Assembly (NCBI GenBank): GCA_946566685.1
Contig: CAMNXA010000001.1
Coordinates: forward strand, 1-64,000
Direction: 5' to 3'
Source of the DNA: an uncultured Lachnospiraceae bacterium
Lineage (GTDB): Bacteria > Bacillota > Clostridia > Lachnospirales > Lachnospiraceae
DNA: 64,000 nucleotides
In this document: positions 1 to 64,000 of the stretch, in pieces
Position numbering within the stretch: the first letter of the stretch is position 1
Layout: every line of letters begins with the position of its first letter
Program-made: the position numbers and the translations under genes
The notes under the pieces: generated by a model
The model's input: only the letters and a program-made list of their open reading frames with translations
The model's database searches: none
What the model was told of the DNA's origin: nothing

Positions 1-1294
1 TTTGTGTGTTTTTATCTAACGTTCTTGTAATATACACATCATGATAATCCAGACGGAAATCCTTATGATATTCTCCTTCTCCACTTGCATACAAAATTCC
101 TTGTTGATTGTTGACACACAAAATTCCTTTTCTCTTATCTTCAGGAATTCCCAATGTATCAAAAAGTACAGCCACATCAGGAATCGATATATCGCTGTCG
201 CCTTGATTGGATACGAATACTAAATATTCTTGATTCATCAAACCAGCAACAACATCCGCAACCTCCTCTTTTTCTACTGCCTCCACCAATTCCTGGTTCT
301 TAATAAGAACAGATATATATTGGCTGTCTGCTTCCCAAGATTCATATCTTTCATCTCCACGTCTGTCAGGAATATCATAATTATCTGCAATATAGGCACC
401 TAAAGCATGCGTATATTTCTGGCTTCCTCTATAATTTAAATGATCTGCATCAGCTGCATCAGTTGAATAATCAATACCCATCTCTCTATATCGTAAATTA
501 TAATCAATAAACTCCACATCATACTCAGCCGCAATATCAGAAGCCATATTAAAGACAGCTTGTGCATTTTCTGTGATACCAGCATAAGGACTTATGACAA
601 TCAACAATGGGATCTCTTTATCTCTCGCCAGTTCAAGGATCTTTCTATAATATACTTCTGATTTTGATGATAATGGATTCCTTTTCCCCACATTTTCAAC
701 ATCAGGATTGTCATATGAAGCAGTCCTCATATTACAGCCATATCCCTTCCAATTTTCATATAATGGATTCCCCTGATTCTTCAAAAAATCTGCTCTTGAT
801 AAATCGGTATATCTGGTATGGTACTGGATATATCCCAATATATATTCACCCCATTCATCCCGTGGGGTACTTACCCTAATTGCATCCAGTTTATCCTTGG
901 ACCATCTTAAGCCATATGTATTTACCACAGTACCCACTGAATAATAATCGCCTTCAAAAGTAGTCATATAGGCTTCCAAAACAATTAATCGTGGTTTCTG
1001 GGTTTTAAGTGCTTCATTTAGATAATAATATGTGTACCACAACTGCTGATAGGAGCCTGCCAAAATATATGCTGCAATTCCATGTTCATCCCACAATGTG
1101 CCCGTGTTTATATCTTCAAAAGCATGACTGCTTCCCAGCACCAGAACATCTATCGAATTATCCTCCAGTTCATACAATTTGGTCACTCCATAAATTCCAT
1201 CAGCCCTTTTCAGCGCAAATAGATTATTAATATAATACAACACTATGGCTAAGATAAATAGAAAAGAAGATATTCTCATCATTGATTTTCTCAT
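1..1294 (-). CDS. SGNH-type O-acyltransferase partner protein, 3' end off window
   Basis: The minus-strand frame is open from an ATG at 1294 to base 1 with no stop, so about 431 codons are visible and the C-terminus is missing. An N-terminal signal-anchor (about residues 8-25, hydrophobic after MRKSMMRI) precedes an exported domain. The SGNH hydrolase block I motif GSSH lies near residue 58 and the catalytic D-x-x-H motif appears as DADHLNYRG near residue 285. The start lies 14 bases after the stop of the MBOAT gene. MBOAT plus SGNH pairs (AlgI/AlgJ, PatA/PatB, DltB/DltD) move acyl groups across the membrane onto glycans, so I infer this protein completes O-acetylation of the polysaccharide. 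The pairing and motifs are seen; the acceptor is unknown. Confidence 0.82.
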   Translation of the reverse strand, partial: MRKSMMRISSFLFILAIVLYYINNLFALKRADGIYGVTKLYELEDNSIDVLVLGSSHAFEDINTGTLWDEHGIAAYILAGSYQQLWYTYYYLNEALKTQKPRLIVLEAYMTTFEGDYYSVGTVVNTYGLRWSKDKLDAIRVSTPRDEWGEYILGYIQYHTRYTDLSRADFLKNQGNPLYENWKGYGCNMRTASYDNPDVENVGKRNPLSSKSEVYYRKILELARDKEIPLLIVISPYAGITENAQAVFNMASDIAAEYDVEFIDYNLRYREMGIDYSTDAADADHLNYRGSQKYTHALGAYIADNYDIPDRRGDERYESWEADSQYISVLIKNQELVEAVEKEEVADVVAGLMNQEYLVFVSNQGDSDISIPDVAVLFDTLGIPEDKRKGILCVNNQQGILYASGEGEYHKDFRLDYHDVYITRTLDKNTQ

Positions 1295-1308
1295 AGTCCA
1301 ATATCCCC

Positions 1309-2816
1309 CTAAAATTGAAAATATATAAATTGTTGTGCATCAAATGTCGGCCCATATTCCCCATATACAAAAATCATTACAATCAACACAATAACTGCTA
1401 ACCACTCAAACCAAATATTTTGCTCCATCAGGAAGACATCTATCAGGACCTTTTTCTTATATCGAATCAAATCTATGAGGAATAGCAACAATAATGAAAA
1501 TATTAGTATATTCATCTCTACTCGATCCAAACCAAGTTGATACATGCCGCCATTAAATAATGACCAGGGGGTCGGATACATAAATATACGTTTTATGAAG
1601 CGCAAAGCATCAGTAATGGAATCCGCTCGAAAAAATATCCATGCAAAATCAACAAACCCGAAAGTAATGATAGTCTGCATCAGCCTCCAGCTGAAACAAT
1701 TGGTATTGACATGAAATTTAGTAATGAACTTTTTGTAGGAAACCCCCAGAAAATCTGTTATTGTCTGATACAGTCCATGTATCCCACCCCAAACAATAAA
1801 ATGCCAATTTGCGCCGTGCCAAAGTCCACACACTAAGAATACAACCATTTTATTTATACTTTTTCTGACAGCACCTTTACGGTTTCCACCAAGTGGAATG
1901 TATACATAATCCCTGAACCAGGTGCTCAAAGAAATATGCCATCTATTCCAGAAGTCTCTTATACTTGTAGCAAAATAAGGAGTATTGAAATTTTCCATCA
2001 ATTCAATACCCATAATTTTGGACGCTCCAATTGCAATAAGGGAATAACTGCCAAAATCACAATATATCTGAATAGCAAAAAAAATTGCTGCAAGGCAGAG
2101 TTCTGCACTCCCATACATAAAATAATTATCAAAAACAGTATCTACAAGAATCGATACACGATCTGCTATGACCATTTTCATAAACAGACCCCAAACCATC
2201 AAGATTGATCCAGAAGTAACGCGTTTTGCATTCCATATCTTCAATTCATCAATGTGCTGAATCTGTGTCAAAAGATTCTTGGATCTTTCAATAGGGCCTG
2301 CTACTAGTTGCGGAAAAAAGGAAACAAACAGGGCGAACTGCAAAAGATTTCTCTCAGCCTTTATATCTTGACGATAAACATCAATAACGTAACCCAATGC
2401 CTGAAATGTATAAAATGAGATTCCAACAGGAAGTAGAAAATCAAACCGGTAACTAATCAAGCCAATATGTAAATGCTGGGTAATTCTATCCAGCGTCTGT
2501 ATCAAAAAGTTTCCATATTTAAATATACCTAATACAGATAAATTTCCACCTATACATATGGCTAATAATATTTTGCCCCCCCCCCCTCATAAATATATCC
2601 AATACTACTAGATTTGCTTTTTTCTATTAAAAGGCCACTAATATATGTAAATATTGTTGATGCTGCAATTAACACCGTATATTTTGGATTCCAACTCATG
2701 TAAAAATAATAGCTCGTAATCAACAGCCACACTTTTCGTAATTTAACAGGAATAATAAAATAAACAAAAAGTGTAACTGGGAAAAAGATCATAAAATGCA
2801 TTGAATTAAATTGCAT
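1309..2816 (-). CDS. MBOAT O-acyltransferase, phase-variable, out of frame here
   Basis: Two frames together make one AlgI/DltB-type MBOAT of about 502 residues. The N-terminal piece (ATG at 2816, GGAGG eight bases upstream) runs 84 residues and dies just after an 11-G tract (2576-2586). The second frame is open straight through the tract and continues with KILLAICIGGNLSVLG, then the MBOAT core, including SIRDFWNRWHISLSTWFRDY and CGLWHGANWHF (catalytic His). The frames differ by one base: 12 G (or 9 G) gives a single ORF. Multiple membrane segments are evident. The family transfers acyl groups through the membrane to an SGNH partner, encoded next. An automated annotation would call it a frameshifted pseudogene; the intact reading on both sides argues for a phase-OFF gene. 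A homopolymer sequencing error is the alternative. Confidence 0.86.
2576..2586 (-). repeat. Poly-G contingency tract (11 G) in the MBOAT gene
   Basis: Eleven consecutive C on the plus strand, read as G in the coding strand. It encodes a glycine run near residue 80 of the MBOAT. Twelve or nine G joins the two halves; eleven leads to a stop after five further codons. Confidence 0.93.
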
Positions 2817-3013
2817 ATGCCTATCCTCCGTTATTCGTGGATTGGTTACCTCAGATCAATGATTGAACGTAAATCTTTCAGTCTATTTGCATGGATCAAT
2901 GTATTCCTATACTGTCAACATGAAGCTACTGCTGATGATCCGAACCTTCTCCATACAATCCACTAAGTTTCAGTATCTTTTTTTAATCCAGTTTATGCTC
3001 ATCCCACCCATCT
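2817..3013. other. Intergenic spacer upstream of the MBOAT gene
   Basis: About 200 bases between the FkbM-type gene and the MBOAT gene, the longest spacer in the tailoring module. I see no convincing terminator and no small gene. A TTGACA box reads on the minus strand at 2913-2918, but no matching -10 lies 16-18 bases downstream. GGAGG at about 2825-2829 is the ribosome site of the MBOAT gene. Confidence 0.5.
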
Positions 3014-4124
3014 TCACATCTTCCCATAACACACTGTATCATCCATATTCCACCGATGATGTGCATAAAAAATATCATACTCTGGATTTATCTCCTTAAT
3101 TAATAAGGGAATCTCCCATAAGTGCTCCAACTTATGATAAGCAGAAATTGCCAGGATTGGATTCCACTTCTGAATGCTCTTACGTGCTCCCTCCAACGCC
3201 CTTATCTCACTTCCCTCAATATCCATGGAGATAAAGTCTATTTTTTTGCCATCAAGGATATGATCTATCGCATCAACCTCAATCTTGATTACCTTTTTCC
3301 CCGCGTCACTATTTAACAATGTTCCTGACACAAAATCGTCTCCTGCTGCAAAAAATAATTCCTGCGCCTGATCCCATACACCCATATTATAGCATTTCAC
3401 ATTTGTCAACCCATTACTTTGACAATAGTTCTCTAACACTTCAAAATTATCTCTGTCAGCCTCAAATGCATAATAATGATAATTCTGATTTACCCCCCCC
3501 CCTGCCTATCTGAGCGAGAAATCTTTGCAAGGTATCTCCCTCACACGCCCCACAATCAACAAAATTACCCGACACATGCTCCACAATACGATTATCAAAG
3601 TATTGGTTCTCTTCATATACTTTCCAGACCAATTCTAAATCATGAACAGCTCTGTGCAGTAAAATATTTCTAAACACCTGCTTCGATTCGGTATCTGCCA
3701 GGATTGTATATACCCGCTCTATCTTATCTGCATTCGAATTAATCGTATCCCTGACTTGTTCGTTCGGCAGATATTGAAAATATTCAGGATCTATATACAT
3801 ATAATTATCTATCCCATGTCTCTGTAACTGTTGGTGGATTTGATACTTGACATTGGCACAAATAATAACCAAACTGTTGTTGGGTATATCATCAATACTT
3901 ATCACACTGATATTCTTATACAGAGTACCCCATTTCGCCTGGTCATTATCTGCAAAAAAAGCTGGCACATATCCCATAGCACATAAATCTTTATATACCT
4001 GCTGCGCTGCCAGCCCCGTCCCCCATATGCCAATAATTCCCGCATTTTCTATTTTATCCTGTATTTTACTCCAGTTATCCTTATATATTTTTATGTCATT
4101 TTGTAATGTTTCTATAAATCCCAT
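3014..4124 (-). CDS. FkbM-family methyltransferase with N-terminal Rossmann domain, phase-variable, out of frame here
   Basis: Two frames combine into one protein of about 369 residues. I start at the ATG at 4124 because GAGGAATAAG sits just upstream; the ATG at 4136 has no spaced ribosome site. Residues about 30-110 form a Rossmann-like domain (GIWGTGLAAQQVYKDL, then FFADNDQAKWG). The methyltransferase begins with motif I, FVDCGACEGDTL, and a ten-G tract follows directly. In this assembly the frame then ends in KSELSLLCI. The other frame is open through the tract (VNQNYHYYAFEADRDNFEVL) and carries the FkbM signature SMDIEGSEIRALEG and SAYHKLEHLWEIP. Nine or twelve G restores the protein. The likely role is O-methylation of a sugar residue, switched on and off by tract length. 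Confidence 0.86.
3493..3502 (-). repeat. Poly-G contingency tract (10 G) in FkbM methyltransferase gene
   Basis: Ten C on the plus strand (G in the coding strand), encoding a Gly-rich loop just after SAM-binding motif I. Nine or twelve G restores the long ORF; ten does not. Confidence 0.93.
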
Positions 4125-4156
4125 CTTATTCCTCATTCCTATAGATTCTATACTCT

Positions 4157-5620
4157 CTATCTTTCATCCGTCTCGCCATCCGGTTTTACTAACAAGTAAC
4201 TTCTATAGAAAACTGTCCCTTTCCACATTGAATCTATCACTTTACCAATTTTCAAGGCACCCATTTCACAAACATGCTTCTGTACCGCTTCTGTCGCTGA
4301 TTTCAGGATAACATATGCTGCCTCACTTAAATCATTTCCTGAAAGCTCTAAAGCAGTTTGTCCCTCTGTAATCAATACATCAATATCCTCTTTCATCTGT
4401 GAAATATAGTTAATCTCCGTATCAAACAGCCTATTCAATGCTTTTTCCATTTCGTCAGGCTGCTTCCACCTCCATACCTGTGAACCGCATCTGTACAGAT
4501 ATCTTGCTAAATGTCCTTCATCATTGGTTCTATCTACCACACGAAATCCACTAAAGTCAACCTTACCTTTCCCGTAAAACAATTTCTCTCCAAAATAGCG
4601 AGAGAACCATAGCAAAAATGAGTGTTCCCCAAAATCTCTGTTATGAACTCCTCTGTAAAAATAGGGATTAGGAATCACCACAGTCCCATCATATAAATCC
4701 ACAACATTTTTAACGTAATTTACCTCAGACAAATTTACAAACTCTTCATAATCCGCTTCACTAATATAAAGCGGAATATATTTGTTACCTTTGGCCGCCA
4801 AAAACGTACACCTGTGCTTTCCGCTGGTCAGATTAAAATATTTTCCTTTTCTGTTCCAGACTGCCGTTGCTGCATTCCTGACAAAAAAGAGCGGATCTAA
4901 CTGTAATGCCTCACTCATTTGTTCAAAAATATGTGTCCTATTCGCAATCACATTGTCTCTCCAGGCAGCTGTGATTTCTATTTTTCCTTCTATCTGTGCC
5001 GTAAATTCACAATATTCTTTTAAATATGGCATTACAGAACAATTTTGATCCCCGTCTAAACTTCTAAAAAAGTTAATATGCGTAAAAAAACAAGGAATAG
5101 ATACATTTCCCCATTTCTCCATTTCATCATCCTGATAATCATTTGTAAAAATATATTCTACCGGAATATAAGCCGTAACCTGTCCATTTTCCTTGGAAAT
5201 TAACGCATAATCATGTAAGCTCGCCTCATGTGTACAGTCCGGAATATTAAATTCAGGCCTCTTTAAACATCCTTCGAACAAATCATCATATAACTGTGCC
5301 AACTCTTTTTCTTTATTTGAAGCATTGCCTAATAAAACATTATAGGGTTTATAAATCAAATTTCGAAAGCCGGCCTTTGTGAGCTGCCGTGCAATTTTTT
5401 CATGCTCAAAAACATTTTTAACTGATATATAGACTGCAATTTCCTCATCATCCCCAATCTCCGGCACCTCTTGAATACTCCATACAGGCCGCCCATTATA
5501 TTGATCCATTTCATGAGCCCTTTTGTCTATATATCCCATTACATCATAACCGCAAGATTCCAGGGTATCCTTGACAATTCCCCCGATTGATGCTGCACCA
5601 TAAAGTATAAATTTCCACAT
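4157..5620 (-). CDS. Rossmann plus ParB/sulfiredoxin-like domain protein (paralogue B), function unknown
   Basis: A 487-residue protein I cannot assign to an enzyme class. Residues 1-100 form a nucleotide-binding-like domain starting FILYGAASIGGIVKDTL with GYIDKRA after the second strand, the same type of domain seen in neighbouring methyltransferases. The middle (about 255-300) reads WNRKGKYFNLTSGKHRCTFL, then KGNKYIPLYISEADYEEFVN. This resembles the ParB/sulfiredoxin-like fold signature D/SG-x-x-R-x-x-FL...KG...IPv.iS..DYE. The same block occurs in the next upstream gene (5647-7092), so the two are tandem paralogues. The start is the ATG at 5620 behind GAGGG. It sits among tailoring enzymes, so a role in sugar modification or in assembling such enzymes is inference only. 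Confidence 0.7.
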   Translation of the reverse strand: MWKFILYGAASIGGIVKDTLESCGYDVMGYIDKRAHEMDQYNGRPVWSIQEVPEIGDDEEIAVYISVKNVFEHEKIARQLTKAGFRNLIYKPYNVLLGNASNKEKELAQLYDDLFEGCLKRPEFNIPDCTHEASLHDYALISKENGQVTAYIPVEYIFTNDYQDDEMEKWGNVSIPCFFTHINFFRSLDGDQNCSVMPYLKEYCEFTAQIEGKIEITAAWRDNVIANRTHIFEQMSEALQLDPLFFVRNAATAVWNRKGKYFNLTSGKHRCTFLAAKGNKYIPLYISEADYEEFVNLSEVNYVKNVVDLYDGTVVIPNPYFYRGVHNRDFGEHSFLLWFSRYFGEKLFYGKGKVDFSGFRVVDRTNDEGHLARYLYRCGSQVWRWKQPDEMEKALNRLFDTEINYISQMKEDIDVLITEGQTALELSGNDLSEAAYVILKSATEAVQKHVCEMGALKIGKVIDSMWKGTVFYRSYLLVKPDGETDER

Positions 5621-5646
5621 ACAAAGCCCTCGTATTAAAGTTCTTC

Positions 5647-7092
5647 CTACAATTTTCTACTATAAATGCCAACTTCCCTAACTTCTTTTTCTTCTACTAC
5701 CCTAAGCAAAAAATGATACTCTTTAAATCCACAAGCATACAATAATCTTTTACTTTCATCAATATTCCCATAAGTTTTATAAACCAGGAATCTACAACTT
5801 CTCAAAGCATCGAATCTCAATATATCTTCCAAATTCTTTCGAATATCCTTCAAAACAAATGCAAGTTCTATCTCTTTTTCCACCTGGCAAACGTCTTTCC
5901 TAATCTGTATGTTGCCGATTTGAATCAGCATTTGTATTTGATTAATCGTATTTATTATCTCTTCCCTATCCTCGATTACCGCCGCATACTTTATTCCCAT
6001 TCTGAGAAAATTAGCTGCAAAATAGCCCTCATATTCACTAATTTCTAATATATTGTTTATTTTTCTACTCTCTTTTCCTAAATACTTAAGAGTCTCACAT
6101 AAAATATCTACACACAAATCATCCTTTGTAATCTTCTCATATTTAAACAGAGGATGTGGTAAATGATAGGAAAACTGTTGTGCACACCCTTCCATTTTAT
6201 CACAAATTGCTTTGCTGACAGGCATGTTAAGCCATAATTCATAATCCTCTCTGCTCATACGGACCGGTATCCATCTGCATCCCTTATCAATAAGAAAACA
6301 TACTCTGTTATGTCCATCCATCACATTAAAATATGCCCTCTTATTCCACTTCACTTCTACGGGTGCATACATAAAATATTCATGATTTTCTTTCCATTCC
6401 TTTTCCAACATAAGATAAGTGTTGAATCTTCTCTGCAAAAAATCTCCGACATTCTCTGACTGTCCATCTTCTGGCATATAGACCTGTATAAAATTATCCG
6501 CATTATCAATCTGCCCCTGGAAAAACTCATATCCCTCCGCAAGAATCCGAAAAGATGCCACAGGAATATTTGCATTGCCATCCGGCCAATTTTCTTCTGT
6601 ATAAAGCAAATCTATCGGGCACCAACTTACTATATATTCACTGCTTTTGCGGATAATACAATCTACAAAATTCGCTCTTATCAAAGTGCTATAATAAGGT
6701 ATTTCTCTAATCCTTCCTATATCATGCTCACAGCAATACGTATAAATCTCTAACATCTGTATACGCGGATTAGCAAGATAACCATCTCCCATGGGCAGAA
6801 AAATAATTTTATCGATTCCGAGGTCATATAGATTCTGCGCAACTTCTTGATGCATAAATGCATTATGAATACACACTACTACAACTATATGTGTCCCCAG
6901 TTTACTTACCCCGTCCTGCGGTGTATAGATTGGAATATTGATATCCTCTGTGCAAATGGAGGCAGCATTTTTATCAAAAAAAGCCGACACATGATAATGT
7001 CTGCTAAAATAACGGTATCTTTCCTTCCCAAGTGCACCGCCCCCATAAATCACCATATTATCATTTGCTGATATTGTATAATAACCACTCAT
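5647..7092 (-). CDS. Rossmann plus ParB/sulfiredoxin-like domain protein (paralogue A) with methyltransferase-like C-terminus
   Basis: A 481-residue paralogue of the following gene. It opens with MVIYGGGALGKERYRYF (Rossmann-like), followed by VSAFFDKNAA. The central block is VKWNKRAYFNVMDGHNRVCF and KGCRWIPVRMSREDYELWLN, whose spacing matches paralogue B. Unlike B, its last 150 residues resemble a class I methyltransferase core: ILEISEYEGYFAANFLRMG, then AAVIEDREE. The canonical glycine motif is degenerate, so catalysis is doubtful. Twenty-six bases separate the paralogues, which are surely co-transcribed. Function is unknown; fusion of the shared domain with a methyltransferase-like part links it to the FkbM proteins of this module. 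Confidence 0.68.
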   Translation of the reverse strand: MSGYYTISANDNMVIYGGGALGKERYRYFSRHYHVSAFFDKNAASICTEDINIPIYTPQDGVSKLGTHIVVVVCIHNAFMHQEVAQNLYDLGIDKIIFLPMGDGYLANPRIQMLEIYTYCCEHDIGRIREIPYYSTLIRANFVDCIIRKSSEYIVSWCPIDLLYTEENWPDGNANIPVASFRILAEGYEFFQGQIDNADNFIQVYMPEDGQSENVGDFLQRRFNTYLMLEKEWKENHEYFMYAPVEVKWNKRAYFNVMDGHNRVCFLIDKGCRWIPVRMSREDYELWLNMPVSKAICDKMEGCAQQFSYHLPHPLFKYEKITKDDLCVDILCETLKYLGKESRKINNILEISEYEGYFAANFLRMGIKYAAVIEDREEIINTINQIQMLIQIGNIQIRKDVCQVEKEIELAFVLKDIRKNLEDILRFDALRSCRFLVYKTYGNIDESKRLLYACGFKEYHFLLRVVEEKEVREVGIYSRKL

Positions 7093-7124
7093 TCTCTTGC
7101 TACATGTCCTCGTATCTATTCAGA

Positions 7125-7997
7125 TTATATAAGCTTGTCCGCATCTATTTCGTCAATATGTTCTTTATAAAAACTGCATAAATTCTCTATCGTCATATTC
7201 CATTCAGAAAACTGGATATCCCCTATTTCATCTCTAATTCTCTGATTACATCCTGTATACTCAGTCTTAAATCCCTCTTTGGCCACTAAGATATCACAAT
7301 CTATGTTCAATATCTCTCTCACTTTACAGGCAAGTGTATACAAATCAATCTTCGTTCCACGACAGACATTATAATGTCTGTAATGCGGCTCATTTTCAAT
7401 AAACCACCTCATGATTTTTACTAAATCCTCTATCCATAAATAATCAAAATATACGTTTTGTGATATCGTAATCGGCATACCCTTCAGGCTTCTACAGATT
7501 GCATTAGAAATAAATCTTCTGGACCATTCTTCATACTTTCCATACACACCAAAAAGACGAAGATCATAAAGATTTCCATCCTTTCGACAAGTCTTAGACA
7601 TAATATACTTGGAAAATCCATAAGGGTCCCTGGGAACATGAGTTCCAAAATAATCTTCTGTCATATTAGGGATATAATGTGCTGAACTGTACTCTGCCCC
7701 GGAGCCAAAATAGTACATCTTTCCATAATATTCTCTGCATCTCTCCAAATTAAAAAACATACGAAGATTATCATCGAGAACATCATAATCAGTTGTATCG
7801 ACTTTCACCACATCATTTCTGTTAGCACAGTGAATAATAATATCAAAACACATATCTTCCAGATATCTTTCCACTTCAATATCATCCAGAAGATCTAATT
7901 CCCGATGATCAGGCGCATAAAGTTCATATTGATCTTCCAATTGTTCTTTTAAATTTCTTCCAATAAATCCTGTGGACCCCGTAAGTAATATTTTCAT
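7125..7997 (-). CDS. NAD-dependent sugar epimerase/reductase (extended SDR)
   Basis: A 290-residue protein with the N-terminal dinucleotide motif TGSTGFIG (residues 6-13) and the catalytic pair in YGFSKYI (Tyr and Lys three residues apart, near residue 145). Length and layout fit RmlD/WcaG-like extended SDRs that act on nucleotide-linked 4-keto sugars. The ATG at 7997 lies six bases after the stop of the nucleotidyltransferase gene, with AGAGGAG further upstream inside that gene's end, so translation is probably coupled. It may finish the unusual sugar made by the upstream NeuB/ThDP/SDR genes. The substrate is not visible from sequence. Confidence 0.85.
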   Translation of the reverse strand: MKILLTGSTGFIGRNLKEQLEDQYELYAPDHRELDLLDDIEVERYLEDMCFDIIIHCANRNDVVKVDTTDYDVLDDNLRMFFNLERCREYYGKMYYFGSGAEYSSAHYIPNMTEDYFGTHVPRDPYGFSKYIMSKTCRKDGNLYDLRLFGVYGKYEEWSRRFISNAICRSLKGMPITISQNVYFDYLWIEDLVKIMRWFIENEPHYRHYNVCRGTKIDLYTLACKVREILNIDCDILVAKEGFKTEYTGCNQRIRDEIGDIQFSEWNMTIENLCSFYKEHIDEIDADKLI

Positions 7998-8003
7998 AAT
8001 ATT

Positions 8004-8909
8004 TTACACATTTACTCCTCTTACCTTTGTTTCATCCTGCACGGAATACCGTACTAATTCATATATAGCTTCTATAGCTGCATTGATACTGCCTTCATCA
8101 ATTATTCCAGGGATTATATTTCCTGCCTCTTCCCTCATTTGATTAATAAAAGCATCTATTTCTGCATCATGAGCGATATTCCCAACGTAATGGGATTCTT
8201 GCAGCTTTTCTTCATTCTCTTCTCCCTGATGCAAATATTCTGCTGAAAGCTTTTTGGATAAATCAATCATATCCAACACCTTACTTCTCAAAGCAACGGG
8301 AGCAATCTCCATAACCAGAGATTTCATATATACTGGTGGAAAAGTCTCTCTTTCTATTGCCCACTTGATGCTAAGAGCCGCATAGATTGCATATAAGTAA
8401 TCCTTAATGATGACTTGACTGTCTTTTGAAAAATATTCCTTTATCTGATCCACATGATAAGGAATGAATTTCTCTTTCCTAAACACGGAGTTCATTATGG
8501 GAATTATCTTCATCTGAATTCCATAAGGATCCCACGTATAGGGAGACTGGAGTGTCCAACCAATTATATTATATAATCCACAGGATTCTTTGCCATCAAA
8601 CGCAGGCGTGTGTAAAAACTGCATAAATGATGTAAATTCCCACAGAGGTATAAATTCATAAGGTAAGTTATCAAAATAGACCCTGTGCTTTAAATCTTTT
8701 TCCTTTTCATGGAAGGGTATATATATTTTTTCCGGATTACTTCTATCTACATACAAAAATCTTGTATCATAATCACTGTCCTCATACTGTAATCCTTTAG
8801 AGATTCCTCCCACTAAGGCTCCATAAAGCAGCATAAAGTTCTTTTCTTCTGCGAACTGTAGTACATCACTCATAAATTTCTTTTGAAATTCTTCATTACC
8901 AAATAACAT
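8004..8909 (-). CDS. RlaP/YcgL-type predicted nucleotidyltransferase
   Basis: A 301-residue protein. The nucleotidyltransferase (pol beta-like) signature appears early: LYGALVGGISKG, then EDSDYDTRFLYVDR, with the two aspartates of the metal site in DSDYD. This layout (G-x-x-x-G followed by SDYDxRf.Yv) matches the YcgL/RlaP family (PF10127), whose substrates are poorly known. The usual GS before the helix is altered to GA. The start is the ATG at 8909 behind GGCAGGG. It sits between a pyruvyltransferase-like gene and an epimerase, an unexpected place for this family, which suggests nucleotidyl or phospho-modification of a sugar or of a partner protein. That function is inference. Confidence 0.72.
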   Translation of the reverse strand: MLFGNEEFQKKFMSDVLQFAEEKNFMLLYGALVGGISKGLQYEDSDYDTRFLYVDRSNPEKIYIPFHEKEKDLKHRVYFDNLPYEFIPLWEFTSFMQFLHTPAFDGKESCGLYNIIGWTLQSPYTWDPYGIQMKIIPIMNSVFRKEKFIPYHVDQIKEYFSKDSQVIIKDYLYAIYAALSIKWAIERETFPPVYMKSLVMEIAPVALRSKVLDMIDLSKKLSAEYLHQGEENEEKLQESHYVGNIAHDAEIDAFINQMREEAGNIIPGIIDEGSINAAIEAIYELVRYSVQDETKVRGVNV

Positions 8910-8952
8910 GTTCTACCCTGCCTGTCGAACTACATACCGTTCTTACCATTCT

Positions 8953-10227
8953 TTAGAAGGAAGCCGATATAAAATAGTCAAAATCTATCCCTTCCTGCTT
9001 TCTATCCCCAGTCAATGCTTCTTTCGCCATTTCACGCCCTGGCTGCGTTGTCACCCAGATAAAATCACATTCTTTAAAGATGTCATGCCCCGGCTTTATA
9101 ACCGGAACATTCATACAGCATCCTTTTACATAGGGGTCAATAAATGCTTTGATACTACTCTGGGGACAAATCTCTTTCATAAATTTATATACTAGTTTAC
9201 CATGTACGCCGCATCCCCATATACCATACGTAAACTCGCTTTTAGAAGCACGCTTTTCCTGTAATATTTCTACTTTCTTACGTAGTTCCCGGTTCATCTT
9301 CTCATTGGGACGATTCTCAAGATACGAACTTAATTCACATGTATCCGTGTATATTCTGCTCAGTCTCTCCAAGCCGCTTTGAAACGATCTAATAAATTTT
9401 TCCTGAAATTCAGATACATCCACTACCTGAGGATTCCAGTCAATCCTTTCAAAATCATTCGGATAATATAAAGGAATAAATTTATCTAACCAACTGAATC
9501 GGTAATCAAAGTTCTGCGATACCGCTATTACTGGTATACCCATCGCCATACAGGGCACTATAGCATGTAGTCTTGAAGACACTACCAATGCGCCTTCCTC
9601 ACAATATTCCCTATACTGCTCTATTGCAATAGTATTAATACGTTTTACTTCCTCATCATCTACAGGTAGTTTTTCATAAGTATACGCATGTGTCTTCCTG
9701 ACAACACGATCCTTCAATTCTTCTGGTATATATTTTTCCAAAGCCTGTGGTACATCCACCAGATAGATCTTTGTCTGCTTCGGGCTCTCTTTTCGTCTGG
9801 GCAATGTTAACGTGACACATCCGGACAAATACGCCTGTACTCCTTTTGCCCTAAGCAGTTCCATTGTCTCTTCATCACGACAGCCAATCGGCTGATACAT
9901 TCTCAACTCTGGTAAAATATCTTCACATTCTGGTTCGTTCATTGCAGTGCTGATATAATATGGAATGACTTTACGGCTTATAGGGAAAATATCAAATCTT
10001 TTATAATTCGTTATGGCCTGTGCCATGGGTACTATTACATATTCTCCATCATAGTTTTTTAATCCCGTATAATTTAAATCGATGATATCTTCCTTAGGTA
10101 TTCCCAGCTTCTTATATAAATGATCAATCGCATAAGCCTGCGCATTATCGCCTATGTTTGCCACAACATTGCTATGCTTATCTAATGAAATATCATCATA
10201 CCATGACACAAATCTTCCATACTTCAT
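8953..10227 (-). CDS. Polysaccharide pyruvyltransferase family protein with C-terminal Rossmann domain
   Basis: A 424-residue protein. The first 300 residues fit the polysaccharide pyruvyl transferase fold (PF04230): ANIGDNAQAYAIDHLYKKLG near the start, a CRDEETMELLRAKG segment, and VVSSRLHAIVPCMAMGIPVI, the conserved R-x-H motif of the second half. Such enzymes add ketal-linked pyruvate or are glycosyltransferase-like relatives. The last 100 residues (YGIWGCGVHGKLVYKFM, then AFIDPYVKG) repeat the domain that sits at the N-terminus of the neighbouring FkbM and radical SAM proteins. GGAGGAGATTTAT precedes the ATG at 10227. The domain at the opposite end of this protein supports a shared binding role rather than one catalytic step. 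Confidence 0.78.
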   Translation of the reverse strand: MKYGRFVSWYDDISLDKHSNVVANIGDNAQAYAIDHLYKKLGIPKEDIIDLNYTGLKNYDGEYVIVPMAQAITNYKRFDIFPISRKVIPYYISTAMNEPECEDILPELRMYQPIGCRDEETMELLRAKGVQAYLSGCVTLTLPRRKESPKQTKIYLVDVPQALEKYIPEELKDRVVRKTHAYTYEKLPVDDEEVKRINTIAIEQYREYCEEGALVVSSRLHAIVPCMAMGIPVIAVSQNFDYRFSWLDKFIPLYYPNDFERIDWNPQVVDVSEFQEKFIRSFQSGLERLSRIYTDTCELSSYLENRPNEKMNRELRKKVEILQEKRASKSEFTYGIWGCGVHGKLVYKFMKEICPQSSIKAFIDPYVKGCCMNVPVIKPGHDIFKECDFIWVTTQPGREMAKEALTGDRKQEGIDFDYFISASF

Positions 10228-10248
10228 ATAAATCTCCTCCTACTGCCT

Positions 10249-11444
10249 TCATGATTCAGATGAATTTACCTGCTCACCTGCTCTACAATACCGATGATCC
10301 TCCGTATACCAATCACAGTGGTCACACGCTTCGCACCAGTCTCTCTTAAAAAATTCCTCAATCCCTTCCCTGCAATTTGATCTAATCTCTAACAGATCCT
10401 GTTTCTCATCAATATATCCAAGATCATATAATCCAATGGATCTGATACAGGCATACATGGCACCTTTATATATGGTCTTACACCACCACGGTGCATGACA
10501 CTTATCATACTGTCTCCTTAATTCCTCCATGCCGCGATTTCTCTTTTCGCAGCTCCCTGCTGAAAACCATTCCTGTTCGTATAATACATTAACGCAAATT
10601 CCATACTCTCTTAATTTATCTACAAAAGTTCCAGGTTTATCACTAATGCCATAATCGCTCACAATAACCGACAACTTCTCATGCTTTAGCATAGAAAGCA
10701 TTTCTTCAGATAATGTGACTGTCCCGTTTGTAACGATTGCAACATTACGAATTTTATCCTCCTTAACCACATACGCAAGCACCGCATCTAAGTCCTTATA
10801 TAAAAATGGCTCTCCTCCAATCAACTCCAGAAAAACACATTCATCGATGTTACTTACCAGGTTATCAATATCCTGAAATATCTCCTCTTTTGCAACATCT
10901 TCATGCTTCCTTAAATACGGAATCATTTCAATACATTCCTTGCATCTGTAGGTACATCTGGTTGTTAAAACCATAGTCATTCTTGGCAAAACAAATTTGT
11001 TGTTATAAAACAATTCATTATATTTTTCTTTTAAGTCTGTGACCGACAGGTTTCTCCTATTCTCATTCTCCAGATGATATGCCCACATCGCATACAATGC
11101 CAGGTTGTTCCTACAGGGAAGAAGTTCCGATGGATATACGAATATATTTACCCCCCCCCCTCACACTTTTGCAATTCTTCGATGATTTCTTCCGGCTGTC
11201 CTACAGTAATGACCCACAGGAACTCATCCACTGCTATATCATTTAATATGTCCGGAGAACATACCTCTTTCTTCTCGCATCCAAGTATATAAACAAAACC
11301 CGCATCCTGTTTTTCTTTTTTCCTGTCCACAAGAAATGCAACTTTTTCTTCCGGAATATTATAATCCATCATAAAACGATGTGCCCGGTTATCTGCTCCC
11401 CAAATAATAATCTTCTTATCGTATTCCATAATATTTTTATCCAT
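10249..11444 (-). CDS. Radical SAM enzyme with N-terminal Rossmann domain, phase-variable, out of frame here
   Basis: The ATG at 11444 (GGAG upstream) opens a 98-residue frame with IIIWGADNRAHRFMMDY and VAFLVDRKK, again the shared Rossmann-like domain. It ends immediately after a ten-G tract at a TAA (11148-11150). The adjacent frame is open through the tract (NIFVYPSELLPCRNNLALYA) and carries a radical SAM core: the cluster motif CTYRCKEC (C-x3-C-x2-C), ELIGGEPFLYKDL, and a Cys-rich tail (WCEACDHC). Eleven or eight G gives one protein of about 398 residues. In the OFF state the cell would still make the free 98-residue domain. The role is a radical modification of a sugar or sugar acid; the substrate is unknown. 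Confidence 0.85.
11151..11160 (-). repeat. Poly-G contingency tract (10 G) in radical SAM gene
   Basis: Ten C on the plus strand, G in the coding strand, at the linker between the Rossmann-like and radical SAM domains. At ten G the next codon is TAA; eleven or eight G joins the domains. Confidence 0.93.
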
Positions 11445-11520
11445 TTTGTGCTCCTTATTATATTTCTAAACCACAATGTATGAAATTTCTAATATCCGTT
11501 CAATAAAATAGTATCGCCTT

Positions 11521-12354
11521 CTACCAGCAAGTCCGTCCGCCGTCCACAATTACTGTTGCACCTGTCATATACGAACTCGCATCCGACAAAAGATATAAAA
11601 TCGTCCCTTTATATTCATCACTATCAGCCATTCTTCCCATAGGAATCAGATTAGACAGCTTATCCAAAAAATCGTCATTTTGGTTGTTAAAGACGCCTGC
11701 CGGACATAAACTATTTGCCCGAACACCCTTTTGTGCCCAATAGGTAGCAATATATTTAGTTAATCCCAGAATCCCATGCTTTATGACAGAATAAGTAACC
11801 GGCTTCACCATCTGCTCTTCTTCCTTTAACCCATCCTTTTGATATATTCGCTGATCCGGGGCAATAATTCCTAAATCTGATGATATATTTAGAATTACTC
11901 CTTTCTTCTGTTTCGCCATAACGCTGCCAAATACCTGTGAACAAACCAAAGCCCCTGTTAATCCTACAGAAATATCGTCCATCCACATTTCAATAGGGAA
12001 ATCCTCAAACCGGATGTTTTTCATGTTTTTTGCATCTCCCTCAACCTTTGGATTATTCGCAGCATTATTGATCAGTCCATCTATATGCGAATATTTCCCG
12101 CATATTTCTACTGCAAGCTGCTCCATTGCATGTCGGTCTTTTATATCTGCCTTATAAATCTCTACTATGCCCTCCGGATACTCCTTTAGAAGCTCTTCTT
12201 TCGCTCTATCAAGACTTTCATTCGAAATATCAATAAGTACTGGAATACCGCCCCCATCAAGAATTGCCTCTGCATGCTTTTTCCCAAGAAATCCTGCTCC
12301 TCCAGTTATGATGATTACTCTGCCTTTTATCTCAAACTTATCAATTGTATTCAT
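11521..12354 (-). CDS. Short-chain dehydrogenase/reductase
   Basis: A 277-residue SDR. I start at the ATG at 12354 because AGAGGAGTTGAC precedes it and the upstream in-frame start lies inside the previous gene. It shows the cofactor motif TGGAGFLGKKHAE, the NNAA-type motif LINNAANNP and the catalytic Y-x-x-x-K as YSVIKHG. It ends GATVIVDGGRTCW, as classical SDRs do. It lies one base after another SDR with a different active-site context. The pair probably performs successive keto/hydroxyl redox steps on the sugar acid made by the neighbouring genes. Substrate unknown. Confidence 0.88.
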   Translation of the reverse strand: MNTIDKFEIKGRVIIITGGAGFLGKKHAEAILDGGGIPVLIDISNESLDRAKEELLKEYPEGIVEIYKADIKDRHAMEQLAVEICGKYSHIDGLINNAANNPKVEGDAKNMKNIRFEDFPIEMWMDDISVGLTGALVCSQVFGSVMAKQKKGVILNISSDLGIIAPDQRIYQKDGLKEEEQMVKPVTYSVIKHGILGLTKYIATYWAQKGVRANSLCPAGVFNNQNDDFLDKLSNLIPMGRMADSDEYKGTILYLLSDASSYMTGATVIVDGGRTCW

Positions 12355-12355
12355 G

Positions 12356-13129
12356 TCAACTCCTCTTTTGCCCGCCATCAATTACGAGTTCTGCACCTGT
12401 TATAAATCTTGCACGCTCAGAAGCCAGAAATACAATTGCATCTGCAATTTCTTCCGGCCTTCCAAATCTCTTTAACGGAACCTCTCTATTAATATAAGCT
12501 TCTGTTCCCTCTTTATCATTATTATACAATTCTTCCCAGCGTCCCCCCTCAAACATAATATTTCCTGGAACTACACAGTTAACCCGAACAGACCTTTCTG
12601 CCAGATCCCCTGCCAAATATTTGCTCAGTGTTCTAATTGCATTTTTAGCAGCAGCATACGCATAAGGAGCCCGCATCCTCTCATAAGCAACAATGGACGA
12701 AATAAGAATAATGCTTCCGTTATCGCTAAGAGACAGTATTTCAGTAAACTCTCGTATAACCTTTACCGCTGGCAAAAGATTCACGTTAATAAGCGTTTCC
12801 CATTCCTTAATGTCCAATTTATCTTCACAAATTGGTATCCCCGAGCCCAGATTAGGCACTAAAACATCCAATCTCCCCCACGTATCTTCAATATAACTAC
12901 GGCACTGTGATATAGTATCTGCCACTGTTATATCCCCGGTAAAACAAGCAACATGTCCACTCCCATACTTATCGCACAAAATTTTATAACTATGCTTAAG
13001 CTTTTCCTCATTTCGTCCATTTAAAAGTACATTTGCACCTTCTTTTAAAAAACTCTCAGCCGTAGAAAATCCTATTCCCTGAGAAGATGCCGTTATCATT
13101 ACATTTTTATCTCTTAATCCTAAATCCAT
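12356..13129 (-). CDS. Short-chain dehydrogenase/reductase
   Basis: A 257-residue classical SDR with TASSQGIGFSTAESF near the N-terminus, VPNLGSG in place of the usual NNAG (the Asn is kept one residue away), ISSIVAYERM and the catalytic YAAAKNAI. It ends ITGAELVIDGGQKRS. The next SDR gene starts one base after its stop, so the two are translated together. Together with the TIM-barrel isomerase and class IV aminotransferase upstream, it looks like part of an unusual monosaccharide pathway; the reaction cannot be named from sequence. Confidence 0.88.
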   Translation of the reverse strand: MDLGLRDKNVMITASSQGIGFSTAESFLKEGANVLLNGRNEEKLKHSYKILCDKYGSGHVACFTGDITVADTISQCRSYIEDTWGRLDVLVPNLGSGIPICEDKLDIKEWETLINVNLLPAVKVIREFTEILSLSDNGSIILISSIVAYERMRAPYAYAAAKNAIRTLSKYLAGDLAERSVRVNCVVPGNIMFEGGRWEELYNNDKEGTEAYINREVPLKRFGRPEEIADAIVFLASERARFITGAELVIDGGQKRS

Positions 13130-13172
13130 AAAAGCCTCGTATCATCCTATTTCTACATAGTTTCCCGCAAAT

Positions 13173-14264
13173 TTATTCTATCCATGCATATAACATCATT
13201 TCCATGCAGTTTCTATGGTGCCGAACTGCAAACTTATATTCAGGAACCAACTCATAAAGAAAGAGTGGGATTTCAAACACATCATCTGCCTTATACGCCA
13301 TTGCAACAACAATATTGGGTTTCCATTTTTTTATACTCTTTTGGGCGCCCTTCAAAATATCCATCTCACTCCCGATCGTATCAATCTTAAGCTGTGAATA
13401 TTGTTCCGTCATAAAATCATCCAATGCAATCATCTGTACAGTTTTGCCTTCATTTCCTATTAATCCACCTGTCCTCCCATCTAACTCTGAAGAAGAAAAT
13501 TTTACATTACCCTTCTCTGCTCCAACAGCCATTTGATATATTTGAATTTTGTCATCTTTCATTCCCCATTCTTTCAGTAAACGGCTTCTCCTCTCACTTA
13601 AAGCGAAAAAACTGATTTCATCCGGTTCAAATCCAATAATTCGCTTACATACCCCAAATTTTTTAAACAAATATCTTTCTATTGTGTCCCCAACATAGGC
13701 TCCACAATCTATATATATTTCATCTTTATCTATCTTGTCAAAAGCCGCAATTCCAAGACAATAATTTCCATACAATATATCATCTGCATGAAAGGGTCGT
13801 CCCGTTTTGTCTCCCCCCTGCATTCTCTCCAAAATCATTGTTTGATAAGTCTTTTTGGAAAGATCATCTGTCAATAACTCATAACATTGAAGCAGTTCCC
13901 TCCTATGCAGCATATAAACTGCTTTGTCGTAAGCATACCATTCTTTCTGCACACTGGTCAGCTGAGCGCCCACTTCCTCTATAACCCTTTTCTGTAAAGA
14001 GCATATCAAAACTACAATATCATTCCTTTTTCCTAATTCTTCCGGACTTATGACCAACAATCCATTATATCTTTTTCCCCACCACTCATTGTTATTGTCA
14101 CAATATCCTTGTATATTGACTCCATTTTTCTGCAAATTTGCAATAGATTTTTGATATCGATTCGCGGTTTCGCCCACGCCCCATATCCAAACCTCCTTAT
14201 TTAACAGGGATAAAGTATCTACCCCCCCCCCCCTTAAGCTTTTCATGTCTTTCAAAATTTCCAC
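13173..14264 (-). CDS. FkbM-like methyltransferase with N-terminal Rossmann domain, phase-variable, in frame here
   Basis: A 363-residue protein. I choose the GTG at 14264 because AAGGAGG lies eight bases upstream; a longer in-frame start at 14300 has no ribosome site. A 12-G tract at codons about 11-15 (SLRGGGVDT) is in frame, so this is the one ON gene of the four. The Rossmann-like domain follows (VWIWGVGETANRYQKS, then GYCDNNNEWWG). The methyltransferase domain has YIDCGAYVGDTIERYL and IGFEPDEISF. The usual FkbM DIEGSE signature is DTIGSE here and the SAYH motif is MAYKA, so active-site residues have drifted; activity on a different acceptor, or loss of activity, is possible. Confidence 0.83.
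   Translation of the reverse strand: MEILKDMKSLRGGGVDTLSLLNKEVWIWGVGETANRYQKSIANLQKNGVNIQGYCDNNNEWWGKRYNGLLVISPEELGKRNDIVVLICSLQKRVIEEVGAQLTSVQKEWYAYDKAVYMLHRRELLQCYELLTDDLSKKTYQTMILERMQGGDKTGRPFHADDILYGNYCLGIAAFDKIDKDEIYIDCGAYVGDTIERYLFKKFGVCKRIIGFEPDEISFFALSERRSRLLKEWGMKDDKIQIYQMAVGAEKGNVKFSSSELDGRTGGLIGNEGKTVQMIALDDFMTEQYSQLKIDTIGSEMDILKGAQKSIKKWKPNIVVAMAYKADDVFEIPLFLYELVPEYKFAVRHHRNCMEMMLYAWIE
14222..14233 (-). repeat. Poly-G contingency tract (12 G) near start of FkbM-like gene
   Basis: Twelve C on the plus strand. As G in the coding strand it encodes Gly codons about 30 bases after the GTG start and is in frame at this length. Any change that is not a multiple of three would stop translation near the N-terminus. 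Confidence 0.93.
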
Positions 14265-14316
14265 GGTATTTTCCTCCTTGTTTGCACATCTAAAACACAT
14301 TGTATAAAATTCTCTG

Positions 14317-15162
14317 CTAATCCAAATATTTACTCACATACCCCTTTACAAATCTTGTTTGCCTCTCTATATTCTCGGATTCTTTTCCCTCCTCTCCTCT
14401 GGCCGCCTGCAAGATGAAAGCCCCCTGATAATCAATTTCTTTCAACCCCTTAAATAATCCATCAAAATCAGCGTTACCTGTCCCCAATTCCACAGTAGTT
14501 CCCCTATATACTCTGTCTTTAATATGGATATTAAAAATTCTATTTCCAAGTGTAGTCACTTCTTCATACATATCATATCCAAGACCGGAACTATTTCCAC
14601 TATCATAATTGGCTCCAATTCGGTCAGAATTTATGTCTTTCAAAAAAGCCAAAAATTCCTTAGGGGGCAAATCTGTTTCCAGACCAAATCTAACCCCCAC
14701 ATCTGTCTGCGATATCATCTCTAAAACAAATTCTTTAAATTCTTCCTTTTCTGTTTCAGTTTTTAAAGAGGAATCATCCACCAACGGTATCTCAATCAGA
14801 CTAATTGCAAGTTCTTGCATTGCGTCAAGTACATGTCGTAAAATCTGTACATTTTCTATACGCATCTCTTTCTTTATATCCCCATCTTTTTTAAAAAAAG
14901 CTCTGCACATAAAATAATCAAAGCAGACAGAATGAACCCTTACTCCGGTTTCCTGCATAACTTTTTTTAAGATTTCTTTCCCGCTTTGAGTCCAAAGTGG
15001 ATTTTGTTCATATCGATCGAAATCAAAAATAAATTCAATCTCATCTAATCCTAATTCTTTTGCTAACCTAAATTCCTTCTCCCAATTATCAAATGGGAAA
15101 AATTGAATTCCTCTTCCCTTCGAAGGAGTCAGGCGCCCCTGCATAATTCCATAATTTCTCAT
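14317..15162 (-). CDS. Sugar-phosphate isomerase/epimerase, xylose-isomerase-like TIM barrel
   Basis: A 281-residue protein of the AP-endonuclease-2/xylose isomerase-like family. It begins YGIMQGRLTPSKG, typical for this group, and has EIEFIFDFD, the metal-ligand-like glutamate in FGLETDLPP, YDSGNSSG with an aspartate, NIHIKDRV with a His-x-Lys-Asp, and a late acidic strand. AGAGGAAATAG precedes the ATG at 15162. Relatives interconvert or epimerise ketose or keto-sugar substrates (IolE, UlaE, hydroxypyruvate isomerase types). It is embedded in the NeuB/ThDP/aminotransferase block and probably acts on an intermediate of that pathway. Confidence 0.83.
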   Translation of the reverse strand: MRNYGIMQGRLTPSKGRGIQFFPFDNWEKEFRLAKELGLDEIEFIFDFDRYEQNPLWTQSGKEILKKVMQETGVRVHSVCFDYFMCRAFFKKDGDIKKEMRIENVQILRHVLDAMQELAISLIEIPLVDDSSLKTETEKEEFKEFVLEMISQTDVGVRFGLETDLPPKEFLAFLKDINSDRIGANYDSGNSSGLGYDMYEEVTTLGNRIFNIHIKDRVYRGTTVELGTGNADFDGLFKGLKEIDYQGAFILQAARGEEGKESENIERQTRFVKGYVSKYLD

Positions 15163-15164
15163 TT

Positions 15165-16142
15165 CTATTTCCTCTTAAAAGCATAGGGTGTCGGTGCGCC
15201 GCTATCCTTACCTGTACTACCGCTTCCCCATCCTTTTATCTGTTCAATAATATCAACACCGACATTATTACTCCATGTTTTCAACAGTTTGGAAGTAATT
15301 TCTCCCATCTTCCCTGTCCCTATCTTATCTCCCGAGAGACTGGTTACTGGCAAAATACAAAACGGTGTTCCTGTCATAAAAGCCTCATCCGCATTTACCA
15401 CATCATAAACATCAATATTCTTCTCCCTGTACTCCATCCCCAGCTGACCACATAACTCAAAAACATACTCTCTGCTGATCCCCCTAAGGATATTACGGGG
15501 TTCCGGCGTAATCACCACGCCATCTTTTACAATAAAGAAGTTATCCCCTGTACCTTCTGCCACAAAATTATCTGTATCCAACAACAATGCCCAATTATTG
15601 TCCCCTTCATATCCTGACACCTGAATATTGGCCATCAGATAATGTATTCTGCTTCTGTTCTTGACTTTAGGATCAATTAAAGACGCGGGTATCGCTCTCT
15701 GAGACGGTATGATTGCATTAATACCTTTATCGAACAGCATCCCCATTGATGCAACTGTCCAGCGCAAAGGAAAATCCGCAATAACGATATTGAGACCTTT
15801 TCTTGTTCCCACAACATCTTCATACAACCCCAATAATCCTCTTGTCACATCTATCATGATACGATGCTCATCATCCGCCTCAAAAAAAGGGTCATTGATC
15901 TCTATGGTTTTGTTGACCGCCTCTATCATCTCCTCCTTAGACATCTGCTCTTCCAAAGCTATCTGAAGATACTTCGCAGAGGCATACAACCTGTCAATAT
16001 GTTCTCTCAATTTAAACTGCTCCTTATTAAATGAGCGGGTCATTTCAAAGATCATATCGCCAAACATCAAAGCCGAATCATAAATACTAATTTTCGCATC
16101 CGCCTCATCAACAAATTCTCCGTTAAAATAAACTTTTCTCAT
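15165..16142 (-). CDS. Class IV aminotransferase (branched-chain/D-amino acid aminotransferase fold)
   Basis: A 325-residue fold-type IV PLP enzyme. The N-terminus VYFNGEFVDEADAKISIYD is characteristic of the family. The PLP lysine is in DPKVKNRSRIHYLMANIQ, and VAEGTGDNFFIV and GISREYVFEL are the usual cofactor-phosphate regions. AGGAGGAAGTC precedes the ATG at 16142, and the ThDP enzyme ends ten bases before. Family members handle branched-chain or D-amino acids or 4-amino-4-deoxychorismate. In this setting it more likely supplies or removes an amino group on a keto acid formed by the ThDP enzyme. The exact substrate is not visible. Confidence 0.88.
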   Translation of the reverse strand: MRKVYFNGEFVDEADAKISIYDSALMFGDMIFEMTRSFNKEQFKLREHIDRLYASAKYLQIALEEQMSKEEMIEAVNKTIEINDPFFEADDEHRIMIDVTRGLLGLYEDVVGTRKGLNIVIADFPLRWTVASMGMLFDKGINAIIPSQRAIPASLIDPKVKNRSRIHYLMANIQVSGYEGDNNWALLLDTDNFVAEGTGDNFFIVKDGVVITPEPRNILRGISREYVFELCGQLGMEYREKNIDVYDVVNADEAFMTGTPFCILPVTSLSGDKIGTGKMGEITSKLLKTWSNNVGVDIIEQIKGWGSGSTGKDSGAPTPYAFKRK

Positions 16143-16151
16143 GACTTCCTC

Positions 16152-17933
16152 CTACCATAACATCAGTTTGTCTAATTCTTCTTTATCTATAAATGGCGCC
16201 ATATCATGTAACGCAGGCGTAGCAAACGTATTATCCTCCAATAAACGAGATTGCAGTTTCGGCTCAAATACATCGTCAAAATCCTGTATGACCTCAAGAA
16301 ATGCATGTCTCTCTGACTGGAACAGCCAGTCTATGCATGCTTCTGCATCCTCATTAGTCGCACATCTTCTATAATGATAACCAAATGCAAGAGCCACCTT
16401 CTCAAAATCTGGCATTCCTACTCCTGATTCTGGATCACACCCAACTTTAGTTCCATCAAAAAAGTTCTTACAGGTATTTCGTATTGTTCCATATCCCTGA
16501 TTAGAGAAAAGAACAATTTTTACCGGAGCATCATAATGTTTTATCGTCTGCAATTCCTGTAGATTCATCATGATAGATCCATCACCGGTAGCACAGATTA
16601 CTTCTTTGCCAGATGCAATAGCTGCTCCAAACGCCTCTGGTAAATCATTTCCCATCGTTCCTACCCAAAAATTTGCAATTAGTCTCTGTTTAGGTTTGCG
16701 TATCCCTTTTTGCACAACACCTGCTACACCCATACTATTTCCAAAAGCTATAATACAATCATCAGGTTCCTTATTCTCAAAAATACTCCAAAAATAATTC
16801 TGCCTTACTGGCCCCTGCATATTGACATCTTTCGGAACTTCAATAATAGGAAATCTTTCTCTTAATGCATCACAATATAGAATCCAATCTTCCCGCGCAC
16901 TGATTTCTTTTATATTTTCTTCCGCCATATCAAAAAATATCTTCAAATCGGAATGAATCAGTCTGTAAATATTTAATCCTGGTTTCATAGCCTCATTCTG
17001 ATCTATATCCACCATGACAATCTTGGCACGAGGTGCAAATTCCTTTTGATTAAATCCTGTCTGAGTCAAATGCAGGCTATTCCCTATCACAAGTATTGCA
17101 TCCGCATTTTGCAATATAAAATTACCCACACGCGGCCCTATTGTGCCAGACATACCATAATACAGAGGATACTCCATGGAATGTGCATCAGCCACATGTA
17201 TTCCAGATACCACCGGTATCTTTACCTTATTGCAAAACTCCCTGAACTCCTCTATAACATTGCTGACCCGTACCCCTGATCCTACCAAAATACATGGCCT
17301 CTCAGCTTCCGCCAAAAACCGATTGATGAAATCCATATCTGATTTGCGGGCAGCCGGAAGCGCTGCCACATGTTCCAGTGCCGGCAATAAATCTTCCTCT
17401 TCAACCATCGCACCCTGCACATCTAAAGGAATATCCAGCCAGACCGGTCCTCTTCTGCCACTGGTCGCAATATCTATAGCCTTCTGTAATTCTCTTCTGA
17501 TACTCAATGGATTTATGACCTTTTTTGCATATTTTGTCATATGCTTCACGGCAGGCACAATCTCAAATTCCTGTTCGCCTCTTTGTCTGAGAGGCAGCCC
17601 TGAACTCTCCACAGAAATTTCATACCTTACCTGTCCCGCTAATATCAACATTGGCAGACTGTCCTGCCATGCACACAGTACACCTGTCAAAGTATTGGTT
17701 CCGCCCGGACCACTTGTCACACAAACCACAGGCAGTTTTCCGCTTGTCCTGACATATGCTTCAGCAGACATGGCACATGCCTGCTCATGATGATTATAAT
17801 ACTTGCCAATCCTTTCACATCTGGCAAATGCATTATTTAAATGCATTGCCCCTCCTCCAACAACACTGAAACAGTCTGTAATTCCGTTCTCACATAAGAT
17901 ATCCATGATAATATCAGCTACCCGTCTTTTCAT
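16152..17933 (-). CDS. ThDP-dependent enzyme of the acetolactate synthase family
   Basis: A 593-residue three-domain ThDP enzyme. The start is the ATG at 17933, behind GAGGAG. The N-terminal Pyr domain has the catalytic Glu in YYNHHEQACAMSAEAYVR and TSGPGGTNTLTGV. The central domain is CILVGSGVRVSN. The C-terminal PP domain has the ThDP motif GDGSIMMNLQELQTI followed by FSNQGYGTIRNT. The overall look is acetolactate synthase-like, but context argues against branched-chain amino acid synthesis. A known precedent is YerE, which adds a two-carbon branch from pyruvate to a keto-sugar. A similar carboligation, or decarboxylation of a keto acid passed on to the class IV aminotransferase, is plausible here. 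Confidence 0.87.
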   Translation of the reverse strand: MKRRVADIIMDILCENGITDCFSVVGGGAMHLNNAFARCERIGKYYNHHEQACAMSAEAYVRTSGKLPVVCVTSGPGGTNTLTGVLCAWQDSLPMLILAGQVRYEISVESSGLPLRQRGEQEFEIVPAVKHMTKYAKKVINPLSIRRELQKAIDIATSGRRGPVWLDIPLDVQGAMVEEEDLLPALEHVAALPAARKSDMDFINRFLAEAERPCILVGSGVRVSNVIEEFREFCNKVKIPVVSGIHVADAHSMEYPLYYGMSGTIGPRVGNFILQNADAILVIGNSLHLTQTGFNQKEFAPRAKIVMVDIDQNEAMKPGLNIYRLIHSDLKIFFDMAEENIKEISAREDWILYCDALRERFPIIEVPKDVNMQGPVRQNYFWSIFENKEPDDCIIAFGNSMGVAGVVQKGIRKPKQRLIANFWVGTMGNDLPEAFGAAIASGKEVICATGDGSIMMNLQELQTIKHYDAPVKIVLFSNQGYGTIRNTCKNFFDGTKVGCDPESGVGMPDFEKVALAFGYHYRRCATNEDAEACIDWLFQSERHAFLEVIQDFDDVFEPKLQSRLLEDNTFATPALHDMAPFIDKEELDKLMLW

Positions 17934-17943
17934 CTCCAACTCC

Positions 17944-18996
17944 TCATTTCTGAAACAACCTATGTTCCACATATTCTGCCCATAAATGGCCTAAAAAGAT
18001 ATGTGCCTCCTGAATCCTCGGTGTGATCTGGGATGGCACTTTAATCACATAATCCGCTGCTTCTTCCAATTCAAAATTATAAAAATCTCCCATAAGCATA
18101 ACCGAAAGAATTCCATTCTTTCTAGCATATCTTAATGCTTCTAACACGCTTTTGGACTTTCCGCTGGTACTGATTCCTACCAGGATATCACCTGGTTGTC
18201 CCTTCGCTTCAATCTGTCTCACAAATATCTTCTCATAACTATAATCATTGCTAATCGCCGTTAATGTAGATGTATTTACAGTCAACGCTTCAGCATTCAT
18301 AGCCGCGCGTTCTTTATAGAAACGGCTGATAAACTCCGTTGCTATATGTTGTGCATCTGCCGCACTGCCCCCATTTCCGCATAACAACAGTTTCCCGCCG
18401 TTTTGAAAAGACTTGATAATTTCGTCACCTATCATCATTGTCTTCTCAATAAGCGCTGTGTCAGATGCCATGGATTTAAAAATGTTAGTGTGTTCCTCCA
18501 GCCTCCGATAAAAATAATTCTGCGCCGTTTCACCTGCATTGTATTCTTCGAGGATTCCGACTAATTCCCATACACAACCATGCCCTCCCCGATTCTGCAA
18601 TATGATATCAGAAACTCTTCTTGCCTCATCAATGGAATCCGGCGGACAAATTCCCAATCCGGCATATTCCAATGCTTCCACATCATACTTACCTTCACCA
18701 ATAAAACAAATTTCCTCTGTCTTATACCCCGATTCCTTCTGTATATCCTGAATAGTATCTTTCTTGCGTTTATTGGCCGAATAGAAATAATCCCAGGGGA
18801 ATCTTTGCTTAAAGTATTCTACCAAGGCATTCCCTTCACCCGTTATGGCAGCCAACTTATACCCTCTGCGATGTAATTCAAAGACAGCATCCACATCCTT
18901 AAAATTCATACGTTTTTGTTCCTGACCCTTGCCATCAATAATCACTGTATCATCTGTAAGAATGCCATCTATATCAAATATAATTAGTTTAATCAT
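17944..18996 (-). CDS. Fusion of KdsC-like HAD phosphatase and GmhA-like SIS isomerase
   Basis: A 350-residue two-domain protein. Residues 1-155 are a KdsC-type HAD phosphatase: IIFDIDGILTDDTVI (nucleophile Asp and Asp+2), the Thr motif AAITGEG and a late acidic motif CFIGEGKYDVEAL, where KdsC has GDDxND. Residues about 170-350 are a SIS domain close to sedoheptulose-7-phosphate isomerase GmhA (LLLCGNGGSAADAQHIATEF, then VGISTSGKSKSVLEA). The start is behind AGAGGATAAAAA, three bases after the NeuB-like stop. I infer that the SIS part makes or binds a seven-carbon aldose phosphate and the HAD part removes phosphate before or after the NeuB-type condensation. Confidence 0.87.
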   Translation of the reverse strand: MIKLIIFDIDGILTDDTVIIDGKGQEQKRMNFKDVDAVFELHRRGYKLAAITGEGNALVEYFKQRFPWDYFYSANKRKKDTIQDIQKESGYKTEEICFIGEGKYDVEALEYAGLGICPPDSIDEARRVSDIILQNRGGHGCVWELVGILEEYNAGETAQNYFYRRLEEHTNIFKSMASDTALIEKTMMIGDEIIKSFQNGGKLLLCGNGGSAADAQHIATEFISRFYKERAAMNAEALTVNTSTLTAISNDYSYEKIFVRQIEAKGQPGDILVGISTSGKSKSVLEALRYARKNGILSVMLMGDFYNFELEEAADYVIKVPSQITPRIQEAHIFLGHLWAEYVEHRLFQK

Positions 18997-18999
18997 TTT

Positions 19000-19824
19000 T
19001 TATCCTCTAAGTTTTTTCTTTACTTCTTCCTCTGCAACAGTAAGTATTTTCTTACCCGTACCCATAATCTTCTCCGTCTCTCTGATATCCTTGACCAGTT
19101 TACACAATTCATACGGCTCAATAGACGCCTTCTGATCAGAACCATACATGTTTCTATTTAGTGTGATATGGCGTTCAATAGATGTAGCCCCCGCCACAAC
19201 GGCACATGTACTGACCAGAGTACCTGTCTCATGCCCACTATATCCCACCTTACACTTATAAATATCTGCAAGAACCCTGATTAATTTCAGATTAGCATCT
19301 TCTGCCGGCATCGGATAGGTACTATTACAATGCATAAGTTCATAAGGGCATTCATACTTTTCAAAAATCTCAACGGCATGATCAATCTCAACTAACGTAC
19401 TCATCCCTGTCGCAATATAGGTATATCTCTGTTCTCTGGCCATCTCCTCCAATAAATCCATATTCGTCAGCATGGCTGAGGCAACTTTATTATACTTACA
19501 ATCATATTGGTGCAAAAACTTCTGTGAATCCACATCCCAGGCTGAAGCATACCATTCAATTCCCTTCTCTTTGCAATAACGGTCAATCTCATCATATTCT
19601 GCTTTGCCAAATTCCAATCCTTCCTTCTGGGCCCTCTGCGTGTCTCCCCAAGGGCTTTGTCTTGGACTGTCCAGAAATTCTTTCGTATACACCTTATCCA
19701 CTGTCCTCTTTTGGAATTTAACAGCGTCACATCCTGCTACTACAGCCGTGTCAATCAGCTTCTTGGCCAATCGAAGATCTCCATTATGATTGATTCCTAT
19801 CTCTGCTGCTATAAATACTGCCAT
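19000..19824 (-). CDS. Short NeuB-family PEP-condensing sugar-acid synthase without SAF domain
   Basis: A 274-residue TIM-barrel synthase of the NeuB family (FIAAEIGINHNGDLRLAKKL, DAVKFQKRTVDK, YIATGMSTLVEI, MHCNSTYPMPAEDANLK, GYSGHETG, ERHITLNRNMYGSDQKAS). Canonical sialic, legionaminic and pseudaminic acid synthases are about 330-350 residues and end in an antifreeze-like SAF domain, which is absent here. The family condenses PEP with an aldose to give a 3-deoxy-2-ulosonic acid. It is the first gene after the invertible element, with AAGGAGAG ahead of its ATG. The substrate may come from the fused GmhA-like isomerase that follows, so the product could be a non-standard ulosonate. Confidence 0.88.
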   Translation of the reverse strand: MAVFIAAEIGINHNGDLRLAKKLIDTAVVAGCDAVKFQKRTVDKVYTKEFLDSPRQSPWGDTQRAQKEGLEFGKAEYDEIDRYCKEKGIEWYASAWDVDSQKFLHQYDCKYNKVASAMLTNMDLLEEMAREQRYTYIATGMSTLVEIDHAVEIFEKYECPYELMHCNSTYPMPAEDANLKLIRVLADIYKCKVGYSGHETGTLVSTCAVVAGATSIERHITLNRNMYGSDQKASIEPYELCKLVKDIRETEKIMGTGKKILTVAEEEVKKKLRG

Positions 19825-19839
19825 CCCTTGCTCTCTCCT

Positions 19840-19869
19840 TTGTTATCATAACTTTTCATTGAGTATAAT
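19840..19869 (+). promoter_or_regulatory. Possible plus-strand promoter facing into the invertible element
   Basis: TTGTTA (19840-19845), an 18-base gap, then a perfect TATAAT (19864-19869) on the plus strand, in the leader of the NeuB-like gene. As drawn it would run antisense into the left repeat. If the segment inverts, it would transcribe the recombinase gene in the sense direction. The match is good, but AT-rich DNA makes chance hits likely. Confidence 0.4.
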
Positions 19870-19912
19870 TATATTTTCTGTTACTATCGGGAAAAATAAT
19901 GATTGTATCTAC

Positions 19913-19942
19913 AAAACATTCTCTAACAAATGTTATCTTCAA
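19913..19942 (+). repeat. Left 30-bp inverted repeat of invertible element (IRL)
   Basis: A perfect 30-base match to the reverse complement of 20656-20685. Inside lies AACATT, an 8-base spacer CTCTAACA, then AATGTT: two inverted recombinase-binding arms around a crossover-length spacer, as expected for a tyrosine recombinase site. Confidence 0.95.
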
Positions 19943-19961
19943 ATACAAAACTATATCTTTT

Positions 19962-19990
19962 AGTATATTACATCAATACAAGTATTGCAA
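19962..19990 (-). promoter_or_regulatory. SigmaA-type promoter inside the invertible element
   Basis: On the minus strand TTGCAA (plus 19985-19990), a 17-base spacer, then TATACT (plus 19962-19967). Four and five of six bases match the consensus, with ideal spacing. Transcription would start near 19955, cross the left repeat and give a leader of about 130 bases before the NeuB-like ATG at 19824. Confidence 0.72.
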
Positions 19991-20059
19991 GGAAACCTTT
20001 TGACGTCCTTACAAAGCTATCTTTATAAAGTGCCCTATGAAGACTTTATTCCCTGTCCA

Positions 20060-20641
20060 TTATAACATGATATTTCTATATACTTCGTCTTTATCATCCT
20101 GCTCAATGGAAAGATATCTCTTGGTTATCTCCATTGAGGAATGATTATAAATCGACATAATAATCGCTGGAGACACGCCCTGCTTCCAAGCATGATATCC
20201 AAAAGTCTTCCGTAATGAATGGCAGCCAAGATTCCCTTCATACCCCAAACACTGACAGGCATCCTTAATAATTACATAGGCTCTATTTCTCCCAATATGG
20301 TTGTTTACCCCTATTCTACTCTTAAAAATATATTCCGCAGGCTCTATTCTGTCTGATAATGATTTCTTTAACTCGCACAGGCATTCCTGACATTGATCAT
20401 TCAAATATATATTAGCTATTTTCCCTGTTTTTTGTTCATTTATAATCACATGTTCTTTAAATTGTTTTTGTTCAAAATTCCAAACATCCCGCCACTCTAG
20501 TTTCAACAGATCACTGATTCTCAATGCTGTATTAATACCTAGTGTGACTAATGCGTAATTTCTTATCTCTCCTTTGTCATAAAAAAACTTTCTTAATTCA
20601 TGAATCTCATTGATCTTTCTGATTGGTTGCGTTGTGCTCAT
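20060..20641 (-). CDS. FimB/FimE-type tyrosine recombinase (DNA invertase)
   Basis: A 193-residue recombinase from the ATG at 20641 (AAGGAAAGGAAAG upstream). All catalytic residues are visible: Arg in NTALRISDLLKLEW, Lys in NEQKTGKIA, the H-x-x-R box in GCHSLRKTFGYHAW, the second His in YNHSSMEI and the nucleophile Tyr in TKRYLSIEQ. It lacks the N-terminal arm-binding domain of phage integrases and has the size of FimB/FimE. The right inverted repeat ends 14 bases before its start codon and the left repeat lies 117 bases past its stop, so it lies inside the segment it presumably inverts. No phage or conjugation genes are nearby. Confidence 0.93.
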   Translation of the reverse strand: MSTTQPIRKINEIHELRKFFYDKGEIRNYALVTLGINTALRISDLLKLEWRDVWNFEQKQFKEHVIINEQKTGKIANIYLNDQCQECLCELKKSLSDRIEPAEYIFKSRIGVNNHIGRNRAYVIIKDACQCLGYEGNLGCHSLRKTFGYHAWKQGVSPAIIMSIYNHSSMEITKRYLSIEQDDKDEVYRNIML

Positions 20642-20655
20642 ATTCTTTCCTTTCC

Positions 20656-20685
20656 TTGAAGATAACATTTGTTAGAGAATGTTTT
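20656..20685 (-). repeat. Right 30-bp inverted repeat of invertible element (IRR)
   Basis: Perfect inverted copy of 19913-19942, located between the terminator and the recombinase start codon. It carries the same AACATT / 8-base spacer / AATGTT core. Confidence 0.95.
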
Positions 20686-20704
20686 ATTCATAACACGAAA
20701 AAAG

Positions 20705-20743
20705 AGAATAAAAAAACTGAAGACTCTTCCATGAGTTTTCAGT
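20705..20743 (-). terminator. Rho-independent terminator closing the upstream operon
   Basis: On the minus strand an 11-base stem (plus arms 20716-20726 and 20733-20743, one G-T wobble in RNA) with a six-base loop is followed by seven T and an AT-rich tail. It lies about 150 bases after the stop of the GT23-like gene and directly before the right repeat, so it would isolate the switch from upstream read-through. Confidence 0.85.
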
Positions 20744-20889
20744 TCTCGCCTTGTTTATATTCATACGTGTCCTGCCATATTTTCACCCTCTGAATGGTGT
20801 TTCAGACTTTATAATTTTCTTACTGACAAGCTTTGGTACAATCCACACCCATTTTATTCGTATCTTCTAAAAAAACCATTACTCAAACT

Positions 20890-21936
20890 TTACAATCCTG
20901 AATATACTCCCCCATCGTATATCTCTATATACTCATATTGTCCACCATTCAAAAAGTAAGCAAATGTAGCCCCTCCTCCGTGACTACTGTAACAGCTATT
21001 ACATTGCGCCAATAAATATGTTTCAACAATATAATCTTCATTTCTTTTTCTTACGGTAACATCTCTGAATTCTCTATACATCTGTTCTGTTGGCACAGGT
21101 ACATCATTTTCAAAATAATGCAACAGTTTTCTATCGACAAACCAACATTTATCTCCCCATTTTGTTCTAAATTTATTAAAATATTCTCTATCATCACATG
21201 AAAGAAAAATATAATCACATCCCCACTGGTTCATCTTATCTTCAACAATATCCATTAATTCTTCACATGTAGGTTGCTTTGGATGATTGTTATACAGCTT
21301 TTCCTGTCGCATCGCACCAGCTCTCAACCCGGCCCTGATTCCAACACCAAGCACCTTATGTCCCGGTTTAAAGATTCTCTCGCGTTCCAATGCAATTCGG
21401 TTCTCTATATTACTGTTTAAACGAATATAAGATTGAATAAAATCATGCCAATATTTCATCTTTTTTTTGCTTGTAGGGTACATTGTTTTCCATTGAGGAC
21501 CCTTGACCTTCCTGTACCACCATTTTGCTTCTAATACATTTCTGCTCTGATATAAATTTTCCAACGTATAACCTCTTATTGGTTGTTCATAATAATACTC
21601 CCATGAATTCTCTATACCCTTCTTATCCTCATCCTGCATCAAAGGCATATACATATCTTTTAAATCTACCACAGGAATCCAACCTCTTCTTAACGCAAAT
21701 TGGCAATAGGGTATCACAATCTCAAAAATTGTACTATACAGACCCAATGAACTGTGTTCAAAAGATATGCGAAAAAAAAACTTTCCCCTATTCTTATCTC
21801 CATAATGTACCGGACGATATTTTCTTACTTCTTCAAATATTCTCGTACGTAATTTGTAATACCCCAAAATGCTATTTTCATATATCGTCACAATACACGA
21901 AAACTTTTTTATTCTCTCTTTTATCTTATTAAGCAT
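20890..21936 (-). CDS. Putative GT23/fucosyltransferase-like protein
   Basis: A 348-residue protein. I start at the ATG at 21936, nine bases after AAAGGGG. I do not recognise it with confidence. It contains three blocks spaced as in GT23/POFUT-type GT-B fucosyltransferases: KVLGVGIRAGLRAG, then YIFLSCDDREYFNKF followed by CWFVDR, and a late LAQCNSCYSSHGGGATFAYF. Canonical NodZ has H-x-R-R-T-D in the first block; here the arginine is kept but the histidine is not. It is the last gene before the terminator and probably adds a sugar to the repeat unit. It could equally be an unclassified glycosyltransferase. Confidence 0.55.
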   Translation of the reverse strand: MLNKIKERIKKFSCIVTIYENSILGYYKLRTRIFEEVRKYRPVHYGDKNRGKFFFRISFEHSSLGLYSTIFEIVIPYCQFALRRGWIPVVDLKDMYMPLMQDEDKKGIENSWEYYYEQPIRGYTLENLYQSRNVLEAKWWYRKVKGPQWKTMYPTSKKKMKYWHDFIQSYIRLNSNIENRIALERERIFKPGHKVLGVGIRAGLRAGAMRQEKLYNNHPKQPTCEELMDIVEDKMNQWGCDYIFLSCDDREYFNKFRTKWGDKCWFVDRKLLHYFENDVPVPTEQMYREFRDVTVRKRNEDYIVETYLLAQCNSCYSSHGGGATFAYFLNGGQYEYIEIYDGGVYSGL

Positions 21937-21965
21937 TCCTATCACCCCTTTATCAGAAAAAATCT

Positions 21966-22961
21966 CTAAATGTTAGAGGAGAGTGTCAGTAAATTCTTTT
22001 TCCACATCTGAACACTAAAATCGCCTTGATAATGATAATCTACTTTCACATTATTACATAACCACTCCCAGTCAATATCTCCAACCTTCTCAAAATAAAA
22101 CATATAGTCTGGATTATAATATGGCAGCGTTGCAATCTCCTTGTTATTAGTAATTAATTTTTTATTATATATAACTGCTTCAAGATACCGCTGTGTAATT
22201 CCTACATATCCTTTATGCATTACTTCCAAAATACATTTTGAACTTCTCAATCTTTGAACATTCTCCGTATATGGCATCTCCGTATAATGGACATTCTGGT
22301 TATCTATACTGTTATGTCCATATGGCTTAAGCCAAAAGTCAAAATCAATCTGGTTCTTTTCACATTGTTTTACAATTTCTGCTATCAAATTCTGCCGATG
22401 CTCATCAATCGCTCCACAATAAAACAATGTTGTATTACTTATGTTTTCACTGATTTGAACATCTTCCACCTTCGCATACGCATAAGGAAGATATTCAAAT
22501 CCAAATTTTTCGCAATTATATGGATGCATAGTTGCAACCACATCAAATACTTCCAATACATCCTGAATCTCCGGCCACAATCCATCTGGCATTGGATCTA
22601 TTATATACAGAATATATCTGATATTTTGATATCTCTTTCTCAAACGTTCAAAATACTGTCTGGAATAATAATGTAATAGAGCGGAATTAAACAATACTAT
22701 ATAATTTTCCTCATTACTGTCAAAATCACAATGGGACAATGCATATTGATTATCCAAAAGACTTGTTCTTAAAACCCACCTGATTATACCTTTGCCATGC
22801 CCACCCAGCCTCAGATTAACAATTCTCCAAATTTTTCTTATCTGAGAAAAATATTTAAAGTCATTTCTGAGAAATTCTACTTCCACATCATTCTGAAATT
22901 GCTCCATAATGTTTATATTGCCTTTTCCCCATACACCAGCAATAAAAATTTTTCTCTTCAT
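21966..22961 (-). CDS. Putative glycosyltransferase (GT-B, CgeB-like)
   Basis: A 331-residue protein from the ATG at 22961, preceded by AGAGGATAAGT. The sequence opens RKIFIAGVWGKGNINIMEQF. The middle has RYILYIIDPMPDGLWPEI and VATMHPYNCEKFG, as in the N-terminal half of GT-B enzymes that describe themselves only weakly. The C-terminal half has TLFYCGAIDEHRQNLIAEIV and CILEVMHKGYVGITQRYLEA, where the second resembles the donor-binding GT-B helix. It probably adds one residue of the oligosaccharide on the cytoplasmic face of the membrane. Donor and acceptor cannot be told. Confidence 0.65.
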   Translation of the reverse strand: MKRKIFIAGVWGKGNINIMEQFQNDVEVEFLRNDFKYFSQIRKIWRIVNLRLGGHGKGIIRWVLRTSLLDNQYALSHCDFDSNEENYIVLFNSALLHYYSRQYFERLRKRYQNIRYILYIIDPMPDGLWPEIQDVLEVFDVVATMHPYNCEKFGFEYLPYAYAKVEDVQISENISNTTLFYCGAIDEHRQNLIAEIVKQCEKNQIDFDFWLKPYGHNSIDNQNVHYTEMPYTENVQRLRSSKCILEVMHKGYVGITQRYLEAVIYNKKLITNNKEIATLPYYNPDYMFYFEKVGDIDWEWLCNNVKVDYHYQGDFSVQMWKKNLLTLSSNI

Positions 22962-23002
22962 ACTTATCCTCTTGTGCAAAATAAAGACTGGCAGTATCAT
23001 AT

Positions 23003-23920
23003 TTATTCTTCTATTAACTTTGCATATCCTACACCTGTTCTACCCATATCATTTCCACTATAAAAAGCGTATATACCATATGGAGTTTCTAATAACATTG
23101 CATAACATGCCATCTCGGAATCCCACCCTGCCAGGGACTTGTCTAAACCGATTACATCATCTTTCCTTTCCCAATGTTTGGCATCCAAGGATCTCGCATT
23201 GCCTATTACGTATTCTTTTGTCAGCAAATCACTTGTATACAACATTTCGTACCCAGCATCTGTCTCATATACTCTAGGCTTACCAATTCGATATTCATTT
23301 TCATTAATATCTACACAAAGACAAGTATCTTCATTGCTAAAATGCATTCCATCTGTAGATTCCGTATACCAGATATTATATTTAGGATACAGCCTTTCAC
23401 CAATCTTTTTCCAACCATTAATAATCGTGTAGTATACACGAAATATCCCATCTTTATAAATCACATTATGTATACATCTGCCATATCTCCCCCGATTACT
23501 ACGATCCAAAACAGGAACTTCCGAATAACGCATAAAGGTTTTACCCATATCGTTACTAATGGCTAAACCAGAAAAAGCGCAGAATTTCACCTTCTCAACA
23601 TGCTGAAATCCCACGTAGTACATATATAACTTGTTCTGAACCCGTACCACATCCCCAAGAATCATACCATTATCATCAAAGCAGCCGGGATTTCCCACAT
23701 CTAACGCCACTTTATCAGAAACATATAAAATTTCACTCGGATTCTTGGCCGAAACATCAATATATTTGATTCGGCTTACACCATCTTTATCTCTTACTCC
23801 ACCCCATATTCTTATCACATCATCCTCTACCAATAATGCGGTTGGTGTCATAAAAGAGTCCTTCTCCCAATCATGTTCTCCTTTGGGACAATATATCAGT
23901 CCAACTTTTTCAAATCTCAT
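23003..23920 (-). CDS. Cytosolic five-bladed beta-propeller, glycosidase-like (GH43/GH130 type)
   Basis: A 305-residue protein with no signal peptide. I start at the ATG at 23920 because GGGGTGA is eight bases upstream; the gene overlaps the previous stop by eleven bases. Repeated blade motifs are seen, such as YMYYVGFQH, FRVYYTIINGWKK, YEMLYTSDLL and IYAFYSGNDMG, with acidic residues at blade starts (GCFDDNGMILGDV, GWDSEMACYAM), in the manner of GH43/GH32/GH130 enzymes. A cytoplasmic glycosidase fold inside a glycan-building operon is odd; a phosphorylase or a transferase built on the propeller is a fair alternative. Activity is inferred only from fold. Confidence 0.6.
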   Translation of the reverse strand: MRFEKVGLIYCPKGEHDWEKDSFMTPTALLVEDDVIRIWGGVRDKDGVSRIKYIDVSAKNPSEILYVSDKVALDVGNPGCFDDNGMILGDVVRVQNKLYMYYVGFQHVEKVKFCAFSGLAISNDMGKTFMRYSEVPVLDRSNRGRYGRCIHNVIYKDGIFRVYYTIINGWKKIGERLYPKYNIWYTESTDGMHFSNEDTCLCVDINENEYRIGKPRVYETDAGYEMLYTSDLLTKEYVIGNARSLDAKHWERKDDVIGLDKSLAGWDSEMACYAMLLETPYGIYAFYSGNDMGRTGVGYAKLIEE

Positions 23921-24593
23921 CGTCATTCACCCCGTAATATTCATATGCAGTCTTGTTTACTTTCTTTGCCGGACTCCCTGCGTAAATACCTCCTATCTCA
24001 TCAAAGGAATGCGTCATCACTGCACCAGCAGCCAATAAAGAATCCTTTGGTAAGACAATATTATTCCCCATTGTTGCGTTTACTCCCAAAAAACAGTGCT
24101 CTCCTATTTCACAATATCCGGAGACTACTACATGTGATGAGATAAAGCAATGGTCAGCAATATGCGCACTATGACCAATATGATTTCCACTCCATAAAAC
24201 TACATTATCTCCAATATGCACATTATATTGGATTGTATTATCCTCAAAGATAAAACAATTTTCTCCAATCACAACATTATTTCGCCACACAAATGCTGCC
24301 GAACTAATGTATGTCGCAAACTCATATCCCCACTCCTTACACTGTTGATAAAATCTTCTCCGCAGTCTGTTGAGCTTCTGATATGTTATAGCTGTAAAGA
24401 CACAGTACTCATGTGGCGGATATAATTGAGGCAATTTTGCAAAATCAACAACTGGCTTCTCTTTCAAAGTATTTGATTTGACATAAGGTTTTTCCACGGC
24501 AAAGGCAGACACTTCATATTCAGAATCATAAGTAAAATATTCATAAGCAATTTCCGCAAATTCCGTATTCCCTATAATAACTAATTTTTTCAT
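23910..24593 (-). CDS. PglD-like sugar acyltransferase (left-handed beta-helix)
   Basis: A 227-residue protein. The N-terminus KKLVIIGNTEFAEIAYEYF is the PglD-type sugar-nucleotide binding Rossmann part. The C-terminus has hexapeptide repeats (VVIGENCFIFEDNTIQ, VHIGDNVVLWSGNHIGHSAH with the catalytic His, then CEIGEHCFLGVNATMGNNIV). The family N- or O-acylates amino sugars on nucleotide carriers. Given FdtA/FdtB 6 kb upstream, acylation of a dTDP-3-amino-3,6-dideoxyhexose is one option. The start is behind AAGGAATTCGAG. Confidence 0.83.
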   Translation of the reverse strand: MKKLVIIGNTEFAEIAYEYFTYDSEYEVSAFAVEKPYVKSNTLKEKPVVDFAKLPQLYPPHEYCVFTAITYQKLNRLRRRFYQQCKEWGYEFATYISSAAFVWRNNVVIGENCFIFEDNTIQYNVHIGDNVVLWSGNHIGHSAHIADHCFISSHVVVSGYCEIGEHCFLGVNATMGNNIVLPKDSLLAAGAVMTHSFDEIGGIYAGSPAKKVNKTAYEYYGVNDDEI

Positions 24594-24618
24594 ATCTCGA
24601 ATTCCTTTTCACTATTTA

Positions 24619-25956
24619 TCATTTTCTTTGCATCAATGTCAATGGCAGTGCATATATCCGCCCCATCAATTTGTATGCCCTGTACCAAACTGAAGGCTTT
24701 TTATATTCTGGAACAAAATCCATCATAGTCCCATTTCCATTTCCATTAATCAATGAAAGTCCCAACATACTCTCCATATCGCGGAATTTACTTTCAAATC
24801 TGCACTTATCCTCTATCATCTGATTAGAGGCTAAAACCAACTCTTCTCTCCACTTCTCATCACTTAATAATTTTCGAGCCAGATTCTTCGCGTCACTGGC
24901 ACTTTCATACATAGGAAAATCAATATATCCATGAAACATTTCTTCAAGCGTTTTCGATTTTTTAGTCAACAGCACTGCATTCGTTGCCAGAATATCTGCC
25001 ACCCTCCATGAAAAGCCCTCCTTTTCTGTCGCATTTGGTAAATTCAACGCTAACTTAGATTTATTAAAGTTCTTACAATTTTGTTCTAAGGTCACAGATA
25101 AATTATAATCAAAACATCTGAAAAGTTCATAATTATATTGCATGGCGTGAGGCCAGTTCCAAGGATAACCATGTATTTCTAAATCAAACTCTGTCAATTC
25201 AGACAATATCGCAAATTTCTTCGAGCATGCTGCAAGACAGACGGAATTATACTGTGCCCAGTTTGCCATTTTAGGTTTTACTGACCATCCCGGAAAATCA
25301 AACATAATATCTGTTGTGAAGTCAGTCTCCTTCATCTCATCAAATGCTTTGAAGAAATTATTTTTTATCTCGTTCTTTTGTTCAGGATCATCAATATTAC
25401 CATCTACTGCCACAAAATAATTAATAATCGTTCCGCTGTAGTTAGGCAGTGAACCAATATACATGATATCTTTTGTCTGCGGAATATCCATTTTTCTCAT
25501 GTCTGTTGCTTGTCCAAATAACAGCATATGGTCATCCTGCGGTTTGAATACATCCTGGACAGCCGCTTCAATAATATGTGTGGTGTTCAAGAAATAATAG
25601 CGATCAATCTTTGACTTTATCACATCCCGGCTGGCATATAACATAGGAACATCCGCTGAATAAACTGCAACAGGACAATCTGTAATCTCCAGGATCTCAT
25701 CTCCCGGCAATGAATTATTAAATGCTATGATCAGATCTGGAGAAAAATCCTTTATACTTTTATATACCTTTTCCTTAATCAAATCTTTCTTTAGGGAATT
25801 GCCAAACTGCTCCTCATTTATATTTCTTAAATTAAATGCCAACACATCATTTCCGCAACGCCTTAGGGCTCTTATAAATCCCTCCACAAAAGAATCATGA
25901 TACTGCTCCTTCGTCCATGTTACATTAGAATATGCCGATACAATTATTTTTGCCAT
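24619..25956 (-). CDS. Putative glycosyltransferase, CgeB/GT-B type
   Basis: A 445-residue protein beginning AKIIVSAYSNVTWTKEQYHD. The first half has SPDLIIAFNNSLPGDEIL and VAVYSADVPMLY, typical of the DXD-less N-terminal GT-B domain. The second half contains ILSELTEFDLEIHGYPW, SKLALNLPNATEKEGFSWRV, ILATNAVLLTKKSKTLEEMF and FPMYESASDAKNLARKLLSD, which resemble the CgeB-type C-terminal donor domain. The last 50 residues are basic and hydrophobic and may touch the membrane. Likely role: one glycosyl transfer in the repeat unit; sugar unknown. Confidence 0.7.
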   Translation of the reverse strand: MAKIIVSAYSNVTWTKEQYHDSFVEGFIRALRRCGNDVLAFNLRNINEEQFGNSLKKDLIKEKVYKSIKDFSPDLIIAFNNSLPGDEILEITDCPVAVYSADVPMLYASRDVIKSKIDRYYFLNTTHIIEAAVQDVFKPQDDHMLLFGQATDMRKMDIPQTKDIMYIGSLPNYSGTIINYFVAVDGNIDDPEQKNEIKNNFFKAFDEMKETDFTTDIMFDFPGWSVKPKMANWAQYNSVCLAACSKKFAILSELTEFDLEIHGYPWNWPHAMQYNYELFRCFDYNLSVTLEQNCKNFNKSKLALNLPNATEKEGFSWRVADILATNAVLLTKKSKTLEEMFHGYIDFPMYESASDAKNLARKLLSDEKWREELVLASNQMIEDKCRFESKFRDMESMLGLSLINGNGNGTMMDFVPEYKKPSVWYRAYKLMGRIYALPLTLMQRK

Positions 25957-25958
25957 CG

Positions 25959-26705
25959 CTAAAATCCCTTCTTCACCTGTACAAATATTTCCGATCCAAA
26001 TTCAGGAACATACTTTATCATCTTATTTAATCCCTCAAAAATATCTTCTCTAACAATTCCCTGTTGAAGCATCTTTTCCATTTGCCCTGCACTCAACAAT
26101 TTAGGAAAATACGTTCCTTTTTGCATTACTTGAAATCCACATTTATTGACAATATCACATAAACTGTTTAAATCAAACACACTATTACGCTGCATCGTCT
26201 TTTGCAGATTGGACAACTCATGGACATCTTGAATCAGCCCCATTTCTTTTGCCAAAAGCCGATGCAATGAATTTGCATTCGGAACGTTAACATGCACAAT
26301 TGTGGCTTCTGAGCAAATCTGATAAATGGCTTTTAAAAGTTTTTGCGGTTCCTCCACCTCATGTAACAAACTGCTCAATACAATAAAATCATAATCCTCA
26401 CAGGCATCTTTAATCTGATCCAGCTTCTCTTCAAAAAAACCTTGTATGCACACAACATTACTTCCTGATTCTCTTGCTTTTCTCTCTGCATTTAAGATAA
26501 ACATATCCCCTGGTTCCACAATGACCATCTGTTTATAGTCACTAACATATTCAAATAATGGTTCCATGCCGCACCCGATCTCAAGTACTGTATCATGTTT
26601 ACATGAAAGCATTAAATCTAAAATCTTTTCTCTGCGATATTTCACCTGGTATTTTTCACAGGGTTCTTCCTGATATTTTGCTTCATAATCCTGTATATCC
26701 CGCAT
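25959..26705 (-). CDS. Class I SAM-dependent methyltransferase
   Basis: A 248-residue methyltransferase. Motif I is TVLEIGCGMEPLFEYV, motif II MVIVEPGDMFILNAERKA, and the post-motif acidic strand is YDFIVLSSLLHEVEEPQKLL, a pattern of Methyltransf_11/23 proteins that act on small molecules or sugars. AGGAGAAACAGG precedes the ATG at 26705; it ends two bases before the next gene starts. It probably methylates the glycan or its nucleotide-sugar precursor. Confidence 0.85.
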   Translation of the reverse strand: MRDIQDYEAKYQEEPCEKYQVKYRREKILDLMLSCKHDTVLEIGCGMEPLFEYVSDYKQMVIVEPGDMFILNAERKARESGSNVVCIQGFFEEKLDQIKDACEDYDFIVLSSLLHEVEEPQKLLKAIYQICSEATIVHVNVPNANSLHRLLAKEMGLIQDVHELSNLQKTMQRNSVFDLNSLCDIVNKCGFQVMQKGTYFPKLLSAGQMEKMLQQGIVREDIFEGLNKMIKYVPEFGSEIFVQVKKGF

Positions 26706-26758
26706 AAACCTGTTTCTCCTTTATGTTCTATCCAATATATAAATCCACACAAATCCTC

Positions 26759-27763
26759 TTATAATTCCTTTTCATAAATTTTTGTTATATTATGGCGGCT
26801 CCCATATTCCTCTTTCGTATTGGTCAGATTTTCATTAATCTCCAATCCTAAATGCTCCGTTGTAATTCCCCAGGACAGATAACGAATATTCCTATCCTTA
26901 TAGATATCTATCATCTTGTAGTAGATATAGGTCATCGGACTCAATTTACCGTACTCAGAATCTGCTGCCAAGTACTGCGTATGGGCGCAGTTGCCACTCT
27001 CAAACAAAAATACCATTGAAGCAGCAACTATTTTATCATCATATACACAGCCCCAAAATTCAATGTCCCGCGGAAACCTCTTTTTCAGATCAAGTAAATC
27101 TTCCACAGTATGGTAAGGTTTCAAATGGTATTTCTGCAAATTATCCGTCAATACTTCATGAAATCTTCTGATATCGTCCTTACCGATCAACTCCCTCACT
27201 TCCATATCTGCACTGATACATTTTTTGGCAAGACGCTTTTTTAACTTAGAGAAATTTTTAAGTATGTCTTCTTTATCATAATGATCAAAATCAATATATA
27301 AATTCAGTTCTTTATATTCTCTATATTTTCTATAATAAAAACAATACTCTAACAATTCTGCGGGCAATCGATCTAAAAGTGGATTTGTCTGCTTCAAAAC
27401 ACACTTTGTAAAACCCATTTCTGTAAGATATGCTTCGAACTCGTCCAATAATTTAATAATCTTCTCTGCACGCATCATATCCGAAGATACTATAATTCCT
27501 CCATATGTGCTTCCAGAATGTGATGAAAAAACTTTATCATCACCCTCTCTGATTTCACAGGCTGGACAAACTGCCACTAGTTGGTCTTTTCTATAAAACA
27601 TAAGTGAACAATCCAGATATTTTCCTTCAGAATGATAATTGAAAAAATTTCTTGTCTGTAGAAAACAACCATTACAGGATTCTTGCAGAACAAACTGATC
27701 CCATGCATCCTCATAATCTTTCTGAAATGTAACAATCTTATATTCCTTTTCTTGTGATTCCAC
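26759..27763 (-). CDS. GNAT/FemAB-like acyltransferase
   Basis: A 334-residue protein starting at a GTG (27763) with AAGGAGTAATTGTT upstream. Two GNAT-like halves are visible. Markers include CFLQTRNFFNYHSEGKYLD, FSKLKKRLAKKC, FWGCVYDDKIVAASMVFLFE and the late YLAADSEYGKLSPMTYIYYKMI, as in PF13480 (Acetyltransf_6) and FemAB relatives. Such proteins attach acyl or aminoacyl groups to amino sugars or cell-wall intermediates. Being between an ABC flippase and a methyltransferase in an operon with FdtA/FdtB, it could acylate the 3-amino group of a dideoxyhexose. Confidence 0.75.
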   Translation of the reverse strand: MESQEKEYKIVTFQKDYEDAWDQFVLQESCNGCFLQTRNFFNYHSEGKYLDCSLMFYRKDQLVAVCPACEIREGDDKVFSSHSGSTYGGIIVSSDMMRAEKIIKLLDEFEAYLTEMGFTKCVLKQTNPLLDRLPAELLEYCFYYRKYREYKELNLYIDFDHYDKEDILKNFSKLKKRLAKKCISADMEVRELIGKDDIRRFHEVLTDNLQKYHLKPYHTVEDLLDLKKRFPRDIEFWGCVYDDKIVAASMVFLFESGNCAHTQYLAADSEYGKLSPMTYIYYKMIDIYKDRNIRYLSWGITTEHLGLEINENLTNTKEEYGSRHNITKIYEKEL

Positions 27764-27800
27764 AACAATTACTCCTTCATGCCATAGTCTTTATACTACT

Positions 27801-29603
27801 TTAGCTATTGATATCAGCAAAAATTTCTTCTTTCTTTCTCTCAACAGCTTTGCCATCTTTAATCTCATAAATCTTATCACAGTTTCGGATTGTTGTAAGT
27901 CTATGGGCAACAATGATTAATGTCTTGACACCCTGTAATGCATCGATAGCTTCCATAACAGCCGTCTCTGTCTCTGTATCAAGAGCCGCTGTTGCCTCAT
28001 CCAATATTAATATATCAGGATTTCCATACAGTGCTCTTGCAATCGCGATTCGTTGTCTCTGCCCTCCTGAAAACTGTACCCCAAATTCTCCAACCATGGA
28101 ATACAACTTGTCTGGCAAATTCCAGACAAAATCTTTCATCTGTGCCATTTCCAAAGCCTTCCACACTTGTTCATTATCAATCTCATCATCCCGAAGTCCG
28201 AACGCTATGTTTCTACGAATTGTTGAGTCCGTCATATAAATCGACTGTGGGACATATCCTATCATCTGGTTCCATCTTCCACCCAAATCCTCTATATTTA
28301 TTCCATCCGCTAAGATTTCACCGCTCTGTGGCTTTAATAATGCTAATATAATGTCTGCCAAAGTAGTTTTTCCCGCTCCTGAACTTCCAATAAAAGCAAC
28401 CGATGTTCCCTTCTTAATTTTCAGGTTCAAATCATCCAATACTTTAGTGTTTCTTGTTTGATAGGAAAAAGTTATATGAGATAATGTCAATTCATTTTCA
28501 AATTTAATATGAGAGATATCCTTTCCCGCAATCTTTCTTTGAACATTATCACCATTGTTCTCTAAATCTTTTACCAGATACAATGTACTATAAGCCGCAG
28601 ACAATGCCGGCGCACTATAAACAAATGTATTCACAGCGCCTAACATACCTCCCACAGTTGGAAGAATCCTAAATGCCGCACCGGCAAGAAGGGCAAGCTG
28701 ACCCAGAAGCTGAGTGGAATTATCAGACGTAAACATCTGAATTACTACTGCTGTCAATAACCCTACAATACAAACCGCCTCAATAATGTAATTAGGCGCT
28801 GTCTGTCCAACAGACATCCTGACACTTGCACGATTGGAAACTTTCATACAATCATCATACTGTTTTACAAAATACTTCTGGCGGTTTGTCACTAATACTT
28901 CTTTGCTTCCCTGGATTGCCTCCATGGATGCCTGCTGGCATCTATAGGTATATTCTCTCGCTAACATTCCATATTTTTGCATCGGCTTTCTAAAAATTAT
29001 CTGTGTTAAAGTAAAACAAATAGCAACAAGAATCAATAACGATATGGCAAGTTCCGGAGTCGCTGAAACAATCAGTATCGTAATACATAACAATGTCAAA
29101 CTGTTATTAAAAAGACCAAACATTTGACTGATAATCGTATACACACTGGAAACATCAGCTCCTACACCTCTTAACAGACGCGCACTGTTGTTCGTAAGAA
29201 AAAAACTATATCCCTGTTTCATATAAGCAGACAAAATACGCACTGACAACTGTCTCATAATCTTACATGCGTACTTAGAAGAAATCCAGATATTGAATAT
29301 ATTATAAACATTTTTGACTACATATAAAGTAATCATGACTATACACAAAAAAATAATAATCTCATTGGTATCCTGCAGATGAAAAATGCGAATGAAAGGT
29401 TCAATATACCATTGTTCCTTAAGAGTCTCTGGTTCAAGAAATGCATTTAACATTGGTATCAAAATGGATATTCCCAACATCTCAAAGATTGCATGAATTA
29501 AAGACAAAGAAAAAATTATTATACAATACCCCTTCTGTTCCTTAGTGAGTATAAAATTCAATTTATGAAGCGCATCCTTAATCTTGGCAAATTCGTTTTT
29601 CAT
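27801..29603 (-). CDS. PglK-like ABC flippase (fused membrane and ATPase domains)
   Basis: A 600-residue half-transporter; I start at the ATG at 29603 behind AGAGGATAAG, although an ATG at 29621 overlaps the FdtA stop. Five to six membrane segments occupy residues 20-330. The ATPase has Walker A GSSGAGKTTLAD, the signature FSGGQRQRIAIARALYG and Walker B ILILDEATAALD, with the H-loop VAHRLTTIR. This family flips lipid-linked oligosaccharides across the membrane (PglK, Wzk). A second, similar transporter is encoded at 53.8-55.6 kb. Confidence 0.88.
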   Translation of the reverse strand: MKNEFAKIKDALHKLNFILTKEQKGYCIIIFSLSLIHAIFEMLGISILIPMLNAFLEPETLKEQWYIEPFIRIFHLQDTNEIIIFLCIVMITLYVVKNVYNIFNIWISSKYACKIMRQLSVRILSAYMKQGYSFFLTNNSARLLRGVGADVSSVYTIISQMFGLFNNSLTLLCITILIVSATPELAISLLILVAICFTLTQIIFRKPMQKYGMLAREYTYRCQQASMEAIQGSKEVLVTNRQKYFVKQYDDCMKVSNRASVRMSVGQTAPNYIIEAVCIVGLLTAVVIQMFTSDNSTQLLGQLALLAGAAFRILPTVGGMLGAVNTFVYSAPALSAAYSTLYLVKDLENNGDNVQRKIAGKDISHIKFENELTLSHITFSYQTRNTKVLDDLNLKIKKGTSVAFIGSSGAGKTTLADIILALLKPQSGEILADGINIEDLGGRWNQMIGYVPQSIYMTDSTIRRNIAFGLRDDEIDNEQVWKALEMAQMKDFVWNLPDKLYSMVGEFGVQFSGGQRQRIAIARALYGNPDILILDEATAALDTETETAVMEAIDALQGVKTLIIVAHRLTTIRNCDKIYEIKDGKAVERKKEEIFADINS

Positions 29604-29617
29604 CTTATCCTCTTTCT

Positions 29618-30016
29618 TCATATATTAATATATTGCAGGAATTCTTCATAATCCCGAATATAATCATCCTCATCATAATAGTCTGAAGCCAGTACCATCA
29701 ATACCGCATCTGATGTAAAATCATACATTTCCCGCCACATGCATGCTTCCACCAGAAGCCCTTCCGTAGACTTGTCGAGCCGTACCTCTTTGACCTCTTT
29801 TCCATCATCTAAAGAGATGGTACATGCACCACAGGGGCAGAACAGTACCTGCTTCAATGACTTATGTGCATGTTTTCCCCTATGTATTTCCGGTTTGGTT
29901 CCATACATAAAATATACTCGTTTCACCTCAAACGGAATATTCTTCTTTTCCTCCAAAGCGATTAACATACCCCTCTCATCGCCATGGGGTTGAAACTGAA
30001 TCATCTTAATCTCCAT
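29618..30016 (-). CDS. fdtA: dTDP-4-oxo-6-deoxyhexose 3,4-ketoisomerase (FdtA/QdtA type)
   Basis: A 132-residue cupin of the WxcM-like/FdtA family: IQFQPHGDERGMLIALEE at the start, then RVYFMYGTKPEIHRGKHAHK with the conserved histidines, CGACTISLDDG and MVLASDYYDEDDYIRDYEEF. It isomerises dTDP-4-keto-6-deoxyglucose to the 3-keto form ahead of the aminotransferase encoded 51 bases upstream. FdtA (galacto) and QdtA (gluco) products cannot be told apart by eye. RmlA and RmlB, needed to feed it, are not in this window. Confidence 0.86.
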   Translation of the reverse strand: MEIKMIQFQPHGDERGMLIALEEKKNIPFEVKRVYFMYGTKPEIHRGKHAHKSLKQVLFCPCGACTISLDDGKEVKEVRLDKSTEGLLVEACMWREMYDFTSDAVLMVLASDYYDEDDYIRDYEEFLQYINI

Positions 30017-30067
30017 ATATGCCCTCTATACTTTCTCTATTTCCCCTTAACATTAGGATACGCACAG

Positions 30068-31168
30068 TCATTGCCAGTCATTCAATGCCTTGATCACATA
30101 ATCCGTTTCTTCCTGCATCATCCCATAATACATTGGCAGGCTGATCTGTGTATCACTAATCTCCTCGCAGATTGGCAGACTACCTTTCGGTATTCCCAGT
30201 TCCTGATAAGCCTGCTGATTATGAATCGCAATCGGGTAGTGAATCCCTGTATGAATTCCCTTCTCTTCCAAATAGGAAGCCAGAGCATCCCTTTCAGAAG
30301 TCCTTACAGCAAAAATATGCCACACTGGTGTATAAATGTTCCAATCCACCTGGGGCAGGATTAATTTCTTATTTTTGATTCCTTCCAGATATTTGCCAGC
30401 AGTCTTTCTCCTGTCCTCATTTACCTTATCCAGAATAGGGAGTTTTGCCCGCAAAAAAGCCGCCTGCAGTTCATCCAGCCTTGTGTTATATCCCTGATAA
30501 ATATGATGATACTTATAGTCTGACCCGTAATTAGACATCGCACGAACCTTTTGTGCCAGGTCATCGTCATTGGTGGTCACGCATCCGGCATCCCCAAGCG
30601 CTCCCAGATTTTTCCCCGGATAGAAGCTAAATCCCGCCGCATCCGCCAGTCCGCCGACACGCTTTCCCTTATACAGAGCGCCATGCGCCTGTGCCGCATC
30701 TTCAAAAACCTTGAGATGGTGTTTTGCCGCAACCGCATGAATGGCATCCATGTCTGCCGGCTGTCCGTATAAATGCACGGCCATGACTGCCTTCGTTCGA
30801 TCGGTGATATTCTCTTCAATCTTATCAGCATTTAAATTATAAGTCAACAAATGAGGCTCCACCAGCACAGGTCTTGCCCCTGTCCTGCTGACCGCCAGCA
30901 CTGTGGCAATAAAGGTATTGGACGGCACGATCACTTCATCTCCCTCTCCAATCCCGCTCGCCTTCAGAATCAGAAACAGAGCATCCAGGCCATTGCCACA
31001 GCCAATACAATGCTTTACGCCGCAATACTCCGCAAATTCTTCCTCAAACTGTCTGCCTTCATTTCCTTCAATATACCAACTGTTTCCAAGCACTCGTTCA
31101 AACGCACCGTGGAGTTCTGCATCCAATTCTTTCTCCAGTACTCTAAACGATACAAAAGGTACATTCAT
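30068..31168 (-). CDS. fdtB: dTDP-3-oxo-6-deoxyhexose aminotransferase (FdtB/QdtB type)
   Basis: A 366-residue DegT/DnrJ/EryC1 aminotransferase (fold type I). It shows [15 protein letters not shown], the aspartate of [14 protein letters not shown], the PLP lysine in [16 protein letters not shown] and [18 protein letters not shown]. Next to FdtA it should aminate the 3-keto sugar, giving dTDP-Fuc3N or dTDP-Qui3N; an acyltransferase in the operon (26.8 or 23.9 kb) could then add an acyl group. AGAGGATAAAAGTAT lies ahead of the ATG at 31168, six bases after the previous stop. Confidence 0.88.
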
Positions 31169-31174
31169 ATACTT

Positions 31175-32653
31175 TTATCCTCTTTTCTTCAATAATGTGA
31201 TAAAGTTTCTTATTCTCTTGCTCAAAAAAAGGAACGGAAAGTTTCTCCGCAATTCCCAATGTTCATCCTTGATAATCACCCGCTGTATTTCTCCTAGTGA
31301 AAAGCGATACAGGTATTCCCGTATAAAACTGTCTGTCTCTATTTTATCATATCTAATCTCATAAGGACTTATATGTTCATCGATTATCTGACCTAAAGCA
31401 TCTACAAACTGTTTCTTTCCCGGAATGCTTTCCTTAAGCTTCTGTCCCTTCGCTTTAGCATAGTCGGGATTATCCAACAATCTGTGAATTTCTTCCTGGG
31501 CCTCCTTTCTATTTTGAAACTGGTATTGGCACTCCTCTGCAACACATAACACGCCTGCATGTTCATCACCAGTTCCAATGGTGACAGGTACTTTACCTGC
31601 CAAAGCAGCATACTGTGTCATCAACCCACCTGCGAGTGGATAGGTACTCAGATAAAAATAGACATGTTCCATAAGCTGGTACAAATCCCTGCGCTCTTCA
31701 ATATGCCATATCCGTGCAGGAAACTTTCTCATCAATTCCTTTAACTCTGAATCGTCCCCAAATCCCGCATATAAAAAAAGAACTTCTTCATCATACCGCA
31801 GTATATCTTCAACTATTCTATAGTAAGTATGCTCTGCATCAAATGTTTTATAGAGACCACCACCACTAAACACCACCTTATGCCCCTTTGCTTCAAAAGG
31901 AAAACCTTCAAAAGATAGTGTTTCATCCACATATGGTGTCAAGGGGAGCTTGAGCAGCTTCTCCTGATTGATACCGCGAAAAACTCTGGAAATGACCGCC
32001 CCATAATCCCGGAATTCTATACAATAGTCAAAGGCATATTTCCCTAACCAGAAGGCATGATCTGTCAGGTTAATCTGATAACGTTCCACGATTCCCTGGT
32101 AATTGCCAAATACCGCAATACCAGCCACATCATAGGGCAAAATATATAGAATAGCTTTCTTCGGGTGATACTTGGCATATATTTCATTGAGTGACTTTGC
32201 CATGGCCAGATAATCCTGAGGAAAAGCTAGATACTCCCGCACAAGGTTTTGATTCCTTGCAATCTTATCAAGCGTAGGCTGCTGTTTTTGGGCTAAAGCA
32301 GATACCACGTAAATGACGCGATACCCCAACGCCAACAGACTTTCAACGTAATTAATCATCAATCCTCTGATATCATAGCCAAAACCATCATAGAATAAAA
32401 TTGTCCGTAAATCTGTTTCATCCTGCCCATAAGAAGGCTTCATAATAATTCCCTGGATTTCTTTTAGATACTGCTCTAACCGCTCGTCCCTGTAAAACTG
32501 ATTCCATTGATATTCCAATTCTGCACAAGAGGCTATTGCTTCCAACGCGGCTTCATATTTCTTTTTGTTGATACTGTTCTCAGCAATCTTATACAGCCGC
32601 TCTCTATAGTAATCCACTATTCTCTTCTTTCTGGTAGCAATCTTATCGCTCAC
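31175..32653 (-). CDS. Putative GT-B glycosyltransferase with helical N-terminus
   Basis: A 492-residue protein from a GTG at 32653 (GAAGGAAGAAATT upstream). Residues 1-75 are a charged helical segment of TPR-like look. The rest resembles two GT-B halves: TILFYDGFGYDIRGLMINYV with YVESLLALGYRVIYVVSA, then HKVVFSGGGLYKTFDAEHTY, FLYAGFGDDSELKELMRKF and STYPLAGGLMTQYAALAGKV, where the last resembles a donor-site loop. I cannot assign a CAZy family. Located between a GT8 protein and FdtB, it may transfer the 3-amino-dideoxyhexose or another residue. Confidence 0.65.
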   Translation of the reverse strand: MSDKIATRKKRIVDYYRERLYKIAENSINKKKYEAALEAIASCAELEYQWNQFYRDERLEQYLKEIQGIIMKPSYGQDETDLRTILFYDGFGYDIRGLMINYVESLLALGYRVIYVVSALAQKQQPTLDKIARNQNLVREYLAFPQDYLAMAKSLNEIYAKYHPKKAILYILPYDVAGIAVFGNYQGIVERYQINLTDHAFWLGKYAFDYCIEFRDYGAVISRVFRGINQEKLLKLPLTPYVDETLSFEGFPFEAKGHKVVFSGGGLYKTFDAEHTYYRIVEDILRYDEEVLFLYAGFGDDSELKELMRKFPARIWHIEERRDLYQLMEHVYFYLSTYPLAGGLMTQYAALAGKVPVTIGTGDEHAGVLCVAEECQYQFQNRKEAQEEIHRLLDNPDYAKAKGQKLKESIPGKKQFVDALGQIIDEHISPYEIRYDKIETDSFIREYLYRFSLGEIQRVIIKDEHWELRRNFPFLFLSKRIRNFITLLKKRG

Positions 32654-32697
32654 AATTTCTTCCTTCTAATCCCAGCTATGCTGTCCTTTCCTTATCT

Positions 32698-33813
32698 CTA
32701 CTGCCCTATTATCCTACGTCCCATCACCCGCATACTCACCCATCGCACCGCAACCGCCGCACCTGCCGCCACTGCTAACGCCACCACTGCTATTGCTATC
32801 CACACAAGCGGATTCACAGGCATACCATCTGTTGTCAGCGTCATCAGCCAAACTCCCGCCACTGCCATCAACATCATATAAACCGCCAGCGTCATCAACA
32901 GCAGATTTCTGTAGGTAATATTCTTCTTCAAACTCTCTGTCTGTGCCGCCTTTTTTCTGTAGGTCTTCCACTGTTCCTCAAAATACTCTTTATAATAAGG
33001 GCTTTCCTTGGCATACCGCCACCATCTCTCATATCCCGGCATAATATACACCGGATTCCAGGGCTTTTCCTTCTCCTGCGTAGAAGAAAAATGCAGTACT
33101 TTGCATGTCTTCTCACATTCCACCAGATAATCGTACCCCATTGCCTCCATGGACTGGCTGTTTTCCTCCACACACAAATCCGCCGCTGGCAGGAATTTGA
33201 TCTTATCCTGGAACAAGATACCAAAGGTCAATTCCTGCTGGGAATGTCCAAACGCCTTCACCACGTACTGGTCAATACTGAGAATCCGCTCCAGGGTAAA
33301 ATCCCTGCGGATTGCCTTTACATCATACAAGGATACCACAAAAGTCAACACATCCCCGCCCAATTGTTTCATCAGTTCACGGTGTGCCGCCGGTTTATGT
33401 TCCGGATCAGGACATGCCGCATAACATCCTGTCAGATCAGTACTGTAAAACTCCCGCAGAGAACCTGACACCACGGCATCAGACTCCAGCGCCAATATCC
33501 TGTCCACATCATCGGGAAGCAGTTCATGGAAAAGCCAATAACAGCCAAGGGTCCCTAAAGGCCAATGATCAGATGCGGAAACAATCTTCCCTCTCGCCAT
33601 ATCCTCATCAAAACGCAGGATGACAATATGTCCACCATGGCTTTGTGCCAATTCTCGTTCTGTCCGAACATCCTCCTCTTCCAGATTCTCGGAGACCAGA
33701 TACAAGTAGACCTCCGAATCCGTATTCTGCTCAAAGAGAGAACGGATCATGGGATAAGCATATTTAAAAACCTTTTTTGCAGTTGTCAGATAGACGTTCA
33801 TTCTTGGTTTCAT
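32698..33813 (-). CDS. GT8-like glycosyltransferase with C-terminal membrane helices
   Basis: A 371-residue protein. I start at the ATG at 33813, ten bases after AGGGG; a TTG at 33843 overlaps the phosphatase stop and is a weaker choice. The GT8 fold is visible in MNVYLTTAKKVFKYAYPMIR, TLGCYWLFHELLPDDVDRIL and LALESDAVVSGSLREFY, which replaces the usual DxD with E-S-D. Two hydrophobic helices at the C-terminus (about residues 295-350) anchor it to the membrane, unusual for GT8. It probably acts in repeat-unit assembly. Confidence 0.72.
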   Translation of the reverse strand: MKPRMNVYLTTAKKVFKYAYPMIRSLFEQNTDSEVYLYLVSENLEEEDVRTERELAQSHGGHIVILRFDEDMARGKIVSASDHWPLGTLGCYWLFHELLPDDVDRILALESDAVVSGSLREFYSTDLTGCYAACPDPEHKPAAHRELMKQLGGDVLTFVVSLYDVKAIRRDFTLERILSIDQYVVKAFGHSQQELTFGILFQDKIKFLPAADLCVEENSQSMEAMGYDYLVECEKTCKVLHFSSTQEKEKPWNPVYIMPGYERWWRYAKESPYYKEYFEEQWKTYRKKAAQTESLKKNITYRNLLLMTLAVYMMLMAVAGVWLMTLTTDGMPVNPLVWIAIAVVALAVAAGAAVAVRWVSMRVMGRRIIGQ

Positions 33814-33839
33814 ATCTCTGTCCATTCCCCTGCTAGAAG

Positions 33840-34367
33840 TCAAATCCCAATCCCATAGACTTCCGCCACGGCCTGTTCCCAGTCACCACGCACCTTCAAC
33901 ATGGCAAAGATAACATCTCTGACCGCACCGCTGCCGCCCTTCACCTTTGCCACATAATCAGCATACTCCCTGACTTCCTCACAGGCATCCGCCGGGCATC
34001 CCACAAAACCGCACAGTTTCATAGGAGGCAGATCATTCAGGTCATCTCCGATAAAACCAACCTCTTCCCTGGTCAGCCCATTAGTCTTCATAAATTCTGA
34101 CAGGTAGGTAGATTTGTCCTTGATATTCTGTACAACATAATCAAATTTCATCTCCTGCATTCTGCGGGTAGTTGCCTGACATTCCCTGCCGGTCAACACC
34201 ATCAACTTAATGCCCGCCTGTTTGGCCGCAAAATATCCGGCTGCATCTTTGGTGCAGAATTTCTTAAGTTCATTGCCATGTTCATCATAATAGATACCAG
34301 CATCCGTCATGGTGCCATCCACATCAATTACCAAATATTTAATCTTACATAAACTTTCTTTATCCAA
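33840..34367 (-). CDS. KdsC-type HAD phosphatase
   Basis: A 175-residue HAD phosphatase of the KdsC group: YLVIDVDGTMTDAGIYYDE (nucleophile Asp and Asp+2), MVLTGRECQATTRRMQEM, YVVQNIKDKSTYL with the lysine, and the metal motif FIGDDLNDLPPM. Its ATG overlaps the end of the aldolase gene by eight bases. KdsC and its relatives dephosphorylate 3-deoxy-ulosonate phosphates; with the aldolase and the cytidylyltransferase upstream it should release the free keto sugar acid before CMP activation. Confidence 0.9.
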   Translation of the reverse strand: MDKESLCKIKYLVIDVDGTMTDAGIYYDEHGNELKKFCTKDAAGYFAAKQAGIKLMVLTGRECQATTRRMQEMKFDYVVQNIKDKSTYLSEFMKTNGLTREEVGFIGDDLNDLPPMKLCGFVGCPADACEEVREYADYVAKVKGGSGAVRDVIFAMLKVRGDWEQAVAEVYGIGI

Positions 34368-35955
34368 TATAACAATCTCCTGACTTACTATTATATAAAG
34401 AATCTGTCAAAAACACTATCTCTATCTGTTTACGGATATTCTCCACATACGTGCGGTTTCTGATGTTTTCTTCCATCCCTTTGGTGTGCTGGCTTGCCAT
34501 ATAGGATGTCACATAATTACCGCCGTCCTTCTGATAACCATCAAAACCTGCCACGTAGACCTTTCCAGCTTTCAGTCTCATCAGAAGCTTCATTATCATA
34601 ATGACACAGTTGTCACAAACTCCTTTTTCATCAAAAGAAAGTTCAGAATAATTCAGTACATCAGGCTCTTCACATACATCCATCAGATTGGAAGTGACCA
34701 GAACCGCACTGTTTTGTCTCTTTTCCTTCAGTGCATCATAGCGCATTGCATTGGAGCAGAAGATATAATCCGCATGGTAATCCGCTGGTGCAAAATTGGC
34801 AGCAATCACCACCGGCGTCTCCTTCCTGATAAAGGCTTCTATTTCATCCTTCTGCTTCAAGATACTGGCACCGGGTGCAAGAATCAACACTTTCTTTCCC
34901 CGCAGCTGCTCCTGTAGTCTGGCGATCAGCTGTGAATCATCCACTTTATGATTCTGGAATTTACAGTACAGTTCTTCAATATATGCCTCATCATAGGCAG
35001 TCTTCTTCTGCTCTTCTATTCCCGCCAGAATCTGGTTGATCTGCTTGGCCCGCAGCCGTCCTTTGCCGATCAGATATTCCGCATAATTCCTGTGCAGATT
35101 ATATTTGGCCGACAATGCATAGGGGGTACTATAGCCCCAGGGCTCAATCTGTTTTAACTGAATGATATGATCATCTATGCCATCCAGCACCGGATTTACA
35201 TCATAGGTGGTGCCCTGTGTCTTATTCATGTAATCCATAATCAGTTCCATACACAAGTTTCCCGGCGTCCTGCCCATTCCCAGCATGGAAGCATCGATCA
35301 CACTCTTTCTCTCACTGGCCTTCATGGCGATAAACTCCTGCGCCAGCGAATAGGACAAGGCCAGATTCTCATGCAGATGCAGGCCGATGACGATCGATCT
35401 GTCCAGATTATGCTCAATCAGGGAATAGATTCTGAGCAAATCTGATTTCATCATGGAACCAAAGGTGTCCACAATGGAAAAAGCGTAAGGTTGAATCCGA
35501 TTGACTTTTTCCAACAGCTTCAGAATCATCTCGTCTGAATATCCCATGATATTGATGGGATTACAGAATACTTTATAGCCCTTTTCTTTGGCCTTCATGA
35601 TAAAGGCAAGCCCTTCATCGATATCATAATCATGAAAAGTCACGCGGATGGCATCAATGGTCTTGCCATCATAGTCTTCCAGCTTATCAATATCATATTT
35701 GTTATGCAGGGCCATGGCGGTAAACATCGTTCTGCCCCTCTTTGCGGGAAATACGGGAAGCATCTGGCTGCAATTATTATACAGAGCCCTGTCCGGATCA
35801 TACTCGCAGTTACGCAAAAACCCAATCTCCACATAGTCCACCTGTGATTCCACAAGTTCCCTGATGATACTTCTGATCGTAGGAAGACCAAATTTCCAAT
35901 CATTGATATACCCTCCGTCACGGAGCGTACAGTCCAGTAATTTAATCGTATTCAT
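34360..35955 (-). CDS. DRE-TIM aldolase fused to a C-terminal Rossmann-like domain
   Basis: A 531-residue two-part protein. Residues 1-280 are a DRE-TIM metallolyase barrel: LLDCTLRDGGYINDWKFG holds the HMGL/HOA signature D-x-T-x-R-D-G, GLHLHENLALS gives the metal histidines and MLGMGRTPGN is the late loop. Relatives include 4-hydroxy-2-oxovalerate aldolase and isopropylmalate synthase. Residues about 350-531 (KKVLILAPGASILKQKDEIE, IAANFAPADYHADYIFCSN) look like a second nucleotide-binding or DUF115-like fold. Sandwiched between a CMP-sugar synthetase and a KdsC-type phosphatase, it takes the place of NeuB or KdsA. I infer pyruvate-type aldol formation of a keto sugar acid phosphate. Confidence 0.8.
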   Translation of the reverse strand: MNTIKLLDCTLRDGGYINDWKFGLPTIRSIIRELVESQVDYVEIGFLRNCEYDPDRALYNNCSQMLPVFPAKRGRTMFTAMALHNKYDIDKLEDYDGKTIDAIRVTFHDYDIDEGLAFIMKAKEKGYKVFCNPINIMGYSDEMILKLLEKVNRIQPYAFSIVDTFGSMMKSDLLRIYSLIEHNLDRSIVIGLHLHENLALSYSLAQEFIAMKASERKSVIDASMLGMGRTPGNLCMELIMDYMNKTQGTTYDVNPVLDGIDDHIIQLKQIEPWGYSTPYALSAKYNLHRNYAEYLIGKGRLRAKQINQILAGIEEQKKTAYDEAYIEELYCKFQNHKVDDSQLIARLQEQLRGKKVLILAPGASILKQKDEIEAFIRKETPVVIAANFAPADYHADYIFCSNAMRYDALKEKRQNSAVLVTSNLMDVCEEPDVLNYSELSFDEKGVCDNCVIMIMKLLMRLKAGKVYVAGFDGYQKDGGNYVTSYMASQHTKGMEENIRNRTYVENIRKQIEIVFLTDSLYNSKSGDCYIG

Positions 35956-35970
35956 AATCTGCCTTTACTT

Positions 35971-36651
35971 TTACACAGTCGGATTCGGATCCTTCATGGC
36001 ATAAAGCGCCTTTGCCATCTCATAATCGTACAAATCATCGATATCCGCCGCCTCACGTTTATTGATTACAAGCTGATAGTATTTAGGGCCATAGTTATAG
36101 TGCCACTCCCGTACTTTCTCGGTGGGCGCCAGGTCAATACCATTGGTAAAATGATACATCATCGGCAACTGTTCGGAATTCTTGTGTTCCAGTCCCATCT
36201 TAAAGTTCAGTGGCCCGTTGTCATCCATCAGGTAGGTCTGATAAGGAGATACTGTGATCAGGGAATCATATCCTTCCTGCAATTTCTCAAAGTATACTTT
36301 GATCGCCTTTTCATACAGATAGGGCTCCACACAGGGGGATGTAGCGCAGGCATAGAGAAGGTGCGCCCCCTCAATGGTATCACACAGATACTCTAAGAAC
36401 ATGCCGAAGGGCACGGACTCATCCGCATATTTTGTGGGACGTTTGATCGCCTTGACGCCGCATTTCTCACCGATGGCAAGCATCTCATCGGAATCAGAGG
36501 AAACAATAATCTCATGAAGTCCTTTCACCTGTTTCAATTGCTCGATCTTGTGCTGTAATAAATTAGAATCACCGAACGGCAGAATGTTCTTGTTCGGCAG
36601 TCTTGTGCTGTTTCCTTTCACCGGTATCACGGCTGTGATTGTCTTGTCCAT
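35971..36651 (-). CDS. Acylneuraminate/Kdo-type cytidylyltransferase
   Basis: A 226-residue CMP-sugar synthetase. TAVIPVKGNSTRLPNKN is the CTP-binding P-loop-like signature, IIVSSDSDEML the conserved strand with aspartate, VPFGMFLEYLCDTIEG and YACATSPCVEPYLYEKA the substrate-side motifs, and REAADIDDLYDYEMA the C-terminal metal region. It activates a 2-keto-3-deoxy sugar acid with CTP, releasing pyrophosphate. AGGAGG lies ahead of the ATG at 36651. Together with the next two genes it forms a three-step block; no canonical NeuB or KdsA is in this block. Confidence 0.9.
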   Translation of the reverse strand: MDKTITAVIPVKGNSTRLPNKNILPFGDSNLLQHKIEQLKQVKGLHEIIVSSDSDEMLAIGEKCGVKAIKRPTKYADESVPFGMFLEYLCDTIEGAHLLYACATSPCVEPYLYEKAIKVYFEKLQEGYDSLITVSPYQTYLMDDNGPLNFKMGLEHKNSEQLPMMYHFTNGIDLAPTEKVREWHYNYGPKYYQLVINKREAADIDDLYDYEMAKALYAMKDPNPTV

Positions 36652-36664
36652 TTTCTTTTCCTCC

Positions 36665-38038
36665 TTATTTTTCTAACTCACGGGCAATCTTTGCAATAAT
36701 CCCCGCAATTTCTTCCTCACTGGTCTTCTCAAACTCATGTGCGACCTGTTCCAGTTCTTTTCTGGCCCGGCGCTTATTCTCCAGCCATCTCCATCTGGGA
36801 CTGTCACCTTCTAACATCGTCAAATACACATTATATAACGGCGTGATTTTTGTCAATGCCCTGGTTATCTTTTCCGCAGGTCCCATCTTATGATAGTATG
36901 TCCGAAGTTGCTCTTTGGTCAGATTATAATAGGGATTTTGCAGCACTTCCTCCGCCATATCCGCAAACTTCACATAGCTTGGCTTCTCCCAGTCGATGGT
37001 GTATACTTCATCGATGAGTTTCTCACTGACAGGGAAGGGTCTGTCATCCTCATGGGTTGTCTTTTCAAAATCTTCAAACTCTGATATCTTATCCGCATCC
37101 TTCAGGAAAGCCAGTTCATAATCCGCCGGCACCGGTACGGGAAAGAGCAGATAACACATCTTCTTTCCAAAAAAGGCTTCCACAAAGGTGGAACTGTTGC
37201 CCGTATAAATCTTATCACTGATCATGATCCACTGTTTGACGGACAGATCACCGATCACCTTAAAGTTGGGATATTTCTCTGTCATCTCCTCCGCCTGGGC
37301 ACTCTCTTCCCCGGGATGGGGTCTGTAGATAAATACCACATCCGGCCTTTTCTCACAGATGCGCCCCATCCAGTCCAGGATAATCTTCTTGGAGGGGAGC
37401 ATGCAGTCCTGGTAGTAATACCGCCAGCCTTCCCCGAAACGCCTGCACATTTCCACCAGGTATTCCTCGGTATGATGATCGGAAAAGTAAGGTGACACGA
37501 AGAGGAATATCTTTTTATCCGGACTGATTCCGTAATCTTTCAGTACATCCTCCTTGGAACGATAGTATCCCCGCAGTTCTTCCCGCAGGAAATCCATGCC
37601 CACATGGCCCACCAGTTTCACTTTCCTGGGATCCATCTTTGCCACATCAAGCATCCGTCTCCGGTTCATCTCTCCCCAGGAGATGCGCACCACTTCCTTG
37701 GCCACACCGGAGTAATTCTTATAGGCCTTGGTATCCTTCTCATCCATGGGGAACACGATGTTTTCCCACTGCATATCGATCAGCTTGTCAAACTTTACAA
37801 AGTTTTTGGTGTGCCACTCGATTGAACTGTTCTGGTAACAAGCCATGGTGACCACCACCTTGGTATGGTAAATGGGACGCATGGCCTTAAGCGCTTCCGC
37901 ATCCTCTATGTGTATGATCTTGGTCCGATATCCTCTGCGGTCAAGTTCATATTTCAGCAGACAGAGGTTTTCCAGTTCCCTGACCTTATGCTCATAGATA
38001 AACATGAAATCCAGTTCTTCTATTTTATACTTTACCAT
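36665..38038 (-). CDS. Capsule/surface-glycan transferase-like protein (GT-B, RPHP motif)
   Basis: A 457-residue protein of the broad TagF/Kdo-transferase/polysialyltransferase-like GT-B group. It has VVTMACYQNSSIEW, FIYRPHPGEESAQAEEM (the RPHPGE motif), IGDLSVKQWIMISDKIYTGN and NSSTFVEAFFGKKMCYLLF. The C-terminal 50 residues are helical and charged. Position directly ahead of the CMP-sugar synthetase by 13 bases suggests it transfers the CMP-activated sugar acid. Assignment to a CAZy family is not possible by eye. Confidence 0.68.
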   Translation of the reverse strand: MVKYKIEELDFMFIYEHKVRELENLCLLKYELDRRGYRTKIIHIEDAEALKAMRPIYHTKVVVTMACYQNSSIEWHTKNFVKFDKLIDMQWENIVFPMDEKDTKAYKNYSGVAKEVVRISWGEMNRRRMLDVAKMDPRKVKLVGHVGMDFLREELRGYYRSKEDVLKDYGISPDKKIFLFVSPYFSDHHTEEYLVEMCRRFGEGWRYYYQDCMLPSKKIILDWMGRICEKRPDVVFIYRPHPGEESAQAEEMTEKYPNFKVIGDLSVKQWIMISDKIYTGNSSTFVEAFFGKKMCYLLFPVPVPADYELAFLKDADKISEFEDFEKTTHEDDRPFPVSEKLIDEVYTIDWEKPSYVKFADMAEEVLQNPYYNLTKEQLRTYYHKMGPAEKITRALTKITPLYNVYLTMLEGDSPRWRWLENKRRARKELEQVAHEFEKTSEEEIAGIIAKIARELEK

Positions 38039-38093
38039 CTGTAGATTTGTTTCCTTTCTTATGAGGTTTCTATCTTATCGCATTCATGCCCAC

Positions 38094-39389
38094 TTAGTTT
38101 CCAGCGGCAGGCATCATCCGCATCAATTCCTCCGCAAATGCAGTAAAGTTACGCCGTTCATCAAATCTTTCCCGAAAAATCTCCAGCGACCGTCCGCACA
38201 TCCGAAAATACTCTTCCGTGCCATAACATGCCGCCATCTGCTCGACAGCCCGCGCAACTTCCTCCCCGGCCGGCTTCTCTGACAGCAGGATACCGTTGCC
38301 GTCCACCATCTGTACCAGTTCTCCCACCGCCGTAGCTATCACAGGCACGCCGAAAGACAGCGCCTCCTGCACCGATACCGGCGAACCGCCCTCTGTCTCG
38401 GTGGTTGTGATAAAACAGCTTACATAATGGTTTTGATAATAAGCAATCACTTCTTCATTGGTAAGCGTGCCGGTGAACTCATAGCGGATGTCAGGCTTGT
38501 CTTTTAGTTTCTCCTCGGCCAGCCCGCGCAGGGCGTCCAGTTCTTCCCCGCCGCCGATATGCACCCAATGGACTTTGGCATCCGTCACAGCCGAAAGCCC
38601 TTCTATGATTCTGTCAATCCGTTTGATCCTGCCCGTGCCTGAACAGCTTACCAGAAGCAGTTCCTCGCCGCTTTGTGCCTTCTTTCGCTCTTCGACCGTC
38701 ACTTTCCTGTCCGGTACGCCGAGACGGTATAACGGATATTTTTCACTGTCCGTAAGCTGATATCTGGTCAGGTAATAGTCTTTGGCATACTGTGCCGCAA
38801 AGACAAGTCTATCCAGTTTGGCATCCATCTGCGGTTTGAAAAATTGTCTTCCATAAAGTTCCCGCTCATCAAACAACTCATACCCATGGGTGCGCGCAAC
38901 AATCTTAATCTGCGGGAATTTGTGTCTGTGCATGGTCAGTCCAAAACATTTATAATCAAACCAGTAAAAATAGAAAACTGCCTGCGTATCCTTTGTCAGG
39001 GAAATCTTTCGTTTCAGTCTGCGGTAAAAAGTTTCCGCCGCCGCACCAAACATCAGAGCCCTGTAGATTCTCTGGGGAATCTTTTGGCGGCTTTTTATGA
39101 TAGCAGCAATCTCCGTGTAACAGTCCTTTTCGCACAGAAAGCGCATGAGGGAAAGTAATTTCTCTCCCGCACTCTGATTTTTGGAAATCATGCACGCCTC
39201 GATTTCTTGCCAGTCTGTCTCATGCTTTGGCACCCTCTCCTCTGGTACAGACAACTCCGCAGCGATTACAGATACCTGAAACCGCTCGCACAAATACGGG
39301 TATTCCGGCTTCACGAAAGAATCCTCGATTGGCCCGTAGGGATAATCCTGCGTGATCAAATATAAATCTGGTTTCCTGCATTGTTCCAT
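38094..39389 (-). CDS. GT4-family glycosyltransferase
   Basis: A 431-residue retaining GT-B enzyme. ARTHGYELFDERELYG sits at the domain junction, LLVSCSGTGRIKRIDRIIEG opens the C-terminal donor domain, and TTETEGGSPVSVQEALSFGV is the E-x7-E nucleotide-sugar motif. GEELVQMVDG-type residues follow. GAGGGTATCG lies ahead of the ATG at 39389. It adds one sugar to a lipid-linked intermediate on the cytoplasmic side; the donor is unknown. Confidence 0.88.
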   Translation of the reverse strand: MEQCRKPDLYLITQDYPYGPIEDSFVKPEYPYLCERFQVSVIAAELSVPEERVPKHETDWQEIEACMISKNQSAGEKLLSLMRFLCEKDCYTEIAAIIKSRQKIPQRIYRALMFGAAAETFYRRLKRKISLTKDTQAVFYFYWFDYKCFGLTMHRHKFPQIKIVARTHGYELFDERELYGRQFFKPQMDAKLDRLVFAAQYAKDYYLTRYQLTDSEKYPLYRLGVPDRKVTVEERKKAQSGEELLLVSCSGTGRIKRIDRIIEGLSAVTDAKVHWVHIGGGEELDALRGLAEEKLKDKPDIRYEFTGTLTNEEVIAYYQNHYVSCFITTTETEGGSPVSVQEALSFGVPVIATAVGELVQMVDGNGILLSEKPAGEEVARAVEQMAACYGTEEYFRMCGRSLEIFRERFDERRNFTAFAEELMRMMPAAGN

Positions 39390-39414
39390 GCCTTCGATAC
39401 CCTCATTTACATCC

Positions 39415-41097
39415 TCAACTAAAATATTTCTTTACCATGGCCAGTACCGTGACTGCCAGGCTCTTCTCCTCCACGCTGCCTTCCTGGAACAGACGCCGGA
39501 TATCCGCCCTCAGTTCCTCCCCCAGCACGGGATTCTCTATGGAAGCTTCCAGGTAGTCCTGCATATACTTCTGAATCCCCGGATCCTTATCATACCAGTA
39601 ATCGATGGGATTCATGTTGTCCTGATTATCCATATGCGCTGCTTTGCAGATAGCCTGCCACAGAAGCCGCTGCGTGGTTTTCATCTTCCGCAGAAAGATA
39701 TGGCTCTCCTTGGGCTTGACACCGCCCCATTTTTCCCAGCCAAACTCTGCCGCCTGCGGATATTTCTCATTGATCCACCGCAGATAGATATGGTGGTGAT
39801 TGCGCATATCAAAAGGAAGGGAAAACGCCACATCCAGCAAGTCCACATCCATAAAGGGAGACGCTGTCTCAAGGTACTGCTGCCTGATCAGATAGGATGA
39901 AGACGCGCCCAACATTCCTCTGGTATAAATACCAAACATTTCCTGACAGGGATATTCCTGCAATAGTCCTTCCTCAAAGGAATACTGTAGTCTGTCGGAA
40001 TGGGCGCTCTGTCCCAGTACCGGTTTCCCGCAGCTGAGTTCTTTATCCGGATAGAGTGTGCCAATGATCGCATCCCCGATCATGCCCGTATGCTCGATTC
40101 CAAACTGTTCCCTGTTGATCATCTCCAACAGCCGCCTGCCGCCTGTCATTCCCATATAAAGCGCCGCCCCGTTATTCTGGGAGGTCATCTCATCGATATC
40201 ATACATCCACTTTGCATCGTCCAGCGGCTTAAAAAGATATTCATGTCCAAGCCGCAGGGCAATCTCTTTGGAAATGGTCTCATCCCGGTAGCCGGCCCTA
40301 CAGTAAGTGACATTGACCTGATTAGTATAGCCCAGATCATGTGCCACCCAGGACACCATACGGCTGTCCAGGCCGCCGCTTAAATCCACCAGATGCCGGT
40401 AACCATATTCCCTGTCCTTCTCAAACTCCCGTCTGACCGCTTCCCGGAAAGCTGCGTCAATCTTCTCCACGGCTTCCTCTTCCGTAATGGATACCGGGAC
40501 ATCCTGTATCATATGATATCTGCTAACCGCAGCCTGTCCATCCCGGACGCGGAGATATTTGCCCGGCAGAAGCCGTCTGATCTGTCTGATAAAAGTGGTA
40601 TCATCTATCATATAACCATAGGTGAGCATATACTGTGCCGCCAGCGGCCGAAAACCAACGTCCAGATGATTATATTTTAACGTTTCTACCATATAGTCCA
40701 AACGGTCGGAGACCATCCATTGATCACCATTGCTATAATAATACACAGGTTTCACTGCCACCTGATCCGTGTATACCAGAAGTTCCCTGGACTTTTTGTC
40801 AAAAAGATAGCCGCAGAAGCCGCCTCTGAGTTTCTTGAGCGTACCCTCCGCATCCCCTGCAAGGGCCCGGGTAAACGCTTCCGGCCAATCGACACTGTCC
40901 GCCTGCGTATAATCTGCCTTATTATAAACGTATCCGTTCAGAAAACAGACCGTCCGCTCATCTTCCCTGAAGATCTGATCCTCGGGAAATTTATTTAACA
41001 GATGGTTATAATGACAGCACTCTCCCATCACCTGCACCTCTCCCAGGCACTCAATATTCAGATTTCCTGCCGCCAAAAAACCATACAATGTCTTCAT
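39415..41097 (-). CDS. Asparagine synthetase B-like protein lacking the glutaminase cysteine
   Basis: A 560-residue AsnB homologue starting at the ATG at 41097 (GGGGAAAAC upstream). The N-terminal Ntn-hydrolase-like domain is present (FLNGYVYNKADY, LRGGFCGYLFDKKSRELLVY) but the protein begins Met-Lys-Thr, not Met-Cys, so the glutaminase nucleophile is missing. The synthetase domain keeps the PP-loop HLVDLSGGLDSRMVSWVAHD and MIGDAIIGTLY. AsnB homologues in glycan loci (for example WbpS) amidate uronic acids. Placed right after wbpG-hisH-hisF, it may amidate the carboxyl group of the same sugar, taking ammonia from another source. Confidence 0.82.
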   Translation of the reverse strand: MKTLYGFLAAGNLNIECLGEVQVMGECCHYNHLLNKFPEDQIFREDERTVCFLNGYVYNKADYTQADSVDWPEAFTRALAGDAEGTLKKLRGGFCGYLFDKKSRELLVYTDQVAVKPVYYYSNGDQWMVSDRLDYMVETLKYNHLDVGFRPLAAQYMLTYGYMIDDTTFIRQIRRLLPGKYLRVRDGQAAVSRYHMIQDVPVSITEEEAVEKIDAAFREAVRREFEKDREYGYRHLVDLSGGLDSRMVSWVAHDLGYTNQVNVTYCRAGYRDETISKEIALRLGHEYLFKPLDDAKWMYDIDEMTSQNNGAALYMGMTGGRRLLEMINREQFGIEHTGMIGDAIIGTLYPDKELSCGKPVLGQSAHSDRLQYSFEEGLLQEYPCQEMFGIYTRGMLGASSSYLIRQQYLETASPFMDVDLLDVAFSLPFDMRNHHHIYLRWINEKYPQAAEFGWEKWGGVKPKESHIFLRKMKTTQRLLWQAICKAAHMDNQDNMNPIDYWYDKDPGIQKYMQDYLEASIENPVLGEELRADIRRLFQEGSVEEKSLAVTVLAMVKKYFS

Positions 41098-41137
41098 GTT
41101 TTCCCCATTTTTCGTAACGCCACAAATCTTTGCTCTG

Positions 41138-41899
41138 TTAATCCGCAAACAACGCCGCCGTCTGGGCACTGTCCGGATAATTGATCAGCACCGCCTTATT
41201 AACGCCCCAGAAAACAAATATGCTTCCCGCCGCCGCCGCGCTCGCGCCGCTGTCTATCGCTTTCCTGCAATCCTGTAGGCTGCCGGCGCCCCCGCAGGCA
41301 ATCACGGGCACCTGTACGCTCTGCGCCACTTCCCCGATCAGTTCATAGTCATAGCCGTTCATCATACCGTCCTGGGTGATGGAATTGAGAAAAATCTCGC
41401 CGGCCCCGGCATCTTCCAGTCTCTTTGCGTAATCCACCGGATGATACTTGGTGCCATGGGTTCCGTTTTCCGTCTTCACCACAGCCTTGCCAAACAGGTT
41501 CTTTCCCACATCCATGGCGCCTACAATGCTCTGGCTGCCGTAGACGCTGGCCGCCTCTTTGATCAGTTCGGGGTGGTCTAAAGCCGCCGCATTGATGGAG
41601 ACCTTTTCAAAACCGATCCGAAACAGCATACCGATATCCTCCAGCGAAGTAATCCCGCCCCCATAGCACAACGGCATGAAGCACTGTTCGGTTATTTTTT
41701 TTAAATATTCAAAATCAGGCCGCCTGTGCATGCGTGTGGCATTGATATCCAAAAATACCAGTTCATCCACTTCCCTGTCATTATAAATCTTGACAGCATT
41801 GATCGGATCCCCCACGTACACCGGCTTACGGAACTGCACTGTCTTTACCAATTTCCCGTTGTCCAGTAACAGGCACGGGATCAGTCTGTTATGATACAT
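41138..41899 (-). CDS. hisF: HisF-like cyclase subunit for acetamidino sugar formation
   Basis: A 253-residue HisF-type TIM barrel. I start at the ATG at 41899 because GGGAGG precedes it; upstream in-frame residues overlap hisH. It has MYHNRLIPCLLLDNGKLVKT, LVFLDINATRMHRRPDFEYL, MPLCYGGGITSLEDI and IACGGAGSLQDCRKAI. The first barrel aspartate of histidine-pathway HisF (CLDVDxGR) is replaced by LLDNGKL, typical for the sugar paralogue HisF2. With HisH and WbpG it forms the ammonia-channelling amidotransferase that turns the 3-acetamido group of UDP-ManNAc3NAcA into acetamidino in Pseudomonas aeruginosa. Confidence 0.9.
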   Translation of the reverse strand: MYHNRLIPCLLLDNGKLVKTVQFRKPVYVGDPINAVKIYNDREVDELVFLDINATRMHRRPDFEYLKKITEQCFMPLCYGGGITSLEDIGMLFRIGFEKVSINAAALDHPELIKEAASVYGSQSIVGAMDVGKNLFGKAVVKTENGTHGTKYHPVDYAKRLEDAGAGEIFLNSITQDGMMNGYDYELIGEVAQSVQVPVIACGGAGSLQDCRKAIDSGASAAAAGSIFVFWGVNKAVLINYPDSAQTAALFAD

Positions 41900-41927
41900 T
41901 AGAATCCTCCCTGTCAGAGCAGCTTCC

Positions 41928-42539
41928 TCATAGTTTTGCAAAATTTTTTAATATGCCCATTCCAAATTTGTGGCTCTTTTCGGGATGGAACTGTGTTCCC
42001 ATGATATTGCCTCTCTCGACCACGGAATCAAACGAAAACCCATACGCCGTGGTGGCCGCCGCATCTTCCCGGTCTGTACACCGTACATAGTAAGAATGTA
42101 CGAAGTAATATCTCTCCCCGCCGACAGAATCGGCAAACAATGGGGAATCCTTGCACTTCTCAATATAATCCCAGCCCATATGCGGAATCTTAAGCTGGGG
42201 CTGATCAGGAAATTCAAACTTCTTCACCTGTCCCGGAATCCACCCCAGGCCATCACAATCGCCCTCCTCGCTGTATTCCAGCAGAAGCTGCATACCAAGG
42301 CAGATGCCCAGGATCGGTGTTTTCTCTTCCAGAACCTTATCATTCAGGATATCCAGGAAATCTGACTTTCTGATGACATCCATGGCCATCCCGAAATGCC
42401 CCACCCCGGGAAGAATCAGCTTATCCGCCTGACGTATCAGTTCCGGGTCTCCGGTGACAGTACTGTCATATCCTAAATATTTTAACATATTTTTTACGGA
42501 ATTCAGATTGCCCATCCCGTAATCGACTATTGTGATCAT
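41928..42539 (-). CDS. hisH: HisH-like glutaminase subunit
   Basis: A 203-residue class I glutamine amidotransferase: IVDYGMGNLNSVKNML at the start, oxyanion strand LPGVGHFG, the nucleophile Cys in GICLGMQLLLEYS and the His-Glu pair in TQFHPEKSHKFG. The triad is complete. GAGGCCGGGGA precedes the ATG at 42539. It supplies ammonia to the HisF/WbpG partner. Absence of any other histidine gene and the flanking wbpG and hisF identify it as the sugar-amidotransferase paralogue. Confidence 0.92.
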   Translation of the reverse strand: MITIVDYGMGNLNSVKNMLKYLGYDSTVTGDPELIRQADKLILPGVGHFGMAMDVIRKSDFLDILNDKVLEEKTPILGICLGMQLLLEYSEEGDCDGLGWIPGQVKKFEFPDQPQLKIPHMGWDYIEKCKDSPLFADSVGGERYYFVHSYYVRCTDREDAAATTAYGFSFDSVVERGNIMGTQFHPEKSHKFGMGILKNFAKL

Positions 42540-42570
42540 TCCCCGGCCTCCATAATCTCACATTAACCGT

Positions 42571-42719
42571 CATGTCACATTCTCTTCTATGACATGGATT
42601 CGTGCGGAGAATGCCGCTTTTCAGGCATTCTCTTACGCGAGAAAAAGTTGCAAAGCAACTTCTAGAAGTTCTTGGCGTCCCGTCCTATGGCGGGACGTCT
42701 TTAGAACTTCTTCTCGCGT
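42571..42719. repeat. Dense palindromic spacer between wbpG and hisH
   Basis: Several hairpins follow one another: CATGTCA/TGACATG (42571-42596), GAGAATGCC/GGCATTCTC (42607-42632), AAGTTGC/GCAACTT (42645-42661), AGAAGTTCT/AGAACTTCT (42664-42672 with 42703-42711) enclosing CGTCCCG/CGGGACG. An outer pair ACGCGAGAA/TTCTCGCGT (42635-42643 with 42711-42719) can close the last two into a branched fold. No T-run follows, so it is not a plain terminator. A dispersed palindromic repeat, a processing site or a structured RNA are the options. Confidence 0.75.
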
Positions 42720-42820
42720 TATTTTCGCCACTGCTTATGAATATGGAAATGCCACAGATGCACGATATCTTCCATCAGATAGATACAGCCAAACACAATT
42801 TTTTTGATCACCTTTTTCAT
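42719..42820 (-). CDS. 33-residue basic small ORF coupled to wbpG
   Basis: The ATG (42818-42820) overlaps the wbpG stop in an ATGA arrangement, and AGCGGGAAA sits just upstream. The product starts MKKVIKKIVFGCIYLM, continues EDIVHLWHFHIHKQWRK and ends at TAA (42719-42721), which is also the edge of the palindromic spacer. It has basic ends and a hydrophobic, His/Trp-rich centre, in the manner of membrane-associated micro-proteins. I know no family. Coupling to wbpG suggests a link with the amidotransferase complex; chance cannot be excluded for so short a frame. Confidence 0.5.
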   Translation of the reverse strand: MKKVIKKIVFGCIYLMEDIVHLWHFHIHKQWRK

Positions 42821-43929
42821 TTTCCCGCTCCGCCAAACATCTTCGATAGTTTCTGTATCAGTTTTCCCGTCAGGTCGTTCTCATTATTGGGATAATCCCA
42901 GTAACTTAGACACTCGGCCTGCATGATCTTGTCAAATTCTTCCCTGGAAATCTGCATTTTCTCAATAAAATACTCGATATCCCTCTCAATGGTCTGTTCA
43001 TCATAGGGCTTATCCTTTAACATCTCAAGGGCTTCCTGCCTGCTAAGCTGCCCTGCCACAATCAGGCTTGACAGATGCATCCTGCGCTTATCATATCCGA
43101 ATTTCACAGGCAGTATATAAGTCTGATAAAATTTGGTATAAAAGGATTCATAGTGCTTCCCGCCATAATCACGCCAGCTGTAATTCTCCTGCAGGAATTT
43201 CTTGGCCTCCTCTTTATTGTAATCTATATAATCCAGCAGATTAAACCAGACAAACTTTCTTGTAAAATAATCATAATCCGGGCGGTTGAAATAAGGAAAT
43301 GTCTTAAGTTTGCCCGAGCCGCCGCCATGTATCTTGTAGACAGACTTGATATAACGCCAGTCAAAATGTCCATAAGACCACTTTCTGGGAAGGATGCCTT
43401 CCGAGGAACTGTTATGTCCCATTATAATATATTTACAGCCGTATTTATGGGCCAGCATCCCCATGACCGGGAAGATCATATGATCTGTGGGAATCTCACA
43501 GTCGGGCGTGGAGGCCCTGAAAAATGCCAGCTGCAACGCCCGGAATTCCTGCCAGTCCACCACATAGGTATACAAATCCACTCCCAGCTTCTCCAGCAGG
43601 TTCTTGATGTTCTCCACCGCCAGTTCGGAATCCCAGCCATTGTCAATATGCACTGCCAGAGGACGGAGCCCCATCTGCTTAGCCAAATACATGACATAGC
43701 AGCTGTCCACACCGCCGCTGATGCCTACGATGCAGTCATATTTTTTCCCTCTTCCCTCGGCCTTTACCTGCTCCTCAAAGGCTTTCAGGTCAAAGCTTTT
43801 CTTCTTCTCTTGCACTGCCTGTAATTTCTTCTTTGCCTCTTTACAATGATTGCAGACTCCCTGCTCGTCAAAGACAATCTCCGGATCGGATGTGTCCATG
43901 ACACAATAGCTGCATACTTGATATTCCAT
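42817..43929 (-). CDS. wbpG: WbpG-type N-acetyl sugar amidotransferase
   Basis: A 370-residue adenine-nucleotide alpha-hydrolase. An N-terminal zinc-binding pair (CSYCVMDTSDP, VCNHCKEAKK) is followed by the ATP PP-loop CIVGISGGVDSCYVM, then PLAVHIDNGWDSELAVENI and YIIMGHNSSSEGILPRKW. This layout is the WbpG/PseA group (TIGR03573 type). It activates the acetamido oxygen with ATP and takes ammonia from HisH/HisF to give an acetamidino group. TTGGAGGAACAG precedes the ATG at 43929. A coupled 33-residue ORF and a palindromic spacer separate it from hisH. Confidence 0.92.
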   Translation of the reverse strand: MEYQVCSYCVMDTSDPEIVFDEQGVCNHCKEAKKKLQAVQEKKKSFDLKAFEEQVKAEGRGKKYDCIVGISGGVDSCYVMYLAKQMGLRPLAVHIDNGWDSELAVENIKNLLEKLGVDLYTYVVDWQEFRALQLAFFRASTPDCEIPTDHMIFPVMGMLAHKYGCKYIIMGHNSSSEGILPRKWSYGHFDWRYIKSVYKIHGGGSGKLKTFPYFNRPDYDYFTRKFVWFNLLDYIDYNKEEAKKFLQENYSWRDYGGKHYESFYTKFYQTYILPVKFGYDKRRMHLSSLIVAGQLSRQEALEMLKDKPYDEQTIERDIEYFIEKMQISREEFDKIMQAECLSYWDYPNNENDLTGKLIQKLSKMFGGAGK

Positions 43930-43996
43930 TCTGTTCCTCCAATGTCAGGGCATCATATTGTCCGGCCCTGCTGTTTCGCTCTTCTCCTGCCTCTGT

Positions 43997-45118
43997 CTAT
44001 TGAGCGCCGATCATTCGCTCACACACCGCCTCTATCTGTTCTTCTTCCAGATAGGGATGCATAGGCAGGGAAAGGCATCTGCCGCAAATCTTCTCTGTCT
44101 GCGTGCAAGGTACTGCCTCTATCAGCTTCCCGGCAAAAGCCTGCTGTAAATGCATGGGCTTTTTATAGTAGACTGCCGTAGGGATTCCTTCTTCCTTTAA
44201 GGCCGCTATCAGGCGTTCCCGCTCCTCTTTATTCTCTGTCAGGACCGTGTACTGTGCCCAGGCAGACTGCATCCCCGGAAGAATCTCCGGCGTCCTCACC
44301 ACATCCGCAAGCCGCTTGGTATACGCCGCCGCTATCTGATCGCAGCGTTTCAGTTCTTCGTCCAGAGAGTCCATCTTCTCAAGCAGGACAGCCGCTTGCA
44401 GGGTATCCAGTCTGGAGTTCAAGCCGATGCGGACATTGTCGTACTTGTCCCCGCCTTTGCCATGCACATGCAAGGACCGCAATATATCCGCCCACTCGTC
44501 ATTGTCTGTAAAGACCGCGCCGCCGTCCCCGTAACACCCGAGAGGCTTTGAGGGGAAAAAGGAGGTCGTGGAAATATCGCCAAAACTGCATGTCCGGCGT
44601 TCTCCTATCCGGCCACCAAAAGACTGGGCCGCATCCTCCAAAACAAGCAGCTGATACTTTTCTGCTATCTCATGAATCTTCTCATGCTCAGCCGGCTGTC
44701 CGAACAGATCCACTGCCACCACCACACGGGGCTTTAAGTCGGTATGCCGCAGCACATACTCTATCGCTTCTTCCAGACTTTCCGGGCTGATATTATAAGT
44801 ATCCTCCCTGACATCCACAAACACAGGCACCGCCCCCACCAGAGGCACTACCTCACCGCTGGAAAAGAAGGTAAAATCCGGCACAAACACCGCATCCCCT
44901 GCACCGATATTCCAAGCCATCAGCGCCAACTGCAAAGCATCCGTCCCGTTTCCGCAGGCGATACAATGCTTAACACCCACATACGCCGCCAGCTTCTCCT
45001 CCAGCCGTGCAACCTGTGGGCCGCTGATATAACGAGTCTCCTCTATGACAGCCTTCATAGCGGCGTCTATTTCCTTCTGATGCGCCTGGTATTGCTTCTT
45101 TAAATCCCGAAATTCCAT
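43997..45118 (-). CDS. wbpE: WbpE/WlbC-type UDP-3-keto-sugar aminotransferase
   Basis: A 373-residue DegT/DnrJ/EryC1 aminotransferase: KHCIACGNGTDALQLALMAW, FVPDFTFFSSGEVVPLVGAV, LEDAAQSFGGRIGERRTC with the PLP aspartate and the PLP lysine in SFFPSKPLGCYGDGGAVF, then LNSRLDTLQAAVLLEKM. In the Wbp pathway it aminates UDP-3-keto-GlcNAcA at C3, using glutamate. It lies between wbpD and wbpG, all in one direction. Confidence 0.92.
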   Translation of the reverse strand: MEFRDLKKQYQAHQKEIDAAMKAVIEETRYISGPQVARLEEKLAAYVGVKHCIACGNGTDALQLALMAWNIGAGDAVFVPDFTFFSSGEVVPLVGAVPVFVDVREDTYNISPESLEEAIEYVLRHTDLKPRVVVAVDLFGQPAEHEKIHEIAEKYQLLVLEDAAQSFGGRIGERRTCSFGDISTTSFFPSKPLGCYGDGGAVFTDNDEWADILRSLHVHGKGGDKYDNVRIGLNSRLDTLQAAVLLEKMDSLDEELKRCDQIAAAYTKRLADVVRTPEILPGMQSAWAQYTVLTENKEERERLIAALKEEGIPTAVYYKKPMHLQQAFAGKLIEAVPCTQTEKICGRCLSLPMHPYLEEEQIEAVCERMIGAQ

Positions 45119-45140
45119 TATCTATTTTCTCTCCCGATAT

Positions 45141-45635
45141 TCATCTTTGCAAAATTCCTTTTTCGTCCACTCTGCCGCATACCCTGGCCGGCACACCCAT
45201 GCACAGGGCATAATCAGGTATATCGCTGGTCACTACCGCTCCTGCCGCCACCATCGCATATTTCCCAATCCGGTGACCGCACACGATCGTTGCGTTGGCG
45301 CCGATGCTGGCGCCCTCCTCTACCACCGTATGCAGATACCCTGCCCGTCCTTTGGGGAAGCGTGCCCGCGGAGTCAGATCATTGGTGAAGACACAGGAGG
45401 GCCCTAAAAATACGCCGTCATGAATCTCCACACCCTCGTAGACGGAAACATTGTTCTGAATCTTGACTTCATTGCCAATCGTAACATTATTGGATATATT
45501 CACATTCTGTCCCAGGGAACAGTTCTCTCCGATCACAGCCCCGGACTGAATATGACAGAAGTGCCATATTTTGGTTCCCTCGCCGATGCTGACATTCTCA
45601 TCAATATAGCTGCTCTCATGTACATAATACCCCAT
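45141..45635 (-). CDS. wbpD: WbpD/WlbB-type UDP-3-amino-sugar N-acetyltransferase
   Basis: A 164-residue left-handed beta-helix acetyltransferase with hexapeptide repeats from residue 10: VSIGEGTKIWHFCHIQSGAV, IGENCSLGQNVNISNNVTIG, EIHDGVFLGPSCVFTNDLTP, then GANATIVCGHRIGKYAMVAA. Length and the WHFCHI and CVFTND blocks match WbpD/WlbB, which acetylates UDP-GlcNAc3NA at the 3-amino group with acetyl-CoA. Its ATG shares one base with the stop of the preceding dehydrogenase (TGATG), so translation is coupled. Confidence 0.92.
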   Translation of the reverse strand: MGYYVHESSYIDENVSIGEGTKIWHFCHIQSGAVIGENCSLGQNVNISNNVTIGNEVKIQNNVSVYEGVEIHDGVFLGPSCVFTNDLTPRARFPKGRAGYLHTVVEEGASIGANATIVCGHRIGKYAMVAAGAVVTSDIPDYALCMGVPARVCGRVDEKGILQR

Positions 45636-46711
45636 CAGTCAAATCTCCCCTTAAAATCAATGGTTGCACACTGTTCCATCGGGAATCTCACAATCTCCCC
45701 GGTTGCCGCAGACTGATAAATGGCAAGTACCAGTTCCAGCGCCCTTTTGCCTGCCTGTGCATCCACATAGGGTTCCCTGTCATGGGTGATGGCGTCTATC
45801 ACATCCTCATACAGGGGGGTGTGCCCATAACCGTATACATTGGGGGGATTCTCATGGAACTGAGCCTTCACTTCCTCTGCGTTATCCAATGCGTCTGAAA
45901 AACGCCATTCCTCTATGATATTGACGGAACTTCCGCCCGCCTTGACCGTGCCTTTCTCCCCGAACAGATACAGCGTCTCCTCCAAATTGGAAGGATAGAC
46001 ATTGGTGGTTCCCTCAATAATACCGTAGGCGCCGTTTTTAAAACGAATCAGGGCAATCCCCAGGTCTTCCGCCTCGATATAATCATGTTTCAGCTTGTCC
46101 GTCATACCCACAACGCTCTCAATCTCATCGCCCATCATCCAGCGCAGAAGATCGATATTGTGAATACACTGATTCATCAACGCGCCCCCATCCTGTTCCC
46201 AGGTACCGCGCCATTTCGCCCTGGAATAGTATTCATAATCCCTGGCCCAGCGGATATGGGCTGTGCCATGGAACATCCTGCCAAAACGATCCATCTCCAC
46301 CGCCTCACGGATTTTTCGAATGGATTTATTAAAACGGTTCTGATGGCAGGCGCAGACTTTCACGCCCTCCCTCCTGGCCGTCTCAATAATCCTGTCCGCA
46401 TCGGCAAGAGACAGGGCAATGGGTTTTTCTATGATCAGATTGGCGTGTCCCAGCGTCATACAGTCCACAGCTATCTGGGCATGCTTACCGCTCTCTGTGG
46501 CGATCGCCACCAGCTGGGGTTTCTCTTTCTCGATCATTTCCTTATAATCCGTATAGCACTTTACCGTATCCGGCAACTTAAATTTGATAATCTTATCCCG
46601 CATATTGTGCGGTTCCAGATCACAGATTGCCACAATCTCCAGACCGTTCTTCTGGGCCGCCACAATATGGTTCGGCGAAATCCTGCCGCATCCAATCAAT
46701 GCATATTTCAT
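45635..46711 (-). CDS. wbpB: WbpB/WlbA-type UDP-GlcNAcA 3-dehydrogenase
   Basis: A 358-residue Gfo/Idh/MocA oxidoreductase: YALIGCGRISPNHIVAAQ (NAD motif), LIIEKPIALSLADADRII (catalytic EKP lysine), CHQNRFNKSIRKIREAV, DGGALMNQCIHNIDLLRWMM. In the Wbp/Wlb pathway it oxidises the 3-hydroxyl of UDP-GlcNAcA with recycling of bound NAD by 2-oxoglutarate made in the WbpE step. Its ATG overlaps the wbpI stop (ATGA). The upstream 6-dehydrogenase WbpA is not in this window. Confidence 0.9.
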   Translation of the reverse strand: MKYALIGCGRISPNHIVAAQKNGLEIVAICDLEPHNMRDKIIKFKLPDTVKCYTDYKEMIEKEKPQLVAIATESGKHAQIAVDCMTLGHANLIIEKPIALSLADADRIIETARREGVKVCACHQNRFNKSIRKIREAVEMDRFGRMFHGTAHIRWARDYEYYSRAKWRGTWEQDGGALMNQCIHNIDLLRWMMGDEIESVVGMTDKLKHDYIEAEDLGIALIRFKNGAYGIIEGTTNVYPSNLEETLYLFGEKGTVKAGGSSVNIIEEWRFSDALDNAEEVKAQFHENPPNVYGYGHTPLYEDVIDAITHDREPYVDAQAGKRALELVLAIYQSAATGEIVRFPMEQCATIDFKGRFD

Positions 46712-47778
46712 AATAAATGTCCCTCCTGTAAAGCCTTTACCATCTTATCCGCAGCATGTCCGTCACCATAAAATCTTGGCCGCTCATCCTGCGGGATGTG
46801 CTCTGCCTCCTTCGCAAATGCAAGCGCCGCTTCCAGGCTCTCCTTATTTTGTGGATTCACCTTGCGGATCCAATCAATATTCACCAGATCTTTCCAGATA
46901 TCCACATCCATCATAAACAGACATTTTGCACCTGCAAAGGAAGATTCTTTGGATACCCCGCCGGAATCTGTGAGGATCAGCTTCGCCCTCTGCATGAGCG
47001 CCACCATCTCCACATATCCCACCGGTTCTATGATTTCCAGATTATCTATCGCTTCCGCCTGTTCCCACAGCCCATATTCCGTAAGACACTTTCTGGTTCT
47101 GGGGTGCAGGGGACAGATCACCTTTTCTCCCAGTGCTTCCACCAGATGCAGGATACTCTCCATCCGCTCTTTGGATGAGGTATTCTCCTGTCTGTGCCAG
47201 GTCATCACGATCACTTCCTCTTCCTGTGGCGTCTGCTCCATCTTATCGGTAATCTCCAGATAGGTATCATACATGATGTCGCCGGTCATATGGGCTTTCT
47301 CATGAAGTCCCTCCAGCCGCAGGTTTTTGATGGACTGCTCGTCCGGACTAAAGAGGATATCCGACAGATGATCTGTCACTACCCTGTTGCATTCTTCCGG
47401 GTTTTCCTTGCAGTGCATTCTCGGCCCTGCCTCCACATGGGCGATGGGAATGCACAACTTCGCCGCCACCAGGGCCCCCGCCATAGTAGTGTTGGTATCT
47501 CCATAAAGAATCACCAGATTCGGTTTCTTCTCCATCAGTTCCCGCTCTATGCCTACCATCGCCTTCGCTGTCATCTGCGCATGACTTCCCCCGCCCGCCT
47601 GTAGATTCACATAAGGCGCCGGTATGGCCAGCTCCTCAAAAAACACATCTGACATATTTTCATCGTAGTGCTGTCCACTGTGAATGATATTCTGCTCATA
47701 ACCAGCCTTCTCAAGCGCGTGGTACAAAGGCGCCAGCTTGACAAACTGTGGTCTGTTTCCAACAATGTGTGTGATCAT
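46708..47778 (-). CDS. wbpI: WbpI-type UDP-GlcNAc3NAcA 2-epimerase
   Basis: A 356-residue UDP-GlcNAc 2-epimerase-family protein: IVGNRPQFVKLAPLYHALE, IIHSGQHYDENMSDVFFEEL, VILYGDTNTTMAGALVAAKL, IAHVEAGPRMHCKENPEECN and LILTDSGGVSKESSFAGAKC. Generic WecB has HVEAGLRS; the altered Pro and the surrounding pathway favour WbpI, which epimerises UDP-GlcNAc3NAcA to UDP-ManNAc3NAcA. It is the first of the five pathway genes in transcription order, coupled to wbpB by ATGA. Confidence 0.88.
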   Translation of the reverse strand: MITHIVGNRPQFVKLAPLYHALEKAGYEQNIIHSGQHYDENMSDVFFEELAIPAPYVNLQAGGGSHAQMTAKAMVGIERELMEKKPNLVILYGDTNTTMAGALVAAKLCIPIAHVEAGPRMHCKENPEECNRVVTDHLSDILFSPDEQSIKNLRLEGLHEKAHMTGDIMYDTYLEITDKMEQTPQEEEVIVMTWHRQENTSSKERMESILHLVEALGEKVICPLHPRTRKCLTEYGLWEQAEAIDNLEIIEPVGYVEMVALMQRAKLILTDSGGVSKESSFAGAKCLFMMDVDIWKDLVNIDWIRKVNPQNKESLEAALAFAKEAEHIPQDERPRFYGDGHAADKMVKALQEGHLL

Positions 47779-47825
47779 AAACCTGATACCCTTTCCTATT
47801 CCTATATAACGCGCCCGGACTGCCG

Positions 47826-48947
47826 TCAGAACGCTGTGTCTTCTTCTATAAACGCAGCCACAGGCCGCATCACCGCCTCCATGCTCACATGTTCCTGCGC
47901 AAACTGCCTGATCTGATCAGACATCCTGCCCTTATCACCGGCTATCCCCTTAATCTGCTCAAAAAAGCGGACAACTTCTGTGATATCCACGGTGCTGTCA
48001 TCGTTGGGAAAAGTCTTTGCATAAGGATAGTCATCATCCAGCACATCAATAGCGCAGCCGGCAAGGAGAGGCATGCCTTTGGCCAGATATTCCCGGGATT
48101 TTAACGCCATCATCTTACCAAAATATCCCAGCTTATACATCCCAAAAGACACCAGCCCCAGGTCGCTTGCATCATACAGGTCGTCCAATTCCTTCCCGGT
48201 AAGCGTTGGATAGAAATGCACCTGCTCTTCCAGATGATATTTTCGCACCAGTTCCTGATACAGGGGCTTCTCCGGCCCGTCACCCACCAGATTCAGTTCC
48301 ACCCGATAGTCCCCAGCCGCGGCCGTATCATAATATTGGTGCAGTCCTTCTATGATACGCTCATACCCGTGGTGTCTCTGCATGAAAGCAACCCCGATCA
48401 GCCGGAGTTTCTTCTCCGCAAACTGCCCCGCCACCTGCCTAACCTTCTCCACATGGATGCCATTGGTGGTGCGAAGCGTGGGAATCCCGAAAATTTCCCG
48501 ATCCTCCGTATAAGTCACGAAACGATCCACATAGTGTTTCAGCCGCGGCCTGTAAATAAGTTCCTTCAGATAAAACGGCCAGGCGTTCCATTTCCCGAAG
48601 TCATCCTTATCATAAGGATAGGAAAAAATTTCTATGATGATCTTACAGTGTGGATATTTCTCCTTAATCTTCTTCCAAAAATACAGATAGGCCCTGTCCG
48701 CAACCGACCTCCTGACATACAAAAAGTCAGGCTGCTCCAACTGCTCCAAAGCCTGTTCATAATTTCTTCTGATAGACATGGTGGGAAAGAGCCCCAGAAT
48801 CCTCTCCGGCAGGGATCTGTCCGGCGTGGTAACCTCCAGTTCCCGCATGTCATAATATTTTTTAAGTTCCTCCATCTGCATGTCAATTTTCTTGCTGACA
48901 CCGATGGATTCACGCCCTCCAAAATGGATATAATAACCTTTTTTCAT
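47826..48947 (-). CDS. GT4-like glycosyltransferase
   Basis: A 373-residue GT-B protein. The N-terminus YYIHFGGRESIGVSKKIDMQ has the donor-acceptor loop GxxS/K, PDFLYVRRSVADRAYLYFWK and RTTNGIHVEKVRQV lead into the second domain, with RLIGVAFMQRHHGYERIIEG, LNLVGDGPEKPLYQELVRKY and DLGLVSFGMYKLGYFGKMMA. The E-x7-E motif is replaced by a K/S-rich variant (LKSREYLAKGMPLLAG). No clear ribosome site is seen ahead of the ATG at 48947, so expression may be low or coupled. Sugar unknown. Confidence 0.78.
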   Translation of the reverse strand: MKKGYYIHFGGRESIGVSKKIDMQMEELKKYYDMRELEVTTPDRSLPERILGLFPTMSIRRNYEQALEQLEQPDFLYVRRSVADRAYLYFWKKIKEKYPHCKIIIEIFSYPYDKDDFGKWNAWPFYLKELIYRPRLKHYVDRFVTYTEDREIFGIPTLRTTNGIHVEKVRQVAGQFAEKKLRLIGVAFMQRHHGYERIIEGLHQYYDTAAAGDYRVELNLVGDGPEKPLYQELVRKYHLEEQVHFYPTLTGKELDDLYDASDLGLVSFGMYKLGYFGKMMALKSREYLAKGMPLLAGCAIDVLDDDYPYAKTFPNDDSTVDITEVVRFFEQIKGIAGDKGRMSDQIRQFAQEHVSMEAVMRPVAAFIEEDTAF

Positions 48948-48976
48948 AATATCACAATCATATCACACTTGCCATT

Positions 48977-49858
48977 TCAATGCAAACGCCCCTGCGCGCT
49001 CCCATCCTGCATCGTTTCCCTGTAATCCCGGTAAATCTTCGCAGCCTCCACGATATTGCGCATCCGGAACCTTATCTTATTCCTGTTATCCTCATCCACT
49101 GTCTCGGTGGCCCGGCCCTCCATGTGCAGAACTTGCAGGGCGGGACGGTACAATACCATCTTTTGATGCCGCCTGCACCAGAGAAGCATGATATTCTCCT
49201 CATAATAAAATCTGGTCTCCGGCGAAAAGACCCTTTCTCTTTCCCGGAAATACTCTTTGGAAAAAATCAGACAGGCGCCCATGACGCAGACATCATTCCA
49301 GTCCCTGTCATGAGGCAGCCCTGCTTTCACATCCAGATTCCGAAAATAGCGCTTCATCAACGGGTAAAATAAGGGAAAGGCCGCCAGCACCATGCGGTTT
49401 AAAAATATTGTCCTGCCAATCTGTTTTGAGTCGGGCAGAGTGTCTGAAATGGGACTTTGATGAATCTTCCTGTCAGGATCATAGATATCCGGCCCTAAAA
49501 CGGCAAAGGGCTCTTTCTCATAGGTTGCCCGAATCAGACCGGTAAATTCCCGCTGGGCAAAAATCACATCATTGTTGGCCACTACCAGGAAGTCCGGATT
49601 CCATTTGGCTACGGCTGCCGCACATCCGACATTGTTTCCTCTGGAAAAACCATCGTTTTCTTTCTTTAATATAACATCTGTTATACTATCTTCCGCATAG
49701 CGTTCGCATAACTGCTGGCCGGTTCCGTTCGGGGAGGCATTATCCACGATCACAATCCGGATATCCTGCTGCCCGTCAAGCTTTTTTATGGACTGTATGC
49801 ACTTTTCCGTGTCGTCTATCCCATTATAATGCAATATCACAAAACAGATGCATCCCAT
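48977..49858 (-). CDS. GT2-family glycosyltransferase (rhamnosyltransferase-like)
   Basis: A 293-residue GT-A enzyme: CICFVILHYNGIDDTEKCIQ, IVIVDNASPNGTGQQL, NDGFSRGNNVGCAAA, FLVVANNDVIFAQREFTGL with the DxD-like N-N-D-V, and GACLIFSKEYFRERERVF, with YYEENIMLLWCRRHQ as the catalytic acidic motif. These blocks are those of WbbL-type rhamnosyl or related GT2 enzymes. GGAGAGGCACATA precedes the ATG at 49858. Confidence 0.87.
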   Translation of the reverse strand: MGCICFVILHYNGIDDTEKCIQSIKKLDGQQDIRIVIVDNASPNGTGQQLCERYAEDSITDVILKKENDGFSRGNNVGCAAAVAKWNPDFLVVANNDVIFAQREFTGLIRATYEKEPFAVLGPDIYDPDRKIHQSPISDTLPDSKQIGRTIFLNRMVLAAFPLFYPLMKRYFRNLDVKAGLPHDRDWNDVCVMGACLIFSKEYFRERERVFSPETRFYYEENIMLLWCRRHQKMVLYRPALQVLHMEGRATETVDEDNRNKIRFRMRNIVEAAKIYRDYRETMQDGSAQGRLH

Positions 49859-49875
49859 TATGTGCCTCTCCTATT

Positions 49876-51000
49876 TCATACTATTTTATAAAAAATCTTC
49901 CTCAACAACTCATAATACTTCCGCGTCAACGCCACCTGGTCATAGGCTCCAAAATCCACCTCGTCCACCCTGTTCACCGGATTTCGCATCACCCGGATCC
50001 ACTCGTCCACATCAAAGGGATCTTTCACATAATTGGCCTTGCCCTGAGTCACTTCTGGGATACAGGTCCTGTCTGTGGCGATCACCACCGTCCCAAAGAG
50101 CATGGCTTCCACGGGCGGCATCCCGAACCCCTCAAAGACACTGGGAAACAGAAAAGCCCTGCTGTGTTTATACAGTGCATTTCTCTCATCGTTTTCCACA
50201 AACCCGGTTAGGATCACCTGGTCCCGGAGCCCTCTCTCTGTTATCTGTGCCTGAAGCTTCTCCTGATTTTTCCCGCCCACGCCGGAAATCAGCAGTTTCT
50301 TCGGTAAATCCACTGCCTTTTCCTTAATCCTGGCCATCACTTCGATGATAGTATCCAGGTTTTTGTGGGGAATCAGCTGGGCTATAGTGTAATAATACTC
50401 GTTTTCTTCAATATGATACCGACTGGCGAGGGTAGCAAAGGGCGCCGTCTCATCCGCCTTCACAGTGATGGGGTTATAGATGGTGGTAATCTTCTCCGGC
50501 CTGACCTGATACCGCTTGATAATATCCTCCCGCACCCAATCGGATATGGCCACCAACTGTCTGGAAAAATGGGTGTCCAGCCACCAGCAGAGTTTTGAAT
50601 AAGCAATCTCGTGAAAGGGATGATATTCCGGATAATGGGCCGCCTGCAAGTCATGTATGACATTGATATAGGTGACACCGCCGTTAAACAAGGGTCTGCA
50701 ATACACCGGAACAAAACACTTACGGATTCCCCGGCGCCGCAGGAACCGATTCTGGCAGAAAAACTGCCACAGGATCCTGCCCGCAATATTGGCAGACACC
50801 ACATTGGTCTGAAGTATCTCAATGCGCTCATCCTCCGCATAATGGATGAGGGATTCTCTGTTATCCCTGGATACCAGCAAAAAAAGGCGAAAAGGCTCCT
50901 TAAGTTGCAAGAAGCCGTCCAAAAGATTCCTGATATAAAATTCTGTCCCCCCGACCTTTCTGGGGCGAAGCCACAATAAGTCTACCGCTATCTCAAGCAT
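49876..51000 (-). CDS. GT4-family glycosyltransferase
   Basis: A 374-residue GT-B enzyme; I start at the ATG at 51000 because the longer frame overlaps the DUF2304 gene. The N-terminus is LWLRPRKVGGTEFYIRNLL (glycine-rich acceptor loop). The donor domain has YYYTIAQLIPHKNLDTIIEV, ISGVGGKNQEKLQAQI, FPSVFEGFGMPPVEAMLFGT (E-x7-E motif) and VIATDRTCIPEVTQG. Strong GT4 features suggest mannosyl-, rhamnosyl- or glucosyltransfer. Confidence 0.9.
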   Translation of the reverse strand: MLEIAVDLLWLRPRKVGGTEFYIRNLLDGFLQLKEPFRLFLLVSRDNRESLIHYAEDERIEILQTNVVSANIAGRILWQFFCQNRFLRRRGIRKCFVPVYCRPLFNGGVTYINVIHDLQAAHYPEYHPFHEIAYSKLCWWLDTHFSRQLVAISDWVREDIIKRYQVRPEKITTIYNPITVKADETAPFATLASRYHIEENEYYYTIAQLIPHKNLDTIIEVMARIKEKAVDLPKKLLISGVGGKNQEKLQAQITERGLRDQVILTGFVENDERNALYKHSRAFLFPSVFEGFGMPPVEAMLFGTVVIATDRTCIPEVTQGKANYVKDPFDVDEWIRVMRNPVNRVDEVDFGAYDQVALTRKYYELLRKIFYKIV

Positions 51001-51004
51001 ATTC

Positions 51005-51373
51005 TCATTCCTGCCCTCTACTGCCCTGTTCCAGTTCCCGCACCCGTTTGTCGAGAATGGCAAGTTCCTGTGTCAGTGTCCGCAGTTTGCGGTTCTGTCT
51101 GGAAGCAATGGACGTCAATGACAACAAGATCAATATGATAAAGCCAATAGAAAAGATAAACAGGCCGTTCATATTATCCTGAATACCAAAAACCCGGATG
51201 ATCATGGTCAGAAGTTCCGGCACCACCACCAGTATGCCCATGACAAAGCCAGCCACCAGCCACAGCAGCGTATACTTGAGATTTAACGCCTTCTGTTTCA
51301 GGAAATACAGTATCACTATAAAATAACTGATCACCAGAACGATCAGCACCACTCGCAGATTACTGGGTATCAT
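51005..51373 (-). CDS. DUF2304 membrane protein
   Basis: A 122-residue protein with three hydrophobic segments (about residues 5-24, 35-56 and 68-90) and a charged coiled tail (LRTLTQELAILDKRVRELE). This matches DUF2304, a small partner that often sits next to DPM1-like GT2 enzymes in Firmicute and actinobacterial glycan loci. The GT2 gene is directly upstream, separated by 16 bases. It probably helps the polyprenyl-phosphate sugar system; the exact role is unknown. Confidence 0.85.
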   Translation of the reverse strand: MIPSNLRVVLIVLVISYFIVILYFLKQKALNLKYTLLWLVAGFVMGILVVVPELLTMIIRVFGIQDNMNGLFIFSIGFIILILLSLTSIASRQNRKLRTLTQELAILDKRVRELEQGSRGQE

Positions 51374-51389
51374 CGTCTACTTTCCTTTC

Positions 51390-52127
51390 TTACTCCTGTG
51401 TTCTCTTTCCTCTTCTCAAACCATAGCTGAGCCTGCAAACCAGGATAGCCAGGGTTACCTTGATCATATAATAAACGGATTTCTTGAAGGTGATAGAGCT
51501 GATTCCGCCCTCCCTGGCCCGCATCTGCACCGGCACTTCTTTGACGATGCCCAGATGCATGATGGCCTCCACAATGGCTTCCGGCTCCGGATAGTCCGCC
51601 GGATAGTCCTTACTGTAAATCTCAATAAACATACGGTTCACTGCCCGGTAACCGCTGGTCACATCCATAATCTTCTTCCCGGTGGTCAGACGGATCAACA
51701 GACTCAGGATATTGATGCCCATCCGGCGGCTGGCCGAGGACTGAAAGCCCTCTTTTTCCAAAAACCGGGAGCCTATGACCACATCCGCCTCGTTTTGGAA
51801 AAGCGGCTGCAAAAGCCTGTCCAGATAGGCAATATCATGCTGGCCGTCCCCATCCATCTGTACCGCAATATCGTAATCATTCTTATATGCATAAATATAG
51901 CCGGCCTGCACGGCACCGCCGATGCCCATATTGATAGGCAGATCCAGGTATTGAAAATTTTCCCGTCTGCAAAGCTGCAATGTATTATCCGCAGAACCGT
52001 CATTGACTACCAGATAATCATACTGAGGCGCCGTCTCCATCATATGGTTTACCACATGCACAATATTTTCCGCCTCGTTATAGGCCGGTATGATCACCAG
52101 TATCTTTTTTTTACTATTTTCCATCAT
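51390..52127 (-). CDS. DPM1-like GT2 (polyprenyl-phosphate glycosyltransferase)
   Basis: A 245-residue GT2 enzyme: ILVIIPAYNEAENIVHVVNH, YLVVNDGSADNTLQLCRREN, NMGIGGAVQAGYIYAYKNDY, VQMDGDGQHDIAYLDRLLQ (DxD) and SGYRAVNRMF. These are the blocks of dolichyl/undecaprenyl-phosphate mannose or glucose synthases. The start ATG at 52127 shares a base with the stop of the GT-C-like gene (TGATG). The trio GT2, DUF2304 and GT-C-like protein fits a system in which a polyprenyl-phosphate sugar is moved outside and used by the GT-C enzyme. Confidence 0.9.
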   Translation of the reverse strand: MMENSKKKILVIIPAYNEAENIVHVVNHMMETAPQYDYLVVNDGSADNTLQLCRRENFQYLDLPINMGIGGAVQAGYIYAYKNDYDIAVQMDGDGQHDIAYLDRLLQPLFQNEADVVIGSRFLEKEGFQSSASRRMGINILSLLIRLTTGKKIMDVTSGYRAVNRMFIEIYSKDYPADYPEPEAIVEAIMHLGIVKEVPVQMRAREGGISSITFKKSVYYMIKVTLAILVCRLSYGLRRGKRTQE

Positions 52128-53770
52128 CACTCTTCCTCATTCCGCTTCAGGAATTTCTGCTTGATAAATTCCCTTACACGCACTCTCCACAACTGTCTTA
52201 AGAGAAGATAACCAGCCATGTAAAAAGGCCCAAACGCATACACCAGATATCGCTGCTGTCCAAAGAATACCAGGGAAATAATGAGCACTGTGACCACGTT
52301 GATTCCCAAAATCAGCGCCATCATCTCGGCCCCTTCTTTTCGTGCCCGCTGATCCGCATATCCCCATATCATCAAGGCAAACGCCGCAATATATAAGAAG
52401 GCCGTCACCAGATGGCAGAACAGATACAGCGGTGCGTACTGGAAGAATATGGTACTGACAAAAGCCTGCGGCAAAAGCATCAGCGCATGGTATAATACTC
52501 TTCCCGGATGTGCCATGATCAGCGTCAGCGCTATGGTCTGTAAATGTCCCGCCCTAATATCACTGAACTGTTCCGATTCTATGATATCAATCGCATGTTC
52601 CACATAATATTCGGAAGGCGTCCAGAAGCAAATACCGCCGATCTTACCGAGTCCGCCTACAATATCCTTCCACATCCATAAGCCTTCCCTGGCATAAACA
52701 TAGCGCTCCTGCTCCACATCCACTGCCTCATACAGAGCCAGATACAGACCTTTTAATAACGGATCTTCAAAAAGAGACGCATCCTCATAGTCCGCCTCAT
52801 ACATGCCTCTGGAAAAGAGCAGCGTCAGATACTGGCTGGTATTAAAATTCTTTTGAGCCAGCTTCTCTTTATATTCCTGCTCTGTCTGTTCCTCCGAGGG
52901 CGGGCACTCCTGTGCTTCCGCTTCTTCCACCGCTTCCTGCGCTTCTGCCTTTTCCCCCGTCTCTGCCTTGGTCTGCGTCTCCTGTCCTATCTCTTCCAGA
53001 AAGGTCTCGTACCTGTCCGGATGCTGTATCTTAAGGCCAACCATATAGAGACGGTAATCTGTCTTCAGCACAGTATGATACCCCCTGCTCATTCCCATGA
53101 CCAGAAGAATCCCTGTCAGGCTGATCACGATACAGCCTGTAAAGCCCGCCAAAAGCCGGAGCAGTCTCTCAATATTTCCCTTTTTCCTCCTGCACATACA
53201 CACCAGATAAAGAAACACAATCCCACATACGCCAAAGAGTATCTGCAACTGGGAACGCACACCTGAAAGGAACAGTGTCATGCCAAAAGCACCTATCAGT
53301 CTGGCATAACTTTTCTTCCAGACTGCCCGCAGCAATATGACCAGATAAATATAAAAAAGAGAATAGGCAATCCCTTCCGTTAAGATGGCCTGTGTCATCA
53401 CGGCTCCCGGCATTTCGATCGTATAAGGGTATAGCGCGAGAACACAGAACAGAGCGCCCTCCACAGGATGAAGAGCAAACTGCTTCCTAAGCGTTTCCTC
53501 CAGGAGCACCACCGAAAAAGCAGCCAGAACCGCCTGTTCTATAATAACTACCCACAAATAGACAGCATCCCCAAACAAGGCCTGATTTCCCAACAAAAAC
53601 AATGGATAAACCGGCATAACCCCTTCATGCCAGCTCATCTCCATATAGCTGTCGCTGTCGTCAAACAATACCGGCCCGCCATGACCGGCTAACAGGAAAA
53701 AGGCCAATACCCCTGCAAAGAGAAACAGGCGAAGTCCATATTTAGTTAGGAACCGTTTCCCATTTTTCAT
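52127..53770 (-). CDS. GT-C-like polytopic membrane glycosyltransferase
   Basis: A 547-residue protein with about ten hydrophobic segments. The first extracellular loop has VLFDDSDSYMEMSWHEG, an acidic cluster in the position of the catalytic Asp of GT-C enzymes (ArnT/PMT/GT39 type). An acidic insert at about residues 255-300, rich in Glu and Gln, lies in a loop and has low complexity. Start is the ATG at 53770, behind CGGAGAATC. It probably uses the polyprenyl-phosphate sugar made by the coupled DPM1-like GT2 to decorate the glycan outside the cell. Confidence 0.72.
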   Translation of the reverse strand: MKNGKRFLTKYGLRLFLFAGVLAFFLLAGHGGPVLFDDSDSYMEMSWHEGVMPVYPLFLLGNQALFGDAVYLWVVIIEQAVLAAFSVVLLEETLRKQFALHPVEGALFCVLALYPYTIEMPGAVMTQAILTEGIAYSLFYIYLVILLRAVWKKSYARLIGAFGMTLFLSGVRSQLQILFGVCGIVFLYLVCMCRRKKGNIERLLRLLAGFTGCIVISLTGILLVMGMSRGYHTVLKTDYRLYMVGLKIQHPDRYETFLEEIGQETQTKAETGEKAEAQEAVEEAEAQECPPSEEQTEQEYKEKLAQKNFNTSQYLTLLFSRGMYEADYEDASLFEDPLLKGLYLALYEAVDVEQERYVYAREGLWMWKDIVGGLGKIGGICFWTPSEYYVEHAIDIIESEQFSDIRAGHLQTIALTLIMAHPGRVLYHALMLLPQAFVSTIFFQYAPLYLFCHLVTAFLYIAAFALMIWGYADQRARKEGAEMMALILGINVVTVLIISLVFFGQQRYLVYAFGPFYMAGYLLLRQLWRVRVREFIKQKFLKRNEEE

Positions 53771-53808
53771 CAATCTGATTCTCCGAGTTTCCCAGTCTGC
53801 ATTCCCCT

Positions 53809-55590
53809 CTACAGATCCGCAAACACCTCTCCCTTGCTGCGCTCCACAATCCTGCCGTTCTCCACCTCGTAGATGGCATCTACGTTGCGGATGGTAGTCA
53901 GTCTGTGGGCGATAATGATCATCGTCTTCATCCCCTGCAGATGTTCTATGGCCTCCATGACTGCCGATTCTGTCTCATTATCCAGCGCGGATGTGGCCTC
54001 ATCAAGCACCAATATCTCCGGATCATGGTAGAGCGCCCTGGCAATCCCAATCCGCTGCCTTTGACCGCCGGATAATCTGACACCTCTGTCACCTACAATC
54101 GTATCAAGCCCCAGAGGCAGACTGTCTATGAAATCCGCCAGTTGGGATTTCTTTATCGCAGCAAGCACTGCCTCCTCATCAATCTCCTTCTCTCTTACAC
54201 CGAAGGCAATATTATTGCGGATCGTATCGTCTGATAAATAAATGACCTGGGGAATGTAACCCACCTGGGCATGAAAAGTCTTCGGTTTTTCATGGACATT
54301 GATCTGATCCGCCATGACCACGCCCTTCTGCGGCGCAAGGAGTCCCAGAATAATATCTACCATGGTAGTCTTGCCGGAACCGGTGGCGCCTATAAAGGCT
54401 ACCGTGGTTCCCTTCTTAATCTTTAGATTCGCCCCATCGATTACCGGTTCCTCGGTATCCGGATAGTAGTAAGTAACATCCTTCACTTCTATGGCATCCC
54501 GCAGGTTCCAGTCTTCCCTGACCTCAAGATCCTTTTTGTCCACATACTCCTCAATGCTCACCAGATCGTGATAAATCAATTCCACAGAAGGGAACGCATA
54601 CAACATATTGGTGGCATGCTCGTTAATCCTGCCCACACTGGGCATCAGCCGCATGGCCGCCACCGCAAAACCTGCCAGCTGAGCGACATAATAGAACATA
54701 TCTGCCTCACCAAAGAGCAGTTTCACAACAATTGCCACTAAAAGCCCCGTCATGGACACAGCCTCCACCATATACTTGGGCATGATGGAAATGGTTCGCG
54801 CTATTTGCAGACCTCTTGCATACTTTGCGAAATATCCCTGGAATTCATCCGTAAAATAAGACTCTCGTTCCAGAATCTTAATCTCCTTGATTCCTCCCAG
54901 CGCCTGATTCATCCACTGGAATATCCTCCCCTCATAACCTTGATTCTCCAGCCCCAGCCTCCGGCTGTATTTTCTGGTCGTTACAAGGAAAATCCCTACG
55001 AAAATGGCCAGGAAGGCCAATACAATAATCGTGATGGCTTTACTTAGTCCCAACAGATATAACACCAGTACCGCACAGACCACCAATTCCGCTACCAGTT
55101 CCAGCGTATACAGAACCACCTGCATAAAACGGGATGTATCCTCATACAGGCTGCGTTGCAATGTGGCAATATTATGATTCAGATGAAAAGTATAGGGCTC
55201 CTTCATATAGGCACCCAGCAGTCTTGTGGACAGCTTCATCTGTGTATTATAGGAAAACTTGAAAATATATTTCTTCTCCAGGATCAAATATATATTTTTG
55301 ACCGCATAGATAAAGATGATCACAAGTGTGAACGCAACCATAAAATCCGTTTGCGATTTGAAATGAAATCCCTCGTAAAATATCCTCAGATACCAGGTGT
55401 CTGCAATACTATCCACGTTTGTCAAAACATTGATGAAAGGCATGAAGACCACCACCGCCGCCAATTCCAGAAAACTTCCCACCACGATTGCCGCCATGAG
55501 GAGCGCTATCTTGATCTTGTCCCTTTTATCAAATATATAGCCGAGTTTGGAAAGCACCGACTTTCTCTTTTCTTTATTCTCTCTGTTCAT
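53809..55590 (-). CDS. PglK-like ABC flippase (fused membrane and ATPase domains)
   Basis: A 593-residue half-transporter, second of two in this window. I favour the ATG at 55590; a longer frame overlaps the acetyltransferase gene. Membrane segments fill residues about 20-310. The ATPase has Walker A GATGSGKTTMVD, signature LSGGQRQRIGIARALYH, Walker B ILVLDEATSALD and the H-loop IAHRLTTIRNVDAIYE. It is close in length and motif spacing to the transporter at 27.8-29.6 kb. Likely substrate: a lipid-linked oligosaccharide. Confidence 0.88.
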   Translation of the reverse strand: MNRENKEKRKSVLSKLGYIFDKRDKIKIALLMAAIVVGSFLELAAVVVFMPFINVLTNVDSIADTWYLRIFYEGFHFKSQTDFMVAFTLVIIFIYAVKNIYLILEKKYIFKFSYNTQMKLSTRLLGAYMKEPYTFHLNHNIATLQRSLYEDTSRFMQVVLYTLELVAELVVCAVLVLYLLGLSKAITIIVLAFLAIFVGIFLVTTRKYSRRLGLENQGYEGRIFQWMNQALGGIKEIKILERESYFTDEFQGYFAKYARGLQIARTISIMPKYMVEAVSMTGLLVAIVVKLLFGEADMFYYVAQLAGFAVAAMRLMPSVGRINEHATNMLYAFPSVELIYHDLVSIEEYVDKKDLEVREDWNLRDAIEVKDVTYYYPDTEEPVIDGANLKIKKGTTVAFIGATGSGKTTMVDIILGLLAPQKGVVMADQINVHEKPKTFHAQVGYIPQVIYLSDDTIRNNIAFGVREKEIDEEAVLAAIKKSQLADFIDSLPLGLDTIVGDRGVRLSGGQRQRIGIARALYHDPEILVLDEATSALDNETESAVMEAIEHLQGMKTMIIIAHRLTTIRNVDAIYEVENGRIVERSKGEVFADL

Positions 55591-55616
55591 AAATGGAGTT
55601 ACCCCTTTTATCCTTA

Positions 55617-56192
55617 TTATCCAAACAGACTCTGGCAAAGACTGCTGTGGGAATCCCTGTCGCTGATCTTCCTTGCCGGCGCCCCCGCCCAGGTGGTTCC
55701 CGCCTCCGGAATATCCTTCGTCACCACTGCGTTGGCTCCCACTGCCACATCATCCGCAATTCTAACCGCGCCGATCACTTTTGCGCCGCTCCCAAAATAA
55801 CAGTTGTTACCGATTGTTGCCGCCTCATGGCTTCCACTTGTCGCACCGATCGTCACACCCTCCTGCAACCGGCAGTTCCTGCCAATCTTAGCATTGGCAT
55901 GCACCACGATCGTACCATAATGGGGAATCGCAAGCCCCGGTCCAAAAACGTTGACCGGCAAAGTCATTCCCAGCCGCACACTCAGACGGTGGAACCGATA
56001 ACCATGATATTTACGCAGCAGGACTCCAATCGGCCCTCTTATACAGTTCTTTTCATACTCCACCCTGCGAAGAAGCCTTTCCAGTTTCCAAATCTCGTCC
56101 CCGAAAAAACGCGGCGCCCTGTCATGCTGTCTTCCAAGCGCAAGCTGATCCTGTCTCAGATATTCATAGTATTCCTTTTTACTGCTGATCAT
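55617..56192 (-). CDS. CysE-like hexapeptide O-acetyltransferase
   Basis: A 191-residue protein with a helical N-terminus and left-handed beta-helix: LAIPHYGTIVVHANAKIGRN (catalytic His region), CRLQEGVTIGATSGSHEAAT, CYFGSGAKVIGAVRIADDVA, VGANAVVTKDIPEAGTTWAG. It belongs to the serine acetyltransferase-like branch that commonly acetylates sugars in glycan loci. AAGGTAC precedes the ATG at 56192. Acceptor unknown. Confidence 0.85.
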   Translation of the reverse strand: MISSKKEYYEYLRQDQLALGRQHDRAPRFFGDEIWKLERLLRRVEYEKNCIRGPIGVLLRKYHGYRFHRLSVRLGMTLPVNVFGPGLAIPHYGTIVVHANAKIGRNCRLQEGVTIGATSGSHEAATIGNNCYFGSGAKVIGAVRIADDVAVGANAVVTKDIPEAGTTWAGAPARKISDRDSHSSLCQSLFG

Positions 56193-56225
56193 AATATAGT
56201 ACCTTTTATTATTTTCAAATCGTGT

Positions 56226-57089
56226 CTACAGCCACACCTTCACCTGGGAAAGATATTCCGTATACCCAGCCTCTCGATTGGCCGCCTCTCCCTCAATCTC
56301 ATGCTTCTCCAGTTTACACTTGCCCTGCGATTGTCTCACATACCACTCATACTCCAGATCCATATGGCCGATGTCCAGCACGCGGTAGCCCTTCTGGAAC
56401 AACTCCAACGCCAGGAATTTGGCCGCCACTCCCACCGAAAGTAAGAACAGCCTGTCCTTATCATAGGCTTCGCAGGCCTCCAGAATCCGCGGGATCGCCG
56501 CATAGGCATCCTTGGGCGGACAGATGATCCGCTCCACGCTTGCCGCCGTGTCCAGCAGATCGGTGCCCACGCCGTTGTGGGTTCTGGTGCCTTCCACCAC
56601 CACAATATCTCTATTTTCCCATATCTTCCTGATTTTGGCAAACCATCTGCCGCAATTGCTGCGGTCTGACGCATAATAATAGCAACGTGAGACAAAAGTG
56701 GTATAGTAAATCCTGTTGGGATTGCAGTAGGTCTGATACGTTTTTCTGCAAAACAACAGATGATCTTTCCAGAACTGCCTGCTGGCCTTATGGTGATCGG
56801 AAAGTGTGTCAAATATCCCCGGTATTGTCACTATCAGGTCATCGTAAGGATAGGCCAGAATCTCAGCCAGTCCTTTCGCAATCTCCGGGGAGGCTTTCTG
56901 TAACATGAGGTCGCCGCCCTTGATCATCAGAATCTCGCCGTCCCCAAACCGCACCATACTCTTATTGGTATGGAGCAGCTCATCGATGGTCTCATCAATC
57001 GTGTGTACCTTTATGTTGTTGTGCAGGATGCCCTTTTCATATAGAAAATAGGCGATCGCCGCCAGGATATCTTTTATTCTTCTTTTCAT
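56226..57089 (-). CDS. GT-D fold glycosyltransferase (DUF1792 family)
   Basis: A 287-residue protein with SMVRFGDGEILMIKGG, where the D-G-E motif is the metal/nucleotide-sugar site of GT-D enzymes such as the DUF1792 domain of streptococcal serine-rich-protein glycosylation. Further blocks are YTTFVSRCYYYASDRSNC, DIVVVEGTRTHNGVGTDLLD and LSVGVAAKFLALELFQKG. The family transfers glucose or related sugars in the cytosol. It lies between GT4 and acetyltransferase genes, so it adds one residue to the growing unit. Confidence 0.87.
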   Translation of the reverse strand: MKRRIKDILAAIAYFLYEKGILHNNIKVHTIDETIDELLHTNKSMVRFGDGEILMIKGGDLMLQKASPEIAKGLAEILAYPYDDLIVTIPGIFDTLSDHHKASRQFWKDHLLFCRKTYQTYCNPNRIYYTTFVSRCYYYASDRSNCGRWFAKIRKIWENRDIVVVEGTRTHNGVGTDLLDTAASVERIICPPKDAYAAIPRILEACEAYDKDRLFLLSVGVAAKFLALELFQKGYRVLDIGHMDLEYEWYVRQSQGKCKLEKHEIEGEAANREAGYTEYLSQVKVWL

Positions 57090-57099
57090 GGTTTTCCAC

Positions 57100-58248
57100 T
57101 TAGTACAGGTGTTCCTGTACGATTCTCTCCCTCATGCCCAGAACAGTCTCATAATAAGTTTCAAAATTATATTTCTCCACCACAGCGCGGTATCCTGCCT
57201 CCCCCATCTTGATCATACGTACCTGATCACACAGCATGGCATCCAGCTTATCAAACAGATCCTGCTCATCACAGTCCCGAAACCAAAATCCGGTAACATC
57301 ATCCTCCACATAACAGGCCGTGCCGTTGGTGCTGCTGACAATCACCGGCAGGGAATAGCTCATAGCCTCAAGCTGGGAAACGGATGCCATCTCCAGCGTA
57401 CTGGGGATCACATACAGGTCCGCCGCCAGATACTCCTTCTCCATCTCACATCTGGGAACATTGGTCTTCACCATCACCATATCTTCCATATGATGTTCCC
57501 TGACGAACTGTCTCACCTTCCCGCAATACTCCTTCTGGAAGTGGTTGGTAGCCTCACCCACCAGCGTCAGATGCAGATTGTATTTATCCTTGAGTCGTTT
57601 CACCACACGAAGCAGCATCAGGTGATGCTTTCTGATCTCATATTTGCCAATACAGAGAATATGTATCCTGTCATCCGCAAAATACTTCCTCTGATCCGGC
57701 GCACACTGCGGCCTTGTCACAAAGGGAACGAAATAATCTTCCGGCCTGATGGACGTCCCCGGCTTCTTACTCCCCATCACCGGCGTCATGCGTATCTTCG
57801 GTGAGAACCTGCTCACCAGACGATGCGGCAGATCTGTCTTTACAGGCTCTGACCAGAGCGGGTTCTGGTTATAAAGGATACAGGGATATCCCTTTTTCTT
57901 GCAGATATGGTAAGCCGCCATGGAATACAAAGACCGCTCCCGCAAGATCACCACATCCGGCGCAAACTCACAGATCAGCCTGCGCAGCCTGCCCATTGGC
58001 GGAAAGCCATGCTGTATCTTAAAGATAATCGCTGTCGGGTCTTTTCTGTGTATCACCTTCACGTACAGGAAATCTAAAATCTGATAGAGCCGTGAGTACC
58101 CCAAAACGATTGGTGTCACATAGGAATAATCCTCGATGATCGCCGCATAATGGCTGATAAACCGCACTTCATCACCGCGCTCCACAAGCCCTTTCATAAT
58201 ATCCATTTGATTCGTATGATAACGCGGCGCCACATACAGAAATCGCAT
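57100..58248 (-). CDS. GT4-family glycosyltransferase
   Basis: A 382-residue enzyme from the ATG at 58248 (GGAGGAAAGACT upstream; the longer frame has no ribosome site). The N-terminus is MRFLYVAPRYHTNQMDIMKG. The donor domain has HILCIGKYEIRKHHLMLLRV, LHLTLVGEATNHFQKEY, IPSTLEMASVSQLEAMSYSL (E-x7-E motif) and VIVSSTNGTACYVED. Typical retaining GT-B of family GT4; donor unknown. Confidence 0.88.
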   Translation of the reverse strand: MRFLYVAPRYHTNQMDIMKGLVERGDEVRFISHYAAIIEDYSYVTPIVLGYSRLYQILDFLYVKVIHRKDPTAIIFKIQHGFPPMGRLRRLICEFAPDVVILRERSLYSMAAYHICKKKGYPCILYNQNPLWSEPVKTDLPHRLVSRFSPKIRMTPVMGSKKPGTSIRPEDYFVPFVTRPQCAPDQRKYFADDRIHILCIGKYEIRKHHLMLLRVVKRLKDKYNLHLTLVGEATNHFQKEYCGKVRQFVREHHMEDMVMVKTNVPRCEMEKEYLAADLYVIPSTLEMASVSQLEAMSYSLPVIVSSTNGTACYVEDDVTGFWFRDCDEQDLFDKLDAMLCDQVRMIKMGEAGYRAVVEKYNFETYYETVLGMRERIVQEHLY

Positions 58249-58351
58249 AGTCTTTCCTCCGTAACAGACCCAAAGCAGCATTTGTGACACACGTGTCATT
58301 TATGTCATCCCAATCACGCTGCTCTCCAAACAGAACCGCCTGCTGTTCCAC

Positions 58352-59359
58352 TCACTTTCTGTCAATATATTTATTCTCTGTCAGACTGTACTTCCCGCCC
58401 TTCAGGAACTTATGCCTGATCACCCACCAGCCGGGCACCCAGATATACTTATGCATGGCCGGGGACGCACTGCCGATCATCCAGCAGTTCCTGTCACAGT
58501 TCCGTGTACATCTGCGCACCTCTTCCGCCTGCGGGGAATTCCACAATTCCTCCCAACTCTGCCTGCGAAGGTTGCCCATGACGGCCTTCTTCTCCATACC
58601 GTTACAGGGAATCACATCGCAGAAGGGATCGATAAAGAAAGCGTTCCTGGACATATCACAGGGCAAGAGCCTTTTATTGCCATAGATATAATTGATCAGT
58701 CCATGATTAAAATAAGCCCGGAACCACTTTTTGGGAGACTTGCTCTTTAACAGTTCGTTGATCAGTTTTTCAAAATTCTGGGCCACCTTATACTTATCGT
58801 CAATCTTATTGTCCGTCTTGCGGAAATAGAAGGAATTATGCAGGGTAGCCGTGGCAAATTCCATGTTCATTTCATTGGCAATATTGTAAAGGGGCACCAG
58901 ATCCTCACAGTTCATATCCTGCACCGTCATCCCAAAGCCCACATCCGGATGCTTCATCTCCACCAAGGTCTTTAACGTCTGATATCCCCTGTTGAAACCG
59001 TCCGGTATCCCCCTGATCTTATCGTTAGTCTCCTGCAGGCCCTCAATACTGATACGAATCCCCACCTTCGGAAATTCTTTACACAGCGCAATGATGCGAT
59101 CCGTAAAATACCCATTGGTAGAAATGACAATCCTGTCAGATTTCTTATACAGTTCCCGCACGATCTCCGGAATATCCTGCCTGATAAAAGGCTCCCCGCC
59201 GGTGATATTAGTAAACGCCATCTCCGGCAGCTTCTTAATATCTTCCAGCGTAATCTCCTCCTCCGGCCTCGTAGGATCCCGGAAACAATCGCACATATTA
59301 CATCTCGCGTTACACCTATATGTCACAATGACAGTCCCATACAAAGTTCTTTTAGCCAT
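58352..59359 (-). CDS. Radical SAM enzyme with SPASM domain
   Basis: A 335-residue protein; start at the ATG at 59359 because GAGGATGAAA lies just ahead. The 4Fe-4S motif CNARCNMC (C-x3-C-x2-C) is near residue 18, followed by NITGGEPFIRQDI and IRISIEGLQETND. The C-terminal SPASM-like region has CDMSRNAFFIDPFCDVIPCN and CTRNCDRNCWMIGS. It may epimerise or dehydrogenate a sugar, or modify a peptide or lipid intermediate. It belongs to a different branch from the radical SAM protein at 10.2 kb. Confidence 0.86.
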   Translation of the reverse strand: MAKRTLYGTVIVTYRCNARCNMCDCFRDPTRPEEEITLEDIKKLPEMAFTNITGGEPFIRQDIPEIVRELYKKSDRIVISTNGYFTDRIIALCKEFPKVGIRISIEGLQETNDKIRGIPDGFNRGYQTLKTLVEMKHPDVGFGMTVQDMNCEDLVPLYNIANEMNMEFATATLHNSFYFRKTDNKIDDKYKVAQNFEKLINELLKSKSPKKWFRAYFNHGLINYIYGNKRLLPCDMSRNAFFIDPFCDVIPCNGMEKKAVMGNLRRQSWEELWNSPQAEEVRRCTRNCDRNCWMIGSASPAMHKYIWVPGWWVIRHKFLKGGKYSLTENKYIDRK

Positions 59360-59373
59360 TTTCATCCTCACTT

Positions 59374-60594
59374 CTACGTATACACTTTCCTCATTATTTT
59401 ATCACAATACTCTCCCACTGTGTCAAAATTTATCTCCCGGCAGTTCTCACTGTACTCTTGGCACACTTCCGGATGTTCCCACAAATCCCTGATATGCTCC
59501 GTCAGTTCTTCCACATCGCCCCCGCGGAAAATCTCCCCGGTGGCACCTGCCTGTACCAGTTCCGGCGCGCCTCCAAGATCGGAGACCAGCACTGGTGTAC
59601 CATATACCAGCGATTCCATCACGGAAAAAGGCCCGTTTTCATACCATTCTGACGGATAAACACTGAACCTTGCGCCCGCAATCAACTCTTTGAGAGCATC
59701 TCCTGTCACAAATCCTCTGTTCTCTACGTTAGATACCTGCTCCACCTGCTCCTGCAGCGGCCCCTTCCCTGCAAACACAAAGGGAATCTGAGGCAGTGCC
59801 CTACAGGCCTCCAGCAAAGTACTGGTTCCCTTTTCCTGGGCAAAACGCCCGAAATAGAGCACATAATCTTTTGTGCTGTCCTGTTTACTGGTTCCCTCAC
59901 CAGTCACTTTGGCATCCTCATCGATAAAATTACGCATCATCACGGTCTTCTCCGCCAGAAGAGGATTGGTGTCCAGCTGTTTTTTCATAAATTCGCTGGG
60001 GCAGATGATCACATCCACCATCCCGTAGGTACGGCGCTTTTCATAAAATCTGGCCTCTATCGTGCCAAGCAGGCTCTTCATCCTGGAATTATGGATGCAG
60101 CGGTTCTTGCTGCAATTTCCAAAGTGCCCGTCCCGGCAGGCAAAACATATCTGTCCTGTAGATGGGATCCGCATCATATGATTGGGGCAGACCCACTGGT
60201 AATCATGGGCCGTATACACAATCCTTACTTTTCTGCCCGTTTTCTTCTCATAGGAACGGACGGCATAGATCACAGAAGGGGTAAGCTGAAAATTAATATT
60301 ATTCAGGTGCACCACATCCGGGTTCATATCCCGCAGCACCACGCCCATCTTCCGCTTTGCCTCTGCCGAATAAATGATACGGAAAGGATACAGAAGTTTT
60401 GTAAGCCGGCCTGTGTGAAAATCCATATTGGAGGTATAGCACTGAGCATGATTGCCGACAATGCGGTTATCATGTTCCATGCCGAAATACTGCACCTCAT
60501 GTCCTTTCCTTTGTAATTCTTCCCCTAATTTAAAGATGTAAGTCTCGGATCCGCCATTTGGATACAAAAACTTGTTGACCATTAAAATCTTCAT
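59374..60594 (-). CDS. GT4-family glycosyltransferase
   Basis: A 406-residue retaining enzyme: KILMVNKFLYPNGGSETYIF with the glycine loop, IVYTAHDYQWVCPNHMMR, a Cys-rich loop (CFACRDGHFGNCSKNRC) that may bind metal, then VLYFGRFAQEKGTSTLLEAC, FVFAGKGPLQEQVEQV and YPSEWYENGPFSVMESLVYG as the donor motif. This type, with the inserted cysteine loop, is common in Firmicute capsule loci. The stop lies 14 bases before the radical SAM start codon. Confidence 0.9.
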   Translation of the reverse strand: MKILMVNKFLYPNGGSETYIFKLGEELQRKGHEVQYFGMEHDNRIVGNHAQCYTSNMDFHTGRLTKLLYPFRIIYSAEAKRKMGVVLRDMNPDVVHLNNINFQLTPSVIYAVRSYEKKTGRKVRIVYTAHDYQWVCPNHMMRIPSTGQICFACRDGHFGNCSKNRCIHNSRMKSLLGTIEARFYEKRRTYGMVDVIICPSEFMKKQLDTNPLLAEKTVMMRNFIDEDAKVTGEGTSKQDSTKDYVLYFGRFAQEKGTSTLLEACRALPQIPFVFAGKGPLQEQVEQVSNVENRGFVTGDALKELIAGARFSVYPSEWYENGPFSVMESLVYGTPVLVSDLGGAPELVQAGATGEIFRGGDVEELTEHIRDLWEHPEVCQEYSENCREINFDTVGEYCDKIMRKVYT

Positions 60595-60666
60595 ACATCC
60601 TTCTTCCTCTCATCACTGACCGCCTTCATCCTGCTTTCAGCATTTCCCTTTTCCCGCACGGTACGT

Positions 60667-62535
60667 CTATTCCCACTTGGCATTATATAAACCCATATCT
60701 TCATAAACCGGAATATAGGGGCTCCACTTTTCACCGCTGTATTCGTAAATCCAGCCCTGATACTTCGATGCGTCATACTCCAGCGGGTTCCTCAGTTCTT
60801 CTCCGTCCATCACATCCATGGTACCCACCACGCCCTCGTAGACGGAATAGGTAAGATGATGCATCTGTCCGTTGGAGGGCACCGGGAACTCCTCGTGGGG
60901 CACACCCCAGCGTTCACACAGATAATTCAGCCTCTTAGCGATAAAAAATTTAGTATACTTCACATTGGCATAATAATCCTCATAAGTTCCTGAAGACTTG
61001 CCCTTAAGGTTCTTATCCTGCCACATCACCTGATCCATCTTCACGGAAGCCTCTATCTCTTCCACGTATTCATCAATTCCGCTGTCTAACATTCTCTCAA
61101 ACCATGGCAGAAGTTCTTCGTATTTATCCAGCATCCGTTCCTGAAATTCCGGTGTATCATACAAGAGCAGATACCAGTTAAGAATAGAATCAAATAATTT
61201 CGTATGTTCCACCACGGAATACGTATAATCCACGAACCGCCCTTCCATGGCTTCCACATTCCGTTCTCCAAAGGTATGCTCATAATCCCACACCGGCCCG
61301 GTATAGAGTTTGTCATCTCCCACATCCTTATAAAAATACATACTGGTAACGGCCACATCCGTATCCAGTGAAATCTCATCCACCAGAAAGGCGCTGACGA
61401 GGCTGTCCAAATCGAGATAATCCCATACCGCCGGGTCTCCATTCTGCACCATCTGGTCGATCCGATCCACATAACCCGATATATAATCCACCTGTTCTTT
61501 CGATGCGTGGGCCGGCTCCTTGATGCTGAACATAAAACCGGCGGTGGTCACAAAGCCATTCTGTTCCCCGCCATAGTATTCATCCGTATCTTTCTCGATC
61601 AGATAACCGCCGTCTATCGTATTGACATGATCTAACAGGTATCCTTTTTGATTCTCCTCCTCAAAAGGAACCGCCTCATCAATATCCGGGTTATTCTGTC
61701 TGTTTTCCTTTTCCAGATTATAGATATCAACCCGTCCTTCTCCCACTGTCACCGACTCAGTCAGCAGGTAAATGCCCGCATATTCACCATTAAAATACAG
61801 GTCGATCCAGGTTCCCTGCACCGTATTGGCCATCCCCAGCCGCTCGGCAATATCAAGGGCAATCTTGCTGTTTAATCTGCTGCCCTCACTCCACAGGGCA
61901 AGCAGCCGCCACTTATCCCCTTTGCGCAGGCCGCACAGGGGATATTTGTCCGCTAATTTGATGGTATAAGGCTTCTTGGGCCGATCCCAGGAGACATTTC
62001 CGCGGGAGACAATCTTGGGCAGGATATTCTGATACTCCGTCATACCATTGGCTAGGACCACACAGATATCTCCGGATTCCAGATTGTGCCTTTCCTCATT
62101 CACATACTCCATATTACCGCTCTCGGTATTGATAAAGACAGACGGTATATTAGCAGACTTCATGAACGTTACCTGATATTCATGCAGGGTTCCTTCTTCA
62201 TCCATGGTCTGCAAATCATACGTGCGGTCTTCCTCCCAGGTAAAAATATCACCTTCCTCATACAATCGTCCGTCTATCTCCAGACCGTCCCCACAGACAC
62301 CCATTTTGACTCTTTGATCTCTGACACAGGAAGGCAGGAAGAAATAAGACCTGCCGTCCTCCTCATCCTGCCACAGACTCACCTGATTGGTACTCTGCTG
62401 CATATTGACATCCACATAGAGCATTTCCCCGTCTACCTGCAATACCACACTATTTAATTTCATATAATGCAGACAAACCAGCACCGCCGCGATAATCAGC
62501 ACAAGCACCAGTCCCATGCAATATCTCTTCCGCAT
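60667..62535 (-). CDS. CotH-family protein, membrane-anchored
   Basis: A 622-residue protein from the ATG at 62535, whose A is the last base of the previous TAA. One signal-anchor (CMGLVLVLIIAAVLVCLHYM) is followed by an immunoglobulin-like region and a CotH domain from about residue 150: PYTIKLADKYPLCGL, WRLLALWSEGSRLNSKIALD, GTWIDLYFNGEYAGIYLLTE, then LDEISLDTDVAVT-type and GPVWDYEHTFGERNVEAM motifs with the kinase-like acidic residues. CotH proteins are atypical kinases of spore coats and cell surfaces. Here it may phosphorylate or bind surface glycan or protein outside the membrane. Confidence 0.88.
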   Translation of the reverse strand: MRKRYCMGLVLVLIIAAVLVCLHYMKLNSVVLQVDGEMLYVDVNMQQSTNQVSLWQDEEDGRSYFFLPSCVRDQRVKMGVCGDGLEIDGRLYEEGDIFTWEEDRTYDLQTMDEEGTLHEYQVTFMKSANIPSVFINTESGNMEYVNEERHNLESGDICVVLANGMTEYQNILPKIVSRGNVSWDRPKKPYTIKLADKYPLCGLRKGDKWRLLALWSEGSRLNSKIALDIAERLGMANTVQGTWIDLYFNGEYAGIYLLTESVTVGEGRVDIYNLEKENRQNNPDIDEAVPFEEENQKGYLLDHVNTIDGGYLIEKDTDEYYGGEQNGFVTTAGFMFSIKEPAHASKEQVDYISGYVDRIDQMVQNGDPAVWDYLDLDSLVSAFLVDEISLDTDVAVTSMYFYKDVGDDKLYTGPVWDYEHTFGERNVEAMEGRFVDYTYSVVEHTKLFDSILNWYLLLYDTPEFQERMLDKYEELLPWFERMLDSGIDEYVEEIEASVKMDQVMWQDKNLKGKSSGTYEDYYANVKYTKFFIAKRLNYLCERWGVPHEEFPVPSNGQMHHLTYSVYEGVVGTMDVMDGEELRNPLEYDASKYQGWIYEYSGEKWSPYIPVYEDMGLYNAKWE

Positions 62536-64000
62536 TATTTCTTCTCCCTCTGACGGCCGGATATGCCTTTGTCCGTCACTTTCCTGTAAAGAGCCACCGT
62601 CTGGTCCACCACATCGTCCCAATTATATTTCCCACAGATAAAATCAGCGCTTCGGCTGCCATATTCCTGTACAGCTTCCGGATGATCCAGCATATACTGA
62701 AGCTGTCTCCTCAAATCCCCTACATCCCCCTTGTGGAATGTAAGCGCCTTATCCTCAGTCACCTCTGTATTTTCACAGATATCACTGACCAGACAGCAGT
62801 TGCCAAAACTCATGGCTTCCAGCAGGGTGAGCGCCATCCCTTCCACATCGCTTGGCAGCACAAAGGCATAGGCATTAGAATACAGTTCTTCCAGCATCTG
62901 TCCCTGTACAAAGTCCGTCATGATGATCCGCTCATCCTGCGCCGCCATTGCGTGAATTTGTTCCATATACTCCATCGCCTGGCTGCTGCCGCCGGCAATG
63001 ACCAGCTTCTTGTCCGTCTCAATCTGTCCAAAAGCCTCGATCAGATAATGCAGCCCCTTCTCCGGCACGATCCGGGCAAGGAACAGGAAATACCCGTCTT
63101 GCACAAGCCCGTATTTCTCCGTGATAAGATCTGCTCCCCGCAGCACCGGTCTGCCAATCCCATTGGGAATGTAGGTAACCTGTCTGTGATAAGTATCTGC
63201 AAAATACTGCCTCACATTCTCGGACAGCACGATCACTTCATCCGCATACTTTGCCGCCATCTTTTCCCCAAACTTGATCACAAAGGAAGCAAAGTTACCC
63301 CACTTGGCTCTCTGCCAGTCCAGACCGTGGATAGTGACAACAATCTTACGTCTAAAAAGTTTTGGAATCCAGAGCATGGCGCAGGGTCCCTCCGCATGAT
63401 AGTGAAATACATCATAGGAATGAAAGAGCGCCATGATTGTTGCAAAAAAGGCATACACAATCGCATTTAAACTGCTGCGCCTGAAAGTGGGCACAATATA
63501 TACCCGCACGCCCTGATAGAACTTACGCCCCTTCCAGCCATACTCCTGGTCATATTTCTTGCCGGATACATGATGCCCGAACCGATTGTAAGCATCCACC
63601 TTATGTCCCAACGCCGCCAAACGCACGGAAAGTTCCTCCACCACGACCTCCACGCCGCCCTCCCTGGAGGGAATCCTCTTGTGCCCGATCATGGCGATAT
63701 GCATACCTTCCTTCTTTGCTTTCTTAAGCGCCCGGTTTTCTTGATGCACATAATACAAAAAGGCAAAGTTTGTGTTTAAGTAACGGGGCAGCATCCGTCT
63801 GGGATCACGCAAAATCCGGAACATCCACTCCAGACACAGCTTTTGCATCCACATGGGCGCCCGCTTTGCCGTGCCTGCGGTAAAGTCAAATGCCGCACCC
63901 ACACCCAGCATCAGTCCCTTCACCCTGTGACGGTGTTCATACATCCACCTCTCCTGCTTAGGCGCCCCCAGAGCTACCCAGACAAAGTCCGCCCCGCTGT
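62535..64000 (-). CDS. WecG/TagA/CpsF transferase fused to GT4 (5' end off window)
   Basis: The frame stays open past the ATG at 63944 to the right edge of the window, so the real start is outside. The visible N-terminal part ends a WecG/TagA/CpsF domain: GADFVWVALGAPKQERW, GVGAAFDFTAGTAKRAPMWM and DPRRMLPRYLNTNFAFLYYV are its C-terminal motifs. It runs without a stop into a complete GT4 of the DUF1972/rhamnosyltransferase type (IAMIGHKRIPSREGGVEVVV, TIHGLDWQRAKWGNFASFVI, FVLPSDVEGMALTLLEAMSF). The first part adds ManNAc-type sugar to lipid-linked GlcNAc, the second would add the next residue. Starting at the internal ATG would be wrong. Confidence 0.88.
   Translation of the reverse strand, partial: SGADFVWVALGAPKQERWMYEHRHRVKGLMLGVGAAFDFTAGTAKRAPMWMQKLCLEWMFRILRDPRRMLPRYLNTNFAFLYYVHQENRALKKAKKEGMHIAMIGHKRIPSREGGVEVVVEELSVRLAALGHKVDAYNRFGHHVSGKKYDQEYGWKGRKFYQGVRVYIVPTFRRSSLNAIVYAFFATIMALFHSYDVFHYHAEGPCAMLWIPKLFRRKIVVTIHGLDWQRAKWGNFASFVIKFGEKMAAKYADEVIVLSENVRQYFADTYHRQVTYIPNGIGRPVLRGADLITEKYGLVQDGYFLFLARIVPEKGLHYLIEAFGQIETDKKLVIAGGSSQAMEYMEQIHAMAAQDERIIMTDFVQGQMLEELYSNAYAFVLPSDVEGMALTLLEAMSFGNCCLVSDICENTEVTEDKALTFHKGDVGDLRRQLQYMLDHPEAVQEYGSRSADFICGKYNWDDVVDQTVALYRKVTDKGISGRQREKK

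What the first reader, a model, noticed from the sequence alone, without database searches (positions are those of the whole stretch)
2576..14233. Four poly-G contingency genes in a 12-kb tailoring module
Poly-C runs of 11, 10, 10 and 12 (2576-2586, 3493-3502, 11151-11160, 14222-14233) occur only in the left module and always read as G in the coding strand of a gene. In three cases the upstream frame stops soon after the run while the other frame continues with an unmistakable family sequence (MBOAT, FkbM, radical SAM); the fourth is in frame. No other G or C run of more than six was seen in the remaining 50 kb. This is the pattern of slipped-strand phase variation known from Campylobacter and Neisseria, but it is not something I know as described for Clostridia glycan loci. 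The four independent genes allow 16 decoration states.
Basis: partly seen in the sequence, partly recalled or inferred. Interest (0 to 1): 0.93.

Follow-up and report, generated by a model that had tools for sequence, protein, structure and literature searches.

The report
Poly-G switches in a Lachnospiraceae genus
Four genes predicted to decorate the surface sugars of a Lachnospiraceae-like bacterium each contain a run of 10-12 G's, and its genome has 19 more such runs; they likely switch genes on and off through copying slips, which would bring a multi-gene variation strategy, so far described mainly in pathogens, to a probable gut commensal.

Summary
Runs C11, C10, C10 and C12 are at the stated places; no other G/C run exceeds 6 in the window. 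They lie in an MBOAT acyltransferase, an FkbM methyltransferase, a radical SAM protein and a second FkbM protein. The first three are out of frame across the run, the fourth in frame. Intact relatives show each broken pair is one gene.

It is not a local oddity. The genome has 23 runs of 10 or more; 118 genomes of other genera in its family have 0-10 each, median 0. At one lipoprotein site, eight species of the genus read G9, G9, G11 (out of frame), G10 four times and an interrupted run (in frame). Of 18 cross-species tract sites, 11 differ in length. A second tract class abuts TATAAT, apparently as promoter spacer.

Reading as G in the coding strand is ordinary here and proves nothing.

Best reading: slipped-strand contingency loci, a known mechanism in a lineage where my ten paper searches found no report. 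Switching within a population was not tested. A recombinase inside an inverted repeat upstream may be a second switch.

The parts
2576..2586 (-). G11 tract (C11 on +) in the MBOAT gene; flanking frames out of register
   Evidence: intact relative P0002 reads GGG at this site
1309..2816 (-). MBOAT O-acyltransferase gene, split by the tract (upstream frame 2589-2816, downstream frame 1312-2574)
   Evidence: PF03062 E 4e-31; start and frames; 501-aa intact relative 84% identical
3493..3502 (-). G10 tract in FkbM-1; flanking frames out of register
3014..4136 (-). FkbM-1 methyltransferase gene, split by the tract (3504-4136 and 3017-3490)
   Evidence: PF05050 E 2e-13 on the downstream piece; both pieces match adjacent stretches of one ORF in L272 (392 aa) and L273 (335 aa)
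11151..11160 (-). G10 tract in the radical SAM gene; flanking frames out of register
10249..11444 (-). Radical SAM gene, split by the tract (11163-11444 and 10252-11148)
   Evidence: PF04055 E 1e-10 on the downstream piece; intact 392-aa relative P0171, 86% identical over the downstream piece
14222..14233 (-). G12 tract near the 5' end of FkbM-2, in frame, encoding GGG
13173..14300 (-). FkbM-2 methyltransferase gene, intact (375 aa)
   Evidence: PF05050 E 9e-16, TIGR01444 above its cut-off; relatives with 3, 5 and 3 glycines at the site
4157..10227 (-). Context: untracted genes of the same strand between the tracts, among them an NAD-dependent epimerase (7125-7997) and a polysaccharide pyruvyl transferase family protein (8953-10227)
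   Evidence: PF01370, PF04230
11521..13129 (-). Context: two short-chain dehydrogenase genes between the radical SAM and FkbM-2 genes
   Evidence: PF13561
19000..19824 (-). Context: NeuB-family sugar-acid synthase, first gene of the left stretch after the recombinase segment
   Evidence: PF03102 E 2e-71
19906..20692 (.). Candidate invertible segment: 37-nt inverted repeat (arms 19906-19942, 20656-20692; 30 nt of it perfect) around a tyrosine recombinase gene (20060-20668, -)
   Evidence: PF00589 E 7e-23

Best explanation
Four surface-glycan-type genes on this strand each contain a run of 10-12 G's that leaves three of them out of frame and one in frame, and these runs most likely act as reversible on/off switches by slipped-strand copying. 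Shown by sequence: the runs, the frames, the intact relatives, and different run lengths with different frame states at the same site in related species. Inferred: that run length changes often enough to mix states within one population; that an out-of-frame gene gives a truncated, inactive enzyme; and that the products (an O-acyl transfer, two methyl transfers and a radical SAM reaction) tailor a cell-surface glycan, so that sister cells would display different decorations. The four genes belong to a genome-wide set of 23 runs of 10 or more, also found in glycan enzymes, surface proteins, lipoproteins and regulators. A second class in related species sits directly before a TATAAT box and would change promoter spacing instead of reading frame.
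For: (1) Excess: 23 runs of 10+ in 3.9 Mb against about 1 in a 4-Mb order-3 Markov simulation trained on the window. The genome's run lengths are 8: six, 9: four, 10: sixteen, 11: four, 12, 14 and 21: one each, so they do not fall off smoothly. (2) Lineage: 118 genomes of other genera in the family (completeness at least 90) have 0-10 runs of 10+, median 0; own 23, one congener 28. (3) Same-site length change: the lipoprotein (solute-binding-like) linker reads G9 out, G9 out, G11 out, G10 in (four species), interrupted run in; 11 of 18 cross-species tract clusters differ in length. (4) Retained genes: downstream of the tract that gene keeps dN/dS 0.04-0.08 in 15 species pairs, including pairs where both copies are out of frame. 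(5) Window genes: P0002 with GGG and intact frame; P0121-P0123 with 3, 5, 3 Gly and intact; P0171 intact without tract; FkbM-1 intact in L272 and L273. (6) Repeated use of one spot: runs at the same N-terminal loop in five MBOAT genes of four genomes, all out of frame, and a G7 in frame in a sixth; in the model of P0002 the GGG (78-80) falls at the junction of a weakly predicted loop and a helix. (7) A mixture of states: in five genomes 25 tracts in frame and 20 out of frame, all reading G, plus 4 in frame reading C, among 101 tracts scored.
Against: No reads: neither mixed lengths in a population nor the exact length of any run is proved. Seven of 18 cross-species clusters have equal lengths. 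All five long-tract MBOAT genes are out of frame, which could also be decay. 7 of 36 relatives of the same genus have no run of 10, and the left module itself is rare: FkbM-2 in 5, radical SAM in 2, FkbM-1 in 3 of 60 genus genomes, own included. Genomes of other families of the order can be rich in such runs (G053 312, G040 122 ten-base positions, partly at contig ends), so the trait is not unique to this genus. The G21 in truA (L021) looks like an assembly or sequencing problem. A MutS is present, so loss of mismatch repair is not the simple cause. The automatic frame caller mis-scored some sites (window MBOAT, the lipoprotein), which I settled by translation.
Confidence: 0.85

Rival explanations
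1. Miscounted homopolymers: the runs are real but the assembler or sequencer lost or gained a G, so that the three 'broken' genes are intact in the cell.
For: Illumina and PCR are known to slip on G tracts (PMC9187656, passages read); the genome is a draft of 115 contigs; one run is an implausible G21 in truA.
Against: Miscounting changes a length by one or so but does not create 23 runs of 10+ or place them in homologous loops. Independent assemblies give the same length-to-frame pattern at one site, G10 in frame in 4 of 4 and G9 or G11 out of frame in 3 of 3. A real G10-12 would still be expected to slip.
Confidence: 0.08
2. Decaying genes: the tracts are neutral expansions in genes that are being lost, and the out-of-frame state is permanent.
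For: Three of four window genes and five of five long-tract MBOAT genes are out of frame.
Against: Both halves remain open on either side of the run, with no other break found. The lipoprotein gene with out-of-frame copies in three species keeps dN/dS 0.04-0.08. In-frame and out-of-frame states alternate among close relatives. For the window's genes themselves no dN/dS was computed.
Confidence: 0.05
3. Programmed frameshifting or transcriptional slippage on the G run makes some full-length protein from every cell, so the tract sets an amount and not a state.
For: Long homopolymers can slip polymerases and ribosomes (general knowledge, no call).
Against: Length is not conserved at the sites, and relatives use in-frame lengths as often as out-of-frame ones; a programmed signal would be expected to keep one out-of-frame length. 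It could add to phase variation without replacing it.
Confidence: 0.05
4. Selected glycine linkers: the runs are kept because a Gly3-4 linker is useful, and length changes are incidental.
For: Several in-frame tracts lie in linkers right after a lipoprotein signal peptide (L011, L015, L152).
Against: Only 23% of glycine codons in the window's long ORFs are GGG, so a linker need not be pure G. Many tracts are out of frame or lie before genes and next to TATAAT.
Confidence: 0.04

Closest known systems
Poly-G/C contingency loci ('phasome') of Campylobacter
   Same: Many G/C homopolymers of about 7-12 in one genome, mainly inside reading frames, often in surface-glycan genes, with on and off states. 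C. jejuni NCTC11168 has 29 poly-G/C loci of 7 or more (PMC4965091, abstract read); poly-G/C made up 91% of the repeats counted across the genus, and 20% of gene groups had intergenic tracts (PMC6321876, passages).
   Different: Here the host is a Lachnospiraceae-like Clostridia genus and the tracts are also in SBP lipoproteins, giant surface proteins, CotH-type and regulator genes. A mutS gene is present. Switching is demonstrated in Campylobacter and only inferred here.
Bifidobacterium breve G-tract pilus switch
   Same: A gut commensal with an intragenic G10-G11 tract that splits a surface-protein gene into two ORFs and slips in culture and in mice (PMC9187656, passages).
   Different: Actinobacteria; one or two pilus clusters per genome, not some 23 tracts; not glycan enzymes.
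Promoter-spacer repeat phase variation (Neisseria-type, recalled)
   Same: A homopolymer between -35 and -10 whose length sets promoter spacing.
   Different: Here the G run directly abuts TATAAT with weak TTG-like boxes 19-20 nt upstream; found in related species and at one own-genome site (L011), not in the window.
Recombinase-inverted promoters of Clostridioides difficile and Bacteroides
   Same: Phase variation in Clostridia and of gut-commensal glycan loci is known by DNA inversion (PMC11868660, passages); the window also holds a recombinase in an inverted repeat.
   Different: The four tracts work by a different, recombinase-free route.

Membership tests
Slipped-strand (poly-G) phase-variable contingency loci | Homopolymer long enough to slip and more frequent than chance | tested here: met
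   Runs of 10-12; 4 seen against 0.016-0.064 expected in 64 kb; 23 in the genome
Slipped-strand (poly-G) phase-variable contingency loci | Length change alters reading frame or promoter spacing of a gene | tested here: met
   Open frames on both sides, out of register in 3 of 4 window genes; promoter-type tracts in related species
Slipped-strand (poly-G) phase-variable contingency loci | Length polymorphism at the same site among relatives, with on and off states | tested here: met
   Eight-species lipoprotein site; 11 of 18 clusters differ. Between species only; for the window's genes only protein relatives were available
Slipped-strand (poly-G) phase-variable contingency loci | Out-of-frame genes are kept by selection | tested here: met
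   dN/dS 0.04-0.08 for the lipoprotein gene; not computed for the window genes
Slipped-strand (poly-G) phase-variable contingency loci | Frequent, reversible switching within a clonal population | not testable with these tools
   No reads or cultures
Slipped-strand (poly-G) phase-variable contingency loci | Phenotype change (glycan decoration) | not testable with these tools
   Function rests on Pfam families only
Recombinase-inverted switch (19906-20692) | Inverted repeats with a site-specific recombinase | tested here: met
   37-nt repeat, 30 nt perfect, around a PF00589 gene; the only inverted repeat of 20+ nt found in the window within 3 kb, seed 14
Recombinase-inverted switch (19906-20692) | Promoter inside the segment | tested here: inconclusive
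   6 promoter-like sites found, 5.2 expected by shuffling
Recombinase-inverted switch (19906-20692) | Both orientations observed | not testable with these tools
   No relative of the recombinase in the loci held or in viral contigs

The most novel reading that the evidence does not exclude
A commensal Clostridia genus runs a Campylobacter-scale phasome: tens of G tracts per genome in many species, in both coding frames and promoter spacers, covering glycan tailoring enzymes, giant surface proteins, nutrient-binding lipoproteins, flagellin-adjacent sites and regulators. In this window it is stacked below a recombinase-inverted element, giving a two-tier switch in which inversion would turn the whole glycan module on or off and the four G tracts would set its decorations.
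Probability: 0.45. Interest if true: 0.88.

Novelty: new member of a known kind. Interest (0 to 1): 0.73.

Why it matters
[quoted passage not shown] A probable gut-commensal Clostridia genus with some 10-37 G tracts of 9 or more in most of the eleven congeners counted would answer it and make it testable. It would also mean that gene counts and 'pseudogenes' in such genomes are misread, that one strain presents many surface types to phages and to the immune system, and that strain-level metagenomics should track tract lengths.

Tried and rejected
Rejected as evidence: the G-on-coding-strand argument. Rejected as a simple cause: loss of MutS (MutL was not searched). Rfam found no RNA family in the window. 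Promoter-class test: 7 tracts directly before TATAAT among 74 non-coding or edge tracts and 0 among 92 coding ones, p 0.003, but only 0.08 when orthologues and tandem copies are collapsed to three families, so that class is likely and not proved; the -35-like boxes match 3-5 of 6 bases. I could not find the window's module in the nearest congeners, so the window's own tracts could be compared only through protein relatives. Searches for the recombinase in viral contigs found nothing; plasmid relatives are all under 60% identical. Ten paper searches listed no report of homopolymer phase variation in Lachnospiraceae; the library lacks most subscription journals and preprints. A 2010 homopolymer survey did include Clostridia among its groups (PMC2831843, passages); I did not see its per-genome tables.

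Only part of the tract sites was examined: own genome 23 of 23 runs of 10+ (and all four of 9); G033 28 of 28, G034 23 of 25, G025 19 of 20, G062 26 of 34, G061 11 of 11, G028 10 of 12, G072 14 of 37, G002 3 of 18 runs of 9+; none of those of G006, G010 or G015. Regions with N stretches were dropped. Sites were fetched because they bear a tract, so losses of tracts are under-counted.
Full report
What was checked. On the minus strand the runs split an MBOAT acyltransferase, an FkbM methyltransferase and a radical SAM gene, while a second FkbM gene is in frame. Order-3 and order-1 Markov simulations trained on the window give 0.016 and 0.064 runs of 10+ per 64 kb.

One gene each. The two halves of every broken gene belong together. 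For MBOAT, the nearest listed relative (P0002, 84%, 501 aa) has the intact frame with GGG at the tract, while none of the other 118 relatives in the list of 120 shows GGG there (5251 passed the threshold, 120 were listed). For FkbM-1, both halves match adjacent stretches of single ORFs in two congeners (L272, L273). For radical SAM, P0171 (86%) is an intact 392-aa protein without a tract. For FkbM-2, relatives P0121, P0122 and P0123 carry 3, 5 and 3 glycines at the site, and P0124 (57%) none. P0171 and P0122 come from contigs of the same length (18,767), which suggests one related module.

Genome-wide. The own genome (3.9 Mb, 115 contigs) has 23 runs of 10 or more: sixteen of 10, four of 11, and one each of 12, 14 and 21; there are only four of 9 and six of 8. 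By my reading the 23 lie in or beside: two MBOAT, four FkbM, one radical SAM and one weak GDSL-like gene; one gene with a GNSAGG motif (recalled hydrolase motif, no Pfam match); two solute-binding lipoproteins, one giant surface-type protein, one protein with sortase and Big_2 matches, one CotH-type gene; two LytTR response regulators; one possible GG-leader peptide (my reading, no Pfam match); one transporter permease (tract just 5' of it); one unassigned membrane-type protein; truA (G21, suspect); and three sites without a clear gene.

Among relatives. Of 36 congeners, 29 have at least one run of 10 and 7 have none. In 118 genomes of other genera of the family the count of runs of 10+ is 0-10 with median 0, against 23 here and 28 in congener G083. 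Other families of the order include run-rich genomes (G053, G040, G044), so the trait is not unique. Across five genomes, 101 tracts of 9+ were scored automatically: 25 in frame and 20 out of frame reading G, 4 in frame reading C, 52 at edges or non-coding. G033 has eight tracts in 27 kb of one contig, with AlgX-like, hexapeptide-transferase, cytidylyltransferase, acyltransferase and weak methyltransferase matches among the genes: a second glycan-type cluster with the same habit.

Same-site comparison. A solute-binding-like lipoprotein (20 of 60 genus genomes) carries the tract in the linker after its signal peptide in seven species and an interrupted run in an eighth. Frames: own G9 out, G061 G9 out, G062 G11 out, G028, G072, G033 and G022 G10 in, G034 interrupted and in. 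The other 13 loci have no run of 8+ at that site. Downstream dN/dS is 0.04-0.08 in all 15 pairs of six species tested. Across 166 tracts of 8+ there are 18 cross-species clusters besides the MBOAT group; 11 differ in length and 7 do not. Runs at the same N-terminal loop occur in five MBOAT genes (own two, G020, G008, and a C9 in G019), all out of frame, with a G7 in frame in G076. In a model of P0002 (mean pLDDT 80.5) the GGG, residues 78-80, lies where a weakly predicted stretch (block 71-80, pLDDT 60) meets helix 77-98.

A second tract class. Seven tracts run straight into TATAAT and lie before genes: a pair of orthologous signal-peptide-type proteins (L151, L184), three tandem signal-peptide-type proteins (L240) and a GntR regulator in two species (L158, L168); LytTR regulators in the own genome and G062 have TATGAT (L011, L237). 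TTG-type boxes lie 19-20 nt upstream in several, matching 3-5 of 6 bases. Length change there would alter promoter spacing. The statistics are fair for single sites and weak after collapsing relatives.

Reading as G on the coding strand is normal here: runs of 5 are 292 to 60, runs of 10+ 41 to 6.

Mechanism. Slipped-strand copying of a G10-12 tract is an established cause of on/off switching in Campylobacter and Bifidobacterium (PMC4965091 abstract; PMC6321876 and PMC9187656 passages). Here the sequence shows tract, frames, alternative states and retained genes; rate, reversibility and phenotype are inferred. A mutS gene is present.

An extra lead. Between the left module and the genes to its right, a tyrosine recombinase gene (20060-20668) sits inside a 37-nt inverted repeat, 30 nt of it perfect, the only inverted repeat of 20+ nt in the window within 3 kb. 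NCBIfam invertase models match below their cut-offs, and promoter-like sites in the region are no more than chance. If it inverts, it would be a master switch above the four tracts; this is a proposal.

Host. No name is given. Nearest named records for the MBOAT gene are Clostridium sp. and Lachnospiraceae metagenome genomes, several labelled Acetatifactor, many from animal guts; 'Lachnospiraceae-like' and 'gut commensal' are inferred from these.

Noticed in passing
window 19906-20692: Tyrosine recombinase inside a 37-nt inverted repeat (30 nt perfect) between two glycan gene blocks: candidate invertible element above the tract module.
   Followed up: partly
L151:3995, L184:3989, L240:3835/4828/5820, L158:4038, L168:4043, L011:14382, L237:3771: G9-G11 tracts directly before TATAAT or TATGAT, upstream of signal-peptide-type proteins and regulators: likely promoter-spacer switches.
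   Followed up: partly
L163:4001 and L164:4021 (G033): G10 tracts a few bases before the start of a flagellin gene (PF00669/PF00700) and of a long flagellin-like ORF (my reading).
   Followed up: no
L157:4011, L166:3983, L162:319, L178:2938, L195:4011, L020:3413: Tracts at the very 3' end of AraC-type or LytTR response regulator genes, conserved in place but differing in length (10, 11; 10, 12, 10); in L157/L166 a 57-aa frame follows the tract in both species.
   Followed up: partly
L021:5456-5476: G21 followed by C and G6 inside truA: in frame but implausible, probably an assembly or sequencing error.
   Followed up: no
L014:5471-5855: G11 tract between two short segments ending in GG-type leader motifs, a possible tract-split peptide precursor (my reading, no Pfam match).
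   Followed up: no
G010: 64 runs of 9+ but only four ten-base positions: a different length profile from its congeners.
   Followed up: no
L016, L027, L149, L190: Giant acidic surface-type proteins in several species carry tracts near a shared LPDTLE motif, in frame (G9, G10) or out of frame (G10 in G025).
   Followed up: partly
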